64,000 nucleotides of DNA from positions 5,208,001 through 5,272,000 of the forward strand of contig NZ_AP022565.1 of the NCBI RefSeq assembly GCF_010727325.1, given 5' to 3'. The first letter of the stretch is position 1; each line of letters opens with the position of its first letter. A program made the position numbers and the translations under genes. Positions 1 to 64,000 of this stretch are shown one piece after another. Under the pieces are notes generated by a model. It had not been told where the DNA came from. It saw nothing but the letters and a program-made list of their open reading frames with translations, and did no database searches. This stretch comes from Mycolicibacterium alvei (lineage in GTDB: Bacteria > Actinomycetota > Actinomycetes > Mycobacteriales > Mycobacteriaceae).

Positions 1-1
1 G

Positions 2-184
2 GGCGTCGAGGCGGCCAAGCTGTACCTGACACACATGATCGCTCACCATGAGGGTGCGATCACCATGGCTGAGGATGAGATCAAGGACGGTCAGTATCCG
101 GCTGCGGTCGAGCTGGCCCACACCATCGTGAAGACGCAGCAGCAGGAGATCGACACCATGCGCCAGGTCCTGGGTTCGCTCTAG
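2..184 (+). CDS. DUF305 family protein, C-terminal end (partial)
   Basis: Only the last 60 residues are in the window; the gene begins to the left. The fragment carries the DUF305 core HMIAHHEGAI followed by a helix with an EIDTM motif near the end. DUF305 proteins are small exported, His/Met-rich, ferritin-like helical proteins often found beside copper resistance genes; a metal-binding role is suspected but not settled. Its stop codon overlaps the end of the convergent histidine kinase gene by 4 bases. The copper genes on the other side of that kinase support a place in the same metal island. The family call is firm; the function is inferred. Confidence 0.85.
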   Translation, partial: GVEAAKLYLTHMIAHHEGAITMAEDEIKDGQYPAAVELAHTIVKTQQQEIDTMRQVLGSL

Positions 185-1284
185 CCGGTCGGCAGGGTGA
201 TCGTGAAGGTGGTCCCGGCGCCCGAACCGGTTGCCGGGCTGGTCACCTCGATCCGCCCGCGGTGGCCTTCGACCAGGGCCTTCACGATCGCCAGCCCGAT
301 GCCCGATCCGCCGTGGTCGCGGTCACGCGCGGTGTCGGCCCGGTAGAAGCGGGCGAAGACGTGGGGCAGGTGCTCGGCGGGGATACCCTCGCCGGTATCG
401 GTCACCGTCAAAGTGACGGTGGGGCTCTCAGGTCCGGCGGCGGCGCTGATGGTCACCTGCCCGCCCGCCGGGGTGTGCCGCAGTGCGTTGTCGAGCAGGT
501 TGCCCAGGATCTGGGCCAGCCGGTGGGGATCGGCCCAGAGCGCCGGCAGGTCCTCGGCTGCCTGTCGGTGCAACGTCACGCCCTTGTCGTCGAATCGGTC
601 CTGCGCTGCGGCGACGGCGGCGGCCACCACGGTGTGCGTCGGCACCGGTAGCGGAGTGATCGTGGCCGGGCTCTCCTCGGCCTTGGCCAGGGCGGCGGCG
701 TCGCCGGCGAACCGGACCAGCCGGTGGGTCTGCTGCCGCAGCATCGAGACGGTCTCGGGGTCAAGCGTTCTCACGCCGTCCTCGATGGCCTCGAAGTAGG
801 CCTCCAATACCGAAACCGGAGTTCGGATCTCATGAGCAAGATCGCTGAACAGCCTGCGGCGGCCGGCATCGACAGACTCCAGGCGTCCAGCCATATCGTT
901 GAAAGAACTTGCCAGGGAGTCGAATTCATCGCCGAGGTGGGCGGGCGGCACCCGAGAGTCGTAATGTCCGTCGGCGATGGCGGTGGTGGCCCGGGCCACC
1001 TCGGTCAGCGACCGCTGCAGGCGCCTGCCGATATACCAGGTGACGATCAGGGCCGCCAGGATCGCGACGCAGGACGCGACCGCGATCGATATCACCGTGG
1101 CATAGACGTAGGCCTCTTCGGCGTGCATCTGTTCGGCCGAGTCACCGGAAACCCCTGCGCGGTGCAGATGTTCGCGGAACAATGGCGGTCCGACGATGGC
1201 GGCCACCAGTCCGGTGGTGCCGGCACCGGCGGCCAGTACCAGGGCCTGGGCCGAGAGCAGTCGGGTGCGCAGGCCGACGGTCAT
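181..1284 (-). CDS. Sensor histidine kinase of copper-island two-component system
   Basis: Membrane sensor kinase of 367 residues, partner of the response regulator just upstream on the same strand. A first membrane segment lies near residues 8-33 and a second near 62-84. The short loop between them (about 34-61) contains several His and one Met, which could be metal ligands. A HAMP domain follows, then a HisKA domain with the phospho-acceptor in FSDLAHEIRTP (His151) and a HATPase domain with DNALRHT, DTGEGIP and GGSGIGLAI boxes. Start and stop codons overlap the regulator gene as ATGA, so the two are co-translated. Copper as the signal is an inference from the divergent copper operon. Confidence 0.9.
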   Translation of the reverse strand: MTVGLRTRLLSAQALVLAAGAGTTGLVAAIVGPPLFREHLHRAGVSGDSAEQMHAEEAYVYATVISIAVASCVAILAALIVTWYIGRRLQRSLTEVARATTAIADGHYDSRVPPAHLGDEFDSLASSFNDMAGRLESVDAGRRRLFSDLAHEIRTPVSVLEAYFEAIEDGVRTLDPETVSMLRQQTHRLVRFAGDAAALAKAEESPATITPLPVPTHTVVAAAVAAAQDRFDDKGVTLHRQAAEDLPALWADPHRLAQILGNLLDNALRHTPAGGQVTISAAAGPESPTVTLTVTDTGEGIPAEHLPHVFARFYRADTARDRDHGGSGIGLAIVKALVEGHRGRIEVTSPATGSGAGTTFTITLPTG

Positions 1285-1997
1285 CGCCGGCCGTCCTGCC
1301 CGGTACCCATGCGGTATCCCACGCCGCGCACCGTGATCACGTACAGCGGATCGGCCGGGTCGTCGCCGAGTTTGCGGCGGAGATGACCGATGTGAACGTC
1401 GACGAGGTGTTCATTGGCCACATAGGTGGTTTCCCATACGGATTCGAGGAGCTGACGACGGTTCAGTGCCACGCCGGGTCGAGCCGAGAGCGTGGAAAGT
1501 ACATCGAATTCGGTACGCGTCAGCATGATCGGTTCGTCGTCGAGGAAAACCTGGCGTCCGTCGACGTCGATGCGCAGCGCCCCGAACACCCGGCCGTCGG
1601 CGGCACCCGGAGAGGTGACGCGGGGTCGGCGCAGCATGGCCCGGATCCTGGCCACCAGTTCCCTCGGGCTGAACGGTTTGGTCATGTAGTCGTCGGCGCC
1701 CACCGACAGGCCGACGATGGTGTCCGTCTCGGTGTCACGGGCGGTCAGCATCACCACATAGGCATCGGAGAACGTGCGCAATTGCCGACAGACCTCCACG
1801 CCGTCGATGCCGGGCAGTCCGAGGTCGAGGATGACCACGTCGGGGTCGACCTCGCGGGCCAGGTGCAGTGCTTCGGCCCCTTCGTGGGCGACGGTGACCT
1901 CGAACCGATCGCGGGTCAGATAGCTTGCGATGACCTCGGCCAGTGGGGCTTCGTCGTCGACCACCAGGGCCCGGTAGCCGCCCGGAATCTGCTGCAT
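1281..1997 (-). CDS. OmpR-family response regulator, partner of the adjacent kinase
   Basis: Regulator of 238 residues with an N-terminal receiver domain (acidic pair in LVVDDEAP, phospho-acceptor Asp58 in VILDLGLPG, Lys in TKPFSPREL) and a C-terminal winged helix (LTRTEFDVL, then VDVHIGHLRRKLG). It starts with ATG about 30 bases from the palindromic region shared with the divergent copper-chaperone operon, and no good Shine-Dalgarno sequence precedes it. It probably controls its own operon and perhaps the copper operon. Target and signal are inferred from position only. Confidence 0.92.
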   Translation of the reverse strand: MQQIPGGYRALVVDDEAPLAEVIASYLTRDRFEVTVAHEGAEALHLAREVDPDVVILDLGLPGIDGVEVCRQLRTFSDAYVVMLTARDTETDTIVGLSVGADDYMTKPFSPRELVARIRAMLRRPRVTSPGAADGRVFGALRIDVDGRQVFLDDEPIMLTRTEFDVLSTLSARPGVALNRRQLLESVWETTYVANEHLVDVHIGHLRRKLGDDPADPLYVITVRGVGYRMGTGQDGRR

Positions 1998-2024
1998 GTG
2001 CCCATAGTGCAGCAGCCGGGCTGG

Positions 2025-2056
2025 GGGTATAGGTATTTAATACCCTAGGGGGGTAT
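2025..2056. promoter_or_regulatory. Palindromic operator region between divergent copper units
   Basis: The intergenic space holds ATACCCTAGGGGGGTAT at 2040-2056, an inverted repeat of ATACCC and GGGTAT around five bases. A further GGGTAT half-site at 2025-2030 pairs with the ATACCC at 2040. TATAGT at 2054-2059 fits a -10 box for the rightward operon, so the operator would overlap the promoter. TACCC/GGGTA palindromes are the type bound by the mycobacterial copper repressors CsoR and RicR; neither repressor gene is in this window. Which protein binds is an inference. Confidence 0.65.
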
Positions 2057-2096
2057 AGTATGGACGGACAACGAAGCTGGTTCAGGAGGCAATTGC

Positions 2097-2303
2097 ATGA
2101 GTACCCAGACCGTCACCGTCACCGGCATGACCTGCGGGCATTGCGCCACGTCGGTGCGTGACGAGGTCGGCGGGCTCCCCGGCGTGCGTGCGGTCGAGGT
2201 GGACCTGTCATCCGGGCTGGTGACCATCGACAGTGACAACCAGCTGGATCCATCGGCCATCAGCGACGCGGTCGCCGAGGCCGGCTACGCCGTCGCGGGC
2301 TGA
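2097..2303 (+). CDS. CopZ-type copper chaperone (HMA domain)
   Basis: A 68-residue stand-alone heavy-metal-associated domain with the metal-binding loop GMTCGHC near residues 10-16 and the usual beta-alpha-beta-beta-alpha-beta length. Such proteins bind Cu(I) in the cytosol and pass it to a P-type ATPase, which is encoded two genes downstream. A strong ribosome site (AGGAGG at 2084-2089) sits 7 bases before the ATG. It is the first gene of the rightward copper operon and directly follows the palindromic operator, so copper-controlled expression is likely. Confidence 0.93.
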   Translation: MSTQTVTVTGMTCGHCATSVRDEVGGLPGVRAVEVDLSSGLVTIDSDNQLDPSAISDAVAEAGYAVAG

Positions 2304-2317
2304 ATCGGTCACCGGTA

Positions 2318-3133
2318 GTGAGTGCGCCGCAGAGACTCATCGGGTTCGTCGTCGGACTCGTCGTGGTGTTCGCCGTGGCCTTCGGTATCGGCTCGGCGGT
2401 CACGCCGGGCAGCGCCCCGGCCACGGTCCACGACGCCGGCCACACGGTGGCATACACGCTTCGACTCGATGAGCCTGCATTGCCGTCCGGCGCCGCGGTA
2501 CCGCTACGGTTCCGGATCGTCGACAGCACTGGCGCCCCGGTGACCGAGTACGTCGAGAGCCACGAAAAGCTGCTGCATCTGATCGTGGTGCGCCGCGACC
2601 TCGCCGACTATCAGCACGTTCATCCGGTGCTCGACAAATCCGGCTCGTGGAGTGTTCCACTCGAGCTGGCCGAGGCCGGTGACTACCGGGTGTTCGCCGA
2701 CTTCGTTCCGGCCGACGGCCGTGCGGTCACGGTCGGTGCCGACCTGGCCGTTGCGGGTGATTACCAACCGCAACCACTGCCCGCGGCGGCCGACACCACC
2801 ACGGTCGACGGGTACACCGTCACGCTTGCCGGCGTGGCCACGGCCGGTCAACCCTCGGAGCTGACACTGTCGGTCAGCCGGGACGGCAAGCCGGTCACCG
2901 ACCTACAGCCCTACCTGGGCGCCTACGGGCATCTGGTCGCGGTGCGCGCATCGGACCTGGCCTACCTGCACGTCCATCCGATGGGCGATGCGGCCGACCC
3001 GGCCACCGCGCCCGGGCCGCAGATCGCGTTCCACACCACACTTCCCAGCGCCGGTGCGTACCGGCTGTTCCTGGATTTCAAGCACCGCGACGTGGTGCAC
3101 ACCGCCGAATTCACCGTCGAGGGGACACCGTGA
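2318..3133 (+). CDS. Membrane-anchored exported protein of the copper operon
   Basis: A 271-residue protein starting with GTG 14 bases after the chaperone gene. One hydrophobic segment (about residues 8-30) gives a signal anchor, and the rest is predicted outside the membrane. Two similar beta-rich halves each carry a His-rich stretch, [17 protein letters not shown] in the first and [17 protein letters not shown] in the second, so it looks like an internal duplication. The paired HVHP motifs would suit copper binding at the cell surface. The next gene overlaps it by 4 bases. Similar proteins accompany actinobacterial copper ATPases, but I know no proven function. Confidence 0.75.
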
Positions 3134-5346
3134 ATATCGCCACCGGGCACGTCGATCTGGCGATCGGCGGAATGACGTGCGCCTCGTGTGCGGGGCGGAT
3201 CGAGCGCAAGCTCAACAAGCTTGACGGCGTCACCGCGACCGTCAACTACGCCACCGAGAAAGCCAGTGTCGACGTCGCCGGCGATGTCACACCCGAGCAG
3301 CTGATCGCGGCCGTGGAAACCGCGGGCTACACCGCACAACTGTCGGCCACCGAACCGGATGAGGGCCACGTCGAGGACGACCCAACGGCAGCGCTGCGTA
3401 CCCGGCTGATTGTCTCGGCCGTACTGACCTTCCCGGTCGTGGCCATGGCGATGGTTCCCGCGCTGCAGTTCACCAACTGGCAGTGGCTCTCGCTGACCCT
3501 GGCTGCGCCCGTCGTGGTGTGGGGCGCATTGCCTTTCCACCGCGCCGCCTGGACGAATCTGCGGCACGGCGCCGCCACCATGGACACGCTCATCTCGATG
3601 GGCACGATCGCGGCGTTCGGCTGGTCGCTGTACGCACTGTTCTGGGGTACCGCCGGGATACCGGGCATGACACATCCGTTCTCACTGGCCATTTCGCAGT
3701 CCGACGGCACGGGCAACATCTACCTTGAAGTCGCCGCGGGCGTCACCACCTTCATCCTGGCCGGGCGATACTTCGAGGCACGCTCCAAGCGGCGCGCCGG
3801 GGCGGCGCTGCGCGCACTGCTCGAGCTCGGCGCCAAGGATGTTGCGGTTCTGCGAAACGGTGTGGAACAACGCATCCCGGTCGAGTCGCTGGCGGTGGGT
3901 GACGAGTTCGTGGTCCGGCCCGGTGAGAAGATCGCCACCGACGGTGAGGTGATCGACGGTTCGTCGGCGGTGGACGCCTCGATGCTCACCGGTGAGTCGG
4001 TCCCGGTCGAAGTCGGCTCCGGCGATCAGGTGGTCGGCGCCACGGTCAATGTGGGCGGTCGGCTCGTGGTGCGGGCCAAGCGAATCGGATCCGACACCCA
4101 GTTGGCCCAGATGGCCCGGTTGGTCGAGGACGCGCAATCCGGCAAGGCGCAGGCACAGCGCCTGGCCGACAAGGTGTCCGCGGTCTTCGTGCCGATTGTC
4201 ATCGCGCTGGCGGTGGGCACGCTCGGTTTCTGGTTGGGAACCGGCGGATCGGTGGCTGCGGCCTTCACCGCCGCGGTGGCCGTGCTGATCATCGCCTGCC
4301 CGTGCGCGCTGGGCCTGGCCACCCCGACCGCGCTGCTGGTCGGCACCGGCCGTGGCGCCCAACTCGGCATCCTGATCAAGGGGCCCGAGGTGCTCGAATC
4401 CACCCGCCGCGTGGACACCGTGGTGCTGGACAAGACCGGGACGGTGACCACCGGCGCGATGACGCTGCTGGACGTGATCACCGCGCCCGGTGAGGATCCG
4501 GCCGAGGTGCTGCGGTTGGCCGGGGCGGTCGAGGACGGCTCCGAGCATCCGATCGCCCGGGCGATCGCCAAGGGTGCCCGCGACAAGCTCGGCGACCTGC
4601 CCGTGGCCGAGGATTTCGCCAACGTGGCGGGCCTCGGGGTACAGGGCGTCGTCGACGGTCATGCGCTGGTGGTGGGCCGTCGCCAGTTACTGGCCGACTG
4701 GGGGCAAAGGCTGCCACCGGACCTGGATAGCGCGATGCGCGACGCTCAGGCCCAGGGCCGCACCGCGATCGCCGCGGGGTGGGATGGGCAGGCGCGCGCG
4801 GTGCTGGTGGTCGCCGATGCGGTCAAGCCCACCTCGAAGGAGGCGATCGAGCAGCTGCGCGCTCTCGGCCTGGATCCGATCCTGCTGACCGGCGACAACG
4901 AGGCGGCAGCGCACACGATCGCCGAACAGGTTGGTGTCCAAGAGGTTTACGCAGAGGTACTGCCGCAGGGCAAGGTCGATGTGGTCAAACGCCTGCAGGA
5001 CGAGGGCCGGGTGGTGGCCATGGTCGGCGACGGTGTCAACGACGCCGCCGCGCTGGCCCAGGCCGACCTCGGCCTGGCCATGGGCACCGGCACCGATGTG
5101 GCGATCGAGGCCAGCGACCTGACGTTGGTGCGCGGTGATCTGCGGGCCGCCGCCGATGCCATCCGGTTGTCCCGACGCACGCTGGCCACCATCAAGGGCA
5201 ACCTGTTCTGGGCGTTCGCCTATAACGTCGCCGCGCTGCCGCTGGCGGCGGCCGGACTGCTCAACCCGATGCTGGCCGGTGCGGCGATGGCGTTCTCCTC
5301 GGTATTCGTGGTCAGTAACAGCCTGCGGCTGAGACGATTCCGATGA
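3130..5346 (+). CDS. Copper-exporting P1B-type ATPase (CtpA/CtpB/CopA class)
   Basis: A 738-residue ATP-driven heavy-metal pump. An N-terminal HMA domain carries GMTCASC (Cys17 and Cys20). The membrane metal site CPC is at about residues 390-392 in [11 protein letters not shown], the phosphorylation site DKTGT at about Asp434, a TGES motif in the actuator domain, and GDGVND near residue 632. The CPC motif and Met/Ser-containing last helices fit Cu(I) export. By sequence feel it is nearer to M. tuberculosis CtpA/CtpB than to CtpV. GTG start overlaps the preceding stop; the following gene overlaps by 4 bases. Confidence 0.93.
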
Positions 5347-5735
5347 AACGGCTCGCGGCCGCGATGGTGATCGCATTGTGGGCGACGGTACTTGCCGGGC
5401 AATGGCAGGCGACGAGCCACGATCAGTCTGTGCATCTGCCGCATGCGGTTTCCGCCGCGATCGGCGACAGCAGCACCGCGCTGATGCTCGACCATCCGCA
5501 TGTCAGTGACGGTTCGACTCCGCACACGCTGGATAATTTCAGCGCTGCGGTGCTGCCGCGGACTGCGGCCGCTGCGGCTGCTGCGGCTGCGCTGTCGGTG
5601 GTGGCGCTCGTCCTCGGATGCATCGTCTTGTGCGGGTGTGCTGCGGTGCGGGTTCAGCGGGGTCCACCCGACCGCCACGGTGCCCTTCTCGCCGGACAAG
5701 AACTCCTGCTCCGGATCTGTATCGCGCGTCGCTGA
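5343..5735 (+). CDS. LpqS-like copper-operon membrane protein
   Basis: A 130-residue protein with an N-terminal signal-like helix, a His-rich middle ([26 protein letters not shown]), a second hydrophobic stretch with an alanine run near residues 75-100, and a C-terminal tail RGPP...[13 protein letters not shown]. The middle AVLPR and this tail resemble M. tuberculosis LpqS, a copper-induced RicR-regulon protein encoded just before cysK2, as here. The N-terminal motif VLAGQ has Gln where a lipobox would have Cys, so lipidation is not expected. ATG overlaps the ATPase stop. The homology is recognised by eye and position; function is unknown. Confidence 0.7.
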
Positions 5736-5805
5736 TCTCACGGCGCTCCGACGCTGTCAGATCAGTTGCCGCACAGTCGCGGCCGGATACAGAAACGGCA
5801 CATTC

Positions 5806-6894
5806 ATGAACCATGCTCTGTCCACCCGTTCCTTCCACGTCCTGCGCCGAAACCGCGGTCCCAACACCATGGTCGGTCACACTCCCACCCTGTGGGTGTC
5901 CACTCCGTTCGCCGACGCCGGGCGCGGATTCTGGGCAAAACTCGAAGGTTTCAACCCCGGCGGTATGAAGGACCGGCCCGCCATACACATGGTCGAGCAG
6001 GCCCGGGCTCGCGGCGACCTGAAACCCGGTGGCCGCATCATCGAATCGACCAGCGGCACATTGGGTCTGGGACTTGCATTCGCCGGCACGATCTACCACC
6101 ACCCGGTGACGCTGGTGACCGATCCGGGCCTGGAACCCATCATCGCGCGCATGTTGAGCGCCTACGGGGCCCAGGTATCGACGGTGACCGAACCGCATCC
6201 CACCGGGGGCTGGCAGCAGGCCCGGCGGGACCGGGTGGCCGAACTGCTCGCGGTGGACGAGAACGCCTGGTATCCCGACCAGTACAACAACCCCGACAAC
6301 GTCGAGGCCTACCGGCCGCTGGCGCTCGAACTGAACGCTCAGATCGGCCACGTCGATGTGCTGGTGTGTTCGGTCGGCACCGGCGGGCATTCGGCCGGGG
6401 TGGCGCGGGTGCTGCGCGAGTTCAATCCGAACCTGCGACTTATCGGGGTGGACACCATCGGTTCGACGATCTTCGGGCAACCCGCTGCGACCCGCGTCAT
6501 GCGGGGCCTCGGTTCGAGCATCTACCCCCGCAACGTGGATTACGCCGCGTTCGACGAGGTGCACTGGGTGGCGCCGGCCGACGCGGTGTGGGCGGCCCGG
6601 ACGCTGGCGTCGACGTACTACGCGAGCGGGGGATGGAGCGTCGGTGCGGTCGGTCTGGTCGCAGGCTGGGCCGCGCGAAACCATCCGGCCGGCACCACGA
6701 TTGCCGCGGTGTTCCCTGATGGTCCGCAACGCTATTTCGACACGGTGTACAACGACGAATTCTGCCGTGAGCTCGGTCTGCTCGATCACCAACCCGCCAA
6801 CGAACCCGAGACGATCGCGGACCCCGGCGATCGCGTGGTGCAGTCCTGGACCCGCTGCGAGACGGTCACCGACCCGACGGCGGTGGCCGGATGA
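5806..6894 (+). CDS. cysK2: CysK2, S-sulfocysteine synthase-type PLP enzyme
   Basis: A 362-residue PLP-dependent beta-replacement enzyme. The PLP lysine is in [11 protein letters not shown] (Lys55), with the substrate loop [11 protein letters not shown] and phosphate-binding loop [12 protein letters not shown]. tuberculosis CysK2 uses O-phosphoserine and thiosulfate to make S-sulfocysteine. The frame stays open further upstream, but ATG at 5806 gives the family length and N-terminus. It lies 70 bases after the LpqS-like gene and overlaps the MFS gene, the same order as lpqS-cysK2-Rv0849. It ties copper stress to sulfur metabolism. Confidence 0.9.
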
Positions 6895-8150
6895 GCGGAG
6901 TCATCGCGCAGTTCCGCAGTTTCGACCTGCCGAGTCGGCTGTTGATGGTCAACCAGTTCGGCATCAATCTGGGCTTCTACATGCTCATGCCGTACCTGGC
7001 CGGCTATCTGGCCGGCCCACTCGGCCTGGCCGCGTGGGCGGTGGGGTTGGTGTTGGGCGTGCGGAACTTCTCTCAGCAGGGCATGTTCATCGTCGGCGGT
7101 ACCCTGGCAGACCGACTCGGGTACAAACCGCTGATCGTCGCCGGGTGTTTGTTGCGTACCGCCGGGTTCGGCCTGCTCGTCATCGCGGATTCCCTGCCGG
7201 CGATGCTGATCGCCTCGGCGGCAACAGGTTTCGCCGGAGCATTGTTCAATCCCGCGGTTCGGGCCTATCTGGCCGCCGACGCCGGTGACCGGCGGGTCGA
7301 GGCCTTCGCCACCTTCAACGTGTTCTACCAGGCCGGCATCCTGCTGGGTCCGCTGGCAGGGATGGCGTTGCTGGCCTTTGACTTCCGGGTGACCGCCGCC
7401 GCGGCTGCGGGCGTGTTCGCCGTGCTGACCGTGGCCCAGCTACTGGCCCTGCCTCGGCACCGCGCCGAACCGGTCGCCGAGCGGAGTTCGGTACTCGAAG
7501 ACTGGCGCAGTATCGTCGCCAACCGCGGGTTCCTGTTGTTCGCGGTGGCGATGATCGGCTCCTACGTGCTGTCCTTCCAGGTCTACCTGGCGTTGCCGCT
7601 GCAGGCCGCAGCGCTGCAACCGGGGAACGAAACCGCACTGGTGGCAGCGGTGTTCGTGGTGTCCGGGCTGATCGCCGTGGGCGGTCAGTTGCGCATCACG
7701 CGGTGGTTCGGCGACCGCTGGGGCCCGCGCCGCAGCCTGGTGGTCGGCTTGCTGGTGCTGGCGGCGGCCTTCGTTCCGATGGCCGTGGTGCCAGACGCAG
7801 ACCGGTTCGGCACCACGGCCGCGGTGGCCGCACTGCTCGGCTCGTCCGCGTTGCTGGCCCTGGGCTCGGCCGCGGTGTTCCCGTTCGAGATGGACACCGT
7901 CGTGGCGCTGTCGGGCGATCGGCTGGTGGCCACCCACTACGGGTTCTACAACACCGTCGTCGGCATCGGAATCCTGCTGGGCAACCTGGCCACCGGCTCG
8001 CTGATCGACGCCGCCCGCGCCGCGGGCCTGGCCGAACTTGTATGGCTGGGCCTCACGGGGATCGGGTTGGTGTCCGCGGCGGCGCTCTACGCACTGATGC
8101 GCGACGGCGGGAAGCTGGCGCCCTCGCCGCTCACTGCATCGGAACCGTGA
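6891..8150 (+). CDS. MFS transporter, Rv0849-like
   Basis: A 419-residue major facilitator with about 12 hydrophobic helices and a loop [13 protein letters not shown] between helices 2 and 3 that matches the MFS signature. M. tuberculosis Rv0849 is the same kind of protein in the same place after cysK2 and belongs to the copper-responsive RicR set. A substrate is not established; export of a copper- or cysteine-linked molecule is a guess. ATG overlaps the cysK2 stop (ATGA). The 3' end overlaps the convergent AIM24 gene by 20 bases. Confidence 0.88.
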
Positions 8151-9003
8151 CACCCTCCGACGGCTGGACGATCACAAAACCGTTGCCGTGGAACGCAACC
8201 TGGATCGCCTCGCCAGAGCCGCGGCCGATCAGGGCGCCTGCCTTGAAGCTGGTCTTGAGTTGGGTCTGCAGGTGCGCCGACCAGGCCACCACGGCGTTAG
8301 TGTCGGCGAAGGTCGGGGCCTCGGAGGCGTTGAGCACCACGGGCGGGCCGTCGGTGGTCAGCGCCACCCATCCGGTGCCACGCAGCGTGGTGTTGAACAG
8401 GCCGCCGGTGGCGATGCTGCCGCCGCGGACCCGTTCGATGTTCCAGTCCAGACTCGACGAGAAGGCCAGGACGTTCTTGCCGCTGATCGACAGACCCGAG
8501 TTGGACAGTTGCAGCAGGTGGACATCGAAACCCTGATCGGCCAGGAACACATCGCCTTGGCCCTGGCAGCGCATCAGCGGGAGCCCTTCACCGGTGAGGG
8601 CCTTCTTGATGAACTTCGAGGCACCGCCGCCCTCGAAGGCAAAGTCGACGTTGCCCTGGTAGGCGACCATCGAGCCCTGTCGGGCCATGAACGGTTCGCC
8701 CAGGCGGACCCGCAGCATCTTGCGGTTCTGGTTGGCGATCGGCGTCGCCTCCTTCTCGCTGAACCGTCCGTCGACCAGATCCCCGCTGATGCCGTCGAAC
8801 CCGTCACCCTGGGGTTGGGGTTGGGGCTGAGCCGGTGCCTGCGGCTGCTGCGGGGGCTGTGGGGAGGCGCCCATCGGCGCCCGGCCGGGCTGGCCCTGAT
8901 GGGACACCTGGTCGGTCCAGGATTGTCCGTCCCACCAGCGGTATTCGTAGCGGCCCTCAGGATCGGGCAGCCAGCCGGGTTGCCAGTTTCCGTTCACAGT
9001 CAT
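8131..9003 (-). CDS. AIM24-family protein with N-terminal DUF2510 domain
   Basis: A 290-residue cytosolic protein. Residues 6-30 (GWLPDPEGRYEYRWWDG) are the tryptophan-rich DUF2510 motif common in actinobacteria. A Pro/Gln-rich linker follows (about 42-66), then a beta-rich AIM24/TRAP-like domain to the end (for example FEGGGASKF, IATGGLFNTTLRGTG). Bacterial AIM24 proteins have no settled role; mitochondrial AIM24 is linked to membrane organisation. The gene ends inside the last 20 bases of the convergent MFS gene. Confidence 0.85.
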   Translation of the reverse strand: MTVNGNWQPGWLPDPEGRYEYRWWDGQSWTDQVSHQGQPGRAPMGASPQPPQQPQAPAQPQPQPQGDGFDGISGDLVDGRFSEKEATPIANQNRKMLRVRLGEPFMARQGSMVAYQGNVDFAFEGGGASKFIKKALTGEGLPLMRCQGQGDVFLADQGFDVHLLQLSNSGLSISGKNVLAFSSSLDWNIERVRGGSIATGGLFNTTLRGTGWVALTTDGPPVVLNASEAPTFADTNAVVAWSAHLQTQLKTSFKAGALIGRGSGEAIQVAFHGNGFVIVQPSEGVTVPMQ

Positions 9004-9096
9004 TCCTCGGATCGTTGGATGGAGGCGAATTCGATACCACGTTACAAGTCATTGCGGTAACTTCGTCCAGATATCCGGTGAGAGGTTCGGTCGTTG

Positions 9097-10125
9097 ATGA
9101 AAGCCGTTGTTGCGCAGCGTGGTTCGATAAGTGTCGAGGATGTGCCGGAGCCCACCCCGGGACCGGGTCAGGTGCTCGTCGCGCCGCTGGCCTGCGGGAT
9201 CTGTGGGTCCGACCTGCATCTGGTCTCCTCGCAGGCCGCGATGCCGGACCTGGTGCCGGCCATCGTGCTGGGGCACGAGTTCGTCGGTGAGGTGCTCGAC
9301 TACGGCCCCGGTACCGAACGCACCGTCCCGGTCGGTACGGCGGTGACGTCGGTCCCGTACCTGGACACCGGTGACGGACCGCAGCTGGTGGGGCTGTCCC
9401 CGGCGGTGCCCGGTGGGCTGGCCGAGCGCCTGGTGCTGCAGGAGAAGCGCCTGGTTCCGGTGACGGGCGACGTCCCCGTGCACTACGCGGCGTTTGCGGA
9501 GCCGCTGGCGGTGGGGGTGCACGCCGTTGCCGCGGCCGACGTGCAGCCGGGCGACGTCGTCCTCGTCGTCGGTTGTGGTCCGGTGGGGTTGTCGGTCATC
9601 GCCTGCCTCAAGGCGGCCGGGGTGGGGCCCGTCGTCGCGGCGGATTTCTCGCCCCGCCGCCGTGTCCTGGCCGAGCATATCGGTGCCGATGTCGTCATCG
9701 ATCCGGCGGTGAGCAGCCCGTACCAGAGTTGGGCTGAGCTGGCCGGCGCCCCGGTGCCCATGTCGCCGCTGATGGACACACCGCAGCGGGCCAATACGGT
9801 GGTGTTCGAATGTGTCGGTGTGCCAGGCATTCTCGCGACGGTGATGGACTCGGTGCCCCCGCAGACCAGGATCGTGGTGGTCGGGGTGTGCATGCAACCG
9901 GACACCATCACGCCGGTGGTCGGTACCACCAAGGAACTCTCGATCCGTTTCGTGTTCGCCTATCGTCCCGACGAGTTCGCCAGGGCACTGGACTGGATCG
10001 TGCGCGGCACGGTGGACGTGGCGCCGTTCGTCACGGCGACGCTGCCGCTGGATTCGGCGACCGAGGCCTTCGAGGAACTCCGGCAGCCCGACAAACACTG
10101 CAAGATTCTGCTGCTGCCCACCTGA
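9097..10125 (+). CDS. Zinc-dependent medium-chain alcohol dehydrogenase
   Basis: A 342-residue NAD(P)-linked dehydrogenase of the MDR family. The catalytic zinc motif is CGICGSDLH (Cys36) with GHEFVGEV supplying the next ligands, and the coenzyme fold is marked by VVGCGPVGLSVI. The four-cysteine structural zinc lobe of classical ADHs is not seen in the matching region, so only one zinc is likely. I start at ATG 9097 instead of the adjacent TTG. Substrate is unknown. It is divergent from the AIM24 gene; a small membrane protein gene follows 29 bases later. Confidence 0.87.
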   Translation: MKAVVAQRGSISVEDVPEPTPGPGQVLVAPLACGICGSDLHLVSSQAAMPDLVPAIVLGHEFVGEVLDYGPGTERTVPVGTAVTSVPYLDTGDGPQLVGLSPAVPGGLAERLVLQEKRLVPVTGDVPVHYAAFAEPLAVGVHAVAAADVQPGDVVLVVGCGPVGLSVIACLKAAGVGPVVAADFSPRRRVLAEHIGADVVIDPAVSSPYQSWAELAGAPVPMSPLMDTPQRANTVVFECVGVPGILATVMDSVPPQTRIVVVGVCMQPDTITPVVGTTKELSIRFVFAYRPDEFARALDWIVRGTVDVAPFVTATLPLDSATEAFEELRQPDKHCKILLLPT

Positions 10126-10154
10126 CCGGCCGGTCAGCTGGCATCCTTAGCGTC

Positions 10155-10358
10155 ATGGCAAAGGAAATCGACCCGCTGCGTGCCCAAGGTGCGCTCGCGG
10201 TCCTCAAGCAGCACCCCGGCATGGTGCTGTTCGCGGCTTCGCCGGCGATCATCGTGCTGGGCGCGGTGTGGTGGCTGGCCGGCCCGGGTTGGGCGGGGCT
10301 GCTACTGGTGGCCCTGGTGTTGGCCGGTGGGGCCGCGCTGCTGCTCAAGCGCAACTAG
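10155..10358 (+). CDS. Small two-helix membrane protein
   Basis: A 67-residue protein with a polar N-terminus and two hydrophobic helices (about residues 23-43 and 46-63) ending in the positively charged tail LLKRN. ATG at 10155 is chosen because it gives a clean membrane hairpin; the reading frame itself extends far upstream inside the dehydrogenase gene. No family recognised. It may share a transcript with the dehydrogenase. Confidence 0.6.
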   Translation: MAKEIDPLRAQGALAVLKQHPGMVLFAASPAIIVLGAVWWLAGPGWAGLLLVALVLAGGAALLLKRN

Positions 10359-10411
10359 GACCGTCAGCAGAAATCCACGTTCGCCAGCGGTGAACGACGT
10401 CCCATCTGCGA

Positions 10412-10432
10412 TGTAACGGTGTAATTATGTAA
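10412..10432 (+). promoter_or_regulatory. Three TGTAA direct repeats, 8-bp period, abutting a start codon
   Basis: TGTAA occurs at 10412-10416, 10420-10424 and 10428-10432, exactly every 8 bases, ending two bases before the ATG of the next gene. There is no Shine-Dalgarno sequence between, so the transcript is probably leaderless and the array lies across the promoter. Regular direct repeats are typical operators of ribbon-helix-helix repressors, and the gene that follows looks like one. Autoregulation is an inference. Confidence 0.6.
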
Positions 10433-10434
10433 TC

Positions 10435-10968
10435 ATGAACAAACATCAACACCATCGCCGGTCCGCGGACGAGGCCGCCGAGTGGTTCGCGGGCCGATTG
10501 CCCGAGGCCTGGTTCACCAGCGATCCGACCGTGATCGTCGACCGTGAAGAGATCACCGTGATCGGCCGGCTTCCCGATCCGGAAGAAGCCGACACGAAAG
10601 CCCGTGCCTCGGGTCGGGCCTCACGGTTCCGCGAAGAGACCCGCAGCGAGCGCATGCGCATCGCCGACGAGGCGCAGGGCCGGTTCGACCGCAAGGTGTC
10701 CTGGGGCGTGGAGGTCAACCCAGCGGGCGGTTCCGAACCGGAGCGAATCCTGTTCACCCACATCGCAGTACCGGTGATGACCCGGCTCAAGCAGCCCGAA
10801 CGGCAGGTACTCGACACCCTGGTCGACGCCGGCGTGGCCCGGTCGCGCTCGGACGCGCTGGCCTGGTCGGTGCGCCTGGTCGGCGAGCACACCGAGGAGT
10901 GGCTGGACAAGCTGCGTGACGCGATGAAGGCGGTCGACGATCTGCGGGCCGAGGGGCCCGGCGCTTAG
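10435..10968 (+). CDS. Possible ribbon-helix-helix regulatory protein (mycobacterial conserved)
   Basis: A 177-residue soluble protein. The N-terminal half is charged and contains VIVDREEITVIGRLPDP, a strand-turn-strand. The segment about 118-152 (AVPVMTRLKQPERQVLDTL, then GVARSRSDALAWSVRLV) reads like a ribbon-helix-helix motif: a short strand, a helix, a turn and a Ser-Arg-Ser capped second helix. The start is ATG at 10435 with no ribosome site, pointing to leaderless translation. Its stop overlaps the convergent molybdopterin oxidoreductase by 4 bases. A DNA-binding role is inferred from this motif and the repeat array upstream. Confidence 0.6.
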   Translation: MNKHQHHRRSADEAAEWFAGRLPEAWFTSDPTVIVDREEITVIGRLPDPEEADTKARASGRASRFREETRSERMRIADEAQGRFDRKVSWGVEVNPAGGSEPERILFTHIAVPVMTRLKQPERQVLDTLVDAGVARSRSDALAWSVRLVGEHTEEWLDKLRDAMKAVDDLRAEGPGA

Positions 10969-13130
10969 ATTCGCTCGATCCCGACGTACACCGAGCCGAG
11001 CGCCGAGGTCTGGGAGAGCGGATCGATCGCTGTCCGGTCGGCCAGCAGGTTGCGGTTGACCCCGTAGGAGTCCGGTGCGCTGCCGTGGCGTGGGTCGAAT
11101 ACCCGTGAGCCCCAGCCATGATCAAGTACGACGACTCCGCGGCGGGGCCGGTCGGACAGCGCCGCCGTCACCTCCACCTGCCCCACCGGCGAGTACACCC
11201 GCACCCGGTCGCCTGCCGCAATGCCCAGCGCTGCAGCGTCTTCGGGGTGGATCACTACCTCGTTGCCCTTGCCGCCCGGGTGCAGGCCGGGCAATTCGTT
11301 CAGCCAGGAGTTCATCGAATGCCGCCGGCGCCCATTGCCGAGCAGGAACGGGAAACCCTTGGGGGAACCGGGATCCGGTGTGGCGATCAGTTCACGGGTC
11401 CGCGCCACGAACTCGGCGGGGGCCGCATGGACCTTGTGGTCCGGGGTGCGCAACGCTTCGCGGAACCGGCCGAACTCCCGCGGTCCGAGCACCAGGCCGT
11501 GCGGGTGCGCCGTCAGCTCGCGCCAGGTGAGCTTGTGCCCGTCGACTTTCCGCGAGGTCAGGATGATCAGCCGGTCCATCCAGTGCGGCCCGAACGCCAA
11601 CCCGGGCCGCCGGGTCCGCGTCGCCAGCCACCGGGTCGCGCGGATGAACCCGTTGACGCCCTTGGCGCCGAACAACGGGCGGCGCATGGCCAGTGCCAGA
11701 TCGGTGAACACCCGCCATTCCTCGCGGGCGCCGTCCGGTGGTTCGACGGCCTTCACGCCGTACTGCACGTAGGGCTCGTCGTGCATGCCGCTGGTGAAGG
11801 CCAACAGATCGTCGCGTTCCAGCCAGTGCACCGCGGGCAACAGCCAGTGTGCATGCCGGTGGCTCTCGCGCTGCACCAGATCGATGGCCACCAGCAGGTC
11901 CAGCCGGCCCAGGGCCTCGTCGAGCCTGGCCCCGTCGGGTCCGGAGATCACCGGGTTACCGGAATTGATCAGCAGCGCACGGATCTGGCCGTGCCCCGGG
12001 GTGGTGATCTCGTCGGGCAGTTCGGCCAGCGCGTGCGCCCCGGCCACCAGACCACGTCCGGCCAGCCGGCTGGTGTGGGGGCGGGTGGCCGCCATCCCGG
12101 CCAGTCGCAGCGTATCGACATAGCCGGGCTCGAAGCGACGCCCACCCGGGCGGTCCATCCGCCCGGTGATCAGGTTGAGTACATGACCCAGCCATTCGGC
12201 GACCGTGCCCGCGGCATGCAGCGACACCCCGGTGCGCGTGATGACCATCGCCCCTGGCGCCGAGGCGAATTCGCGCGCCACCCGCTCGATCATGTCGCGG
12301 GCGATATCGCACCGCGATGCCAGATCGTCCAGGTCGGCGTCGGCGGTCAGCGCACGGAGGTCGGCCATCCCGGTCGCCAGCTCGGCGCAGTCGGCGCGGT
12401 GCTCGCGGTCCTCGTCGAGAATCACCTTGACCATCGCCAGCAGCAACGCCCAGTCAGTACCCGGACGCACCGATAGATGCAGATCGGCGGCCTGAGCGCT
12501 CTCGGTCCGGATCGGGTCCACCACGACGATCCGTGCGCCCTGCTTCTGGCGGGCCAGTGCGCGACGCCAGCCGCCCGGCACCGACTCCACCCAATTCCAG
12601 GCGCTGACAGCGGGATTGGCCCCGATGATCAGGAAGTAGTCGCAGTGGTCGACATCGGACACCGGCACCATCAGTGGTGATCCGTACATGGCTTCGGCCA
12701 CCACGTGCAGCGCGTTCTGGTCCACCGATCCGACCGCGTACCGGTTGTAGGTGCCGATGGCGTCCAGCCAGGCGTTCATGAACACCAGGTTCGACGACGA
12801 GTAGCCGGCCGGGTTGCCGTAGTAGGCCGCCACCGCATCGGGGCCGCCGGCCTCGATGATCTGGTTCATGCGCTGCGCGATGTCGCTGATCGCCTCGTCC
12901 CAGCTCGCCTCGACATAGCCGTCACCGACCCGGCGCATGGGGCGAAGGATGCGTCGAGGATGGTCTACCACCTGACCGGCGGTGCGGCCTTTCGCGCAGA
13001 AATCGCCCCAGGTGTGCGGGTTGAGCTTGTCGGCCGAGATCTTCACCACGCGGTTGTCCTCGACCGTCACCTCCAGGCCGCAGGACGCCAGACAGTACCG
13101 GCAGAACGTGTGCACGGTACACGGCGTCAT
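10965..13130 (-). CDS. Molybdopterin (bis-MGD) oxidoreductase, formate dehydrogenase/DMSO reductase superfamily
   Basis: A 721-residue molybdoenzyme. The N-terminal [4Fe-4S] site is Cys10-x2-Cys13-x3-Cys17-x27-Cys45, ending in FCAKGR. The central region has the family's fold markers (YYGNPAGYSSSN, IIGANPAVS, VVDPIRTESA) and the C-terminal molydopterin-dinucleotide domain has HPEDAAALGIAAGD. No twin-arginine signal is visible, so it should be cytosolic. No partner subunit gene lies beside it. In the Mo-ligand region the sequence is VGSVDQNALHV, without an obvious Cys or Sec; the substrate cannot be told. The start appears leaderless (TAGTGT about 7 bases before ATG). Confidence 0.87.
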   Translation of the reverse strand: MTPCTVHTFCRYCLASCGLEVTVEDNRVVKISADKLNPHTWGDFCAKGRTAGQVVDHPRRILRPMRRVGDGYVEASWDEAISDIAQRMNQIIEAGGPDAVAAYYGNPAGYSSSNLVFMNAWLDAIGTYNRYAVGSVDQNALHVVAEAMYGSPLMVPVSDVDHCDYFLIIGANPAVSAWNWVESVPGGWRRALARQKQGARIVVVDPIRTESAQAADLHLSVRPGTDWALLLAMVKVILDEDREHRADCAELATGMADLRALTADADLDDLASRCDIARDMIERVAREFASAPGAMVITRTGVSLHAAGTVAEWLGHVLNLITGRMDRPGGRRFEPGYVDTLRLAGMAATRPHTSRLAGRGLVAGAHALAELPDEITTPGHGQIRALLINSGNPVISGPDGARLDEALGRLDLLVAIDLVQRESHRHAHWLLPAVHWLERDDLLAFTSGMHDEPYVQYGVKAVEPPDGAREEWRVFTDLALAMRRPLFGAKGVNGFIRATRWLATRTRRPGLAFGPHWMDRLIILTSRKVDGHKLTWRELTAHPHGLVLGPREFGRFREALRTPDHKVHAAPAEFVARTRELIATPDPGSPKGFPFLLGNGRRRHSMNSWLNELPGLHPGGKGNEVVIHPEDAAALGIAAGDRVRVYSPVGQVEVTAALSDRPRRGVVVLDHGWGSRVFDPRHGSAPDSYGVNRNLLADRTAIDPLSQTSALGSVYVGIERI

Positions 13131-13155
13131 TACACCGACACTACGGTTTGTAATG
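13128..13155. promoter_or_regulatory. Inverted repeat CATTACA/TGTAATG over the oxidoreductase start
   Basis: CATTACA at 13128-13134 and TGTAATG at 13149-13155 form a 7-base inverted repeat with 14 bases between. The left arm includes the start codon of the leftward oxidoreductase gene, and TAGTGT in the spacer (minus strand) fits a -10 box. The word GGTGTAAT on the minus strand here also occurs in the TGTAA array before the RHH-like gene, so one protein may bind both. Confidence 0.5.
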
Positions 13156-13167
13156 GCGGTAGGGGCG

Positions 13168-15060
13168 CTAAACCTGCGTCATCTCCCAGTACCGTCCATG
13201 CCGGGACATGAGTTCGGCGTGGGTGCCGCGTTCGATGATCCGGCCGCCGTCCATCACCAGGATCAGGTCGGCATCCCGGATGGTCGAGAGCCGGTGGGCG
13301 ATGATGAAACTCGTCCGGTCCTGGCGCAACTCGGCCATCGCCTGCTGGATCAGCAGTTCGGTGCGGGTATCCACCGCGCTGGTGGCCTCGTCGAGCACCA
13401 GCACCTTCGGCCGGGCCAGCACCGCGCGGGCGATCGTGATCAACTGCTTCTCGCCGGCGCTGATGGCGCCGCTGTCGTCGTCGACCCGGGTGGCGTACCC
13501 ATCCGGCAAGGTGTGCACGAACCGGTCGACGTATGCCGCCCGGGCCGCCTCGATCACCTCGTCCTCGGACGCGTCGGGCCGGCCGTAGGCGATGTTGTCG
13601 TAGATGGTGCCGCCGAACAGCCAGGTGTCCTGCAGCACCATGCCGACCGAGGACCGCAGCGACTGCCGGCTCACCGTCGAGATGTCGATACCGTCGATCA
13701 GGATTCGGCCGGAATCGACGTCGTAGAACCGCATCAGCAGGTTCACACACGTGGTCTTGCCCGCGCCGGTGGGACCGACGATCGCCACCGTGCTGCCCGG
13801 CTCGGCCACCAGGGAGAGGTCCTCGATCACCGGGGTGTCCGGCAGATAGCCGAAGTTCACCCGATCGAATTCGACCCGGCCGGTGCGGATTTCCAGTGCC
13901 GCGGCCGGCTCGGGGGACTGCTCTTCGGCGTCGAGCAGTTCGAAGACCCTTTCGGCGCTGGCGATTCCGGACTGCAGCGTGTTGTACATCCCGGCCACCT
14001 GGCCCAGCGGTTGGTTGAACTGCCGCACGTACTGGATGAACGCCTGGATGCTGCCGAGGGTGATCTGTCCGCCTGCGACCTGCAGGCCGCCCACCACGGC
14101 GACGGCCACATAGCTCAGGTTGCCGATGAACATCGTCGCCGGGCCGACCAGGCCCGAGAAGAACTGTGCGCCGATGCTGGACCGGTAGACCTCGTCGTTG
14201 AGCTCGTCGAACCGCCGCTGCGCGGCCTCCCGATGCCCGAAGGTCTTGACGATGGTGAAGCCGCTGTAGGTCTCCTCGATGTGGGCCGCGAGGCGTCCGG
14301 TGTTGCGCCACTGCGCCACGAACAGCGGTTGGGAGCGACGGGTGATCCAGCGGATCACCCACAGTGCCAGCGGCACGGTGACGACGGTCAGCAGCGCCAG
14401 GAGTGGCGAGATGGTCAGCATCATCACCAGCACCGCCAACACCGTCAGCAACGAGGTGAGCAGTTGGCTGATGGTCATCGACACCGAGGTCGCGATGTTG
14501 TCGATATCGTTGGTGACCCGGCTCAGCACCTCGCCGCGTTGACGGGAATCGAAGTAGGACAGCGGAAGTCGGTGCAGTTTGTCCTCGACCTCGGCCCGTA
14601 GCGCCACCATGGTCCGTTGCACCGTGACGTTGAGCAAGCGGGCCTGCAGCCACACCAGCACCGCGGCGAGCAGATACAGGCCCAGCGCCAGGGCCAGGGT
14701 GCGGGCCACCGCGGCGAAGTCCACCCCGTGGCCGGGAACCACGTTCATCCCGGAGAGCAGATCGGCGAAGGTGGTGTCGCCGCGCGCCCGCGCCGCCGCG
14801 ACTGCCTGCTCCTTGGTCAGTCCCGCGGGCAGTTCGCGTCCGATCACACCGTTGAACAGCAGATCGGTGGCGTGCCCGAGAATCCGGGGGCCGATCACGC
14901 CGATCGCGATCCCGCCGACCCCGAGCAAAACCACCGAGATCGCCAGGGCGCGCTGCGGCACCAGGCGTTTGAGCAGGCGCAGGGCCGACCCGCGGAAGTC
15001 GCGGGTGCGCTCGACCGGCGCGGCCGGGGTTCCGCTGCGGCGCAGCACCGCCCCGGTCAC
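13168..15060 (-). CDS. ABC exporter half-transporter, Rv1272c-like
   Basis: A 630-residue fusion of a six-helix membrane domain (about 30-340) and an ATPase domain. Walker A is GPTGAGKTT and Walker B is [10 protein letters not shown] with the catalytic Glu. The signature reads AISAGEKQL, a departure from LSGGQ. The start GTG overlaps the stop of the upstream half-transporter, so the two form a heterodimeric exporter. The order matches M. tuberculosis Rv1273c-Rv1272c, annotated as a drug or lipid exporter. The substrate is unproven from sequence. Confidence 0.9.
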
Positions 15061-16802
15061 CGCGGACCTCCGGCGGTGACCGCCTGCGATGCGGCGAACT
15101 CGGCGTAGGTGGGGCAGTCGGCGAGCAACGTCTCGTGGGTGCCGATGCCGACGATGCGACCGTCGGAGACCACGACGACCTGGTCGGCCTCGATCACCGT
15201 CGAGATCCGTTGCGACACGATCACCACGGTGGCGTCGGCCGATACGTCACGCAAGGCGGAGCGCACCCGGGCATCGGTGTGTACGTCGAGCGCCGACAGC
15301 GCATCGTCGAACAGGTAGATCGCGGGCCGGCGGATCACCGCTCGCGCGATCGCGAGCCGTTGTCGCTGTCCGCCGGAGAAATTGATGCCACCCTGGGCCA
15401 CCGGGCGGTCCAGCCCGTCGGGGTGGGCAGCGACGAAGTCGTCGGCGGCCGCAATCCGCAGTGCGTCCCACATCTGTTCGGTGGTGAGTTCCTGTCCGGG
15501 CGCGGCCCCGTAGCGCAGGTTTTCGGCAATCGTCCCGGAGAACAGGTAGCCCCGCTGGGGGACCAGCCCGATCGAGGACCACAGCTGCTCGAGGTCGAGA
15601 TCTCGCACGTCGACGCCGTCGATGCGTACCGCACCCGCGGTGACGTCGTAGAAGCGGCAGATCATCGCCAGCAGGGTGGATTTGCCGGATCCGGTGGACC
15701 CGACCACCGCGGTGGTGGTCCCGCGCCGGACGCGCAGCGAGACCTGCTGTAGCACCGGGCGATCGGCGCCCGGGTAGCTGAACGATGCGTCGTCGAACAC
15801 GATCTCACCGGTAACGGACACCGGTCGGACCGGGTCGGGAGGGCTGGTGACCCGGGGTCGCGTGCCCAGCACGCCGCTGACCCGCTCGGCGCAGACCGAC
15901 GCGCGCGGGAGCATCACCGCCAGGACCGTCGCCATCAGCACGGCCATCAGGATCTGCATGAAGTAGGCGAGGAACGCGATCAGCGATCCCACCTGCATGT
16001 GGCCTGCGTCGATCCGCAGCCCGCCGAACCAGATCAGCGCGACGCTGGAGATGTTGATCACCAGGGTGGTGGCCGGAAGCATCAGCGCCTGCCACTGCCC
16101 GGCCTCCACCGCCGTGGCCGACAGGGACTCGTTGGCGTCGGCGAACCGCCGCCCCTCGACGGATTCGCGGGCGAACGCCCGGATCACCCGGATACCGGAC
16201 AGCTGATCACGCAACACCCGGTTGATCCCGTCGATCAGCCGCTGCATGCGACGGAAGATCGGCATCAGGTGGGTGATGATCCAGTAATTCGCCAGTCCCA
16301 GTACCGGAACACTGACCAGCAGCAGCCACGACAGCCCGGCGTCCTGGTGCACCGCCATCAGGATTCCGCCGATCGACATGATCGGGGCGGTGATCAGAAT
16401 CGTGGCGGTCATCTGCAGCAACTGCTGGATCTGGCCGACGTCGTTGGTGGTGCGGGTCAGCAGCGTCGGGGCGCCGAAGCGGGCGGTCTCCGCGGCCGAG
16501 AATGTGGTGACGTGGCCGAAGATCGCCGAGCGCAGGTCGCGGCCGAAACTCATCGCCGCGCGCGACCCGAAGAACACCGCTCCGATGGCGCAGGCCACCT
16601 GCAGACCGGTGACACCGAGCATCACCCAGCCGAGTTCGACGATGAGTCGGGTGTCTCCCTTGGCCACTCCGTCGTCGATGATCGCGGCGTTGACCGTCGG
16701 CAGGTAGAGCGACGCCAGGGTGCTGATCACCTGCAGTGCCGCGACGATGGCGAGCAGCCGCCGGTACGGCCGCACGTACTGTCGCAGCAGCGCCCAGAGC
16801 AT
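15057..16802 (-). CDS. ABC exporter half-transporter, Rv1273c-like
   Basis: A 581-residue half-transporter: membrane domain (about 1-310) then ATPase domain with Walker [11 protein letters not shown], an intact signature NFSGGQRQR, and Walker [13 protein letters not shown], in which Asp replaces the catalytic Glu. Together with its partner's poor signature this gives one working and one degenerate ATP site, usual for heterodimeric exporters. I start at ATG 16802 ([15 protein letters not shown]), which matches the relative I remember; an in-frame GTG 18 bases upstream is possible. Divergent from lprB. Confidence 0.9.
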
Positions 16803-16927
16803 CTGGTTACTCTTGCACACCGCCCGCTGACGGTCGTGTCCAGCCGCCGCCGGGTCCGGATCGATGAAAGTCCAGGTCAGTCGGTATGTCGGTATGGGGC
16901 ATGGGTGTTGCAGCTACAGTGCATGGC

Positions 16928-17512
16928 GTGACGGTCCGCACGGCCACCAAGCCACTACTTCGCAATGCCAGAATCGTGGCGGTATTGGCTACGGCAATGG
17001 TCCCGGTGTTCGCCGGGTGCTCGACTGACGAGCCCGCGTCCCCCCAGGTTCCGCAGAGCGAGGCGCCCAGTGCCGGTGGCACGGGCACCCACGGTCCGCA
17101 TTTTCCGCATTGCGGCGGCGTGAGCGATCAGACGGTGACCGAGTTGACCCAGGTTCAGGGGCTCGTCAACACCGCGACCAATTCCTCGGGCTGCCAGTGG
17201 CTACAGGGTGGCAGCATCCTGGGGCCCCACTTCTCCTTCACCTGGTTCCGCGGCAGCCCGATCGGCCGGGAACGGAAGACCGAGGAACTGTCGCGAACCA
17301 GCGTGGAGGACATCAACATCGAGGGTCACAGCGGTTTCATCGCGGTCGGGGAGAACCCGCTCAAGGCCGGCGACGTCAACCTGTGCGAGATCGGCATCCA
17401 GTTCGACGACGATTTCATCGAGTGGTCCGTGAGCTTCGACCAGAAGCCCTACCCCGAACCGTGCGAGGTGGCCAAGGAGCTGACCCGCCAGTCGATTGTG
17501 AATTCCAAATGA
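16928..17512 (+). CDS. lprB: LprB lipoprotein
   Basis: A 194-residue lipoprotein. GTG at 16928 gives a signal peptide with a charged start and the lipobox VFAGC (lipid-modified Cys31). The mature part starts with a short Pro/Ser linker, then a domain with HCGGVSDQTVTELTQVQGL and IGRERKTEELSR, very close to what I remember of M. tuberculosis LprB. It belongs to the DUF3558 kind of mycobacterial lipoproteins with paired Cys. The reading frame opens 14 codons earlier, but that start would spoil the signal peptide. lprC overlaps its stop. Function unknown. Confidence 0.88.
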   Translation: MTVRTATKPLLRNARIVAVLATAMVPVFAGCSTDEPASPQVPQSEAPSAGGTGTHGPHFPHCGGVSDQTVTELTQVQGLVNTATNSSGCQWLQGGSILGPHFSFTWFRGSPIGRERKTEELSRTSVEDINIEGHSGFIAVGENPLKAGDVNLCEIGIQFDDDFIEWSVSFDQKPYPEPCEVAKELTRQSIVNSK

Positions 17513-18057
17513 GCATTCAGCGTGGGGTCGCCGGGGTCATGGCCGCGCTGGCGGTGTTCGTCGGGCTCACCGGTTGCACCCGCACCGTGGGCGGCAACGC
17601 CGCCAAGGAGGGGTCCATCAGCGGCCCCAGCAACAACAAGTCCGAGAAGACCTACCCCAACCTGCTCAAGGAATGCGATGTCCTGACGACGGACATCCTG
17701 GCCAAGACCGTGGGGGCCGACCCGCTGGACATCCAGAGCACGTTCGTCGGTGCGGTCTGCCGATGGCAGGCGGCCAATCCGGCCGGCCTGGTCGACATCA
17801 CCCGGTTCTGGTACGAGCAGGGCAGCCTGGACAACGAGCGTAAGACGGCCGAGAAGCTGCAGTACGCGATCGAGCAACGCCGGATCGCCGGTGTCGATTC
17901 GATCATCATGAAGCCCCAGGGGCTCAACGGGGCGTGCGGTGTGGCCAGCGACGCGGCCGGGGTGGTCGGCTGGTGGGTCAATCCGCAGGGGCCGGGGATC
18001 GATGCCTGCCCCATGGCCGTCAAGCTCATGGAACTGACGCTGGCCACCAACTCTTAA
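17509..18057 (+). CDS. lprC: LprC lipoprotein
   Basis: A 182-residue lipoprotein with signal peptide and lipobox GLTGC (Cys23). It is a DUF3558-type paralogue of the gene before it: both have an early Cys pair region, a CxW motif (CRWQAANPAG here, CQWLQGG in LprB) and ERKTAEKL against ERKTEELS. ATG overlaps the lprB stop as ATGA, so the two are co-translated. The 3' end overlaps the convergent phosphatase by 4 bases. The pair may act together at the outer face of the membrane; the role is unknown. Confidence 0.88.
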   Translation: MSIQRGVAGVMAALAVFVGLTGCTRTVGGNAAKEGSISGPSNNKSEKTYPNLLKECDVLTTDILAKTVGADPLDIQSTFVGAVCRWQAANPAGLVDITRFWYEQGSLDNERKTAEKLQYAIEQRRIAGVDSIIMKPQGLNGACGVASDAAGVVGWWVNPQGPGIDACPMAVKLMELTLATNS

Positions 18058-18575
18058 CGGGGCACGTGGAAGCGCACCAACGTCGCGCCGCCCAGCGCGA
18101 GTTGGTCCCACGGGCCGGTGGTGCGCAGCACCGCGATCGCCGAGGTCGGGAACTTCAGTGAAATGCTCTCCGCCGCAATCCGGTTGGAGCCGTCCGCCAG
18201 TCCGAGTGCGACCGCGGACATGGCGGGTTCGTGGCCGATCACCAGAACTGTCGAGGGGTCGGCGCCGAAACGTGACGGCACACCGTTGATCTCGTCGATG
18301 ACGGTGCCCGGTCTCGCGTCGTAGATGCGCTCGGCGTACTGCACGGGTGCCTCGAGGCCGGTGCGCTCCAAGGTCTGACGGGTCCGTGTCGCCGTCGAGC
18401 ACAGCACCGCGTCCACGTCGGTGATGTTGGCCCGGATCCAGTCCCCGGCCAGGCCGGCCTCCCGGATGCCCCGCGCGGCCAGTGGTCGGTCGTGGTCGGC
18501 GACGCCGTCGGGATAGTCCGACTTGGCGTGGCGCATCAGCAGCAGGGTTCTGATCGGACGGATCGGATCGGCCAT
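18054..18575 (-). CDS. SixA-like histidine phosphatase, Rv1276c-like
   Basis: A 173-residue phosphohistidine phosphatase-like protein. The catalytic RHG-type motif is LLMRHAKSDYP, with a second Arg in STATRTRQTLE and the second catalytic His in VIGHEPAMS. ATG at 18575 (MADPIRPIRTLL) is preferred to a start seven codons upstream. Members remove phosphate from histidine proteins or small phospho-compounds; the target is not known. It is divergent from the nuclease pair and convergent with lprC, as in M. tuberculosis. Confidence 0.86.
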   Translation of the reverse strand: MADPIRPIRTLLLMRHAKSDYPDGVADHDRPLAARGIREAGLAGDWIRANITDVDAVLCSTATRTRQTLERTGLEAPVQYAERIYDARPGTVIDEINGVPSRFGADPSTVLVIGHEPAMSAVALGLADGSNRIAAESISLKFPTSAIAVLRTTGPWDQLALGGATLVRFHVPR

Positions 18576-18703
18576 TTCAACAGGGTAGGCACCCACGCGG
18601 GGCCATGCCGGTCCAGGTCCCGGGACTTGTCGGTGGCCAGTCCTACACTCGCTTTGCTCGGAAGTTGAACCCGCGAGGGGTGAACACAGGAGGGACGGGG
18701 CCG

Positions 18704-19861
18704 ATGCGTTTTCTGCACACCGCCGACTGGCAACTCGGCATGACCCGTCGCTTCCTCAAGGCCGGTGACGGCGAGGCCCAGCCTCGATACTCGGCGGCGC
18801 GCCGGGAGGCGGTCTCGGCCCTCGGCCCGGTGGCGGCGGCCTCGGGTGCGGAGTTCGTCGTGGTGTCCGGAGATGTGTTCGAGCACAACCAGTTGGCTCC
18901 CCGCGAGGTCAGCCTGTCGTTGGAGGCCATGCGGGCCATCGGGGTGCCGGTGTATCTGCTGCCGGGCAACCACGATCCGCTGGATGCCGCCTCGGTCTAC
19001 ACCAGCGCGCTGTTCACCGCGGAATGCCCGGACAACGTCGTGGTCCTCGATCGCGCGGGTGTGCACGAGGTGCGGCCCGGCCTGCAGATTGTTGCCGCTC
19101 CGTGGCGGTCCAAGGCGCCTACTTCGGATCTGGTCGGGGACGTGCTTGCCGATCTGCCCGCCGACGGGACCACGCGCGTGGTGGTCGGGCACGGCGGGGT
19201 CGACATCCTCGATCCGGACAAGGACAAACCGTCACTGATCCGGTTGGCCGCCGTCGAGGACGCGCTGGCGCGCGGTGCGGTGCACTATGTGGCATTGGGA
19301 GACAAGCACTCCCGCACCGAGGTCGGGTCGACCGGCCGGGTCTGGTACTCGGGTTCGCCCGAGGTGACCAACTACGACGACATCGAATCCGATCCGGGGC
19401 ATGTCCTGGTGGTCGAGATCGACGAGGCCGACCCGCACCGGCCGGTGCGGGTGGATTCGCAGCGGGTGGGCCGCTGGCGATTCATCACGCTGCGCCGCGA
19501 GGTGGACACCGACCGCGACGTGGCCGATCTGGATCTCAATCTGGACCTGTTGGCGGATAAGGAACGCACCGTGGTCCGCCTGGCGTTGACGGGTTCGCTG
19601 ACCGTGACGGACAAGGCCGCGTTGGATGCCTGCCTCGACAGGTACGCCCGCTTGTTCGCAGCTCTCACCGAGTGGGAGCGGCACACCGAGATCGTGGTCC
19701 TGCCCGCCGACGGGGAGTTCGACGACCTGGGTATCGGCGGGTTCGCGGCAGCCGCGGTGGACGAGTTGGTGGCCACCGCCCGTACCGAGGGATCCGGAGC
19801 CGACGATGCACGGGCAGCGTTGGGGCTGTTGCTGCGTCTGGTGGACCGGGGTGCGGCATGA
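18704..19861 (+). CDS. SbcD/YhaO-like metallophosphoesterase (DNA repair nuclease subunit)
   Basis: A 385-residue calcineurin-type phosphoesterase. Motifs in order: HTADWQLG, VVSGDVFEHN, LPGNHDP, VVGHGGV and ALGDKHSR. In most Mre11/SbcD proteins the first is DxH and the last GHxH; here they read DWQ and GDKH, so two metal ligands differ. ATG at 18704 has AGGAGGG nine bases upstream and starts at the family's first strand (MRFLHTAD). The next gene, an SbcC-like ATPase, overlaps by 4 bases. It likely makes a nuclease complex with it. Matches Rv1277. Confidence 0.87.
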   Translation: MRFLHTADWQLGMTRRFLKAGDGEAQPRYSAARREAVSALGPVAAASGAEFVVVSGDVFEHNQLAPREVSLSLEAMRAIGVPVYLLPGNHDPLDAASVYTSALFTAECPDNVVVLDRAGVHEVRPGLQIVAAPWRSKAPTSDLVGDVLADLPADGTTRVVVGHGGVDILDPDKDKPSLIRLAAVEDALARGAVHYVALGDKHSRTEVGSTGRVWYSGSPEVTNYDDIESDPGHVLVVEIDEADPHRPVRVDSQRVGRWRFITLRREVDTDRDVADLDLNLDLLADKERTVVRLALTGSLTVTDKAALDACLDRYARLFAALTEWERHTEIVVLPADGEFDDLGIGGFAAAAVDELVATARTEGSGADDARAALGLLLRLVDRGAA

Positions 19862-22491
19862 AACTGCACCGTCTGGTCCTGACCAACTACCGCGGCGTCA
19901 CCCACCGTGAGATCGAATTCCCCGATCACGGCGTAGTGGTGGTCAGCGGCGCCAATGAGATCGGCAAGTCCTCGATGATCGAGGCGCTGGATCTGCTGCT
20001 CGAGGCCAAGGACCGCTCGGGGAAGAAGGAAGTCAAGCAGGTCAAACCGACTCACGCTGACGTCGGCGCCGAGGTGGCGGCCGAAATATCCACCGGTCCT
20101 TACCGTTTCATGTATCGCAAGCGCTTTCACAAGCGCGCCGAAACCCAGCTGACCGTGCTGGCGCCGGTGCGCGAGCAGCTCAGCGGGGACGAGGCGCACG
20201 AGCGGGTATTGACCATGCTCGCCGAGACCATGGACACCAGTCTGTGGCAGGCCCAGCGGGTGCTGCAGTCCAGCTCGACTGCCCCGGTCGACCTGTCCGG
20301 CTCGGATGCGCTGGCCCGGGCGCTGGACGTGGCTGCCGGCGAGGCGGTGGCGCTCTCGGGGGATGAGCCGCTGCTGATCGAGCGCATCGACGCGGAGTAT
20401 CTGCGCTATTTCACCGCCACCGGTCGGCCCACCGGCGAGTGGGCGGCGGTGACCAAGCGACTGGCGGCCGCCGACGGCGAGGTCGCGCGATGCGCCGCGG
20501 AAGTGGCCGAGGTCGATGACGCGGTGCGTCGACATGTCGAACTCAGCGTGGAGGTCACCGGATTGGCCGATGAACACGAAGCGGCCCAGGCCGGTCTGGA
20601 CGCCGCCCGCAAGGCTGCCGAAGCGGTTGCCGCATTGGTGCAACGGCTCAAAGAGGCCGATGTGGTGGCCGAGGCCGCCCGGATGACGCAGGCCGCGGCC
20701 GCCGCCGCGCTCACCGAACGTCGACGGCTGCGCGCCGACCTCGACGAGCGGGCCGCCACCATCACCGAACTGCAGGCCGCGCTGAGTACGGCCGACGATG
20801 AAACCACCACGGCGCGTGGGGTGTACGAGGCTGCCGAAGCCGCCGCCGAACAGGCTCAGGCGGCAGCGCAGGAGCACGAAGCCCGGGTGGAGACCGCCCG
20901 TACCACCCTGACGCGGATGACCGACCGCGACGAGGCCGACCGCCTGGCTGGCCGGCTGAGCAAGATCGACGCCGGCATGCGTGACCTCGACCAGGTCAAC
21001 CGCGAGCTCGCCGAGGTCACCCTCGACGATGCCGGGATGCGGACCATCGAGTCGGCGGCGGTCGCGGTGGAACGTGCCGCGGGACAGGCTGAACTCGCTT
21101 CGGCACGAATCGAACTCGTGGCAGTCGCCGACCGCGATGTCCGGGTGGACGGGGCGCAGGTGTCTTTGGCGGCGGGCCAACCGTGGTCGGTCAACACCAC
21201 CGCACGAACCGAGATTGACGTGCCCGGGGTGCTCACCGTCCGCGTGGTGCCGGGAACGCCCGCCGCGCAGACTCAGGCCCGGCTCGACGAGGCGCAGAAT
21301 GTGCTGACTGCTGCGTTGACCGCTGCCGGAGTCGACGGCGTCGATGCCGCGCGAGCACTCGATGGCCGGCGCCGGGAACTGCTCGGCAGCCGGGATCGCT
21401 TGCGCGCCACCGTCGAGGCATTCACCGGAGATGACCAGCTGGCGGATCTGCGATCCCGGCTGGCGCATCTGCGGGCCGGGCTGCCCGATGAGACCGGGTT
21501 GTTCGAGCTCGCCGGACCCGCCGATATCGCCACCGCCCGAAGCGCACTCGATACTGCGGTGGCGGTGTACCGCCAGGCGGTGTCCGACAGTGAGACCAGC
21601 CGCAAGGTGGTCACCGCGGCGGCCGAGAAGCTACAGGAAAGGTCGACCCGCCTGAGCGTGCTGCGTGAGAAGCTCACCACGGCACAGGCCGAGCTGACGG
21701 TTGCCGGCGGCCGGTTGGAGGTCCAGCGTGCACAGGCCGGTGACGACGAGTTGGCGGTCAAGGCGCAGACCACCGACGAGGAAGCCGTTGCTGCCGCGGG
21801 CCACGCGGCCGGTCTACGCGCCGAATTATCTTCCACCCCACCGGATTCAGTGAAGGCCGCACTCGAGGAGGCAGTCCGGCGCGCCGGGGTGATCGATGCG
21901 CGCCACCGGGAGGCCGCCGACGAGCTGCGAGAGCTGGCGGCACAACTCAAGGTGTACGGCACTCAGGGACGCAAGGGGCACCTCGACACCGCCGAGACCG
22001 AACGGGAGCACGCCCACTCCGAGTACCTTCGGGTGCACCGCCGGGCCCGCGCCGCCGAGACCCTGCGGTCGGTGATGGCCCGCCACCGCGACGCCACCCG
22101 TCAGCGCTACGCCGATCCGTTCCGCCTCGAGGTGCAGCGGCTGGGCCGGCTCGTGTTCGGGGAGGATTTCGAGGTCGAAGTCGACAGCGATCTGAACATC
22201 CGGACCCGCACGGTGTCCGGCCGCACGGTGCCGTACGAATCGCTGTCGGGCGGTGCCAAGGAGCAATTGGCGATCGTCGCCCGGCTGGCCGGTGCCACGA
22301 TGGTGGCCAAGGAGGACAGCGTGCCCGTCATCATCGACGATGCGCTGGGCTTCACCGATCCGGAGCGGTTGACCAAGATGGGTGCGGTGTTCGACGCCGT
22401 AGGCGGGGACGGGCAGGTCATCGTGTTGACCTGCAGCCCGGAGCGGTACGCCGGCGTCGGCGGTGCGCACCACATCGAGCTGACGGCCTGA
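19858..22491 (+). CDS. SbcC/YhaN-like SMC-type ATPase, Rv1278-like
   Basis: An 877-residue ATPase with split ATP site: Walker A GANEIGKSSM at about residue 32, signature SLSGGAKEQLAIVARL and Walker B VPVIIDDALGFTD near the C-terminus. Between them lie long Ala/Glu/Arg-rich coiled coils (about 190-390 and 560-740) broken by a small beta domain. No CxxC zinc hook is present, so it is of the YhaN kind, not classical SbcC/Rad50. It should drive or gate the nuclease encoded just upstream. ATG overlaps that gene's stop. Confidence 0.87.
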   Translation: MKLHRLVLTNYRGVTHREIEFPDHGVVVVSGANEIGKSSMIEALDLLLEAKDRSGKKEVKQVKPTHADVGAEVAAEISTGPYRFMYRKRFHKRAETQLTVLAPVREQLSGDEAHERVLTMLAETMDTSLWQAQRVLQSSSTAPVDLSGSDALARALDVAAGEAVALSGDEPLLIERIDAEYLRYFTATGRPTGEWAAVTKRLAAADGEVARCAAEVAEVDDAVRRHVELSVEVTGLADEHEAAQAGLDAARKAAEAVAALVQRLKEADVVAEAARMTQAAAAAALTERRRLRADLDERAATITELQAALSTADDETTTARGVYEAAEAAAEQAQAAAQEHEARVETARTTLTRMTDRDEADRLAGRLSKIDAGMRDLDQVNRELAEVTLDDAGMRTIESAAVAVERAAGQAELASARIELVAVADRDVRVDGAQVSLAAGQPWSVNTTARTEIDVPGVLTVRVVPGTPAAQTQARLDEAQNVLTAALTAAGVDGVDAARALDGRRRELLGSRDRLRATVEAFTGDDQLADLRSRLAHLRAGLPDETGLFELAGPADIATARSALDTAVAVYRQAVSDSETSRKVVTAAAEKLQERSTRLSVLREKLTTAQAELTVAGGRLEVQRAQAGDDELAVKAQTTDEEAVAAAGHAAGLRAELSSTPPDSVKAALEEAVRRAGVIDARHREAADELRELAAQLKVYGTQGRKGHLDTAETEREHAHSEYLRVHRRARAAETLRSVMARHRDATRQRYADPFRLEVQRLGRLVFGEDFEVEVDSDLNIRTRTVSGRTVPYESLSGGAKEQLAIVARLAGATMVAKEDSVPVIIDDALGFTDPERLTKMGAVFDAVGGDGQVIVLTCSPERYAGVGGAHHIELTA

Positions 22492-22494
22492 CGA

Positions 22495-23712
22495 TCAGAA
22501 GTAGGCGTTGGACGGAACGGGCGTGCCGTGCAACAAGTTCTGGCCGATCACCCGTGCTTTGTAGGCCACCGGGTTGTGCAGGGTGATGGTGCGGATGTTG
22601 CGCCAGTGCCGGTCCAGATTGCGCTGCCGGGAGGCTGCACTGGCCCCGCCGAGTTCCAGCAGCCGGGTAGCGGCCTCGAGGGCGACGTCGTCCAGGTGCA
22701 CCTTGACCTTGGCTACCTTGAGTTGGGCTTCCGCCGCGAGCCGCGCATCGGGCACCCCGTCGACGGCAGAGTCCGTGGCGGCACCGATCGCCGTCGCCGC
22801 ATCGAGAACCGCGGCCCGGGCCACATAGGCCGTGCTGGCCAGGACCCCGAGTTGGCGTTGGAGCAGCGGATCATTGGTGGGCCGCTCGGTGACGGCATGG
22901 CTGAAGTTGCGTTCGCGGGAGCGCAGCAGCGCCACTCCGTCGTCGACCACATTGGCCAGGATGCCCGCGACCACCGCGTGGATGAACAACTGCAGCGAGG
23001 CGTACTGCACGGTCGGCACCGGTTCGGCGTCGTACGGGGTGTCGGACAGGATCTCGTCGGCGGCGACCGCGACGTTCGTGAACGTCGTGGTACCGGTCCC
23101 GGTGCGGCGCTGGCCGAATCCGTCCCAGTCATCGACGAGCCGCACTCCATCACGGTCGGTGGGGACCAGGACGTTGGCCACCGAGTCATGATCGGTGGTG
23201 GCGGTGACCGTCAGATAGTCCGAGAACAGGGTGCCGGTGCTGTAGTACTTCTCGCCGGCGAGGAGGAACCCCGACCCGGCTGGATCGGCCCGCAGCCGGG
23301 TGTTGAACACCAGGCTGCCCACGGCCAATGAGCCCTTCTCGCTGAACGCGTTACCGAAGATCTTTCCCGCTGCGATCTTGCCCAGCCAGTGCCTGGACAC
23401 CGGATGATCGGCAATGCGCAGCCGCTCCTCGGTGAACCAGAAGTGGGTCCGGAAGATGTGGGCCACAATGGGATCGGCTTTGGCCACGTCGATCACCGCG
23501 GAGAACAGCTGCGGCACAGTGAATCCGGAGCCGCCCAGGGTCTCGGGCAGGCGCAGGGAGCCGAACCCGGTGCGCTTGAGCGCCGCGACCTGATCGAAAG
23601 GGTTCTCGTCGTTCAGGTCACGGTCCTTGGCGCCTGAGGCGATCGAGGCCAGCAGGTCATCCCAGTCCGGGGTCCCGGGCTGGATGTGGGTCACGTTCTC
23701 GACGGAGGTCAT
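22495..23712 (-). CDS. Flavin-dependent monooxygenase of the acyl-CoA dehydrogenase fold (DszC/SfnB-like)
   Basis: A 405-residue protein with the three-part acyl-CoA dehydrogenase fold: helical N-domain (LRLPETLGGSGFTVPQL), a beta middle (GNAFSEKGSLAVG, LLAGEKYYSTGTLFSD), and a C-terminal helix bundle (LLELGGASAASRQRNLDRHW). The GEKYYSTG segment and the absence of the catalytic Glu loop seen in true acyl-CoA dehydrogenases fit group D flavin monooxygenases such as DszC and SfnB, which use reduced flavin and oxygen. ATG 23712 has GGAGGT-like bases upstream. It lies 45 bases after the TetR gene on the same strand. Substrate unknown; a sulfur compound is possible. Confidence 0.78.
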   Translation of the reverse strand: MTSVENVTHIQPGTPDWDDLLASIASGAKDRDLNDENPFDQVAALKRTGFGSLRLPETLGGSGFTVPQLFSAVIDVAKADPIVAHIFRTHFWFTEERLRIADHPVSRHWLGKIAAGKIFGNAFSEKGSLAVGSLVFNTRLRADPAGSGFLLAGEKYYSTGTLFSDYLTVTATTDHDSVANVLVPTDRDGVRLVDDWDGFGQRRTGTGTTTFTNVAVAADEILSDTPYDAEPVPTVQYASLQLFIHAVVAGILANVVDDGVALLRSRERNFSHAVTERPTNDPLLQRQLGVLASTAYVARAAVLDAATAIGAATDSAVDGVPDARLAAEAQLKVAKVKVHLDDVALEAATRLLELGGASAASRQRNLDRHWRNIRTITLHNPVAYKARVIGQNLLHGTPVPSNAYF

Positions 23713-23757
23713 GGCACCGTTGTATCCGGACCGGCTATCGGAGGGCACGTGTTCGGA

Positions 23758-24369
23758 TCAGCCCGAACCCAAACCCTTCACCCGCATACCGTAGAGATAG
23801 GTGGTCAGGTATTCGTTGATCACCTGGACCCGCACGTCAGGGGTGTCGGGAATGGTGATCAACAGTGCGTAGAGCCCGGCGAAAAACGATGCGCCATTGT
23901 GCAGCACGTCTACCTCATCTGGGATCTCGCCGGCGTCCCTGGCGCGCTGGAGTTCCTCGACCAATGCCACCAGCACAGGATGGTGTGCCCATTCCTCCGT
24001 GGGCGGGCGGGTCGTGGAGAAATGAAGCGCCAGAAAATCTTTGAACAATGGGCGGCCCAGACGCCGCTCCAACTTTTCCAGCATGCGTACGGATTCGGTG
24101 AGGGTGGCACGGACATCGTGCGGTGTGGCGAAGAATCGGATGAGCCCGGCGGCCATCCGCGCCTCCTCGCGCTGTTCCAGCTCCACCAGGACGTGTTCCT
24201 TGGTGGGGAAGTGGAAGAAGAAGGTGCCGTGGGCGACACCCGCGGCCGACGCGATCGCGGCCGTATCGGCTGCGGCCATGCCGTCGCGTTTGAACTCGGA
24301 GATCGCTGCGCCCAGCAAGCGCTCCCGTGTCTGCAAGCCCTTGCGGCTGCGGGGGGTGGCCTTGAGCAC
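23758..24369 (-). CDS. TetR-family repressor
   Basis: A 203-residue regulator. The N-terminal helix-turn-helix reads TRERLLGAAISEFKRDGM then AAIASAAGVAHGTFFFHF, the usual TetR pattern, and the rest is a helical ligand domain. It is divergent from a four-gene membrane operon, and the space between holds two similar palindromes. It probably represses both that operon and its own transcript, including the flavin monooxygenase. The ligand is unknown. Confidence 0.92.
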   Translation of the reverse strand: MLKATPRSRKGLQTRERLLGAAISEFKRDGMAAADTAAIASAAGVAHGTFFFHFPTKEHVLVELEQREEARMAAGLIRFFATPHDVRATLTESVRMLEKLERRLGRPLFKDFLALHFSTTRPPTEEWAHHPVLVALVEELQRARDAGEIPDEVDVLHNGASFFAGLYALLITIPDTPDVRVQVINEYLTTYLYGMRVKGLGSG

Positions 24370-24393
24370 GGCTCGATGCTACGTCACTTATTA

Positions 24394-24407
24394 CTGACTG
24401 TACTCAG
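24394..24407. promoter_or_regulatory. Candidate TetR operator 1
   Basis: CTGACTGTACTCAG is an inverted repeat of CTGACT around two bases with one mismatch in the right arm. It lies 25 bases upstream of the TetR start and matches the second palindrome at 24462. The pair flanks the divergent promoters. Binding by the adjacent TetR protein is inferred. Confidence 0.65.
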
Positions 24408-24461
24408 TTTAGGTCTTTCATTATTGAGCCGCTGCCACTACGGTTTCGGGGGTAAGAAGTT

Positions 24462-24475
24462 CTGACTGAAGTCAG
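24462..24475. promoter_or_regulatory. Candidate TetR operator 2
   Basis: CTGACTGAAGTCAG is a perfect inverted repeat of CTGACT with a two-base centre, starting 68 bases from operator 1. It ends just 4 bases before the GGAGGTAGGG ribosome site of the first membrane gene, so a bound repressor would sit at or just after the transcription start. Confidence 0.7.
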
Positions 24476-24489
24476 TTTTGGAGGTAGGG

Positions 24490-25248
24490 ATGCAGATCCT
24501 GGAGCAGGTTCAAGACCTGCCGAAAGCCGGCAATATCAAGGCCCAGTGGGTGAGCCTGTGGACTGGTCCGGTCGTCGGGGTCGTGCTGCTGGTGGCGCTG
24601 CTGGCGTTTCCCGGCTTCTGGCCGCCTATGTCACCGACCTGGAACGCGCAACAGGTCGCCGAGTTCTACGCCGACCACACCGCATGGATCCGATTCAGTC
24701 AGGTGACCTTCAATCTCTGCGGAATCATGATCCTGCCGTTCTTCATGGTGATCGTCGTCCAGATGAAACGCATGAAGGGCCAGACCGACGTCTTCGCCTA
24801 CTGCTACCTCACCGCTGCGGTCAGCGGTGCCACGATCTTCGCGTTGTCCAACGTATTCTTCCTGGTGGCCGCGTTTCGTCCGGACCGTAACCCGGAACTG
24901 ATCATGCTGCTCAACGATCTGGCCTGGATCGTGTTCATCGCGCCGGTCGGCATGGTGGTGTCGCAATTCGCCGTGCTGGCGGTCGCGGTCTATTTCGACA
25001 ACGGGCCCGCCCCGGTGTTCCCACGCTGGGTGGGCCACTACTCGCTGGCCACCGCGTTGGCGATGATTCCGGCCGCGGGCGCGGCGGCGTTTCACACCGG
25101 ACCGCTGGCCTGGGACGGCGTGCTGGCCTTCTGGTTGCGCAACGGGGCCTTCGCAATCTTCGTCATCGTGATGTTCTTCGTGCTGCGCCGCGCGGTGATC
25201 AGCCAGGCCGTGTCCGAAGGCGTCGTAGCGGGACAGGTGCAGGCGTGA
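24490..25248 (+). CDS. Polytopic membrane protein A of the TetR-controlled cluster
   Basis: A 252-residue membrane protein with about six hydrophobic helices. It is a paralogue of the next protein: both share FRPDR-x-PEL-I-x-LL-x-DL after helix 3 and a C-terminal block with GP-x-AW-x-G and AFW. ATG at 24490 is chosen because GGAGGTAGGG lies directly before it. No family with a known function is recognised. Its place at the head of an operon ending in oxidase subunit III-like and IV-like genes suggests a membrane complex, perhaps respiratory or an oxygenase partner. The next gene overlaps by 4 bases. Confidence 0.75.
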   Translation: MQILEQVQDLPKAGNIKAQWVSLWTGPVVGVVLLVALLAFPGFWPPMSPTWNAQQVAEFYADHTAWIRFSQVTFNLCGIMILPFFMVIVVQMKRMKGQTDVFAYCYLTAAVSGATIFALSNVFFLVAAFRPDRNPELIMLLNDLAWIVFIAPVGMVVSQFAVLAVAVYFDNGPAPVFPRWVGHYSLATALAMIPAAGAAAFHTGPLAWDGVLAFWLRNGAFAIFVIVMFFVLRRAVISQAVSEGVVAGQVQA

Positions 25249-25964
25249 CCGTCCTGGCCGAGGCGCCGCCGGGCCGGCCCGACGTGCGGTTGATGACCTG
25301 GTTCTTCCCGCTCTGGTACGGGGCCTTCGGCGTCATCATCTGCATCCTGACCAGGGTGACGCCGCCACCGCGCCCCGATGTCACCGCGGCCGACAAGGTG
25401 GCGTTCTTCGCCGAACACGGCCTGACCATCAAGATCGGCTTCTGCCTACTGCTGATCCTGCTCGGTGGTGCGGCGATGACCAACGGGCTGGTCGCCTACC
25501 AGATCAAGCGCATGTCAGTCGGTTCGGTGTTCGCCTACGGCTACATCGGTGGCATGGGCGTCGGTGCACTGCCGGGATTCATGTTGGTTTCGGTGTGCTT
25601 TCTCACCGCGGCCTTCCGGCCCGACCGCGACCCGGAATTGATCAGCCTGCTCTATGACCTCGGAATGCTCTCCTACAACGGCTCGTTGGGCTGTTTCACG
25701 GCGGCCTACCTGGTATTTGCGATCGCCATCCTCTACGACAAGAACAAGATCTTCCCGATGTGGTTCGCCTATGTGACCATCTGGCAGATCATCACCGAAG
25801 TGATCGCCACGCAGATGTTCGTGTTCGAGTCGGGGCCGTTCGCGTGGAACGGATCGATCGCGTTCTGGTGGGCGGTAGTGGTCTTCTCCGTCTGGCTGTC
25901 GGCCCTGATCGTGCTGCTACGGCAGGCCCTCAATCGTGAGGAAACATCCAGTGACACAAACTGA
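25245..25964 (+). CDS. Polytopic membrane protein B, paralogue of protein A
   Basis: A 239-residue protein with about six hydrophobic helices. Shared with the preceding protein: FRPDRDPELISLLYDL, a Met-rich middle, and a late SGPFAWNGSIAFWWA. A tandem duplication that has diverged is the simplest reading. Start GTG overlaps the preceding stop, and the following gene starts within its last 14 bases, so all members are co-translated. There are no conserved heme-binding His pairs that I can place with confidence. Function unknown. Confidence 0.75.
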   Translation: MTVLAEAPPGRPDVRLMTWFFPLWYGAFGVIICILTRVTPPPRPDVTAADKVAFFAEHGLTIKIGFCLLLILLGGAAMTNGLVAYQIKRMSVGSVFAYGYIGGMGVGALPGFMLVSVCFLTAAFRPDRDPELISLLYDLGMLSYNGSLGCFTAAYLVFAIAILYDKNKIFPMWFAYVTIWQIITEVIATQMFVFESGPFAWNGSIAFWWAVVVFSVWLSALIVLLRQALNREETSSDTN

Positions 25965-26529
25965 TTCACGACCACAGCCGTCGTCGGAGCATCTGCCCGG
26001 CGACGGGCACATGTGGGTGATGGTGCTCGGTGACCTGGTCATCTTCGGTGGCTACTTCATCGTCTTCATGATCTACCGGACCATGCATCCCGAAGAATTC
26101 CTGCGTGCTCAACAGCATCTCGACATCGACATCGGTGTCGTCAATACGGTGATCCTGCTGACCAGTTCCTGGCTGGTGGCCCGGGCGGTGCTGGCCGCCA
26201 GGGCCGGCCGTCACGAAGCGGCGATCCGGCTGACCTACGCCGGCGCTGTCGGCGGTCTGATGTTCATGGCCTGCAAGGGTTATGAATGGATCGTCAAGAT
26301 CCAGAACGGGCACACCAATTCCGAGATGTTCTACTCGTTCTACTACGTGTTGACCGGTGTGCACCTGATTCACGTGCTGATCGGGCTCATCGCGTTGGGC
26401 GTGATCGTGCGGGAGCTGCAGAATCCATCCAGACGCCGCGCGTCGGTCGTGGAGGCGAGCGCGGTGTACTGGCATATGGTCGACCTGCTCTGGGTGATCA
26501 TCTTCGGCCTGCTGTACGTGGTGAGGTGA
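25951..26529 (+). CDS. Cytochrome c oxidase subunit III-like protein (CoxC/NorE type)
   Basis: A 192-residue protein with five hydrophobic helices and subunit III motifs: GDGHMWVMVLGDLVIFG at the N-terminus, KGYEWIVKI, FYSFYYVLTGVHLIHVL, and the end YWHMVDLLWVIIF. It lacks the first two helices of the long subunit III and so resembles NorE and five-helix forms. GTG at 25951 has GAGGAAA six bases upstream; GTG 25936 is possible. No subunit I or II gene is in the window, so it is an orphan. It may serve the main oxidase or a nitric-oxide-linked or oxygenase system. Confidence 0.85.
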   Translation: MTQTDSRPQPSSEHLPGDGHMWVMVLGDLVIFGGYFIVFMIYRTMHPEEFLRAQQHLDIDIGVVNTVILLTSSWLVARAVLAARAGRHEAAIRLTYAGAVGGLMFMACKGYEWIVKIQNGHTNSEMFYSFYYVLTGVHLIHVLIGLIALGVIVRELQNPSRRRASVVEASAVYWHMVDLLWVIIFGLLYVVR

Positions 26530-26531
26530 CG

Positions 26532-26798
26532 ATGACCGACAAGGCTGTGACTCAGACGTGGCTGCTGCTGGTCGTCATCACCGTCGGATCGTGGTGGTTG
26601 GCGCCTGCGCAGTATTCAGAGACGTTGCGGGCCAGCGTGCCGATCACCGCGCTGGTGCTCGTGCTGACGCTGATCAAGTCCCGGTTGATCATCCGGCAGT
26701 TCATGGAGGTCCGGACCGCGCCACGGTGGCTCAAGCTCGCCACGGACGGCTGGCTGGTGGTGCTGTTCGGGGCGATTTTCGCCATCTATCTGAGCTGA
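26532..26798 (+). CDS. Small oxidase subunit IV-like membrane protein (COX4_pro/NorF type)
   Basis: An 88-residue protein with three hydrophobic helices, matching the small prokaryotic subunit IV family: TWLLLVVITVGSWW, then LIKSRLIIRQFMEVR, then GWLVVLFGAIFAIYL. The stretch between helices 2 and 3 (KSRLIIRQFMEVR) is the family's hallmark. It starts two bases after the subunit III-like gene, and the pair recalls norE-norF. It is an accessory subunit with no redox cofactor. Confidence 0.8.
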   Translation: MTDKAVTQTWLLLVVITVGSWWLAPAQYSETLRASVPITALVLVLTLIKSRLIIRQFMEVRTAPRWLKLATDGWLVVLFGAIFAIYLS

Positions 26799-26823
26799 GC
26801 CTTGCGCGGCACAATGGAGCGCA

Positions 26824-28074
26824 ATGACGATGAACGCCAAGCGCAGGCGGGTGCACGACAAGCTGGCTGCGTTACCGGGGGTGCGGGCGGTTCGCCGCCC
26901 GGTCAGTCCGGGTTCTGACGAGCAGTTCGACCTGTTCTACGTGCGGGCCGGGCGCAAATCGGCGCACCCGGTGGTGATCATCCCGGGCGGCCCCGGCATG
27001 GCATCGATCCAGCCGTACCGCTCGCTGCGCAGGCGTGCAACCGCGGCCGGATGCGACGTGATCATGATCGAGCACCGTGGCGTCGGGATGTCGCGGCACA
27101 CCGATGTGGGTGCAGATCTGCCTCCGGAGGCCATCACCGTCGAGCAGGTGGTCGACGACATCGCGGCGGTCCTGGATGACGCCGGCGCGCACGACGCGGT
27201 GCTGTACGGCACCTCGTACGGAAGCTACATCGCCGCTGGTTTCGGGGTGCGCCATCCGGGCCGGGTCTGCGCGATGGTGCTGGATTCGCCACTGCTGTCT
27301 ACCGCCGATATCGAAGACATGCGCCGCGCAGTTCGCGGGCTGCTGTGGGAGGGGACGGACCCGGAGACCGTGACCCTGGCGCCCAAGGTCCGGCGTCTGG
27401 TGGCCGACGGGGCATTGGCCACCAGGGGCGGAGAACTGGCCGGCCTGTTGTACGGGTTCGGCGGCGCTGCCCTGCTGGACCGCCAACTCGAGTTGTTGCT
27501 GCGAGGGCGGACGGTGGTCTGGTCCGCACTCAACCGGCTCAGCCGGATGTCGACACGAAAAGCGCCGTACCGCAACGAGGTAGATCTCGTCGGGCGGATC
27601 GCCTTCCGCGAGTTGAACTACGCCGGGGTACCCGACGGTCTGCCGCTGGATCCAGCGCTGGAGATGGCCGACATGATCGGCAGTGCGAAGTTCTTCGAAC
27701 CCTTCGAGGCCGAACCTTTCGACCTGCCGGCCGAGTTACCGAACTTTCGCTGGCCCACCGTGGTGCTGTCCGGTGGCCGCGACCTGACCACGCCGCCGGT
27801 CGTTGCCGAGCGGATCGCGGCACTGGTGCCCGAGGCTGTGCTGGTCCGGATGCCGACGGTGGTGCACAGTGTGGTCGATACCAGGGAGCGGGCTGCCTTG
27901 GCGGTGATCCGTGCGGTGCGTGACGGTGTGGCCGAGCAACTTTCGGCCACGGCCGCCGAACTGGACGCCCTGCCCGCACGTCCGGTGATCCGGGTGGCGG
28001 TGTCGGCCGTCGCGGCGGCCACCATCGTGGAGGCAGCGATGCCCGCCGGCAGAACGCGAGGACGGCCTACTTGA
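26824..28074 (+). CDS. Alpha/beta hydrolase, proline iminopeptidase-like
   Basis: A 416-residue serine hydrolase. The oxyanion loop is IIPGGPGMAS, the nucleophile elbow GTSYGSYIA, the acid probably in SGGRDLTTPP and the catalytic His in PTVVHSVVD. These fit the proline iminopeptidase/S33 group. A long cap inserts between the strands. No signal peptide is clear. It starts 25 bases after the subunit IV-like gene, so it may be in the same operon, and ends inside the convergent oppA gene (8-base overlap). The substrate is unknown. Confidence 0.8.
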   Translation: MTMNAKRRRVHDKLAALPGVRAVRRPVSPGSDEQFDLFYVRAGRKSAHPVVIIPGGPGMASIQPYRSLRRRATAAGCDVIMIEHRGVGMSRHTDVGADLPPEAITVEQVVDDIAAVLDDAGAHDAVLYGTSYGSYIAAGFGVRHPGRVCAMVLDSPLLSTADIEDMRRAVRGLLWEGTDPETVTLAPKVRRLVADGALATRGGELAGLLYGFGGAALLDRQLELLLRGRTVVWSALNRLSRMSTRKAPYRNEVDLVGRIAFRELNYAGVPDGLPLDPALEMADMIGSAKFFEPFEAEPFDLPAELPNFRWPTVVLSGGRDLTTPPVVAERIAALVPEAVLVRMPTVVHSVVDTRERAALAVIRAVRDGVAEQLSATAAELDALPARPVIRVAVSAVAAATIVEAAMPAGRTRGRPT

Positions 28075-29758
28075 GGAAACCGACCTTGGTGTAGTCGGTA
28101 TCGGCCAGCCCGGGGGCCCCGAAATTGGCCAGGCTGCTGCGCACCGCGACGTTTCCAGGCGACTGGAACAAGGGGAGGCTGAACACCTCGGCGAACAGCA
28201 TCTGGTCCAGCTCGTTGGCCAGAGCCAGCGCCTTGGACGGGTCCAGCTCCTCCAGCGTCTGCTCGATCTTGGCGTCGATCTCCGGGCTGCCGATCTTGCC
28301 GAAGTTACTGGCGCCGTTCTGCGCGTAGATCTGGGTCAACGAGCTCAGGGGGAAAGCGTCGCCGAGGAACGCGAACTGGGCAATGTCGAAGTCACCCTTG
28401 ATGATGTAGTTGGTGAAGAAACCGGTGCCCGGCTTGGTGTCGAGCTTCAGGTTCACCCCGATCTGGCCGAGCATGTTCTGCGCGATCTGGGCTACCTGCC
28501 GGGTGCTGCCCGCGTCGTAGAACACGTTGCGGATGACGAGTTCCTTGCCGTCTTTCTCCCGGAACTGCCGTCCCGCAGGCACTTTCCAACCCAGCGCGTC
28601 GAGTTCGGCCCTGGCCTTGTCGGGGTCGAAGGCCACCGAGGCGGCGTTGTCCTGGTAACCCTGCTGACCCGCCACGAAGATGTGATTGTTCAGCGGCACC
28701 GGATTGTCGGTGAGACCCCGCTGGGTGATATTGGCGATGGCCTGCCGGTCGATGCCCTTGGCGACGGCACCACGCAGCGCCGGGTCGGCCAGGATCGACC
28801 CGGGCGCGCCGTTGAACGTCAGGTGGTACCAGCTGGCCGACGGTGCCCGCCGGATGCTGATACCCGCGGTCTTACGCGCAATGGTCAGTTCGTCCAGCGA
28901 CGCGGTGCCGGTGGCGTCGATCGTATTGTTCTGCAGTGCCGGTATGCGTGCGGAGTCGTCGAGCACCAGAAAGGTGATCGTGTCCAACAGTGGCGGGGCA
29001 CCCCACCATTTCGGGTTGCGGCTCAACGTGATCCGCTGCGCGCCCCGGTCGATGTCGGATACCAGGAACGGTCCTGCCGACGGTCCGGGCTGGCTGAGTT
29101 GGGCCTTGTTGAACGCCTCGGGAGTGGCGGTCATGCTCTTGGGCAACAGTCGCCCGTTGCCGGCGAACATGCCCTTCCAGTCCGCGTACGGTTTGGCGAA
29201 GGTCATCACGGCCTGTCGGTCGTCCACACCGCGGGTCACCGAGGCCACCCGCTCGCTGCCGCTGGGGGCGGCGATGACGAACGCGGGGTTCTTCCCACTG
29301 TTGGCCTCGGTCTGGGACTTGATGTCCTCCCAGGTGATCGGAGTGCCGTCGGACCAGACTGCCTTGGGGTTGATCGTGTAGGTGACCACCTGGGGGTTGG
29401 TGCCGGTCAGTTCGACGTTGGTGAAGTAGTCGGTGTTCACCGTCGCCGATCCGTCGGCGGCGATCAGGAAGGCGCGGGGCATCGTGGGTCTGGTGAGCGA
29501 GCCGACATCGCCGGTGTTGCCGTCGAGGTGCAGTGGGTTGAAATTCGACGGGAACTCGGTCAACGCCAGGCGCAGGTTGCCGCCCTGACGCAGGTTTGCC
29601 ACGTCCTGGGGGTTGATGTCGTTGGTGGTGCCGACCTCGGCGTTACCGCCCGCCGAGGGGGTTTCCCGGTCGCCACCCGAACACCCGGCCAGGGCCAATG
29701 TGGTGACTGCTGCGACGATGGCGAAACGCTGGAGCTTGAACCCCTTGAACCCGTTCAC
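28067..29758 (-). CDS. oppA: OppA, oligopeptide-binding lipoprotein
   Basis: A 563-residue periplasmic-type solute-binding lipoprotein of the SBP family 5. GTG at 29758 gives a signal with lipobox LALAGC (Cys26). The mature part has the family's pattern (YTINPKAVWSDGTPITWEDI, GPFLVSDIDRGAQRI, ALRGAVAKGIDRQAIANI). It closes the opp operon, in the order B-C-D-A, ten bases after oppD. In M. tuberculosis OppA binds peptides and has been linked to glutathione uptake. The open frame extends upstream into oppD, but that start has no signal peptide. Confidence 0.92.
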   Translation of the reverse strand: MNGFKGFKLQRFAIVAAVTTLALAGCSGGDRETPSAGGNAEVGTTNDINPQDVANLRQGGNLRLALTEFPSNFNPLHLDGNTGDVGSLTRPTMPRAFLIAADGSATVNTDYFTNVELTGTNPQVVTYTINPKAVWSDGTPITWEDIKSQTEANSGKNPAFVIAAPSGSERVASVTRGVDDRQAVMTFAKPYADWKGMFAGNGRLLPKSMTATPEAFNKAQLSQPGPSAGPFLVSDIDRGAQRITLSRNPKWWGAPPLLDTITFLVLDDSARIPALQNNTIDATGTASLDELTIARKTAGISIRRAPSASWYHLTFNGAPGSILADPALRGAVAKGIDRQAIANITQRGLTDNPVPLNNHIFVAGQQGYQDNAASVAFDPDKARAELDALGWKVPAGRQFREKDGKELVIRNVFYDAGSTRQVAQIAQNMLGQIGVNLKLDTKPGTGFFTNYIIKGDFDIAQFAFLGDAFPLSSLTQIYAQNGASNFGKIGSPEIDAKIEQTLEELDPSKALALANELDQMLFAEVFSLPLFQSPGNVAVRSSLANFGAPGLADTDYTKVGFLK

Positions 29759-29768
29759 CCCGTCGATG

Positions 29769-31610
29769 CTAGATGCCTGTGACGGGTTGCGGCACCGCCG
29801 CCAGCAACTTGCGGGTGTACGGGTGCTGCGGGGCGTCGAACACGGCATCGCCGGAACCCTGTTCGACGACCGCGCCCCGATACATCACCGCGACGTCATG
29901 GGCCAGGTGCTTGACCACCGACAAGTCGTGTGACACGAACAGATAGGCCAGCCCGAATCGGTCCTGCAGGTCGAGCAGGAGGTTGATGATCCCGGCCTGG
30001 ATGGAGACGTCGAGCGCGGAGACCGGTTCGTCGAGCGCGATGATCTTGGGCTGCAGGGCCAGGGCGCGGGCGATCCCGATGCGCTGCTTCTGACCGCCGG
30101 AGAATTCGGCTGGGTAGCGGCTCGCGTCCGCGCGCCGCAGGCCCACCAATTCGAGTAGCTCGGCCACCCGCTCGTCGATCCGTGGCTTGTCGAAACCGTT
30201 GGCGGTCAACGGTTCGGCCAACACATCCGACACCGGCAGCCGGGGGTCCAGCGAGGCAACCGGGTCCTGGAACACCACCTGGAGGTCGGTGCGCAGTGCC
30301 CGGCGCGCTCTGCGGCTCAGGTTGGCCACGTCGGAGCCGAGAACTTCGATCGAACCCGATTGCGGTGCAGCCAGATTCAGGATCTGGTGCAGGGTGGTGG
30401 ACTTGCCGGATCCGGACTCGCCGACGATGCCGAGGGTGCGGCCACTGTGCAGGTCGAAGCTGACGTTGTCGACCGCGCGGACCTCGCCGACCTGCCTGCG
30501 CAACACCACGCCCTTGGTCAAGGTGTAGGTCTTGGACAGCTCGCGCACCCGCAGCACCACCGAAGTGTCGGCGGACGGGGTGTCAGCAGTGGCGGTGGCC
30601 GAGTCGGTCACCTGGTAGATCTCGGCGGCGCTGCGCCCGGCGACCTGCTCGGTGCGGATGCAGGCGGCGTGGTGGTCCGGCGCCAACTCGACGAGTTCTG
30701 GCTCGGCGGCCTTACATTCGTCGATCACCAGCGGGCAGCGCGGGGCGAATGGGCAGCCCTGCGGCGTGGTGGTGAGCGAGGGCGGGGCACCGGGGATCGG
30801 CACCAGCCGGGTGCCCTGTGGGGCGTCCAGCCGTGGCACCGAGCCGAGCAGTCCGACGGTGTAGGGCATCCGGGCCTGCTCGTAGAGCCGGGCCACCGGT
30901 GCGTCCTCGACGGCTCGTCCGGCGTACATCACCAGGGCCCGGTCGGCGAACTCGGCCACCACGCCGAGGTCGTGGGTGATGATGAGCACCCCGGCGCCGG
31001 TGACGTCACGCGCGGTCTTGAGCACATCGAGGATCTGGGCCTGCACCGTGACGTCCAGGGCCGTGGTGGGTTCGTCGCAGATCAGCAGATCGGGGTCATT
31101 GGCGATGGCGATGGCGATCACCACACGTTGGCGTTCGCCGCCGGACAGTTCGTGTGGGAAGGCGCGGGCCCGCTGTTCCGGCTGGGCGATACCCACCAGC
31201 TCAAGCAGTTCCACGGCGCGGGTCCGGGCCGCGCGCCGGCCCAGGTTGCGGTTGTGCACCGTGAGGGCCTCGGCGATCTGGTCGCCGACGGTGTAGACGG
31301 GCGTCAGTGCGGACATCGGGTCCTGGAACACCGTGCCGATGGCGTTGCCCCGGACTTGCGAGAGCTCCGGGTCCGACAGCCCGATCAGTTCCTTGCCGCG
31401 CAACTGCACCGATCCGGAAACCTCGGCGAACTCGGGCAGCAGGCCGACCACGGCCATCGCGCTGGCCGATTTCCCGGCGCCGGATTCGCCGACGAGCGCG
31501 ACCACCTCGCCGGCATCCACGTGAAAGTTGAGTCCCCGCACCGCGTGTACCGCGTCGGTGTCGGTGGGGAAGTCGACGGTGAGGTCAGATACTTCGAGCA
31601 GTCGACTCAT
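29769..31610 (-). CDS. oppD: OppD, dual ATPase of the oligopeptide importer
   Basis: A 613-residue fusion of two ABC ATPase domains (OppD-OppF type). First half: Walker [10 protein letters not shown], signature ELSGGERQR, Walker [13 protein letters not shown]. Second half from about residue 350: Walker [10 protein letters not shown], signature EFSGGQKQR, Walker [13 protein letters not shown]. Between them is the oligopeptide/dipeptide C-terminal domain with Cys residues ([15 protein letters not shown]) that in relatives can hold a [4Fe-4S] cluster. Its start overlaps the oppC stop as ATGA. Confidence 0.94.
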
Positions 31611-32548
31611 CGGCGCGCCTTCCCGCGACGCCGCCGCAGCCCGCCGCTACCCGGGTCGAGAGCGTCACGCAGACCGTCGCCGACCAGGTTCGCGCACAGG
31701 ATGATCAGCACCAGCACCCCGGCCGGGAACAGAAACACCCAGGGAAACGTCGTGGCGGACTTGGTGCCGTCGGCGATCAGTGTGCCCAGCGAGACGTCGG
31801 GTGCCTGGATGCCGAATCCCAGGTAGCTCAAACCGGTTTCGGCCAGGATCGCCACACCGACGTTGAGGGCGGTGTCGATGATCAGGATGGACGCGACGTT
31901 GGGGAGGATGTGGCGCACGATGATGCGTCCGCTGCTGACCCCCATATATCTTGCGGCCAAAACGAATTCGCGTTCCCGCAGGCTCAGGGTCATTCCGCGC
32001 ACAATGCGTGAGCTGATCATCCAGCTGAACGCCGAGAGCAGCACGATCAGCCAGAACACCCGGTCCGACTGACTCAACCGCGGGGTGACGATGGCGATCA
32101 GGATGAAGCTCGGTACCACCAGCAGCACGTCGACGATCCACATCAGCGTGCGGTCGCGCCAGCCGCCGAAGTAGCCGGCGACCGAGCCGACAGTGGCGGC
32201 GATGACGGTCGAGATGAACGCCACGCACACGCCGATCAACATGGATTTCTGCATGCCGCGCAGGGTCTGGGCGAAAATGTCCTGTCCCAGTGCGTTGGTG
32301 CCGAACCAGTGGTCGATCGACGGCGGCTCCTGCAGCGCGTAATAGTCCAGGTCCGAGTAGTTGTAGGGCAGTACCGACGGCAATGCGTAACAGGCCACGA
32401 ACATGACCACCAGAAGTGCCAGCGACACCACGGCGGGCCAGTTGCGCAGGAACCGGCGGAACACCAGGGTGCGCCGAGTGGCGAATTCCTCGGTGTGCAG
32501 ACCCGAACGGGCTGCGGTGGCCTCTGAGGCAGTGGCGTCCGACGTCAT
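31607..32548 (-). CDS. oppC: OppC, oligopeptide importer permease
   Basis: A 313-residue permease with an N-terminal cytosolic tail, a first helix (about 36-56), the external loop [17 protein letters not shown] and a five-helix permease domain. The coupling motif [19 protein letters not shown] (EAA loop) contacts the ATPase. ATG at 32548 overlaps the oppB stop. The open frame upstream lies within oppB and is not used. Confidence 0.93.
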
Positions 32549-33522
32549 GTCACCCTCACCCTGGGATCCAGTACCGCATAGATGACATCGGAGAGCAGAC
32601 CGGCCACCAGGATCACGGTGCCGGTGAACACCGTGATGGCGGCGATGATGTTGGTGTCCTGGGTGGCGATGCCCTGCACGACCCATTCGCCCATGCCGTG
32701 CCAGCCGAAGATCTTCTCGACGAACACCGAACCGGTGACCAAACCGGCCACACCGTAGGCGAACAGGGTGGCCATGGGGATGAGCGCGGTCCGCAGGCCG
32801 TGTTTGAACAGGGCTTGGCGCCGGGTCAGACCCTTGGCCCGTGCCGTGCGGATGAAGTCCTGCCCGAGCACATCGAGCATCGCGTTGCGTTGATACCGGC
32901 TGTAACCGGCGATGGCCATCAGCGCCAGCGTGAAGGTAGGCAATACGAGGTGCTGCAACCGGTCGACGAACTGATCCCAGGCGCCGCCGACGGGCACCGG
33001 CGCGGTTTCCCCGGTGTACTCGAACAGTTGCACGCCCAGTATCGAGTTCACGTTGAGCGCGGCCAGGATCAGCATGTTGGCGATCACGAACGAAGGCGTG
33101 CTGATCACCAGGAGCGACAGCACCGTGATGACCCGGTCGGACAGCCGGTACTGACGGATCGCACCCCAGGCTCCGACCACCACACCGATCACTGCGCCGG
33201 AGATCGCCCCGATGACCAGCAGGCGCAGCGTCACCCCGATGCGTCGCCACAATTCGTCGGAGACCGGCTGCCCGGTCACCGTCGTCCCGAAATCACCCCG
33301 GACCGCCCCGGCGGCCCAGTCCACGTAGCGCAGGGGAATCGGCTTGTCGAGGCCAAGTTCAGCGGCTTTGGCGTCGATCGCAGACTGGGGTGGCCGCGGA
33401 TTGCGCTGTTCCAGGCTGTCGAGGGGTTTGAAGTTCAACGACGTCAGCGTGAACGTCAGGAACGACGCCAGGGCCAGCAACACGATGTAGTTGAGCAGCC
33501 GGCGCGCCAGAAAGCGCGTCAT
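32545..33522 (-). CDS. oppB: OppB, oligopeptide importer permease
   Basis: A 325-residue permease, first gene of the opp operon. The N-terminal helix (MTRFLARRLLNYIVLLAL) is typical of OppB/DppB, followed by a large external loop and the permease domain with the EAA loop QDFIRTARAKGLTRRQALF. ATG at 33522 gives exactly the length I remember for M. tuberculosis OppB. An open frame runs 51 codons further up but is not typical. The promoter must lie in the 161 bases before the small exported protein genes. Confidence 0.93.
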   Translation of the reverse strand: MTRFLARRLLNYIVLLALASFLTFTLTSLNFKPLDSLEQRNPRPPQSAIDAKAAELGLDKPIPLRYVDWAAGAVRGDFGTTVTGQPVSDELWRRIGVTLRLLVIGAISGAVIGVVVGAWGAIRQYRLSDRVITVLSLLVISTPSFVIANMLILAALNVNSILGVQLFEYTGETAPVPVGGAWDQFVDRLQHLVLPTFTLALMAIAGYSRYQRNAMLDVLGQDFIRTARAKGLTRRQALFKHGLRTALIPMATLFAYGVAGLVTGSVFVEKIFGWHGMGEWVVQGIATQDTNIIAAITVFTGTVILVAGLLSDVIYAVLDPRVRVT

Positions 33523-33683
33523 CCGGCTGTCCCTGCCCACGGCTGCATGGGACACAGGGTAAATCAGCGGGGAACCGGAATCCCTCACCGCGACGATGTG
33601 GACTTTCGGCGTGCCCGCGCCCGGTGGTGAACTGGCAGGCGACGCACAGCTCCGGCCGAGAAATCGGGCGTTCACTGAAATAC

Positions 33684-33935
33684 ATGAAGGTCAGCGGACT
33701 GGCGAATATGAGAGTGATCGCTGCGGTCGCCGGTGGTGCGGCAGTGGTGGGGCTGGGCGTCTTCGGAGCGGTCTCGGACGCACACCTGGTGACCCATGCG
33801 GTGGCTTCCGGATCTCACATGAACATCGGTCAGACGAGCACGGAGACGACGCCGCCGACTGCTCCGGCGGTCTCGATGGCAGTACCCGCGATGCGCGGAT
33901 ACACGCCGCCGTCCGGGTTCGCCACCACGCACTGA
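33684..33935 (+). CDS. Small exported protein, tandem family member 1
   Basis: An 83-residue protein with one N-terminal hydrophobic helix (about 8-30) and a Thr/Pro-rich tail TSTETTPPTAPAVS ending in PPSGFATTH. The second member of the tandem ends PSGFATPH. ATG 33684 is chosen; ATG 33708 (MRVIAAVAGG) would also give a signal helix. It is divergent from oppB. The small size, export helix and Pro/Thr tail suggest a cell-surface peptide. I know no function for the family. Confidence 0.65.
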   Translation: MKVSGLANMRVIAAVAGGAAVVGLGVFGAVSDAHLVTHAVASGSHMNIGQTSTETTPPTAPAVSMAVPAMRGYTPPSGFATTH

Positions 33936-34006
33936 GCACCCGGCGCGGCGGGATATCGGTTTTACCTCCGGTCGCAGCGGCTATACGACGCTGCGGAGGT
34001 GAGCGC

Positions 34007-34267
34007 ATGAGTGGCGCGAAGGGAAACAATCAGCGAATTCTCAAATTGATCTCGGCCGGGCTCGGTGCGATCGGTGGGTTAGCCACGGCGGTGTTGGGGG
34101 TAGGCGTGGGCGGTGTCCTGACCGGGGCCCCGCAGCGGGTGGAACCCCCGGCCATCACCACTGGACAGACCGTCACCCCGACGACTCCTCCGACGGCTCC
34201 AGAGACGTCGCAGGCCACGCCGACAGTCTCGGCGACGACGCCGTCCGGGTTTGCCACACCGCACTGA
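34007..34267 (+). CDS. Small exported protein, tandem family member 2
   Basis: An 86-residue protein. A short basic N-terminus precedes a Gly/Leu/Val-rich membrane helix (about 12-38), and the tail reads TVTPTTPPTAPETSQATP and ends SGFATPH. The ATG has a good ribosome site, GGAGGTGAG, at 33994-34002. A hairpin terminator follows 18 bases after its stop. It shares the TTPPTAP and SGFAT words with the first member. Confidence 0.7.
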   Translation: MSGAKGNNQRILKLISAGLGAIGGLATAVLGVGVGGVLTGAPQRVEPPAITTGQTVTPTTPPTAPETSQATPTVSATTPSGFATPH

Positions 34268-34284
34268 CCACGGCTGATTTCGTC

Positions 34285-34310
34285 AACCGGACACCAGCTG
34301 TCCGGTTTTA
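34285..34310 (+). terminator. Intrinsic terminator after small exported protein 2
   Basis: AACCGGACA at 34285-34293 and TGTCCGGTT at 34299-34307 form a perfect 9-bp stem with a five-base loop, followed by a short T run (TTTT at 34306-34309). This is a clear rho-independent terminator by structure. The T run merges with TTTACC, which may be the -35 element for the next gene. Confidence 0.75.
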
Positions 34311-34342
34311 CCCGGCTGGGTCCGACCGGTAGGCAGGTCGGT

Positions 34343-34582
34343 GTGACAGGAGACGAACGCAACAGGTGGACCAAGTACGCGATGGCCGGGGTGGGAGCGC
34401 TCGCACTGGCAACGATGGGCGCGTTCGGCGCGATGGTGGCCGAGGCGCCGAACAACGGAGCAGTGCCGGCGGCCAATGTTGGTGAAACCGTCACGAAGAC
34501 AACAGCTCCCAGTGAGCTCGAAACATCTTTCGCCAAGCCGACGGTGAAGGTGGACCTGCCCGACGGGTACGGCAACGGCTGA
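34343..34582 (+). CDS. Small exported protein, tandem family member 3
   Basis: A 79-residue protein with a polar start, a membrane helix rich in Ala/Gly/Met (about 13-34), then a mature part GETVTKTTAPSELETSFAKP ending in LPDGYGNG. It resembles the two genes before it in size, layout and Thr/Pro tail, but is more diverged. The start is GTG with TAGGCA at 34331-34336 as a possible -10 box so close that the message may be leaderless. The two-component genes follow 64 bases later. Confidence 0.6.
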   Translation: MTGDERNRWTKYAMAGVGALALATMGAFGAMVAEAPNNGAVPAANVGETVTKTTAPSELETSFAKPTVKVDLPDGYGNG

Positions 34583-34595
34583 TCTTCACAGCTGG

Positions 34596-34613
34596 CACAT
34601 AGAAAGCGCTCAG
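34596..34613 (+). promoter_or_regulatory. Candidate response-regulator box before the two-component genes
   Basis: The 18-base stretch starting CACATAGAAAGCGC shares CACATAG-x-A-x-GCGC-xx-AG with the stretch at 37044 before the glycosyltransferase operon. It lies 33 bases upstream of the regulator start. A shared promoter word next to a two-component system is consistent with an autoregulated OmpR-type box. Binding is inferred. Confidence 0.45.
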
Positions 34614-34646
34614 GTCGGGCCTAACGAGCGGGCGAATAATGAGCGG

Positions 34647-35399
34647 GTGAGTCCGACGACCAACGGCACCGATTCCGAGTCCGGGCGCGCAGTCATGCGG
34701 CGTGCCGACGGCAACCCGATCCAGGTCCTGGTAGTCGACGATGAGCCGGTACTGGCCGAACTGGTGTCGATGGCGCTGCGCTACGAGGGTTGGGACATCG
34801 CGACGGCCGGGGACGGTGCGAGTGCGATCGCCGCGGCTCGGGAGAATCCGCCCGATGTGGTCGTCCTCGACGTGATGCTTCCCGACATGAGTGGTCTGGA
34901 CGTGCTGCGCAAGCTGCGCGAGCAGATCCCGGGCCTGCCCTTGCTGCTACTGACCGCCAAGGATTCGGTGGAGGACCGCATCGCGGGCCTCACCGCAGGC
35001 GGTGACGACTACGTCACCAAACCGTTCAGCCTGGAGGAAGTGGTGCTGCGGTTGCGGGCGCTGCTCCGCCGCACGGGTGTGACCAGTGCAGACGGCGGAG
35101 CCAAGATCGTCGTCGGTGACCTCGTGCTCGACGAGGACAGTCACGAGGTGACGCGCGCGGGTGACCTGATCACACTGACGGCGACCGAGTTCGAACTTCT
35201 CCGGTTCATGATGCGCAACGCCAAACGGGTATTGAGCAAGGCCCAGATCCTGGATCGGGTGTGGAGTTACGACTTCGGCGGCCGGTCCAACATCGTCGAA
35301 CTGTACGTCTCGTATCTGCGCAAGAAGATCGACAGCGGACGGGAACCGATGATCCACACGCTGCGCGGTGCGGGTTATGTCCTCCGGCCCGTGCGCTGA
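34647..35399 (+). CDS. OmpR-family response regulator (MprA/TrcR-like)
   Basis: A 250-residue regulator with a receiver domain (LVVDDEPVL, phospho-acceptor Asp75 in VVVLDVMLPD, Lys in YVTKPFSLEE) and a winged-helix DNA-binding domain (LTATEFELLRFMMRN, VELYVSYLRKKID). GTG start at 34647; the first 20 residues are a loose leader before the receiver. The kinase gene follows with one base between. It likely controls the neighbouring small exported proteins and/or the glycosyltransferase pair. Confidence 0.92.
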   Translation: MSPTTNGTDSESGRAVMRRADGNPIQVLVVDDEPVLAELVSMALRYEGWDIATAGDGASAIAAARENPPDVVVLDVMLPDMSGLDVLRKLREQIPGLPLLLLTAKDSVEDRIAGLTAGGDDYVTKPFSLEEVVLRLRALLRRTGVTSADGGAKIVVGDLVLDEDSHEVTRAGDLITLTATEFELLRFMMRNAKRVLSKAQILDRVWSYDFGGRSNIVELYVSYLRKKIDSGREPMIHTLRGAGYVLRPVR

Positions 35400-35400
35400 G

Positions 35401-36975
35401 GTGACGCCCGGGTCCGGGAGCGCCACCCGGTGGTGGTTGCCGCGGACCTGGTCGCTACGGGCCCGGCTGGTCATCACCCAGGTAGCCCTGCTCGCGGTGG
35501 TGTGCGCAAGCATCGGCGTAGCGACAGAGTTTGCGCTGCAACGGTTTCTGATGAACCAGCTCGACGATCAACTGATAGAGGCCGGCTGGCGCTCAGCCGC
35601 CATCTTCGAATTACCCTCTCCGCCACCGGGAACCCCGCCGCCGCCGGGGATGCGCCGTCATCACCGCGTGCCGTTCGACCCCGAGGACGGTCCCGGCCCC
35701 GGATTCCTCAACGCCCCCGGACAGGCCGCGCGCATGGTCGGGGCCGTCGTGTCGCCGAACCGTCCCGCGGACGCCGGGGTGATCACGTCGGAAGGAGAGC
35801 GGGTCGAGGTGAGTGCAGCCGCGGCTGCACAGCTTTCGCAGATTCCGGCAACCCGGGTACCTGAAACCGTCGACCTCGACGGCTTGGGCCGCTACCGCTT
35901 GATCGGTCTGCACCCGCGTCACGGCGGACCGCAGACCATCGTGACCGGGCTGCCCACAGCCGTCGTCGACGACACGCTGCTATGGGTGCTCGGAATGTTC
36001 TGTGTGGTGGCGCTCATCGCATTGATCGCCGCGACCGTCGCCGGAATCCTGATCATCCGGCACCAACTCGCGCCGCTGTCACGGGTTTCGGCCGCAGCGC
36101 GCAAGGTGGCCGATCTCGAGCTCGACCGCGGCGAGGTGCAATTGCCCACGCCCATCGTCCCCGTCGATCCCGCCGGCGCCCACACCGAAGTCGGTCAGCT
36201 CGGCACCTCGCTGAACCGGATGCTCGACCGCATCGCCAGCGCGCTGTCGGCACGCCAGGCGAGTGAGACCCGGGTCCGCCAGTTCGTCGCCGATGCCAGC
36301 CATGAACTGAGGACACCGCTGGCAGCCATCAGGGGCTATGCCGAACTCGCCCAGCGCAAACGGGATGACCTGCCCGCCGATGTGGCCCACGCCATGAACC
36401 GCGTGGAGTCGGAGACGACGCGGATGACGCAACTTGTCGAGGACATGCTGTTGCTGGCCCGCCTCGACGCCGGCCGGCCATTGGAGCGCGAGAGCGTGGA
36501 CCTGTCCCGGCTCGTGGTCGACTCGGTCAGCGACGCTCACATCGCCGGCCCCGGCCACCGGTGGTCACTCGACCTGCCCGAGGACCCGGTGGTGGTCGAG
36601 GGCGACGGGGCCCGCCTGCATCAGGTTCTGGCCAATCTGCTGGCCAATGCCCGTACCCATGCCCCGGCGGGAACCTCGGTCACGGTGTCGTTGCAGTCCG
36701 AGACCGACGCGGTGGTGATCACCGTCGCCGACGACGGCCCCGGCATACCGTCGGGACTGCTGCCCGACGTGTTCGAACGGTTCGCCCGCGGAGATTCGTC
36801 GCGCTCACGACGCGAGGGCAGTACCGGGCTGGGCCTGTCGATCGTCGCCGCGGTGGTCAAGGCCCACGGCGGCTCCATCGAGGTGAACAGCGCACCCGGT
36901 TCCACCGAGTTCGTGGTTCGGCTCCCCGAAACGAGCTCACAGGGCACGCACAGGACGGACCAATCGGGCACCTAG
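35401..36975 (+). CDS. Sensor histidine kinase (TrcS-like)
   Basis: A 524-residue membrane kinase. Helices at about 21-44 and 192-219 enclose a 150-residue extracytoplasmic domain with a proline-rich loop (LPSPPPGTPPPPGMRRHH) . HAMP follows, then HisKA with FVADASHELRTPLAAI (His301) and HATPase boxes NLLANARTH, DDGPGIP and STGLGLSIV. The GTG start sits one base after the regulator stop. The signal is unknown; the sensor's exposed Pro and His-rich loop points to an envelope cue. Confidence 0.92.
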   Translation: MTPGSGSATRWWLPRTWSLRARLVITQVALLAVVCASIGVATEFALQRFLMNQLDDQLIEAGWRSAAIFELPSPPPGTPPPPGMRRHHRVPFDPEDGPGPGFLNAPGQAARMVGAVVSPNRPADAGVITSEGERVEVSAAAAAQLSQIPATRVPETVDLDGLGRYRLIGLHPRHGGPQTIVTGLPTAVVDDTLLWVLGMFCVVALIALIAATVAGILIIRHQLAPLSRVSAAARKVADLELDRGEVQLPTPIVPVDPAGAHTEVGQLGTSLNRMLDRIASALSARQASETRVRQFVADASHELRTPLAAIRGYAELAQRKRDDLPADVAHAMNRVESETTRMTQLVEDMLLLARLDAGRPLERESVDLSRLVVDSVSDAHIAGPGHRWSLDLPEDPVVVEGDGARLHQVLANLLANARTHAPAGTSVTVSLQSETDAVVITVADDGPGIPSGLLPDVFERFARGDSSRSRREGSTGLGLSIVAAVVKAHGGSIEVNSAPGSTEFVVRLPETSSQGTHRTDQSGT

Positions 36976-37043
36976 CGGTCCCGGCAAAACCCGGTCACCG
37001 TCGACGGCACCGCCATCTACGACCTGACTCGACGTGCGACGAA

Positions 37044-37061
37044 CACATAGCAGGCGCATAG
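37044..37061 (+). promoter_or_regulatory. Candidate response-regulator box: CATAGC direct repeats, 11-bp step
   Basis: CATAGC occurs at 37046-37051 and 37057-37062, one DNA turn (11 bp) apart, the usual spacing for OmpR-family regulators. The surrounding word CACATAGCAGGCGCATAG matches the one before the regulator gene at 34596 in most positions. It lies 44 bases upstream of the glycosyltransferase start and just after the kinase gene. Control of the glycosyltransferases by this system is inferred. Confidence 0.5.
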
Positions 37062-37105
37062 CTTCACCCAACCGAGATCACAAGCCGCCGGAGAACGATG
37101 AAATC

Positions 37106-38392
37106 ATGACAACCTTGGTCCAAGACCCCGGGCAGCGATTTCAATTCGCGTCACGGCCCAATGCCGCACTGACCGCCCGGGAGGCCGGGGTTCCAGTGCT
37201 CGACGTCGTGGTGCCGGTCTATAACGAGCAGGCCGCGCTCGCTGATTCGGTACGACGGTTGCACCGCTATCTCGCCGAGAACTTCGCGGTGCCCGTCCGC
37301 ATCACCATCGCCGACAACGCCAGCACCGACGACACTCCGCTCATCGCCGCCGAATTGGCCGACGAACTCGACGGTGTGCGGATGGTGCGGTTGGAGGAGA
37401 AGGGACGTGGACGTGCGCTGCGCGCCGTGTGGTTGGCCTCGGACGCGCCGGTACTGGCCTACATGGACGTCGACCTGTCCACCGATCTGGCTGCCCTCGC
37501 GCCATTGGTGGCACCGCTGATCTCCGGTCATTCCGACCTGGCCATCGGCACCCGGCTGGGCCGCGGCTCGCGCGTGGTCCGCGGTGCGAAGCGCGAGTTC
37601 ATCTCGCGCTGCTACAACCTGATCCTGAAATCAACTCTGTCAGCACGGTTCTCGGATGCCCAGTGCGGATTCAAGGCGATCCGCGCCGACGTCGCCCACC
37701 GGCTGCTGCCTCATGTCGCCGATACCGGATGGTTCTTCGACACCGAACTGCTGGTGCTCGCCGAGCGCAGTGGCCTGCGCATCCACGAGGTGCCGGTCGA
37801 CTGGGTGGACGATCCGGACAGCCGGGTCGACATCATCGCCACCGCCACCGCCGACGTCAAGGGCATCGGCCGGTTGCTACGGGGATTCGCCAACGGCTCG
37901 ATCCCGGTGAACACCATCGCCGCGCAACTCGGATCATCACGGAAATCGGCTGCCCCGCAATCCCTGTTGCGGCAGGCGGTACGCTTCGGGGCCGTCGGTG
38001 TGGTCTCCACGCTGGCCTATCTGCTGCTGTTCACGGCGCTGCGCGCTGGTGTCGGTGCCCAGGCCGCCAACCTGGTGGCCCTGTTGGTGACCGCGATCGG
38101 AAACACTGCCGCCAATCGGCGGTTCACCTTCGGTATCGCCGGGGTGGGCAACATCACCCGCCATCACCTCGAAGGGCTGACGGTGTTCGCGATCGCACTG
38201 GCCATCACCAGCGGATCGTTGGGACTCCTGCACGTCGTGGCCCCCGTGCCGCACCGCGGCGTCGAACTTGCGGTATTGGTGGCAGCCAACCTGCTGGCCA
38301 CCGTGGTGCGCTTCGTGCTGTTGCGCGGATGGGTGTTCCATCCCTCGCGGACGTGGCGTGCCGCCGGGGCGAATCGAGAGACGGGACTATGA
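37106..38392 (+). CDS. GT2 glycosyltransferase with GtrA-like membrane domain (GtrB/YkcC type)
   Basis: A 428-residue protein. Residues about 30-270 are a dolichol-phosphate-mannose-synthase-like GT2 domain: VVVPVYNEQAAL, ITIADNASTDDTP, the DxD-type YMDVDLSTD, and DAQCGFKAIR. After residue 290 come four hydrophobic helices of a GtrA domain (AVRFGAVGVVSTLAYLLLF, GNTAANRRFTFG). Such fusions make polyprenyl-phosphate sugars and pass them across the membrane. ATG 37106 starts the typical protein. The next gene, a GT-C transferase, overlaps by 4 bases and would use the lipid-linked sugar. Confidence 0.9.
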   Translation: MTTLVQDPGQRFQFASRPNAALTAREAGVPVLDVVVPVYNEQAALADSVRRLHRYLAENFAVPVRITIADNASTDDTPLIAAELADELDGVRMVRLEEKGRGRALRAVWLASDAPVLAYMDVDLSTDLAALAPLVAPLISGHSDLAIGTRLGRGSRVVRGAKREFISRCYNLILKSTLSARFSDAQCGFKAIRADVAHRLLPHVADTGWFFDTELLVLAERSGLRIHEVPVDWVDDPDSRVDIIATATADVKGIGRLLRGFANGSIPVNTIAAQLGSSRKSAAPQSLLRQAVRFGAVGVVSTLAYLLLFTALRAGVGAQAANLVALLVTAIGNTAANRRFTFGIAGVGNITRHHLEGLTVFAIALAITSGSLGLLHVVAPVPHRGVELAVLVAANLLATVVRFVLLRGWVFHPSRTWRAAGANRETGL

Positions 38393-40314
38393 CGACCATC
38401 GTTGACACGGCTCCCGCTTCGCAGGAGGCCGGCCAAGCTGCGAAGCCGGCGACCCCACGCTGGATCCGTCCCTGCTATTGGGCCATGCTGGCCGGCACCG
38501 CGGTGCTGTACTTGTGGGCGCTGGGTTCTTCGGGCTGGGCCAACAGCTATTACGCCGCAGCGGCGCAGGCCGGTACCCAGTCCTGGAAAGCCTGGCTGTT
38601 CGGATCCTTGGACGCCGGTAACGCCATCACGGTGGACAAGCCGCCGGCCGCGATGTGGGCGATGGGGTTGTCGGGCAGGCTGTTCGGCTTCAACGAGTTC
38701 ACCATGCTGCTGCCGCAGGCGCTGATGGGCGTCGGCGCGGTGGCACTGCTGTATGCCACCGTGCGGCGGACCAGTGGCCCCGGATCCGGGCTGATCGCCG
38801 GAGTGGCACTGGCCTTGACGCCGGTCGCGGCCTCGATGTTCCGCTTCAACAATCCCGATGCACTCCTGGTGCTGCTCCTCGTGCTGGCGGCGTACTTCAT
38901 GGTGCGTGCGGTCGGACCGGTGTCGGCGAAGGCGAGTGCCGGGTGGGTGGCACTGGCGGGATGTGCGCTGGGCTTCGCCTTCCTGACCAAGATGCTGCAG
39001 GCGTTCCTCGTCATTCCGGCCCTGGCCCTGATGTTCCTGGTCGCCGCGCCCGCCGTTGGCATGTGGAAGCGGTTGGGCACCTTGCTGATCGGGGCCGCGA
39101 CGATGGTCGTCTCGTCGGGTTGGTACATCGCGCTGGTGGCATTGTGGCCGGCAGATTCCCGGCCGTACATCGCCGGCTCGACCGACAACAGCCTGCTGCA
39201 ACTGGCATTCGGCTACAACGGCCTGCAACGCATCATGGGGCAGGATGGTCCCGGCCCGGGCGGTCCTGGACCGGGCGGAGCCGGTCACGGACCCGGCGGG
39301 GGCGCCAACTTGATGTTCGGCGGCGATCCCGGCATCGGCCGGATGTTCGGAATGTCCATGGGAACCGAGGTTTCGTGGTTGTTGCCGGCCGCGCTGATCG
39401 GCCTGGCGGCCGCACTGTGGCTGACGCGGCGCACCGCGCGGACTGCCGAGTTGCGGGCCGGCCTGCTGATGTGGGGTGGCTGGCTGCTGGTCACCGCGGT
39501 GGTGTTCAGCTTCATGGACGGGATCATCCACCCCTACTACACCGTGGCGCTGGCGCCCGCCGTGGCCGCCGTCGTGGGTATTTCGGTAGCCGAATTGTGG
39601 CGGGTGCGGGCACGGTTGGCTTCGCGGCTGGTGCTGGCGGTCATGCTGGCCGGTACCGGGGTGTGGGCGTTGGTCCTGCTCGACCGGACCCCGGACTGGT
39701 TACCGGCGCTGCGCTGGATCGTGCTGATCGGGTCGGTGTCGACTGCAGTGGTCCTGATCCTGGTCGCGCACCGTCCGGGCAAGCTGACCGCGGCAGTGGC
39801 CTTGGCCGCCATGATCTTCGGGTTGGGTGCGACCGCGGCCTACACCATCGAGACGGTGGCCGCCGGGCACAGCGGTGGACCGATCGCGATGTCAGGCCCC
39901 AAGCGGGATGTCGGATTCGGCGGTCCGGGTGGCCCGCCCCCCGGCTTCGGGCGGGCCGATGACCCGGCGCTGGTCGAGCTCATCGCCGGAGCCGACGGTC
40001 GTTGGGCCGCAGCGAGTGTGGGGTCGATGATGGTCAGCGATCTCGAGCTCAAGACGGGCGCGTCTCTGATGGCAATCGGCGGGTTCACCGGTAGCGACGA
40101 TTCGCCCACGCTGGCCCAATTCCAGCAGTACGTCGCCGATGGTCAGGTCGGCTACTTCCTGGACCGGACAGAAGGCGGTCGCGGTGGGCCTCCAGGACCG
40201 CCGCGTCACGAGCACGGCAGTGCCGCACAGATCACCGACTGGGTGAAGGCGAACTTCACCGAGACCGTGGTCGGCAACACCCCGGTGTACGACCTGTCGT
40301 CGCCGCGCACCTGA
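38389..40314 (+). CDS. GT-C membrane glycosyltransferase (ArnT/YkcB-like)
   Basis: A 641-residue protein with about a dozen membrane helices. The first external loop has SYYAAAAQAGTQSWKAWLFG and ITVDKPPAAMWAMGL; DKPP is a hallmark of the PMT_2/ArnT group, which moves a sugar from a polyprenyl carrier to an envelope target. Between helices lies a Gly/Pro-rich low-complexity insert (GPGPGGPGPGGAGHGPGGG) and, near the C-terminus, a second Gly/Pro stretch before a soluble domain that ends the protein. The pairing with a GtrB-type gene matches the ykcB-ykcC pair. The acceptor is unknown. Confidence 0.88.
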   Translation: MTTIVDTAPASQEAGQAAKPATPRWIRPCYWAMLAGTAVLYLWALGSSGWANSYYAAAAQAGTQSWKAWLFGSLDAGNAITVDKPPAAMWAMGLSGRLFGFNEFTMLLPQALMGVGAVALLYATVRRTSGPGSGLIAGVALALTPVAASMFRFNNPDALLVLLLVLAAYFMVRAVGPVSAKASAGWVALAGCALGFAFLTKMLQAFLVIPALALMFLVAAPAVGMWKRLGTLLIGAATMVVSSGWYIALVALWPADSRPYIAGSTDNSLLQLAFGYNGLQRIMGQDGPGPGGPGPGGAGHGPGGGANLMFGGDPGIGRMFGMSMGTEVSWLLPAALIGLAAALWLTRRTARTAELRAGLLMWGGWLLVTAVVFSFMDGIIHPYYTVALAPAVAAVVGISVAELWRVRARLASRLVLAVMLAGTGVWALVLLDRTPDWLPALRWIVLIGSVSTAVVLILVAHRPGKLTAAVALAAMIFGLGATAAYTIETVAAGHSGGPIAMSGPKRDVGFGGPGGPPPGFGRADDPALVELIAGADGRWAAASVGSMMVSDLELKTGASLMAIGGFTGSDDSPTLAQFQQYVADGQVGYFLDRTEGGRGGPPGPPRHEHGSAAQITDWVKANFTETVVGNTPVYDLSSPRT

Positions 40315-40374
40315 CATCGGCTCAGGCTGATTCTGTCGCTGGCCTGCCGGCCATCGCGGGTTTAGCGTCGGAGC

Positions 40375-40866
40375 ATGTCTGTCACCGATCAGTACCTGGC
40401 CAACAACGAGGCCTATGCCCAGACCTTCACCGGGCCGTTGCCGCTACCGCCGAGCAAGCACGTCGCGGTGGTGGCATGCATGGACGCCCGGCTGGATGTC
40501 TATCGCATCCTCGGCCTGGGCGACGGTGAGGCACACGTCATCCGCAACGCCGGCGGCGTCATCACCGATGACGAGATCCGGTCGCTGGCCATCAGTCAGC
40601 GGCTGCTGGGGACGAAGGAGATCATCCTGATCCACCACACCGATTGCGGCATGTTGACCTTCACCGATGACGGGTTCAAGCAGCAGATCCAGGACGAGAC
40701 CGGCATCAAGCCGAACTGGGCCGCCGAGTCCTTCGTCGATCTGGAAGCAGATGTGCGCCAGTCGTTACGCCGCATCGAATCCAGCCCGTTCGTCACCAAG
40801 CACGAGTCGTTGCGCGGGTTCATCTTCGACGTCGCGACCGGCAAGCTCAACGAGGTGACGCGGTAG
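40375..40866 (+). CDS. canA: Beta-class carbonic anhydrase, Rv1284-like
   Basis: A 163-residue zinc enzyme that interconverts CO2 and bicarbonate in the cytosol. The zinc ligands are Cys35 (ACMDAR), His88 and Cys91 (HHTDCGM), and the Asp37-Arg39 pair is present. Length and sequence match M. tuberculosis Rv1284, which also lies just before cysD. The GT-C gene ends 60 bases upstream, so a separate promoter is likely. Confidence 0.93.
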   Translation: MSVTDQYLANNEAYAQTFTGPLPLPPSKHVAVVACMDARLDVYRILGLGDGEAHVIRNAGGVITDDEIRSLAISQRLLGTKEIILIHHTDCGMLTFTDDGFKQQIQDETGIKPNWAAESFVDLEADVRQSLRRIESSPFVTKHESLRGFIFDVATGKLNEVTR

Positions 40867-40922
40867 CGGGGCCTGACGCCTGCGGCTGCAGCGCCAACGG
40901 TGACCGGGGGAGGAACTGCACC

Positions 40923-41003
40923 ATGACTTCCGGGCCGGTCTGGGTACTCATGGCCGTCAGTGTGTGCTGCCGGCGGTCAGCGTCTCAATTACCTGCGGGG
41001 TAA
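40923..41003 (+). CDS. Candidate Cys-Cys leader peptide upstream of cysD
   Basis: A 26-codon ORF, MTSGPVWVLMAVSVCCRRSA with six more residues, lies alone in the 227-base gap before cysD. GGGGGAGGA at 40906-40914 is a strong ribosome site nine bases before the ATG. The tandem Cys codons 15-16 (40965-40970) sit near the end of the ORF. Short Cys-rich leaders act as cysteine-responsive attenuators of sulfur genes in mycobacteria, so ribosome stalling at these codons when cysteine is scarce is a natural model. A CGGGGT/ACCCCG hairpin (40996-41023) overlaps the stop. An in-frame ATG at 40950 is an alternative start. Confidence 0.6.
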   Translation: MTSGPVWVLMAVSVCCRRSASQLPAG

Positions 41004-41093
41004 CCACCGTCATTGACACCCCGGGCGCTCGGCGGATACATTCCTGGTCATGCTTGCAATTCTGGCCATTCCTACCAACTTAATGGGGAAGTA

Positions 41094-42032
41094 ATGACCA
41101 CCGCGCAGAAAACCGATCAGCAATCCGGACGGGCCGGCCATTACGAGCTGAGCCACCTCCGGTCGCTGGAGGCCGAGGCCATCCACATCATCCGCGAGGT
41201 TGCCGCGGAGTTCGAGAAGCCCGTGCTGCTGTTCTCCGGGGGTAAAGACTCGATCGTCATGCTGCACCTGGCCGTCAAGGCGTTCGCGCCGGGCCGGCTG
41301 CCGTTCCCGGTGATGCACGTCGACACCGGCCACAACTTCGACGAGGTCTACCAGACCCGCGACGAACTCGTCGAGCACTACGGTGCGCGCCTGGTCGTCG
41401 CCAAGGTGCAGGACGACATCGATGCCGGTCGCGTGGTGGAGACGATCCCGTCGCGCAACCCGATCCAGACCGTCACGTTGCTGCGCGGTATCCGGGAGAA
41501 CAAGTTCGACGCAGCGTTCGGCGGCGCCCGTCGCGACGAGGAGAAGGCCCGCGCGAAGGAGCGGGTGTTCTCCTTCCGCGACGAGTTCGGCCAATGGGAC
41601 CCCAAGGCCCAGCGTCCCGAGTTGTGGAACCTCTACAACGGGCGGCACAACAAGGGCGAGCACATCCGTGCCTTCCCGATCTCCAATTGGACCGAGTTCG
41701 ACATCTGGTCCTACATCGGCGCCGAGAAGATCACGCTGCCGTCCATCTACTACGCGCACCAGCGCAAGGTCTTCGAGCGCGACGGCATGCTGCTCGCAGT
41801 GCACAAGTTCCTGCAGCCCCGCAAGGACGAGCCGGTGATCGAGAAGACCGTACGGTTCCGCACCGTCGGCGATGTCACCTGCACCGGATGTGTGGAGTCC
41901 ACGGCCGCCACGGTTTCCGAGGTCATCGCCGAAACCGCGGTGTCCCGGCTCACCGAGCGCGGCGCCACCCGCGCCGATGACCGGATCTCCGAGGCCGGAA
42001 TGGAAGACCGCAAGCGGGAGGGCTACTTCTGA
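41094..42032 (+). CDS. cysD: CysD, sulfate adenylyltransferase small subunit
   Basis: A 312-residue ATP sulfurylase subunit that makes adenosine phosphosulfate from sulfate and ATP. The PP-loop is LFSGGKDSIVML, followed by HVDTGHNFDEV and the conserved GGARRDEEKARAKER. ATG 41094 follows GGGGAAG at 41085-41091 and is the normal family start; the frame opens 27 codons earlier. The stop overlaps the cysNC start by one base. Control by the Cys-Cys leader is proposed. Confidence 0.95.
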   Translation: MTTAQKTDQQSGRAGHYELSHLRSLEAEAIHIIREVAAEFEKPVLLFSGGKDSIVMLHLAVKAFAPGRLPFPVMHVDTGHNFDEVYQTRDELVEHYGARLVVAKVQDDIDAGRVVETIPSRNPIQTVTLLRGIRENKFDAAFGGARRDEEKARAKERVFSFRDEFGQWDPKAQRPELWNLYNGRHNKGEHIRAFPISNWTEFDIWSYIGAEKITLPSIYYAHQRKVFERDGMLLAVHKFLQPRKDEPVIEKTVRFRTVGDVTCTGCVESTAATVSEVIAETAVSRLTERGATRADDRISEAGMEDRKREGYF

Positions 42033-43876
42033 TGAGCACGTTGTTGAGAATCGCCACCGCGGGATCCGTCGACGACGGCAAGTCCACCCTGATCGGTCGG
42101 TTGCTGTTCGACTCCAAGGCGGTCATGGAGGACCAGCTGGCCGCGGTCGAGCGCACCTCCAAGGAACGCGGCCACGACTACACCGATCTGGCACTGGTCA
42201 CCGACGGCCTGCGCGCCGAGCGGGAACAGGGCATCACGATCGATGTCGCCTACCGCTACTTCGCCACAGCCAAGCGAAAATTCATCATCGCCGACACCCC
42301 GGGACACATCCAGTACACCCGCAACATGGTGACCGGAGCCTCCACCGCACAGCTGGTCATCGTGCTGGTCGACGCGCGCCACGGACTGCTCGAGCAGTCG
42401 CGACGCCATGCGTTCCTGGCGTCGCTGCTGGGCATCCAGCACATCGTGCTGGCCGTGAACAAGATGGACCTGATCGACTGGGACCAGGAGCGTTTCGAGG
42501 CGATCCGCGACGAGTTCCATGCCTTTGCCGCCCGGTTGGACGTGCACGACGTGACGACCATCCCGCTGTCGGCGCTCAACGGTGACAACGTGGTGACCAA
42601 ATCCGATGTGACGCCCTGGTATGAGGGTCCGTCGCTGATGAGCCACCTCGAAGACGTCTACATCGCCGGTGACCGCAACCTCGTCGACGTGCGTTTCCCG
42701 GTGCAGTACGTCATCCGGCCGCAGACCCACGAGCATGCCGACCACCGCAGCTACGCCGGCACGGTGGCCAGCGGGGTGCTGCGCCCCGGGGACGACGTGA
42801 TCGTGCTGCCGGCCGGAAAGCCCACGCGTATCACCCAGATCGACGGGCCGAGCGGCGTCGTCGAGGAGGCGTTCCCGCCGATGGCGGTGTCGATCAGCCT
42901 GTCCGACGACATCGACATCTCGCGCGGTGACATGATCGCCCGGCCCAACAACCAGCCCCGGGTCACCCAGGATTTCGACGCCACGGTGTGCTGGATGGCC
43001 GACGGATCGTCACTGGAGCCCGGCCGCGAGTACCTGATCAAGCACACCACCCGCACCACCAGAGCCAAGGTGACTGGGCTGGACTACCGGCTGGATGTCA
43101 ATACCCTGCACCGGGACAAGTCCGCGACCGCGCTCAAACTCAATGAGCTGGGCCGTGTTTCGCTGCGCACCCAGGCGCCGCTGCTGCTCGACGAGTACAG
43201 CCGCAATGCCGCAACCGGATCGTTCATCCTGATCGACCCCACCACCAACGGCACCGTCGGCGCCGGAATGGTGTTGCGCGACAGCCGCAATGAATCGTCG
43301 AGCCCCAACACGGTGCGCCATGAGTCGCTGGTCAGCCCGGAGGATCGACTGTCGAAGGGCCGGACCATCTGGTTCACCGGGTTGTCCGGCTCGGGCAAGT
43401 CCTCGGTGGCGGTGCTGGTCGAGCAGAAGCTGCTCGAAATGGGTATTCCGGCCTACATTCTCGACGGCGACAACCTGCGTCACGGTCTCAATGCCGACCT
43501 CGGCTTCTCGATGGCCGACCGGGCCGAGAATCAGCGCAGGCTCGCCCACATCGCCGCGATCCTGGCCGATTCCGGACAGATCGTGCTGGTGCCGGCGATC
43601 AGCCCGTTGGAGGAGCATCGCGCGCTGGCAAGGAAGGTGACCACCGACGCCGGGCTCGACTTCTTCGAGGTCTTCTGCGATACCCCGCTGGAAGACTGCG
43701 AACGTCGTGACCCCAAGGGGCTGTACGCCAAGGCTCGCGCCGGTGAGATCACTCACTTCACCGGTATCGACAGTCCGTATCAGCGGCCGAAGAACCCGGA
43801 CCTGCGGCTCACCCCGGAGCATGGCTCCGATGAACTGGCCGACATGGTGATCGGACTGCTGGAGTTGCCGTCGTGA
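42032..43876 (+). CDS. cysN: CysN/C, ATP sulfurylase GTPase subunit fused to APS kinase
   Basis: A 614-residue bifunctional protein. Residues 1-430 are a translation-factor-like GTPase: GSVDDGKSTL, the DTPGH box, NKMD, and two beta-barrel domains. Residues from about 440 are an APS kinase with P-loop FTGLSGSGKSS, the DGDNLRHGLN loop and NQRRLAHIA. Together with CysD it makes PAPS. The fusion is normal in mycobacteria. The cysQ gene starts within its last 4 bases (GTGA). Confidence 0.95.
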   Translation: MSTLLRIATAGSVDDGKSTLIGRLLFDSKAVMEDQLAAVERTSKERGHDYTDLALVTDGLRAEREQGITIDVAYRYFATAKRKFIIADTPGHIQYTRNMVTGASTAQLVIVLVDARHGLLEQSRRHAFLASLLGIQHIVLAVNKMDLIDWDQERFEAIRDEFHAFAARLDVHDVTTIPLSALNGDNVVTKSDVTPWYEGPSLMSHLEDVYIAGDRNLVDVRFPVQYVIRPQTHEHADHRSYAGTVASGVLRPGDDVIVLPAGKPTRITQIDGPSGVVEEAFPPMAVSISLSDDIDISRGDMIARPNNQPRVTQDFDATVCWMADGSSLEPGREYLIKHTTRTTRAKVTGLDYRLDVNTLHRDKSATALKLNELGRVSLRTQAPLLLDEYSRNAATGSFILIDPTTNGTVGAGMVLRDSRNESSSPNTVRHESLVSPEDRLSKGRTIWFTGLSGSGKSSVAVLVEQKLLEMGIPAYILDGDNLRHGLNADLGFSMADRAENQRRLAHIAAILADSGQIVLVPAISPLEEHRALARKVTTDAGLDFFEVFCDTPLEDCERRDPKGLYAKARAGEITHFTGIDSPYQRPKNPDLRLTPEHGSDELADMVIGLLELPS

Positions 43877-44616
43877 ACGATCACGAGCTGGCTGCCCGGC
43901 TGGCCACCAGAGCCGGGGATCTACTGCTCGACATCCGCGCCGAATTCGCCGACGCCTCCGCTGCCGAGCGGAAAGCCGCCGGGGACAAGCAGTCCCACGA
44001 CTTTCTCATGGCCGAGCTGGCTGCACTGTGCCCCGGTGACTCGGTGCTGTCCGAGGAGGCCACGGCGGATCAGCGGGCCGATCCGGCCCGGCTGAGCGCC
44101 GAACGGGTGTGGATCGTCGATCCGCTCGACGGCACCCGGGAGTTCTCCGAACTCGGCCGCGATGACTGGGCCGTCCACGTGGCGCTGTGGAGTGCGGGCG
44201 AACTCGTGGCCGGAGCGGTCGCGTTGCCCGCACAGAACACCACGTTGTCCACCCCCGAGACGGCCGCGCCGCGTCCCTTCGACGGCCCGCCGCGGGTCGT
44301 GGTGTCGCGAACCCGTCCGCCCGCGGTGGCGTTGCAGGTCAGAGACGCACTCGGCGGAACCCTGGTCGAAATGGGTTCGGCCGGAGCCAAAGTCGCCGCC
44401 ATGATCCGCGGGATCGCCGATGTGTACGTGCATGCCGGCGGTCAGTACGAGTGGGATTCGGCTGCGCCCGTCGCGGTGGCCCGCGCGGCCGGCCTGCACA
44501 CCTCGCGTATCGACGGTTCGCGGTTGGTCTACAACTCGGCCGATCCGTCACTGCCCGACCTGATCGTGTGCCGGCCCGAGTTGGCTGAGAAGGTCCTGGC
44601 CGTCACCGCGGGGTAG
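43873..44616 (+). CDS. cysQ: CysQ-like 3'-phosphoadenosine-phosphosulfate/PAP phosphatase
   Basis: A 247-residue member of the inositol monophosphatase superfamily. Metal-binding motifs are LSEEATAD, WIVDPLDGTREF and, near the C-terminus, QYEWDSAAP. These fit CysQ, which removes the 3' phosphate of PAP or PAPS and so tunes the sulfate pathway. In M. tuberculosis cysQ lies elsewhere (Rv2131c); here it is translationally coupled to cysNC, strengthening the assignment. GTG start. The end overlaps the convergent gene by 14 bases. Confidence 0.88.
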   Translation: MNDHELAARLATRAGDLLLDIRAEFADASAAERKAAGDKQSHDFLMAELAALCPGDSVLSEEATADQRADPARLSAERVWIVDPLDGTREFSELGRDDWAVHVALWSAGELVAGAVALPAQNTTLSTPETAAPRPFDGPPRVVVSRTRPPAVALQVRDALGGTLVEMGSAGAKVAAMIRGIADVYVHAGGQYEWDSAAPVAVARAAGLHTSRIDGSRLVYNSADPSLPDLIVCRPELAEKVLAVTAG

Positions 44617-45094
44617 TCGCCATACCGGCGGGGAGCTGGTCGGTACCGACATTCGGACAGGCAAGCTTCAGTTCGTGGAGTGCGTCGGTTCCGTCCTGGA
44701 AGCCGCCGACGAAATTATTGTCGGGCCATCCGTTCGGCGGCGTTCTGGGATTGCCCTGGCTGATCCGTTGCAGCGCATCGGCGAACCTCAGCGCTTTTCG
44801 CTTCAGGTCCCGATCTTCGATCGAAGCAGCTTCGTCCCGGACTGCGGTGGCCGCCTCGCCGGCATCCCGCGCCAGGTTCGGGTCGACTTCGCCGACTCCC
44901 ATCCCCTGGAGGACACCCGGCACGACCTTCACCCATTGGTGCGCAATCTGGTCGGCGCGGCGGCAGTCGTCGCTGAGCTCATCACTCGACTCGTCGGCAT
45001 AGCCGACCACCACCATGATCAGCATGATCGGCGCTGCGACTGCCAACATGACCAGCCTGATTTTGCCGCTCGACCAATCCGGTAGTGCCACCAA
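44603..45094 (-). CDS. Membrane-anchored hypothetical protein
   Basis: A 163-residue protein with a basic start, one hydrophobic helix (about residues 12-32) and an acidic, helical exported part (DESSDELSDDCRRADQIAHQ) with a Cys near 44 and a Cys near 149 that may pair. A later segment PPNGWPDNNFVGGFQDG is distinctive. No family is recognised. It is convergent with cysQ and divergent from the isochorismatase gene. Function unknown. Confidence 0.7.
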   Translation of the reverse strand: MVALPDWSSGKIRLVMLAVAAPIMLIMVVVGYADESSDELSDDCRRADQIAHQWVKVVPGVLQGMGVGEVDPNLARDAGEAATAVRDEAASIEDRDLKRKALRFADALQRISQGNPRTPPNGWPDNNFVGGFQDGTDALHELKLACPNVGTDQLPAGMATTPR

Positions 45095-45134
45095 TGCAGC
45101 CTAAACGCGGTGGCGGGCCGCTACGCTCACCGAG

Positions 45135-45731
45135 ATGAGCCGCCCCACGCTGCGCGAACTGGCGAGCCTTCCCGCCGCCCCGCCCCGTCTCGCCGATTCC
45201 ACTCTGGTCCTGATCGACTGTCAGAACACCTACACCCGGGGAACCATGGAGCTCGACGGGGTGCAGGCCGCACTCGAGCAGACCGCACAACTGCTCGACC
45301 GGGCCCGCAGTGCGGGCATCCCGATCATCCACATCCAGCACTCCGACGGTCCGGGTTCGCTCTACGACATCGAGGGTGAGAGCGGCGCGATCGTCGCATC
45401 GGTGGCTCCGCGCGAGGGAGAACCGGTGGTGGTCAAGCAGTTTCCCAACTCGTTCGTGCAGACCGACCTCGACGACCGGTTGAAGGGCCTGGGCGCGTCG
45501 AACCTGGTGCTCGCCGGATTCATGACGCACATGTGCGTCAACTCCACCGCGCGCGGCGCCTTCAACCTCGGGTACGCCCCAACCGTGGTGGCCGCCGCGA
45601 CCGCCACCCGCACGCTGGCCGGCCCCGACAGTGCGCCGGTTCCCGCCGCGGTCATGCAGTCGGCGAGCCTGGCCGCGATGTCGGATCTGTTCGCCATCGT
45701 CGTCCCGGATGTGACCGGTATTCCGGACTAG
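45135..45731 (+). CDS. Isochorismatase-family cysteine hydrolase
   Basis: A 198-residue hydrolase with the family's catalytic triad: Asp in VLIDCQNTY, Lys in VVVKQFPNSF and Cys in FMTHMCVNSTARGA. Such enzymes act on amides (nicotinamidase-like, ureidomalonate and others) or isochorismate; the retained Cys excludes a dead enzyme but does not give the substrate. ATG at 45135. It stands between the sulfate genes and the Rrf2 gene and is followed by a large palindrome. Confidence 0.87.
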   Translation: MSRPTLRELASLPAAPPRLADSTLVLIDCQNTYTRGTMELDGVQAALEQTAQLLDRARSAGIPIIHIQHSDGPGSLYDIEGESGAIVASVAPREGEPVVVKQFPNSFVQTDLDDRLKGLGASNLVLAGFMTHMCVNSTARGAFNLGYAPTVVAAATATRTLAGPDSAPVPAAVMQSASLAAMSDLFAIVVPDVTGIPD

Positions 45732-45767
45732 CCGGTAGCCAAACTTCCTCTCCGTCGCCCGTCTCCG

Positions 45768-45832
45768 TCGCCGAGATCGACGCCATGGCTGTTGCTGCGC
45801 ACTGTGAGCAGCCCTAGCGTCGAACTCGGCGA
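45768..45832. repeat. 65-bp palindrome with 24-bp arms before the Rrf2 gene
   Basis: The left arm 45768-45791 starts TCGCCGAGATCGACGC and the right arm 45809-45832 ends GCGTCGAACTCGGCGA. They pair over 24 positions with three mismatches around a 17-base loop. The half-word CGAACTCGGCGA recurs at 45851-45862, 30 bases after its copy at 45821-45832. It could be a terminator for the isochorismatase gene, a dispersed REP-like element, or an operator cluster for the Rrf2 regulator. There is no T run. Structure is certain; role is open. Confidence 0.7.
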
Positions 45833-45915
45833 AAATATCCGAGATCAGGCCGAACTCGGCGACACCGCTCGACGCATCGATGCGGCCGAGGAGTGAGCTG
45901 GCACAATCTGAGAGC

Positions 45916-46386
45916 ATGCGGATGTCGGCGAAGGCGGAGTATGCCGTCCGCGCCATGGTCCAGCTCGCGACGGTCGAAGACGGCGTGTTGGTCAAGACTG
46001 ACGACCTGGCCAAGGCGCAAGGCATTCCGGCGCAGTTCCTCGTCGACATCCTCACCGCCCTGCGTACCGATCGCCTGGTCCGCAGTCATCGGGGCCGTGA
46101 CGGCGGCTACGAACTGGCGCGGTCGGCCGGTGCGATCAGCATCGCCGACGTGCTGCGCTGTATCGACGGACCGCTGGCCAGTGTGCGCGACATCGGCCTG
46201 GGGGATCTGCCCTACGCCGGCCCGACGGCCGCGCTGACCGATGTGTGGCGTGCGCTGCGGGCCAGCATGCGCTCGGTCCTGGAGGAGACCAGCTTGGCCG
46301 ACGTGGCGGCCGGCGCGCTGCCCGACCACGTCGACAGGCTGGCTGACGCCTACCGCAATCAGGAACACGAGCGGGGCCACCGCTGA
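45916..46386 (+). CDS. Rrf2-family transcriptional regulator, Rv1287-like
   Basis: A 156-residue regulator with a winged helix-turn-helix ([15 protein letters not shown], then [20 protein letters not shown], wing [13 protein letters not shown]). Only one Cys (VLRCIDG) is in the body, so the three-Cys iron-sulfur site of IscR-type members is absent. That and its place after cysD-cysNC-cysQ make a CymR-like role in cysteine metabolism plausible. ATG 45916 gives the normal Rrf2 start; the frame opens 12 codons earlier. Confidence 0.88.
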
Positions 46387-46392
46387 AGCGGA

Positions 46393-46776
46393 TCAGCCCC
46401 CGTACGGGCGGGTGATGATCTCCAGGTAGTGCCCGGACGGGTCCTGGAAGTACACCCCGCGGCCGCCGTCGTGGTGGTTGATCTCGCCGGGGTGCTGACC
46501 GTGTGGATCGGCCCAGTGCTGCATACCGCGGTCGCGGATCTTGCCGTAGATCGCGTCGAACTCGTCCTCGGACACCAGGAATGCGTAGTGCTGCGGTCGA
46601 ATCGCTTCGTCCGGTCCCGCCTGCGCGTAATCGAGGCTGACCCCGTGATTGAGAGTCACGGCCAGAAACGGACCGAATTCCTGGGGGCCGGGCAGGCCGA
46701 ACAACTCGGTGAAGAACTCGGCGGAGACCCGCCGATCTTTGGCGGCGACGATGGTGTGGTTGAAAGTGATGGCCAT
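46393..46776 (-). CDS. VOC-superfamily (glyoxalase/dioxygenase-like) protein 1
   Basis: A 127-residue protein with the paired beta-alpha-beta-beta-beta fold of the vicinal oxygen chelate family: FNHTIVAAKDRRVSAEFFTE at the start and GGRGVYFQDPSGHYLEIITR at the end, giving likely metal ligands His and Glu. The substrate is unknown. ATG 46776 is chosen. It lies 6 bases past the Rrf2 stop (convergent) and is divergent from the acetyltransferase gene. Confidence 0.83.
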   Translation of the reverse strand: MAITFNHTIVAAKDRRVSAEFFTELFGLPGPQEFGPFLAVTLNHGVSLDYAQAGPDEAIRPQHYAFLVSEDEFDAIYGKIRDRGMQHWADPHGQHPGEINHHDGGRGVYFQDPSGHYLEIITRPYGG

Positions 46777-46832
46777 ATCAGTCCAGTAAACCGTTGGACC
46801 GGCACCCCCGGCAACGGTGCAGGATGGGGACC

Positions 46833-47357
46833 ATGCCCAACACCCAGATCCTGGCCGGGCCACAGGTGCGACTGCGGCCACCGGTCGTCGAGGACGCCGA
46901 GGCGCTGTACACCCGGATCGCCTCGGACCCCGAGGTCACGAAGTACCTGTCCTGGCGCCCGCATTCCGGGGTGACCGAAACGCGCCGCGTCATCACCACG
47001 CTGTTCAATGTCGGTGACGAGCAGACCTGGTTGATCGAAGTCGACGGTGAGGTGGCCGGTCTGTGTGCCCGGCGACGACCTCAGCCGTACTCGGTGGAGC
47101 TGGGCTACTGCCTGGCGCGGCAGTGGTGGGGACGCGGCCTGATGTCTGAAGCGGTTTCGTTGATGCTGGCCGACGTGCAACCGGATCCCACGGTGTACCG
47201 GGTTACGGCCCACTGCCACGTCGACAATGCCGGCTCGGCCGGGGTGTTACGACGCTGCGGACTGAGGCTGGAGGGAAGGCTCGCGCGCTACGGGATGTTT
47301 CCCAATATCAGCGACGAACCTCAGGACGTCCTGTTGTTCGGAAAGGCGGTGCGGTGA
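46833..47357 (+). CDS. GNAT-family N-acetyltransferase (RimJ/RimL-like)
   Basis: A 174-residue acetyltransferase. VRLRPPVVEDAEALY opens the fold, LGYCLARQWWGRGLMSEAV is the acetyl-CoA-binding QxxGxG-type loop, and HVDNAGSAGVLRRCGLRLEG is the usual late motif of the RimJ/RimL group. Target amine unknown. ATG at 46833 is taken; an in-frame ATG at 46824 is possible. The next gene overlaps its stop by one base. Confidence 0.86.
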   Translation: MPNTQILAGPQVRLRPPVVEDAEALYTRIASDPEVTKYLSWRPHSGVTETRRVITTLFNVGDEQTWLIEVDGEVAGLCARRRPQPYSVELGYCLARQWWGRGLMSEAVSLMLADVQPDPTVYRVTAHCHVDNAGSAGVLRRCGLRLEGRLARYGMFPNISDEPQDVLLFGKAVR

Positions 47358-48373
47358 TGAGCACATTCGATATTCGCGGGCTGCGGCGTCCGGTGGTCGT
47401 GGCACCGATGGCGGGTGGGCCCTCGACACCGGAACTGGCCGCGGCCGGCAGCAACGCCGGTGGGCTCGGGTTCCTCGCGGCCGGGTATCTGACCGCCGAG
47501 GGGCTCGCCGAAAAGATCACCGCGGCGCGCGGTTTGACCGCCGAACCCCTCGGGGTGAATCTCTTTGCGCCCCAGCCCAGTGTGGGCACGCCCGAACAGA
47601 TCCGGGCCTATGCCGAGGAACTGGCCGGTGAGGCGCAGCGCTACGGGGTGGCGCTGGGTGAGCCGAGGTACGACGACGACGCGTGGGCCGCCAAGCTGGA
47701 CGCGGTATTCGACCTACGGCCCGAGGTGGTCTCGTTCACGTTCGGTCTACCGAGCGAGCCCGAGATCGCCCGGTTGCGCAGCGCCGGGATCAGCACCGCG
47801 GCAACCGTGACGACGCTGGACGAAGCCTGGCTGGCGGTGAGCCGCGGGGTCGACGCCCTGACCGTCCAGGGACCTGCAGCGGGTGGACACCGTGGCACGT
47901 TCGATCCGGGTGCTTCGCCCGGATCGCAATCACTGGACCATCTGCTGGCAGACGTGCTGGCGTCCGTGGACCTCCCGGTCGTGGCCGCGGGCGGGTTGGT
48001 CAGCGCCGACGACATTGCCGGCGTGCTGGTCGCCGGTGCGGTGGCGGCCCAACTGGGCACGGCGTTCCTGTTGGCCGATGAATCCGGCAGCAGCCCCGTG
48101 CACCGAGCCGCCCTGAAGAGTCACGATTTCACCGAAACCGTTGTGACACGGTCATTTTCCGGTCGTTATGCTCGCGGTCTGCGCAACCGGTTCATTACCG
48201 AGCACGATGGGCAGGCTCCGCTGGGCTACCCCGAGATCCATTACCTGACCAGCCCATTGCGCAAGGCTTCGGTAGCCGCGGGCGATCCGCAGGCCACCAA
48301 CGTCTGGGCCGGTACGGGGTGGCGCCAGGCCCGCACCGGTTCGGTGGCCGAGATCATGACGGGGTTGGCGTAG
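47357..48373 (+). CDS. Nitronate monooxygenase (2-nitropropane dioxygenase-like)
   Basis: A 338-residue FMN enzyme of TIM-barrel fold. Motifs: VVAPMAGGPSTPELAAAGSN, GVNLFAP, TVQGPAAGGHRGTF with the catalytic His, VVAAGGLVSADD and AAQLGTAFLLADES. It oxidises alkyl nitronates and protects against propionate-3-nitronate. ATG 47357 is preferred over the GTG three bases earlier. It is translationally coupled to the acetyltransferase. Confidence 0.9.
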   Translation: MSTFDIRGLRRPVVVAPMAGGPSTPELAAAGSNAGGLGFLAAGYLTAEGLAEKITAARGLTAEPLGVNLFAPQPSVGTPEQIRAYAEELAGEAQRYGVALGEPRYDDDAWAAKLDAVFDLRPEVVSFTFGLPSEPEIARLRSAGISTAATVTTLDEAWLAVSRGVDALTVQGPAAGGHRGTFDPGASPGSQSLDHLLADVLASVDLPVVAAGGLVSADDIAGVLVAGAVAAQLGTAFLLADESGSSPVHRAALKSHDFTETVVTRSFSGRYARGLRNRFITEHDGQAPLGYPEIHYLTSPLRKASVAAGDPQATNVWAGTGWRQARTGSVAEIMTGLA

Positions 48374-48456
48374 ACGGTTGAACGTGGGTGATTGACATTG
48401 CACCCAGGGTCGTGAAAGCCGAGAAATCACGAGCCCGTGCGCAATCTCAACGTCCG

Positions 48457-49341
48457 CTAACGCTGTCCGAGTCCGACATCCTCGACAACCACGTCACCGT
48501 CATCGGAGCGCACAGTGACCTCGGCGACAGCTGTGTCGGGGATAGTCGTCTCGGGCACTCGCACCTGGGTCGAGGACCCGGACTGGGCATGCACCAGATA
48601 CGGTCCGCGCCCGGGCAATCCGATCGTCACATCGCCGCGGCGGCTCACTGCGTCGACCCGCCGCGGCGCGGCGTCGCGGAAATCGACGGCGATGTCACCG
48701 TCAGAGGTGGAGGCGTTGAATTGTTCGGTGACCGCGATGGGGGAGCGCGAGAAGATCTCACCGTTGACGGTGTGGGCTTCGACGCGGCGGGCTGCACCCC
48801 GCAGGATGATCGGCCCGTCGGTGGTGCGCGCGATCAACTGGTCCAGGTCCGCCTGCGCGATCACCGTGCCGATCTCCTGCTCGGTGCGCACCGTCAGCCG
48901 CCGGGCCTGCTCGGGTGGTATGGCGACGGTGATCTCCCCGCCGCGGGCCCACTCCAGAATGGGGGAGGGATTGCCGGCGATGACGATCCTGGTCTCGTCG
49001 CCGTCGGTGGTGATCTGCAGTCGGTGAGCGCCGCTGCGGCTGGTGTTCACCAGACGCAGATCTGCTGTGGCATGCCGGGTTTCGCGGTCCGCGGAGATCC
49101 GTATCGCGATGGGGATGCGTGCGGTGTCGATTACCAGCGATCGCATCGTGCCCGGCAGGGCCTCGTGATCGGTGACGACCCGGACGGTGCTCACGGCCCA
49201 GGCCGCAACACCCAGCGATGCCACCGAACCAGCCACGAGCAGCGTGGCCGCGGCGATCAGGACGAGACGGAAGGCGGTGCGCCCGCCGGGGTTCAGCTGC
49301 GGCGGCGGGTCGACCGGCGGTGGAGGAGCGATGGTAGTCAC
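48457..49341 (-). CDS. Membrane-anchored DUF4097-type beta-repeat protein
   Basis: A 294-residue protein: Pro-rich N-terminal tail (IAPPPPVDPPPQLNPGG), one helix (about 27-50), then an exported right-handed beta structure with repeating adhesin-like turns (ARTTDGPIILRG, EAHTVNGEIFSR, ASTSDGDIAVDF, AVSRRGDVTIGL, VRSDDGDVVVEDV). This is the DUF4097 pattern often found beside two-component systems. GTG 49341 starts it; a longer open frame upstream belongs to shadow sequence. It lies 32 bases after the response regulator and is likely its target. Confidence 0.8.
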   Translation of the reverse strand: MTTIAPPPPVDPPPQLNPGGRTAFRLVLIAAATLLVAGSVASLGVAAWAVSTVRVVTDHEALPGTMRSLVIDTARIPIAIRISADRETRHATADLRLVNTSRSGAHRLQITTDGDETRIVIAGNPSPILEWARGGEITVAIPPEQARRLTVRTEQEIGTVIAQADLDQLIARTTDGPIILRGAARRVEAHTVNGEIFSRSPIAVTEQFNASTSDGDIAVDFRDAAPRRVDAVSRRGDVTIGLPGRGPYLVHAQSGSSTQVRVPETTIPDTAVAEVTVRSDDGDVVVEDVGLGQR

Positions 49342-49373
49342 GATGAAAGTCCTTCCCGGTGTAGGTGTTCGGT

Positions 49374-50018
49374 CTAGGTCTCGAGATAGCGCAGCACCGC
49401 CAACACGCGGCGGTTCTCGCTCTCGTCGGGAGCGAGGTCGAACTTCGTGAAGATCGAGGCGATGTGTTTCTCGGCGGAGCCGACCGAGATGTGCAGTGCG
49501 GCGGCGATCGCCGAGTTTGTCCTGCCTTCTGCCATCAACAGCAGGACGTCGCGTTCGCGTGGGGTCAGCTGATCCAGGGCGCTGTGTCGGGCCGAACGGA
49601 TCAGGATCTGCGACACCACCTCGGGATCGAGCACGGTGCCGCCGCCACCCACCACCTCGACGGCGTCGAGGAATGCCGGCACGTCGGCCACCCGGTCTTT
49701 CAGCAGGTACCCGAATCCTCTTGTGTCCGAGGCGATCAGATCCGCGGCATAACGCTCCTCGACGTAGTGTGAGAGCACCAGCACGGGGGATTCGGGGTTC
49801 TGGCTGCGCAGCAGCGCCGCGGCCCGGATGCCTTCGTCGGTAAACGTCGGCGGCATTCGGACATCGAGGATCGCCAGGTCCGGGTGATGCTCGTTGACCA
49901 GGCGTAGCAGGTTGGTGGCGTCGGGCACCCCGGCGACGACCTCGTGCCCGGCGTCGGCCAGGATCCGCTCGATACCGGCCCGCAGCAGCGCCGAGTCCTC
50001 GGCGATCACGATGCGCAT
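49374..50018 (-). CDS. NarL/LuxR-family response regulator
   Basis: A 214-residue regulator: receiver domain (VIAEDSALLRAGI, phospho-acceptor Asp52 in LAILDVRMPP, Lys in YLLKDRV) and a LuxR helix-turn-helix (LTPRERDVLLLMAEGRTNSAIAAAL in consecutive parts). ATG at 50018 is inside the last 13 bases of the kinase gene, so they are coupled. It likely controls the DUF4097 gene downstream. Confidence 0.92.
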   Translation of the reverse strand: MRIVIAEDSALLRAGIERILADAGHEVVAGVPDATNLLRLVNEHHPDLAILDVRMPPTFTDEGIRAAALLRSQNPESPVLVLSHYVEERYAADLIASDTRGFGYLLKDRVADVPAFLDAVEVVGGGGTVLDPEVVSQILIRSARHSALDQLTPRERDVLLLMAEGRTNSAIAAALHISVGSAEKHIASIFTKFDLAPDESENRRVLAVLRYLET

Positions 50019-51307
50019 GGCAGCACCGCCGTGACGATCGTCGGGCCGGTGACGGGACTGGACACCGCGAAGGATCCGCCTGCGGCGCGTACCCGTTCGC
50101 CGAGTCCGCGGAGGCCGGTGGCATTCTCGCCGGTGTCGATGACGGCACCGCCCTTCCCGTCGTCGAAAACCGAGACGTGCAGCACGTTGGCGGCGTCGTC
50201 CAGACGCACGGTGACCACCGCCTGCGAGGCGTTGGCGTGCTTGGCGATGTTGGTCAACGCCTCGGCGACCACGAAGTAGGCCACCGATTCCACTTCCTCG
50301 GGCAGTCGGCGCGGCAGTTCGACATGCAATGTAGTTGGTACACCAGATGTTTCGGTGCGCTGCACCACCGAGGACAAAGCGGCGTCCAGACCTCGATCGG
50401 ACAGGATCGTCGGCGCGATGCCGCGCACCACGTTGCGCAGTTCCACCAGTGCGCTCTTGGCGTCGTCGTGGGCCTCGGCGATCAGTGCCTTGGCAGCGGG
50501 CGGATCCGAATCCAGCTTGGTCTGCGCCAGTCCGATCGTCATCGCCAGGGACACCAGTCGGGGCTGCACGCTGTCGTGCAGATCCCGCTCGATGCGGTGT
50601 CGTTCGGTCTGCGCCGAGGACACCGCGCCCTGCCGGGCATCGGTCAGCGCGCTCACCTGATATTCCAGGGCCGCGGTGGGTGACGGCGACAGCAGCCATC
50701 GGTCGATAGCGGCGTCCACGGCGGGGGCGAGGATCAGGGTGGCCACCGCGGCGATGACGGCGATGATTGCCAGCAGCCACGCGATCGGCGGTGACAGGAA
50801 TACCAGGCCGGCGTTCTTGTCGCTGTGCCGGATGGCGACGGCCGCCGCCGGGCCCAGGAAAGCGAACGTCAGCAAGGCGAACGCGAGGCCGGTGGCCAGC
50901 ATGTCGTAGATCATCCGCAGGTAGTGATGGCCGAAGCCTTTCCAGAACCGGGTGCTGCTGATGTCCAGCCACAGTTGGTGTGCCCAACCCTGGAACCCCG
51001 TGTGAGGCGTCAGCCGCCGTGGCGGGACACCGATGTTGAGGCCGAAGACCGCCTCACTGCGCGCCCGCTCGACCCATTCGACACCGCGCATCAGGTAGAT
51101 GAACACCACCCCCGCGAGCAGGAATCCGATCACCGAAGGAATCGATGAGAACCCGATGACCATGATGGACAGCGGGATCCAGAACCAGACGAGAGCGACG
51201 GCGGCACCGGTGATCATCGACGCGGTCGGCACGACGCCGATGGCGGGAGATTTCGCCACGGACCCGGGATCCGGCTCGGCGGGGGCGGGCAGGGCGGTTT
51301 CGCTCAT
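50006..51307 (-). CDS. NarL-type sensor histidine kinase (HisKA_3)
   Basis: A 433-residue kinase with several N-terminal helices (about 30-80 and 130-205) around a sensor-like cytosolic loop (RLTPHTGFQGWAHQLWLDI), a HisKA_3 domain with ERHRIERDLHDSVQPRLV, and a HATPase domain with VAEALTNIAKHA and DDGKGG. No large external domain is seen, so it senses something in the membrane. ATG at 51307 is chosen over a start three codons up. Confidence 0.9.
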   Translation of the reverse strand: MSETALPAPAEPDPGSVAKSPAIGVVPTASMITGAAVALVWFWIPLSIMVIGFSSIPSVIGFLLAGVVFIYLMRGVEWVERARSEAVFGLNIGVPPRRLTPHTGFQGWAHQLWLDISSTRFWKGFGHHYLRMIYDMLATGLAFALLTFAFLGPAAAVAIRHSDKNAGLVFLSPPIAWLLAIIAVIAAVATLILAPAVDAAIDRWLLSPSPTAALEYQVSALTDARQGAVSSAQTERHRIERDLHDSVQPRLVSLAMTIGLAQTKLDSDPPAAKALIAEAHDDAKSALVELRNVVRGIAPTILSDRGLDAALSSVVQRTETSGVPTTLHVELPRRLPEEVESVAYFVVAEALTNIAKHANASQAVVTVRLDDAANVLHVSVFDDGKGGAVIDTGENATGLRGLGERVRAAGGSFAVSSPVTGPTIVTAVLPCAS

Positions 51308-51400
51308 TGCGACCATGCCTTCAACCTACGAAGTTGTGCGGCCCGGCGACACAGCGTTTTCCTCCGAATACAGGTGGGGGATATCCCCCGGATCGGAGAC

Positions 51401-51814
51401 CTACTTCGGCGCGGTGAGCTCCAGTGCGATGTTGTCCGGGTCGCGGAATTCCAGGATGTAGGACGGGCCGATGTCTTTGACGGGCTCGTGCCCGAGACCC
51501 AAATCGTCGAGATGCAGTGCGGCGTCGTTCAACTCGGCGAGGCTCCTGAGCCGGAAAGCCAAGTGGTCCAGCCCGGTTCGGTCTTCGTCGAAGGCGTCCC
51601 GGCCGACCGGGCGCAGGCCGATCAACGTTGCCCCGGCGTCGTAGATGACCCCGCCGAACAGGAAACTCAGCCGGGCACGGGTGGCGACGTCGGCGTCCTG
51701 CGGAAGCTCGATCAGAATCGGCCAGCCGAAGACGCTCTCGTAGAACTGCCGGGACCGTTCGATGTCGGTGACCGTGAGCCGCACATGTGCGACCGACGAC
51801 GTGGTGATGGCCAT
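51401..51814 (-). CDS. VOC-superfamily (glyoxalase/dioxygenase-like) protein 2
   Basis: A 137-residue protein with VAHVRLTVTDIERSRQFYES at the start and GLDHLAFRLRSLAELNDA, then SYILEFRDPDNIALELTAP at the end; His and Glu positions fit metal ligands. Substrate unknown. It is divergent from the LLM oxidoreductase with 40 bases between, so a shared promoter region is likely. It is not a close relative of the VOC protein at 46.4 kb. Confidence 0.83.
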   Translation of the reverse strand: MAITTSSVAHVRLTVTDIERSRQFYESVFGWPILIELPQDADVATRARLSFLFGGVIYDAGATLIGLRPVGRDAFDEDRTGLDHLAFRLRSLAELNDAALHLDDLGLGHEPVKDIGPSYILEFRDPDNIALELTAPK

Positions 51815-51854
51815 AGGGGTTCATGCTGCCACCTCGACGTGACAGAATCCGTGC

Positions 51855-52748
51855 GTGCGTGTGGGGATGACGATGCCGGTCATGGAACCTCAATTGGATG
51901 CGACGACGCTGCGGTCCTGGGCGCAGGTCATCGATGGAGGTCCGTTCTCGTCGCTGTGCTGGGGCGAGCGGATCGCCTTCGACAACCCCGACAGTCTGAC
52001 CCTGCTGGGCGCGCTGGCGGCGTGGACCGACCGGGTGCGGCTGGTGACCACGGTGGTGGTGCCGCAACTGCACGATCCGGTGATGCTGGCCAAGGGCCTG
52101 GCCACCGGTGACCTGCTCAGTGGCGGGAGGTTGACCGTGGGTATCGGTGTGGGAGGCCGCCACGAGGACTATCACGCAGTCGGCGCCGATCCGGCGACCC
52201 AGACCCGCCGGGGAATGGCCGAGCGTGTCGCGGTGATGAAGCGGGTGTGGGCCGGGGATAAGGTCACCGAATCGGTGCTTCCGGTCGGACCGCCGCCGGT
52301 TCAGTCCGGTGGGCCGCCGCTGCAGATCGGCAGCATCGGGCCCAAGACCATCCGGGATGCCGCGGTGTGGGCCGATGGCGTCGCCGGCACGACACTGGAT
52401 CTGGATCTGGCTCGCCAGGCAGAGTTGTTCGACGTCGCCCGGACCGCGTGGGCCGAGGCAGGCAAGCCCAAGCCGCACCTGGCCACCTCGTTCTGGTTCG
52501 CGCTCGGTAAGCCCGAGGAGGCCCGCGATCAGGTACACCGGCACCTGCGTCGGTACATGAACTGGATCCCGGCCGAGTACGTCGACGCGATGGCTCCCAT
52601 GACCGGCTGGGCCGGCACCGAGGAAGAACTGATCGAGGTGCTCGGTACGTTCGAGAACATCGGCACCGACGAGGTGCACCTGATCCCGACCAGTTCCGAT
52701 CTCGACCAGTTGCGCCGGGTGGCTGAGGTGGCCAAAGCCTTCGTCTGA
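51855..52748 (+). CDS. LLM-class (luciferase-like) oxidoreductase, probably F420-dependent
   Basis: A 297-residue TIM-barrel enzyme. MTMPVMEPQLDATTLRSWAQ opens the fold, VRLVTTVVVPQLHDPVMLAKGLATGD and GRLTVGIGVGGRHEDYHA (in parts) are typical of F420-using LLM proteins in mycobacteria, as is LQIGSIGPKTIRDAAVWADG. Substrate unknown. The start is GTG 51855; ATG 51867 is possible. Confidence 0.85.
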   Translation: MRVGMTMPVMEPQLDATTLRSWAQVIDGGPFSSLCWGERIAFDNPDSLTLLGALAAWTDRVRLVTTVVVPQLHDPVMLAKGLATGDLLSGGRLTVGIGVGGRHEDYHAVGADPATQTRRGMAERVAVMKRVWAGDKVTESVLPVGPPPVQSGGPPLQIGSIGPKTIRDAAVWADGVAGTTLDLDLARQAELFDVARTAWAEAGKPKPHLATSFWFALGKPEEARDQVHRHLRRYMNWIPAEYVDAMAPMTGWAGTEEELIEVLGTFENIGTDEVHLIPTSSDLDQLRRVAEVAKAFV

Positions 52749-53111
52749 AGTGCTCCGACCGGACCATTCCAGCAAAACGTGAGCAACATCATGCACTAGG
52801 TGTCGAAGTAGCTCGCGTCTCGTTTGGTCGAGCCAGGTGGCCGGTGCCGGGACATTCGGTGGTGTGCCCGTTTATCAGCCGAAACAACCTGCGGTTACCC
52901 AGTTGTTCACCGATCGGTTATCGGCTGTTCGGGCAGGGTTCGCGGCGCCTGGGGCCTTGTCGGGCACATCCGGGGGAACGTGACGCGGGTCCGGCTACAG
53001 CAAACGATGTCAAGGGTGCGTCAAGGATCGGCATGCACCGGATATCAGTACTAGCGTACTAATCGACGCCGCCGTCGTCAGATGGAGGCGGATACGACAG
53101 TTGGGGAACTC
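52749..53111. other. 363-base intergenic region before the small secreted protein
   Basis: No supported gene is seen here. The only structure I can point to is AGTAC-TAGC-GTACT at 53047-53060, a perfect 5-base inverted repeat about 52 bases before the secreted-protein start, which may be an operator. The long spacer suggests either a long leader or a decayed gene. Confidence 0.4.
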
Positions 53112-53450
53112 ATGATCCAGAAGAGCTTGATCGCCACGACCCTGGCCGCGGGGATCGTCGGTGCCGCCGTAGCGCTGTCTGCGCCGGCATCGGCTGATTC
53201 CAAGGGCAACAGCACCGTCGGGTGCTCGCCGTGTGACCGCGTGACCTCGTCGCTCACCGATGCCGCCACCGACGCCGCCGAGAAGGCGCTCACCGGCGGG
53301 GTCGACCTGCCCGAGATCCCCGTGGTGGACAAATGGGTGAAGTTCCCCGGCAAGACGGCCGAGAAGTGGGCGACCTTCCCCGGGAAGACAGCCGAGAAGT
53401 GGGGCGGTTTCCCCGGCAAGGTCCTGAAGAAGTGGACCGGCCTGGGCTGA
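53112..53450 (+). CDS. Small secreted protein with FPGK-x-x-x-KW repeats
   Basis: A 112-residue protein with a typical signal peptide (IQKSLIATTLAAGIVGAAVA, cleavage after ASA near residue 28). The mature chain has a Cys pair in GCSPCDRV, a helix, then three tandem copies of a WxxFPGKxxxKW unit: KWVKFPGKTAEKW, ATFPGKTAEKW, GGFPGKVLKKW. The regular spacing of Trp, Phe-Pro-Gly and Lys suggests an extended basic surface. ATG 53112 is used; the frame opens ten codons earlier. A perfect hairpin terminator follows. No family recognised. Confidence 0.72.
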   Translation: MIQKSLIATTLAAGIVGAAVALSAPASADSKGNSTVGCSPCDRVTSSLTDAATDAAEKALTGGVDLPEIPVVDKWVKFPGKTAEKWATFPGKTAEKWGGFPGKVLKKWTGLG

Positions 53451-53481
53451 TCCCCGGACCGCGCGCACCGGCCCCGAACAG

Positions 53482-53518
53482 ATCAGTGGTGACCCGCTGT
53501 AAACGGGTCACCACTGAT
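53482..53518. terminator. Perfect 15-bp hairpin after the secreted protein
   Basis: ATCAGTGGTGACCCG at 53482-53496 and its exact complement at 53504-53518 form a 15-bp stem with a seven-base loop, 31 bases after the stop codon. There is no T run, which is usual for mycobacterial hairpin terminators. It probably ends the secreted-protein transcript. Confidence 0.75.
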
Positions 53519-53831
53519 ACGTGGGCGGTGTTGGAGGCTTACTCCCCCTGATCACCACCACCGGTCCACAGGTAATTCAGCTTGACTGTATACCCTGCGT
53601 GCTATTTGCTGAAGGCCTTTCGACGAGACCGGTTCGCGGCCGAAAGGCGCCTTTCCCCGATGCGGCTCCGCAACGATTGCAGATCGATCACCTGGATCTT
53701 TGCGTTGGCAGATTCTTCTGTCGATGTGACCTCGGGTATCCGGCCGACAAGCGACGTCAACCCCGCATCAGCGTTGCTGACCTCGGGGCTGGGTCGCCAC
53801 TGGCATCCGGGCCCAATGGGCGGGTGGAGGA
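53519..53831. other. Intergenic region without a supported gene
   Basis: These 313 bases lie between the ends of two convergent genes. Short open frames exist, but none has a ribosome site with a coding pattern, and I see no RNA gene or repeat. It is somewhat less GC-rich at the left end and may be decayed sequence. Confidence 0.4.
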
Positions 53832-54500
53832 CTACCGCGTTTCGCCGTCCTGTGCCAGATGATCGGCGAGCAGCGCACCGGCGTTACGGATGTGTCGGGC
53901 CATGGCGGCGCGGGCCTTCTCGGGGTTGTTGGCGCGCAAGTGCTCGATGATGGCCCGGTGATCCTGGGCCGAGGCCTCGGGCCAACCCTCCACGGCGGCA
54001 AAGAATTTGCGTGGTGCATACGTCAGCGTGGTCTTGATCAGCCACCGGATCTTGCGTGATCCGCTCAGCCGGTAGATCATTTCGTGGAACTGATGGTTGA
54101 GCCGTTCTTCCTCGTCGAAATCGTTTGCAGCAGCGGCACGTTCGAGCGCATTCTGGATTTGCTCGAGTTCGTCCACGATGGCCGGCGTGATCGCCGCGGC
54201 GGCGCGAGCCGTGAGCTCACCGCCCAACAGGGCTTGGGCGTCGTAGATGTCGCGGATGTCGTCGCTGGACAGTGCCGTCACCATGAAGCCGCGGCGTGGT
54301 TCGACGGAGAGAAAGCCTTCGGTCTGAAGCTGCAGCAGGCCCTCGCGGGCCGGCGTGGCGCTGATTCCGAGTTCCTCGGCGACCGCTTCGGGACGGATGA
54401 ACTGCCCAGAGTGCAGCTGTCCCGAGACGATGAGCTCACGCACATGCGACGAGGCGACGTCAGACAACCTCATGAGGTGCTTCTTGGGATTTCCGTTCAT
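53832..54500 (-). CDS. GntR-family regulator, FadR/FCD subgroup
   Basis: A 222-residue regulator. The winged helix covers about residues 12-75 (DVASSHVRELIVSGQL, then IRPEAVAEELGISATPAREG and LSVEPRRGFMV), and the rest is the all-helical FCD ligand domain with EERLNHQFHEMIYRLSGS, whose Asp/His residues usually bind a metal. It follows the acyl-CoA dehydrogenase gene on the same strand with 12 bases between, so it probably controls that operon through the 28-bp palindrome upstream. Ligand unknown, likely a carboxylate or acyl-CoA. Confidence 0.9.
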   Translation of the reverse strand: MNGNPKKHLMRLSDVASSHVRELIVSGQLHSGQFIRPEAVAEELGISATPAREGLLQLQTEGFLSVEPRRGFMVTALSSDDIRDIYDAQALLGGELTARAAAAITPAIVDELEQIQNALERAAAANDFDEEERLNHQFHEMIYRLSGSRKIRWLIKTTLTYAPRKFFAAVEGWPEASAQDHRAIIEHLRANNPEKARAAMARHIRNAGALLADHLAQDGETR

Positions 54501-54512
54501 GTCAGGCGGACC

Positions 54513-55670
54513 TCAGATGTCGAGTCCGCCGCGCTTGACCAGTTGCTTGGCGATGACGCCCCGCTGGATTTCGTTGGTGCCCTCGCCGACGATCATCAGC
54601 GGCGCGTCGCGGAAATAGCGTTCGACGTCGTATTCGGTGGAATAGCCGTAGCCGCCGTGGATTCGTACCGCATTCAGGGCGATCTCCATCGCCGTCTCCG
54701 AGGCGAAAAGCTTGGCCATACCGGCCTCCATGTCGCAGCGGCCGCCGGCGTCGATCCGCTCGGCCGCATCGAGCAGGAGGCTGCGGGCGGCGTAGAGCTT
54801 GGTGCCCATGTCGGCCAGCATGTTGCCGACCGACTGGTGCTGCCAGATCGGTATTCCGAAGCTCTCGCGGTCCTGCGCGTACTGCAGCGCGTCGTCAAAC
54901 GCGGCGCGAGCCACACCCGTTGCCCTGGCGGCCACCTGGATGCGGCCGACCTCGAGTCCCTTCATCATCTGGGCGAATCCGCGTCCTTCGACACCGCCGA
55001 GCAGCGCATCCGAATCCACCTGGCAGTCAACGAAATTGATCTCACAGCTTTCGACGCCTTTGTATCCGAGTTTGGGCAGATCCTTGGAGACCTCGAAGCC
55101 GGGAACCTTCTCCACCAACAGAATCGACACCCCCTTGTGGGCGGGGGAGGCGGTGGGATCGGTCTTGCACAGCAACGCGACAAGGCCGGCCTTGCGGGCA
55201 TTGCTGATCCAGGTCTTCGATCCGTTGATCACATAGCCGGACGCGTCTTTCGTCGCGACCGTGCGCATGGCCTGCAGATCGGAGCCGCCGCCGGGTTCGG
55301 TGAGGGCCATTGTGGCGCGCAGTTCACCGGTGGACATCCGGGGCAGGTACTTCTGCTTCTGCTCCTCAGTACCGAACTGCAGCAACAACTTCGATACCAC
55401 GGTGTGACCGCCCATCGCGCCGGCCAGGCTCATCCACCCGCGAGCGAGTTCCTCGGTGACCTGCGCGTAGCACGGCATCGACACCGCGGCGAAGCCATAC
55501 GGTTCCGGGATCGCCAGCCCGAAGATGCCCATCTCCTTCATCGCCTCGATGAGCGCCTCGGGATAGGTGTTGGCGTGCTCGAGTTCGCGGACCACGGGCC
55601 GGACCTGCTTGTCGACGAAGTCGCGGACGGTTTCGACGATGGCCTGCTCTTCGGTGGACAACGTGATCAC
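54513..55670 (-). CDS. Acyl-CoA dehydrogenase
   Basis: A 385-residue FAD enzyme with a full acyl-CoA dehydrogenase fold: FGLAIPEPYGFAAVSM, MALTEPGGGSDLQAM, ISNARKAGLVALL and the late YGYSTEYDVERYFRDA and GEGTNEIQRGVI, where the Glu in GEGT is in the place of the catalytic base. It oxidises the alpha-beta bond of an acyl-CoA; chain type unknown. The start is GTG with AGGAGGAAC a few bases upstream. It is the first gene of a two-gene unit with the GntR regulator, behind a 28-bp palindrome. Confidence 0.9.
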   Translation of the reverse strand: MITLSTEEQAIVETVRDFVDKQVRPVVRELEHANTYPEALIEAMKEMGIFGLAIPEPYGFAAVSMPCYAQVTEELARGWMSLAGAMGGHTVVSKLLLQFGTEEQKQKYLPRMSTGELRATMALTEPGGGSDLQAMRTVATKDASGYVINGSKTWISNARKAGLVALLCKTDPTASPAHKGVSILLVEKVPGFEVSKDLPKLGYKGVESCEINFVDCQVDSDALLGGVEGRGFAQMMKGLEVGRIQVAARATGVARAAFDDALQYAQDRESFGIPIWQHQSVGNMLADMGTKLYAARSLLLDAAERIDAGGRCDMEAGMAKLFASETAMEIALNAVRIHGGYGYSTEYDVERYFRDAPLMIVGEGTNEIQRGVIAKQLVKRGGLDI

Positions 55671-55685
55671 GGGGTTCCTCCTGGA

Positions 55686-55713
55686 AGCTCTATGGAAAAT
55701 ATTCTATAGAGCT
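55686..55713. promoter_or_regulatory. 28-bp palindrome, candidate GntR operator
   Basis: The stretch 55686-55713 begins AGCTCTATGGAA and ends TTCTATAGAGCT; it reads almost the same on both strands with three mismatched pairs. It lies 16 bases upstream of the acyl-CoA dehydrogenase start, just before the AGGAGG site, in an AT-rich patch within GC-rich DNA. Repression by the GntR protein encoded in the same unit is the likely use. Confidence 0.72.
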
Positions 55714-55829
55714 TGACATTCGAACGACCCGATGGCGGCGGTGTGCGCACCGACCCGATGCAGATTCTCGACGACATTGCCCCACATGCGGGGCAGGTTC
55801 GACCGCCACTCAGGACTGGTGGCGCGACA

Positions 55830-55848
55830 TTCGACCGGAACGGTCGAA
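55830..55848. terminator. Perfect 8-bp hairpin downstream of tRNA-Arg
   Basis: TTCGACCG and CGGTCGAA enclose three bases. On the minus strand it lies 60 bases past the tRNA 3' end, so it may end the tRNA transcript together with the hairpin at 55857. There is no clear T run. Confidence 0.4.
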
Positions 55849-55856
55849 AGGGAATC

Positions 55857-55878
55857 AACAGCTGTGATCAGAGCTGTT
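55857..55878. terminator. 7-bp hairpin downstream of tRNA-Arg
   Basis: AACAGCT at 55857-55863 and AGCTGTT at 55872-55878 pair around eight bases. On the minus strand this begins 30 bases past the tRNA 3' end and is the nearest candidate terminator or processing stop. Confidence 0.4.
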
Positions 55879-55907
55879 CGTGCAGGTAAACCTGTGTTTT
55901 GAAAGGG

Positions 55908-55980
55908 TGCCCCCGGCAGGATTCGAACCTGCGGCCTTCTGCTCCGGAGGCAGACGCTCTATCCCCTGAGCTACGGGGGC
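55908..55980 (-). tRNA. tRNA-Arg (anticodon CCG)
   Basis: A full cloverleaf of 73 bases reads on the minus strand. The acceptor arm pairs GCCCCCG with CGGGGGC and leaves discriminator A; the D arm follows (GCTCAGGGGATAGAGC), the anticodon loop is CTCCGGA with anticodon CCG, and the T loop has GGTTCGAATCC. CCA is not encoded. It reads CGG arginine codons. Its neighbour argS encodes the enzyme that charges it. Confidence 0.95.
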
Positions 55981-56012
55981 GCGGGCTGGAGATCAGCTGC
56001 GCCGATTGGGCT

Positions 56013-56040
56013 TGGATAGCGTAGCGCATGGCAGAGGCAA
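56013..56040 (-). promoter_or_regulatory. Possible promoter of tRNA-Arg
   Basis: On the minus strand TTGCCT (56040-56035) and TATCCA (56018-56013) are separated by 16 bases, a fair match to a mycobacterial sigma-A promoter, about 30 bases before the tRNA 5' end. Confidence 0.4.
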
Positions 56041-56071
56041 TATGGATTCGGGGCGCGGGGACCCCAGACCA

Positions 56072-56077
56072 TAGGAT
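56072..56077 (+). promoter_or_regulatory. -10 box of argS, probably leaderless
   Basis: TAGGAT at 56072-56077 fits a mycobacterial -10 hexamer (TAnnnT). It is followed by eight bases and then the GTG start of argS, with no ribosome site between. Transcription would begin at or next to the start codon. Confidence 0.6.
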
Positions 56078-56085
56078 GGACCCTC

Positions 56086-57735
56086 GTGACCCCCGCCGAC
56101 CTCGCCGAGCTGCTCAAGGCTACTGCCGCCGCAGTGCTGACCGAACACGACCTGGATACCGCCGCACTGCCCGACACCGTCACGGTCGAGCGCCCGCGCA
56201 ATCTCGAGCATGGCGACTACGCGACCAACCTCGCGCTGCAGCTCGGTAAGAAGGTCGGTGTCAATCCGCGTGAGCTGGCCGGCTGGCTGGCCACCGCACT
56301 GGCTGCGGCCGACGGCATCTCCGCCGCCGAGGTCGCCGGACCCGGCTTCGTCAACCTTCGCATCGAGGCCTCCGCGCAGGGTGTCATCGTCACCAACGTG
56401 CTCGACGCCGGCGCGGCGTACGGAAACTCCACCGAGCTGAAGGAAAAGGTCAACCTGGAGTTCGTCTCGGCCAACCCGACCGGGCCGATCCACATCGGCG
56501 GCACCCGTTGGGCCGCGGTGGGCGACGCGCTGGGCCGGCTGCTGTCGACTCAGGGCGCAGACGTCACCCGTGAGTACTACTTCAACGATCACGGCGCCCA
56601 GATCGACCGGTTCGCCCGTTCGTTGGTGGCTGCTGCCAAGGGGGAACCGGCCCCCGAGGACGGCTACGCCGGTGCCTACATCAATGACATCGCCGGGTCC
56701 GTGCTGGCCAAGCGGCCCGAGGTGATGAGCCTGCCCGCTGACGAGCAGCAGGAAGCATTCCGCGAAATCGGTGTGGATCTGATGTTCACCCATATCAAGG
56801 AATCGCTGCACGAGTTCGGCACCGACTTCGACGTCTACACCCACGAAGATTCGATGCACACCTCCGGCCGGGTCGATCAGGCCATCGCCAGGCTGCGCGA
56901 GACCGGCAATATCTACGAGAAGGACGGCGCAACCTGGTTGCGCACCACCGAATTCGGTGACGACAAGGACCGCGTCGTCATCAAGAGCGACGGCAACGCG
57001 GCCTACATCGCCGGCGACCTCGCCTACTACCTCGACAAGCGTGAACGCGGATTCGACCTGTGCATCTACATGCTCGGCGCCGATCACCACGGCTACATCG
57101 CCCGACTCAAGGCGGCCGCCGCGGCACTCGGTGACAACCCGGACACCGTCGAGGTGCTGATCGGCCAGATGGTGAACCTGGTCCGCGACGGCCAACCCGT
57201 GCGGATGAGTAAGCGCGCCGGCACCGTCATCACCCTCGACGATCTGGTGGAGGCCATCGGCGTCGACGCCGCTCGGTACTCACTGATCCGATCTTCGGTG
57301 GACAGCCCGATCGACATCGATCTGGCGCTGTGGTCCAGCGCGTCCAACGAAAACCCGGTCTACTACGTGCAATACGCGCACGCCCGGCTGTCTGCGCTGG
57401 CTCGCAACGCCGCCGATCTCGGCGTCACCGCCGACACCGCACACCTGGATCTGCTGTCCCATGAGAAAGAGGGCATCCTGATCCGCAACCTGGGCGAGTT
57501 CCCCCGGGTGCTCAAAGCCGCTGCCGCGCTGCGTGAACCGCACCGCGTGTGCCGGTACCTGGAGGACCTGGCCGGCGACTACCACCGGTTCTACGACGCC
57601 TGCCGCGTGCTGCCGCAGGGCGACGAAGACCCAGGGGAACTCAATTCCGCACGGCTCGCACTGTGTGAGGCCACCCGCCAGGTGATCGCCAACGGTCTGG
57701 CCATCCTCGGCGTCACCGCCCCGGAGCGGATGTGA
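56086..57735 (+). CDS. argS: ArgS, arginyl-tRNA synthetase
   Basis: A 549-residue class I synthetase that joins arginine to tRNA-Arg. The N-terminal Add-1 domain covers the first 85 residues; the HIGH box is seen as [11 protein letters not shown], and MSKRAG is the KMSKS-like loop. The C-terminal domain has the DALR helix bundle ([14 protein letters not shown] in part as [10 protein letters not shown]). It heads the argS-lysA-hom-thrC-thrB operon. The GTG start is eight bases after a TAGGAT box, so translation is probably leaderless. Confidence 0.95.
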
Positions 57736-59156
57736 ACGCACATCCCGCCGGGCCCCGGCATGCCGAAGAGATCCACCACCCGGGCGCACCCGCCAAACCT
57801 CAGTCTCCTGACGAGATCCTGTTGCTGGCCCCGAACGTGTGGCCGCGCAACCTGGTTCGCGGTGAGGACGGCGTGGTGTCGATCGCCGGAGTACCGGTCA
57901 CCGAGTTGGCAGCCGAGTACGGCACCCCGCTGTTCGTGATCGACGAGGACGACTTCCGGTCCCGCTGCCGCGACATTGCCGCGGCATTCGGCGGCGGCGA
58001 CCACGTGCACTACGCGGCCAAGGCGTTCCTGTGCAGTGAGATCGCCCGCTGGGTGAACCAGGAAGGCCTGTCGCTCGACGTCGCGACCGGGGGAGAGCTG
58101 GCCGTGGCGCTGCACGCCGATTTCCCGCCGGAGCGGATCACCCTGCACGGCAACAACAAATCCGTCACCGAACTCACGGCAGCCGTCAAAGCCGGGGTCG
58201 GGCATGTGGTGGTCGATTCCCTGATCGAGATCGAGCGCTTGGACGACGTTGCCGGTGCGGCGGGGATCGTCCAGGACGTGCTGGTTCGGGTGACTCCGGG
58301 CGTGGAGGCACACACCCACGAGTTCATCTCCACCGCTCACGAGGACCAGAAGTTCGGGCTGTCGCTGGCCAGTGGTGCGGCGATGGAGGCGGTGCGCAAG
58401 GTGTTCGCCACGGACAACCTGCGTCTCGTGGGGTTGCACTGCCATGTCGGCAGCCAGATCTTCGATGTGGCCGGGTTCGAGGTGGCCGCCCACCGTGTGA
58501 TCGGCCTGCTGCGCGACGTCGTGTCCGAATTCGGTGTCGAGAAGACGTCGCAGATGTCGGTCATCGACCTCGGTGGGGGACTGGGGATCTCGTATGTCCC
58601 GTCCGACGACCCGCCGCCGATGAAGGAGCTGGCCGACAAACTCAAGGCCATCGTGCGCAGCGAGTCCGAGGCCGTCGGACTGCCGACGCCGAAGCTCGTG
58701 GTCGAACCGGGCCGCGCCATCGCCGGGCCTGGGACCATCACGCTGTACGAGGTTGGCACCGTCAAAGATGTGGCCGTGGCGTCCGACCGGTATCGCCGCT
58801 ACGTGAGCGTCGACGGCGGGATGAGTGACAACATCCGCCCGGCGCTGTACGACGCCGAGTACGACGCCCGCCTGGTGTCGCGAACCAGCGACGCAGCCGC
58901 GACCCTGACGCGTATCGTCGGGAAGCATTGTGAAACCGGCGACATCGTGGTCCGCGATACCTGGGTCTCCGATGACATCACGCCCGGGGACCTGCTGGCC
59001 GTTGCCGCGACCGGTGCCTACTGCTACTCGATGTCGAGCCGGTACAACATGTTGTGCCGACCTGCGGTGGTAGCGGTGAAGGACGGCAAGTCGCGGTTGG
59101 TGCTCCGGCGGGAGACCGTCGACGATCTTTTGAGCCTGGAGGTGAGTGGTCAATGA
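57732..59156 (+). CDS. lysA: LysA, diaminopimelate decarboxylase
   Basis: A 474-residue PLP enzyme that makes lysine from meso-diaminopimelate. The PLP lysine is in [13 protein letters not shown], with [17 protein letters not shown] and the Cys motif region VRDTWVSDD. The N-terminus is some 25 residues longer than usual and rich in His/Pro. GTG overlaps the argS stop (GTGA) and hom overlaps its own stop, so the block is translated together. Confidence 0.95.
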
Positions 59157-60468
59157 GTGAGAAGCCCATCGGCGTAGCGGTACTGGGGCTGGGCAACGTC
59201 GGCAGCGAAGTGGTGCGCATCATCAACGAGAGCGCCATCGATCTGGCCGCCCGCATCGGCGCCCCGCTCGAGGTGCGTGGCATCGGGGTTCGCGAGGTCT
59301 CCGGTGACCGCGGCGTGCCGGTGGATCTGCTCACCGATGACATCATCGAACTGGTGTCGCGCGACGACGTGGACATCGTGGTGGAGTTGATGGGCCCGGT
59401 GAAGCCGGCTCGCAAGGCCATCCTGGCCGCCCTGGAACAGGGTAAGTCAGTGGTCACCGCCAACAAGGCGCTGATGGCTCAGTCCACCGGTGAGCTGGCG
59501 CAGGCAGCCGAAAATGCGCGCGTAGACCTGTATTTCGAGGCCGCCGTGGCGGGTGCGATTCCCGTCATCCGCCCGCTGACCCAGTCGCTGGCCGGTGACA
59601 CGGTGCTGCGGGTGGCCGGCATCGTCAACGGCACCACCAACTACATCCTGTCCGAGATGGACAGCACCGGAGCCGATTACAACTCGGCGCTGGCCGACGC
59701 CAGCGCGTTGGGCTACGCCGAGGCCGATCCGACCGCCGACGTCGAGGGCTACGACGCTGCGGCCAAGGCGGCAATTCTCGCCTCGATCGCGTTTCATACC
59801 CGGGTCACCGCCGACGATGTCTATCGCGAAGGCATCACCAAGGTGAGCGCGGCCGACTTCGAGTCGGCCCGCGCACTGGGCTGCACCATCAAACTGCTGG
59901 CCATCTGTGAGCGGCTCACCAGTGATCAAGGCAAGCAACGTGTTTCGGCCCGCGTCTACCCGGCACTGGTGCCGTTGACGCATCCGCTGGCCACGGTCAA
60001 CGGCGCCTTCAACGCCGTGGTGGTCGAGGCCGAGGCAGCCGGCCGGCTGATGTTCTACGGCCAGGGCGCCGGGGGAGCGCCGACCGCATCGGCCGTGATG
60101 GGCGATGTCGTGATGGCCGCGCGCAACCGGGTCCAGGGCGGTCGTGGTCCGCGGGAATCCAAGTACGCGAAGTTGCCGATCGCCCCGATCGGATTCATCC
60201 CCACCCGCTACTACGTCAACATGAACGTCTCGGATCGGCCCGGCGTGTTGTCCGCTGTGGCAGCAGAATTCTCCAAGCGCGAGGTGAGCATCGCCGAGGT
60301 GCGCCAGGAGGGCATGGTCGACGACGACGGGCAACCGTGTGGTGCGCGCATTGTGGTGGTCACCCACCAGGCCACCGATGCCGCACTATCGGAAACCGTC
60401 GAGGCGTTGGCCGATCTCGATGTGGTGCAGACCATCAACAGCGTGCTGCGTATGGAAGGAACGAACGC

Positions 60469-60472
<4 letters not shown>
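59153..60472 (+). CDS. hom: Hom (ThrA), homoserine dehydrogenase
   Basis: A 439-residue NAD(P)H enzyme making homoserine from aspartate semialdehyde. It has the dinucleotide loop [11 protein letters not shown], the substrate region [11 protein letters not shown] and [16 protein letters not shown], and a C-terminal ACT domain ([20 protein letters not shown]) for threonine feedback. ATG overlaps the lysA stop; the longer open frame upstream is not used. Confidence 0.95.
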
Positions 60473-62522
<2,050 letters not shown>

Positions 62523-62832
62523 CGATGTGCGACACAAGAAGGGCCGTCGGCCACACGCCCGGTGTCGGTGTTGCTTGATTACTTCACCAAAGCGAGTTAT
62601 TCTCGCTCTCGTCCAGCACTCGCAGGGTCTCTGCCTGCGTCGACACCAGGACGACACCCAATCTTCTTGTGTTCTACTCGTGGACTGACGGTTCGCCGTA
62701 TATCGGCGGATCCTGGCGATCGTCGTCGCGCAGGCGACGGTGTGAGTCACGCGCTCAGCGGTCAGCTGAACGCGCATCGACCTTTGGGGAACCCTCGCAC
62801 GACCTGATGAGCGAGGGAAAGAAAGGAAATCC
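62523..62832 (+). promoter_or_regulatory. rho promoter and long leader
   Basis: These 310 bases hold the rho promoter and leader. TTGATT (62575-62580) and TATTCT (62598-62603) are 17 bases apart and fit a sigma-A promoter, and the -10 box lies within a GCGAG/CTCGC inverted repeat (62592-62606). Transcription from about 62610 would leave a leader of some 220 bases with several possible hairpins. A ribosome site (AAAGGAAA) precedes rho. Such length suits autoregulation of Rho. Confidence 0.6.
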
Positions 62833-62836
62833 GTGA
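62807..62836 (+). CDS. Candidate nine-codon ORF coupled to rho
   Basis: ATG at 62807 starts MSEGKKGNP, whose stop TGA overlaps the GTG start of rho (GTGA). A ribosome reading it would end exactly at the rho start, so it could couple or gate rho translation. It has only a weak ribosome site of its own. Treat as a candidate leader peptide. Confidence 0.35.
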   Translation: MSEGKKGNP

Positions 62837-64000
62837 CAGATACGGACCTCTTCACGGCTGACAGCGCCAACGGCGCGGGGGATTCGCCGAAAGCCGTGAC
62901 TACTGAAAGCACTGCGACCGCTGACACTGCGGCGCCGGCTGCTGCCTCTGCGCCCGGATCAGGCACCGCGCGGCGCGCTTCGAGCGCCCGGCCCGCGTCG
63001 CTGTCGACCATGGTGCTGCCTGAGCTGCGAGCGCTGGCCAAGGAAATCGGTGTCGAAGGCGCGTCCGGTTTGCGTAAGAGCGAGCTGATTGCAGCTATTC
63101 GCGCCCACCGTGGCGAATCCAACGGCGTCACCGCCGAGACCAAGCCGGCTGCCGCCGAAACCAAACCGGCTGCCGCCGATGTCCAGCCGGACGCCGGTGC
63201 CGAGACCGCCGAGCCGCCCGCGGCCCGGCGCCGTGAGCGCCGAGGTTCCTCGCGCCAGGCCGGCTCGCCGGCCGCCGACGCAGCCGCCGAGACCAAGGTT
63301 GAGGCGGAGGCCGATTCGGCCGCCGAGGCCGACACCAAGGGCACTGAGTCTGCCGCTGAGCCGCAGGAAAAGCCGGCCAAGCGTGACCGCCAGGACCGAC
63401 GCGACAAGCGCGAGCAGTCCGATTCGGACAAGGCCGACAACAAGGCTGACAACAAGACCGAGAACAAGCAGGACGACAAGCGCGACCAGAAGCAGGACCG
63501 CGGTCAGGCTCGCGACCAGTCCGATCAGCAGGACAACCAGCAGAACCGGGGCGGAAACTCGTCCTCCAACGCCGATGACGATGGAGATGGCGACGGTCGC
63601 CAGGGCCGCCGTGGCCGCCGGTTCCGTGACCGTGACCGTCGTCGCCGTGGCGACCGCGGCACCGAGGGTGGCGGTAACGAGACCGAGCTGCGCGAGGACG
63701 ACGTCGTCCAGCCGGTCGCCGGCATCCTCGACGTCCTGGACAACTACGCATTCGTTCGTACCTCGGGCTACCTGGCCGGGCCGAATGATGTCTACGTCTC
63801 GATGAACATGGTGCGCAAGAACGGTCTGCGCCGTGGTGACGCGGTCACCGGTGCGGTCCGCGTGCCCCGTGAGGGCGAGAACAGTGGCGGCGGGCAGAAC
63901 CCGCGGCAGAAGTTCAACCCGCTGGTGCGTTTGGACAGCGTCAACGGCGGTCCGGTCGAGGCGGCCAAGAACCGGCCGGACTTCACCAAGCTGACCCCGT
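62833..64000 (+). CDS. rho: Rho transcription termination factor (N-terminal part)
   Basis: GTG at 62833 starts an open frame that runs off the window (389 codons seen). About 50 loose residues are followed by the Rho N-terminal helical domain (LPELRALAKEIGVEG, LRKSELIAAIRAHRG), then a roughly 190-residue insert very rich in Ala, Lys, Asp, Gln and Arg. The RNA-binding domain follows (VAGILDVLDNYAFVRTSGY, GDAVTGAVRVPREGE). The ATPase part lies to the right. The charged, disordered insert is typical of actinobacterial Rho. It follows thrB as in M. tuberculosis. Confidence 0.93.
   Translation, partial: MTDTDLFTADSANGAGDSPKAVTTESTATADTAAPAAASAPGSGTARRASSARPASLSTMVLPELRALAKEIGVEGASGLRKSELIAAIRAHRGESNGVTAETKPAAAETKPAAADVQPDAGAETAEPPAARRRERRGSSRQAGSPAADAAAETKVEAEADSAAEADTKGTESAAEPQEKPAKRDRQDRRDKREQSDSDKADNKADNKTENKQDDKRDQKQDRGQARDQSDQQDNQQNRGGNSSSNADDDGDGDGRQGRRGRRFRDRDRRRRGDRGTEGGGNETELREDDVVQPVAGILDVLDNYAFVRTSGYLAGPNDVYVSMNMVRKNGLRRGDAVTGAVRVPREGENSGGGQNPRQKFNPLVRLDSVNGGPVEAAKNRPDFTKLTP

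Follow-up and report, generated by a model that had tools for sequence, protein, structure and literature searches.

In the genome of Mycolicibacterium alvei we find a TetR-family regulator gene divergent from four tightly packed genes, here called A, B, III and IV, of which A and B encode related membrane proteins and III and IV encode proteins of the COX3 and COX4_pro families. The four genes are inherited together, in a fixed order and with reading frames that overlap or lie close to one another. Our preferred explanation, to which we give somewhat less than even credence, is that they form a self-contained, inducible membrane module in which A and B would replace the catalytic subunit as the partner of a NorE/NorF-like pair. 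Extended to its full scope, and held with greater reserve, this becomes a class of membrane machine drawn from the heme-copper oxidase world, in which III and IV would have left the catalytic subunit for the six-span A family and later for the A/B pair; such a machine would be induced by a ligand, work without heme or copper, handle hydrophobic compounds and be spread over actinobacteria and proteobacteria, partly on plasmids. We found no account of the module in the full-text literature, a coverage outside which most subscription papers fall, and as far as that literature goes we regard it as a conserved and undescribed unit.

The stretch of DNA analysed, hereafter the window, is 64,000 nucleotides long and corresponds to positions 5208001-5272000 of contig 1 in a genome of 6.0 Mb. 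The TetR-family gene (23758-24369, minus strand; PF00440, 1.9e-11, 44.0 bits against a cut-off of 24) is followed on the plus strand by A (24490-25248), which encodes a membrane protein of 252 aa, and by B (25245-25964), which encodes a 239-aa paralogue of A; both are read as six spans from predicted models, the paralogy of B being drawn also from a tree. Then come III (25951-26529), a COX3-family gene placed by its tree on the NorE branch (PF00510, 1.6e-13), and IV (26532-26798), for a small, NorF-like membrane protein of the COX4_pro family (PF03626, 5.8e-14), and the matches of III and IV both exceed the Pfam cut-offs. The frames of A and B share 4 bases, that of III opens 14 bases ahead of the end of B, and IV starts 2 bases past III. 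The initial annotation, made from the letters alone, had described a divergent TetR gene and closely packed tandem paralogues with III-like and IV-like genes, a picture that the gene coordinates and family matches bear out; the interval it quoted, 24370-26798, does hold the operon but leaves the TetR gene outside. An SfnB/DszC-like flavin monooxygenase gene (22495-23748, minus strand) adjoins the TetR gene, and an alpha/beta hydrolase gene (26824-28074) comes after IV. Farther downstream, the opposite strand at 28067-31610 carries a family 5 solute-binding protein and a double-ATPase protein of the oligopeptide ABC transporter type, both ordinary.

A single genome scan with B, which finds close relatives and is silent on distant forms, returned 69 loci, and the order A-B-III-IV is found in 68 of them; in the remaining one, L101, the contig starts partway through the operon. 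The spacing is equally regular. Of the 67 loci with a countable start, 63 show the 4-base overlap of A with B and the other four a 2-base gap, the distance from B to III is at most 19 bases in 66/69 loci, and that from III to IV is at most 19 bases in all 69. By record title the genera include Mycolicibacterium, Mycobacterium, Mycolicibacter, Aldersonia, Rhodococcus, Nocardia and Actinomadura, together with Williamsia, whose record is flagged as contaminated; one locus (L072) bears the title of an Acidobacteria MAG and is to be taken with caution. The neighbourhood is thus not peculiar to one strain, as it might have been, but recurs at 69 actinobacterial loci in many genera. The co-occurrence of the A/B pair with III and IV that the initial annotation had singled out for checking holds in fixed order at 68/69 loci, and of the TetR gene it can be said that a divergent copy is present in most loci but not in every one. 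In a Rhodococcus strain (sp. HM1; L078:624-1358) B is split over two frames, which may be real or a sequencing error.

Plasmids of actinobacteria, of sphingomonads and of Diaphorobacter carry a simpler form, A-III-IV. Departures from the linked arrangement are L122, which has no annotated IV, L042, where the III/IV pair is on the opposite strand at a distance of about 2.6 kb, and L120, where A stands without III and IV. The last of these, from Streptomyces sp. NBC_00080 (L120:8209-10735), has its A-type gene after genes for an Acyl-CoA_dh_2 hydroxylase and a flavin reductase, and a mycofactocin cluster from mftR to mftF also lies ahead of it.

Two operators of the form CTGACTnnAsTCAG had been proposed for the region between the divergent genes, and both are there. 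O1, CTGACTGTACTCAG, lies at 24394-24407, 24 bp from the TetR start, and O2, CTGACTGAAGTCAG, a perfect palindrome, at 24462-24475, 14 bp before the start codon of A; both are kept in relatives. Across the whole 6.0-Mb genome the pattern CTGACTNNASTCAG matches O1 and O2 only, so that it is unique to the module, and when one mismatch is allowed the window has four matches, all of them at O1 and O2, where 0.30 would be expected and none of 100 shuffles reached four. We then surveyed the 300 bases upstream of A in 67 loci for TGACTNNAGTCA with at most one mismatch. A match was present in 56 loci, in 36 of them in at least two copies; of 1258 control windows taken from these loci, one had a match. 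Operator and divergent TetR gene occur together in 51 of the 67 loci, neither in 10, the operator alone in five and the TetR gene alone in one. Two operator-alone loci (L092, L097) and one of the loci with neither (L093) do contain a minus-strand TetR gene, whose longest open frame extends beyond our distance limit, so that L093 and L104 are loci with TetR but no operator at the stringency used. At three others (L071, L094, L111) the operator is present and a divergent TetR gene is missing, with a related TetR gene within 5 kb in L094 and L111. Among the loci with neither, a same-strand TetR gene (L089-L091, L103, L112) or a gene for a MarR-type protein (L087) stands in its place, and in L088 we saw no replacement regulator. 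The footprint is a strong phylogenetic one, and it ties the TetR protein to a conserved palindrome near both start codons as its putative binding site. A TetR protein with a single target and conserved operators offers a route to the inducer, and hence to the function.

The identification of A and B as two paralogous six-helix proteins that share an FRPDR-x-PELI word was upheld: they are 33% identical over 202 aligned positions, and the word reads FRPDRNPELI in A and FRPDRDPELI in B. Both are predicted to fold as helical bundles (A, pLDDT 87.3, pTM 0.85, ten DSSP helices; B, pLDDT 90.2, pTM 0.85, seven DSSP helices), which we read as six membrane spans each, with the helices broken in the models. 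By the positive-inside rule both termini would lie in the cytoplasm and the FRPDR-PE and GP-AW-G loops, which are conserved, would face outward. Neither A nor B of the window reaches the cut-off of any Pfam or NCBIfam model. Searches brought up 1552 homologues of A at E<=0.001 (7998 candidates scored), and some database entries among the relatives of A bear the name of DUF4386 (PF14329), a domain of unknown function. While A and B of the window have no match to PF14329, it is reached by two of 14 diverse A-type proteins (best 4.3e-6), so that a distant tie is possible; hhalign of the A profile against five DUF4386 rows gave a probability of 10.6. A tree built from 48 A-type proteins, among them 12 A and 12 B of the double form, places the A and the B proteins of that form in sister clades (96/95), each at 100.

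Could the module be a system for efflux or tolerance, controlled by TetR, that rids the cell of a toxic hydrophobic compound or product? A regulator with two operators at a single place in the genome, the several spans of A and B, and the frequent location on plasmids or islands would all agree with such a role. However, A and B show no sequence likeness to a known transporter, the fold search with both models gave no match among solved structures at E<=0.001, the A profile found none among PDB sequences at E<=1, and efflux pumps are not known to contain COX3-type subunits. We consider this explanation unlikely.

The place of III was sought in a tree of 65 proteins, which took in the window, 20 of the 69 loci, further loci and plasmid copies, together with six NorE and ten CtaE proteins. 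The 49 A-linked III proteins fall together in a single clade (99/94), next to a NorE-like protein of Thiothrix; this clade takes in a gene of genome G030 that stands without A, as well as the III of L042 on the other strand, and nested within it is the clade of A-B-linked III proteins (100/98). The ten CtaE proteins split off at 98/86, and the NorE proteins, which do not form a single clade in this tree, lie outside the A-linked one. By these groupings III sides with NorE in the COX3 tree and not with CtaE. It retains E112, H138, H141, W174, H175, D178 and W181, which are invariant across all the NorE and CtaE proteins used. Position 28, which we take to be that of the carbodiimide-reactive glutamate of COX3, is Glu in all ten CtaE proteins; in III it is Asp in 92% of the A-B-linked and 96% of the single-A rows, a residue found there in none of the six NorE and none of the ten CtaE proteins. 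The solved relatives of III among the PDB matches listed are oxidase subunit III chains.

III and IV thus belong to the same two families as NorE and NorF, and stand in the same order. Unlike the nor genes, the module is without norCB, norQ and norD (norC, norB, norQ and norD were all missing from the seven genes scanned at the module), its partners are A and B, and its regulator is of the TetR family. With the aa3, bo3 and caa3 heme-copper oxidases it shares the COX3 and COX4_pro families, but it has no subunit I or II, and its III stands apart from the CtaE clade. The simplest reading would be a single joining of a NorE/NorF-like pair to an A-type protein, with a later duplication of A. NorE/NorF-like pairs are also met with elsewhere. 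On a Thiothrix plasmid (L198:3944-7739) one lies beside genes for hemerythrin, NorQ-type and VWA proteins, with no norB among the genes shown, and over the few kb shown two others (L195:3010-3796 and L196:2926-3814) are flanked by no nor genes and by no gene annotated as A-like; since these two lack both kinds of neighbour, a third context for such a pair may exist.

The window itself has no subunit I or II near the module, as had been noted at the outset: the genome has three PF00115 matches, at C1:1662045, 5109298 and 5113342, of which the closest stops about 93 kb short of the window start, and PF00116 is matched once, at C1:304820. What III does follow is A. A III profile search of 61 genomes (the window's own and 60 relatives) gave 54 III genes at 155 bits or more, the next ones, at 124 bits or less, being taken as CtaE-type, and 53 of the 54 have an A-type gene no more than 1.5 kb away, 33 of them with two A-type genes on the same strand and 20 with one. 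The sole exception is a III gene of G030, 22 kb from the nearest A-type gene. In a sample of 197 genomes of the phylum, comparison of coordinates placed all 13 III genes of at least 204 bits within 400 bases of an A-type gene; eight of these are from genomes among the 61, and the other five are from G108, G112 and G174, of which G112 and G174 belong to other families of the phylum. Fifteen genomes of this sample have an A-type match, seven of them only a weak one (64 bits or less), and those seven show no III of this branch among the matches listed. The dependence does not run both ways, since 44 of the 131 A-type genes in the 61 genomes have no III nearby (26 in G018 and 12 in G030), so that A can stand alone. 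The mycobacterial genome G018 is unusual in its expansion of the family, with about 40 A-type genes, many on one 324-kb contig; on its contig 4 (L021-L027, about 24-187 kb) A-type genes lie amid TetR, FAD amine-oxidase-like, acyl-CoA dehydrogenase, enoyl-CoA hydratase, AMP-ligase and six AveC-like (PF17198) genes.

The case for A/B as the genetic partner of III/IV is strong, and the pattern bears on another explanation, that III and IV serve some distant heme-copper enzyme, an aa3 oxidase or NO reductase, as alternative accessory subunits, with A and B as assembly or recruitment factors. That III falls on the NorE branch and keeps the residues invariant in NorE and CtaE would fit this, as would the three subunit I genes elsewhere in the genome. 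Against it, 53 of the 54 III genes of the branch stand by A-type genes, the genome of the window yielded one subunit II gene, and G018 has ten III genes of the branch to two subunit I genes, as G030 has two to one; with III in excess, the III proteins cannot each have an oxidase of their own. We therefore hold it to be quite unlikely. A practical consequence is that public plasmid records label genes of the module cytochrome c oxidase subunit 3 and subunit IV, and genes so labelled may be counted toward respiration or denitrification, while here they follow the A-type family.

It had further been suggested that the complex may be linked to the flavin monooxygenase on the other side of the TetR gene, and one may picture the module as the membrane partner of this SfnB/DszC-like enzyme. 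The two adjoin in 12 of the 13 loci (L052 being the exception) of Mycolicibacterium peregrinum and the other best matches to B, which we call the fortuitum clade, and the hydroxylase and flavin reductase genes that precede the A gene of L120 could be cited in the same sense. But none of the 56 other loci, 54 of which show at least 2.5 kb upstream of A, has a flavin monooxygenase beside the module, and the suggested link was not sustained; we judge such a partnership very improbable. The alpha/beta hydrolase is likewise a neighbour in all 13 loci of the clade, with one weak match (L094) among the other 56. A gene for an SbcC/SMC-like AAA ATPase (19672-22491), upstream of the flavin monooxygenase, also neighbours the module only in the fortuitum clade.

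Among 142 A-type rows there is no column in which His or Cys attains 60%; Arg, Asp and Trp residues are conserved throughout. Within A-B loci, A keeps C77 in 62/69, H100 in 59/69 and H183 in 58/69, and B keeps C118 in 69/71 and C150 in 70/71 rows of its relatives, neither being family-wide in A-type proteins; the best His column of B is H58 (71/96). As ligand-type residues are kept in the A-B form, a cofactor, a metal or a disulfide is possible there, and C118 and C150 may make a disulfide or a metal site or may be kept by chance of descent. That A and B are the two halves of a divergent heme-copper subunit I, which has twelve spans and six ligands, would suit the sum of six and six spans, the partners III and IV, and the His of A and two Cys of B kept in the A-B form, but it is highly improbable, given hhalign probabilities against subunit I of 0.1 for A and 0.6 for B (100 for A against B), the want of any His or Cys column at 60% across the family, conserved His residues in A that are fewer than the six ligands, and the absence of subunit I among the fold-search matches listed, an absence that does not exclude it.

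If A and B take the place of the catalytic subunit, as we prefer to think, the working of the module can be envisioned as follows. A TetR dimer would repress both promoters until released by a small molecule, and translational coupling could ensure that the four proteins are made together. A and B would then pair up, with A forming a homodimer in the single-gene forms, and III and IV would bind them at the site that takes subunit I in an oxidase or NO reductase. Of the undescribed complex that the initial annotation had proposed, what stands is that the genes travel as one unit, in many genera, with no subunit I or II and no published description found; that the A/B and III/IV proteins are physically joined we think slightly more likely than not. 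As His and Cys are not conserved over the A-type family as a whole, and no subunit II is left over in the genome of the window, such a complex is probably not an oxidase. If real, it would mean that an oxidase subunit III can work without a catalytic subunit, and it would offer a clean system for the role of III itself.

The weakest step is the activity of the complex. With neither heme nor copper, it might serve as a conduit or carrier in the membrane for hydrophobic compounds encountered in catabolism, which we put forward as a doubtful proposal, and that the task is the handling of hydrophobic compounds, though favoured, is a guess. In an uncontrolled count, 12 of 13 annotated plasmid loci have at least one catabolic-type gene (P450, Rieske dioxygenase, SDR, acyl-CoA dehydrogenase, thiolase, MCE or mycofactocin) in the stretch read; a fourteenth record, without annotation, was left out, L122 is the locus without such genes, and L124 is a polyketide cluster. 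III is present in 12 of the 13, the exception being L120. On chromosomes, where 19 modules were set against 19 control stretches, catabolic genes are only mildly enriched near the module: acyl-CoA dehydrogenase genes occur at 6 module loci vs 3 control loci, SDR at 7 vs 4, enoyl-CoA hydratase at 6 vs 3, AMP-binding at 7 vs 3, MCE at 4 vs 0, and P450 at 5 vs 3, with five P450 genes in each set.
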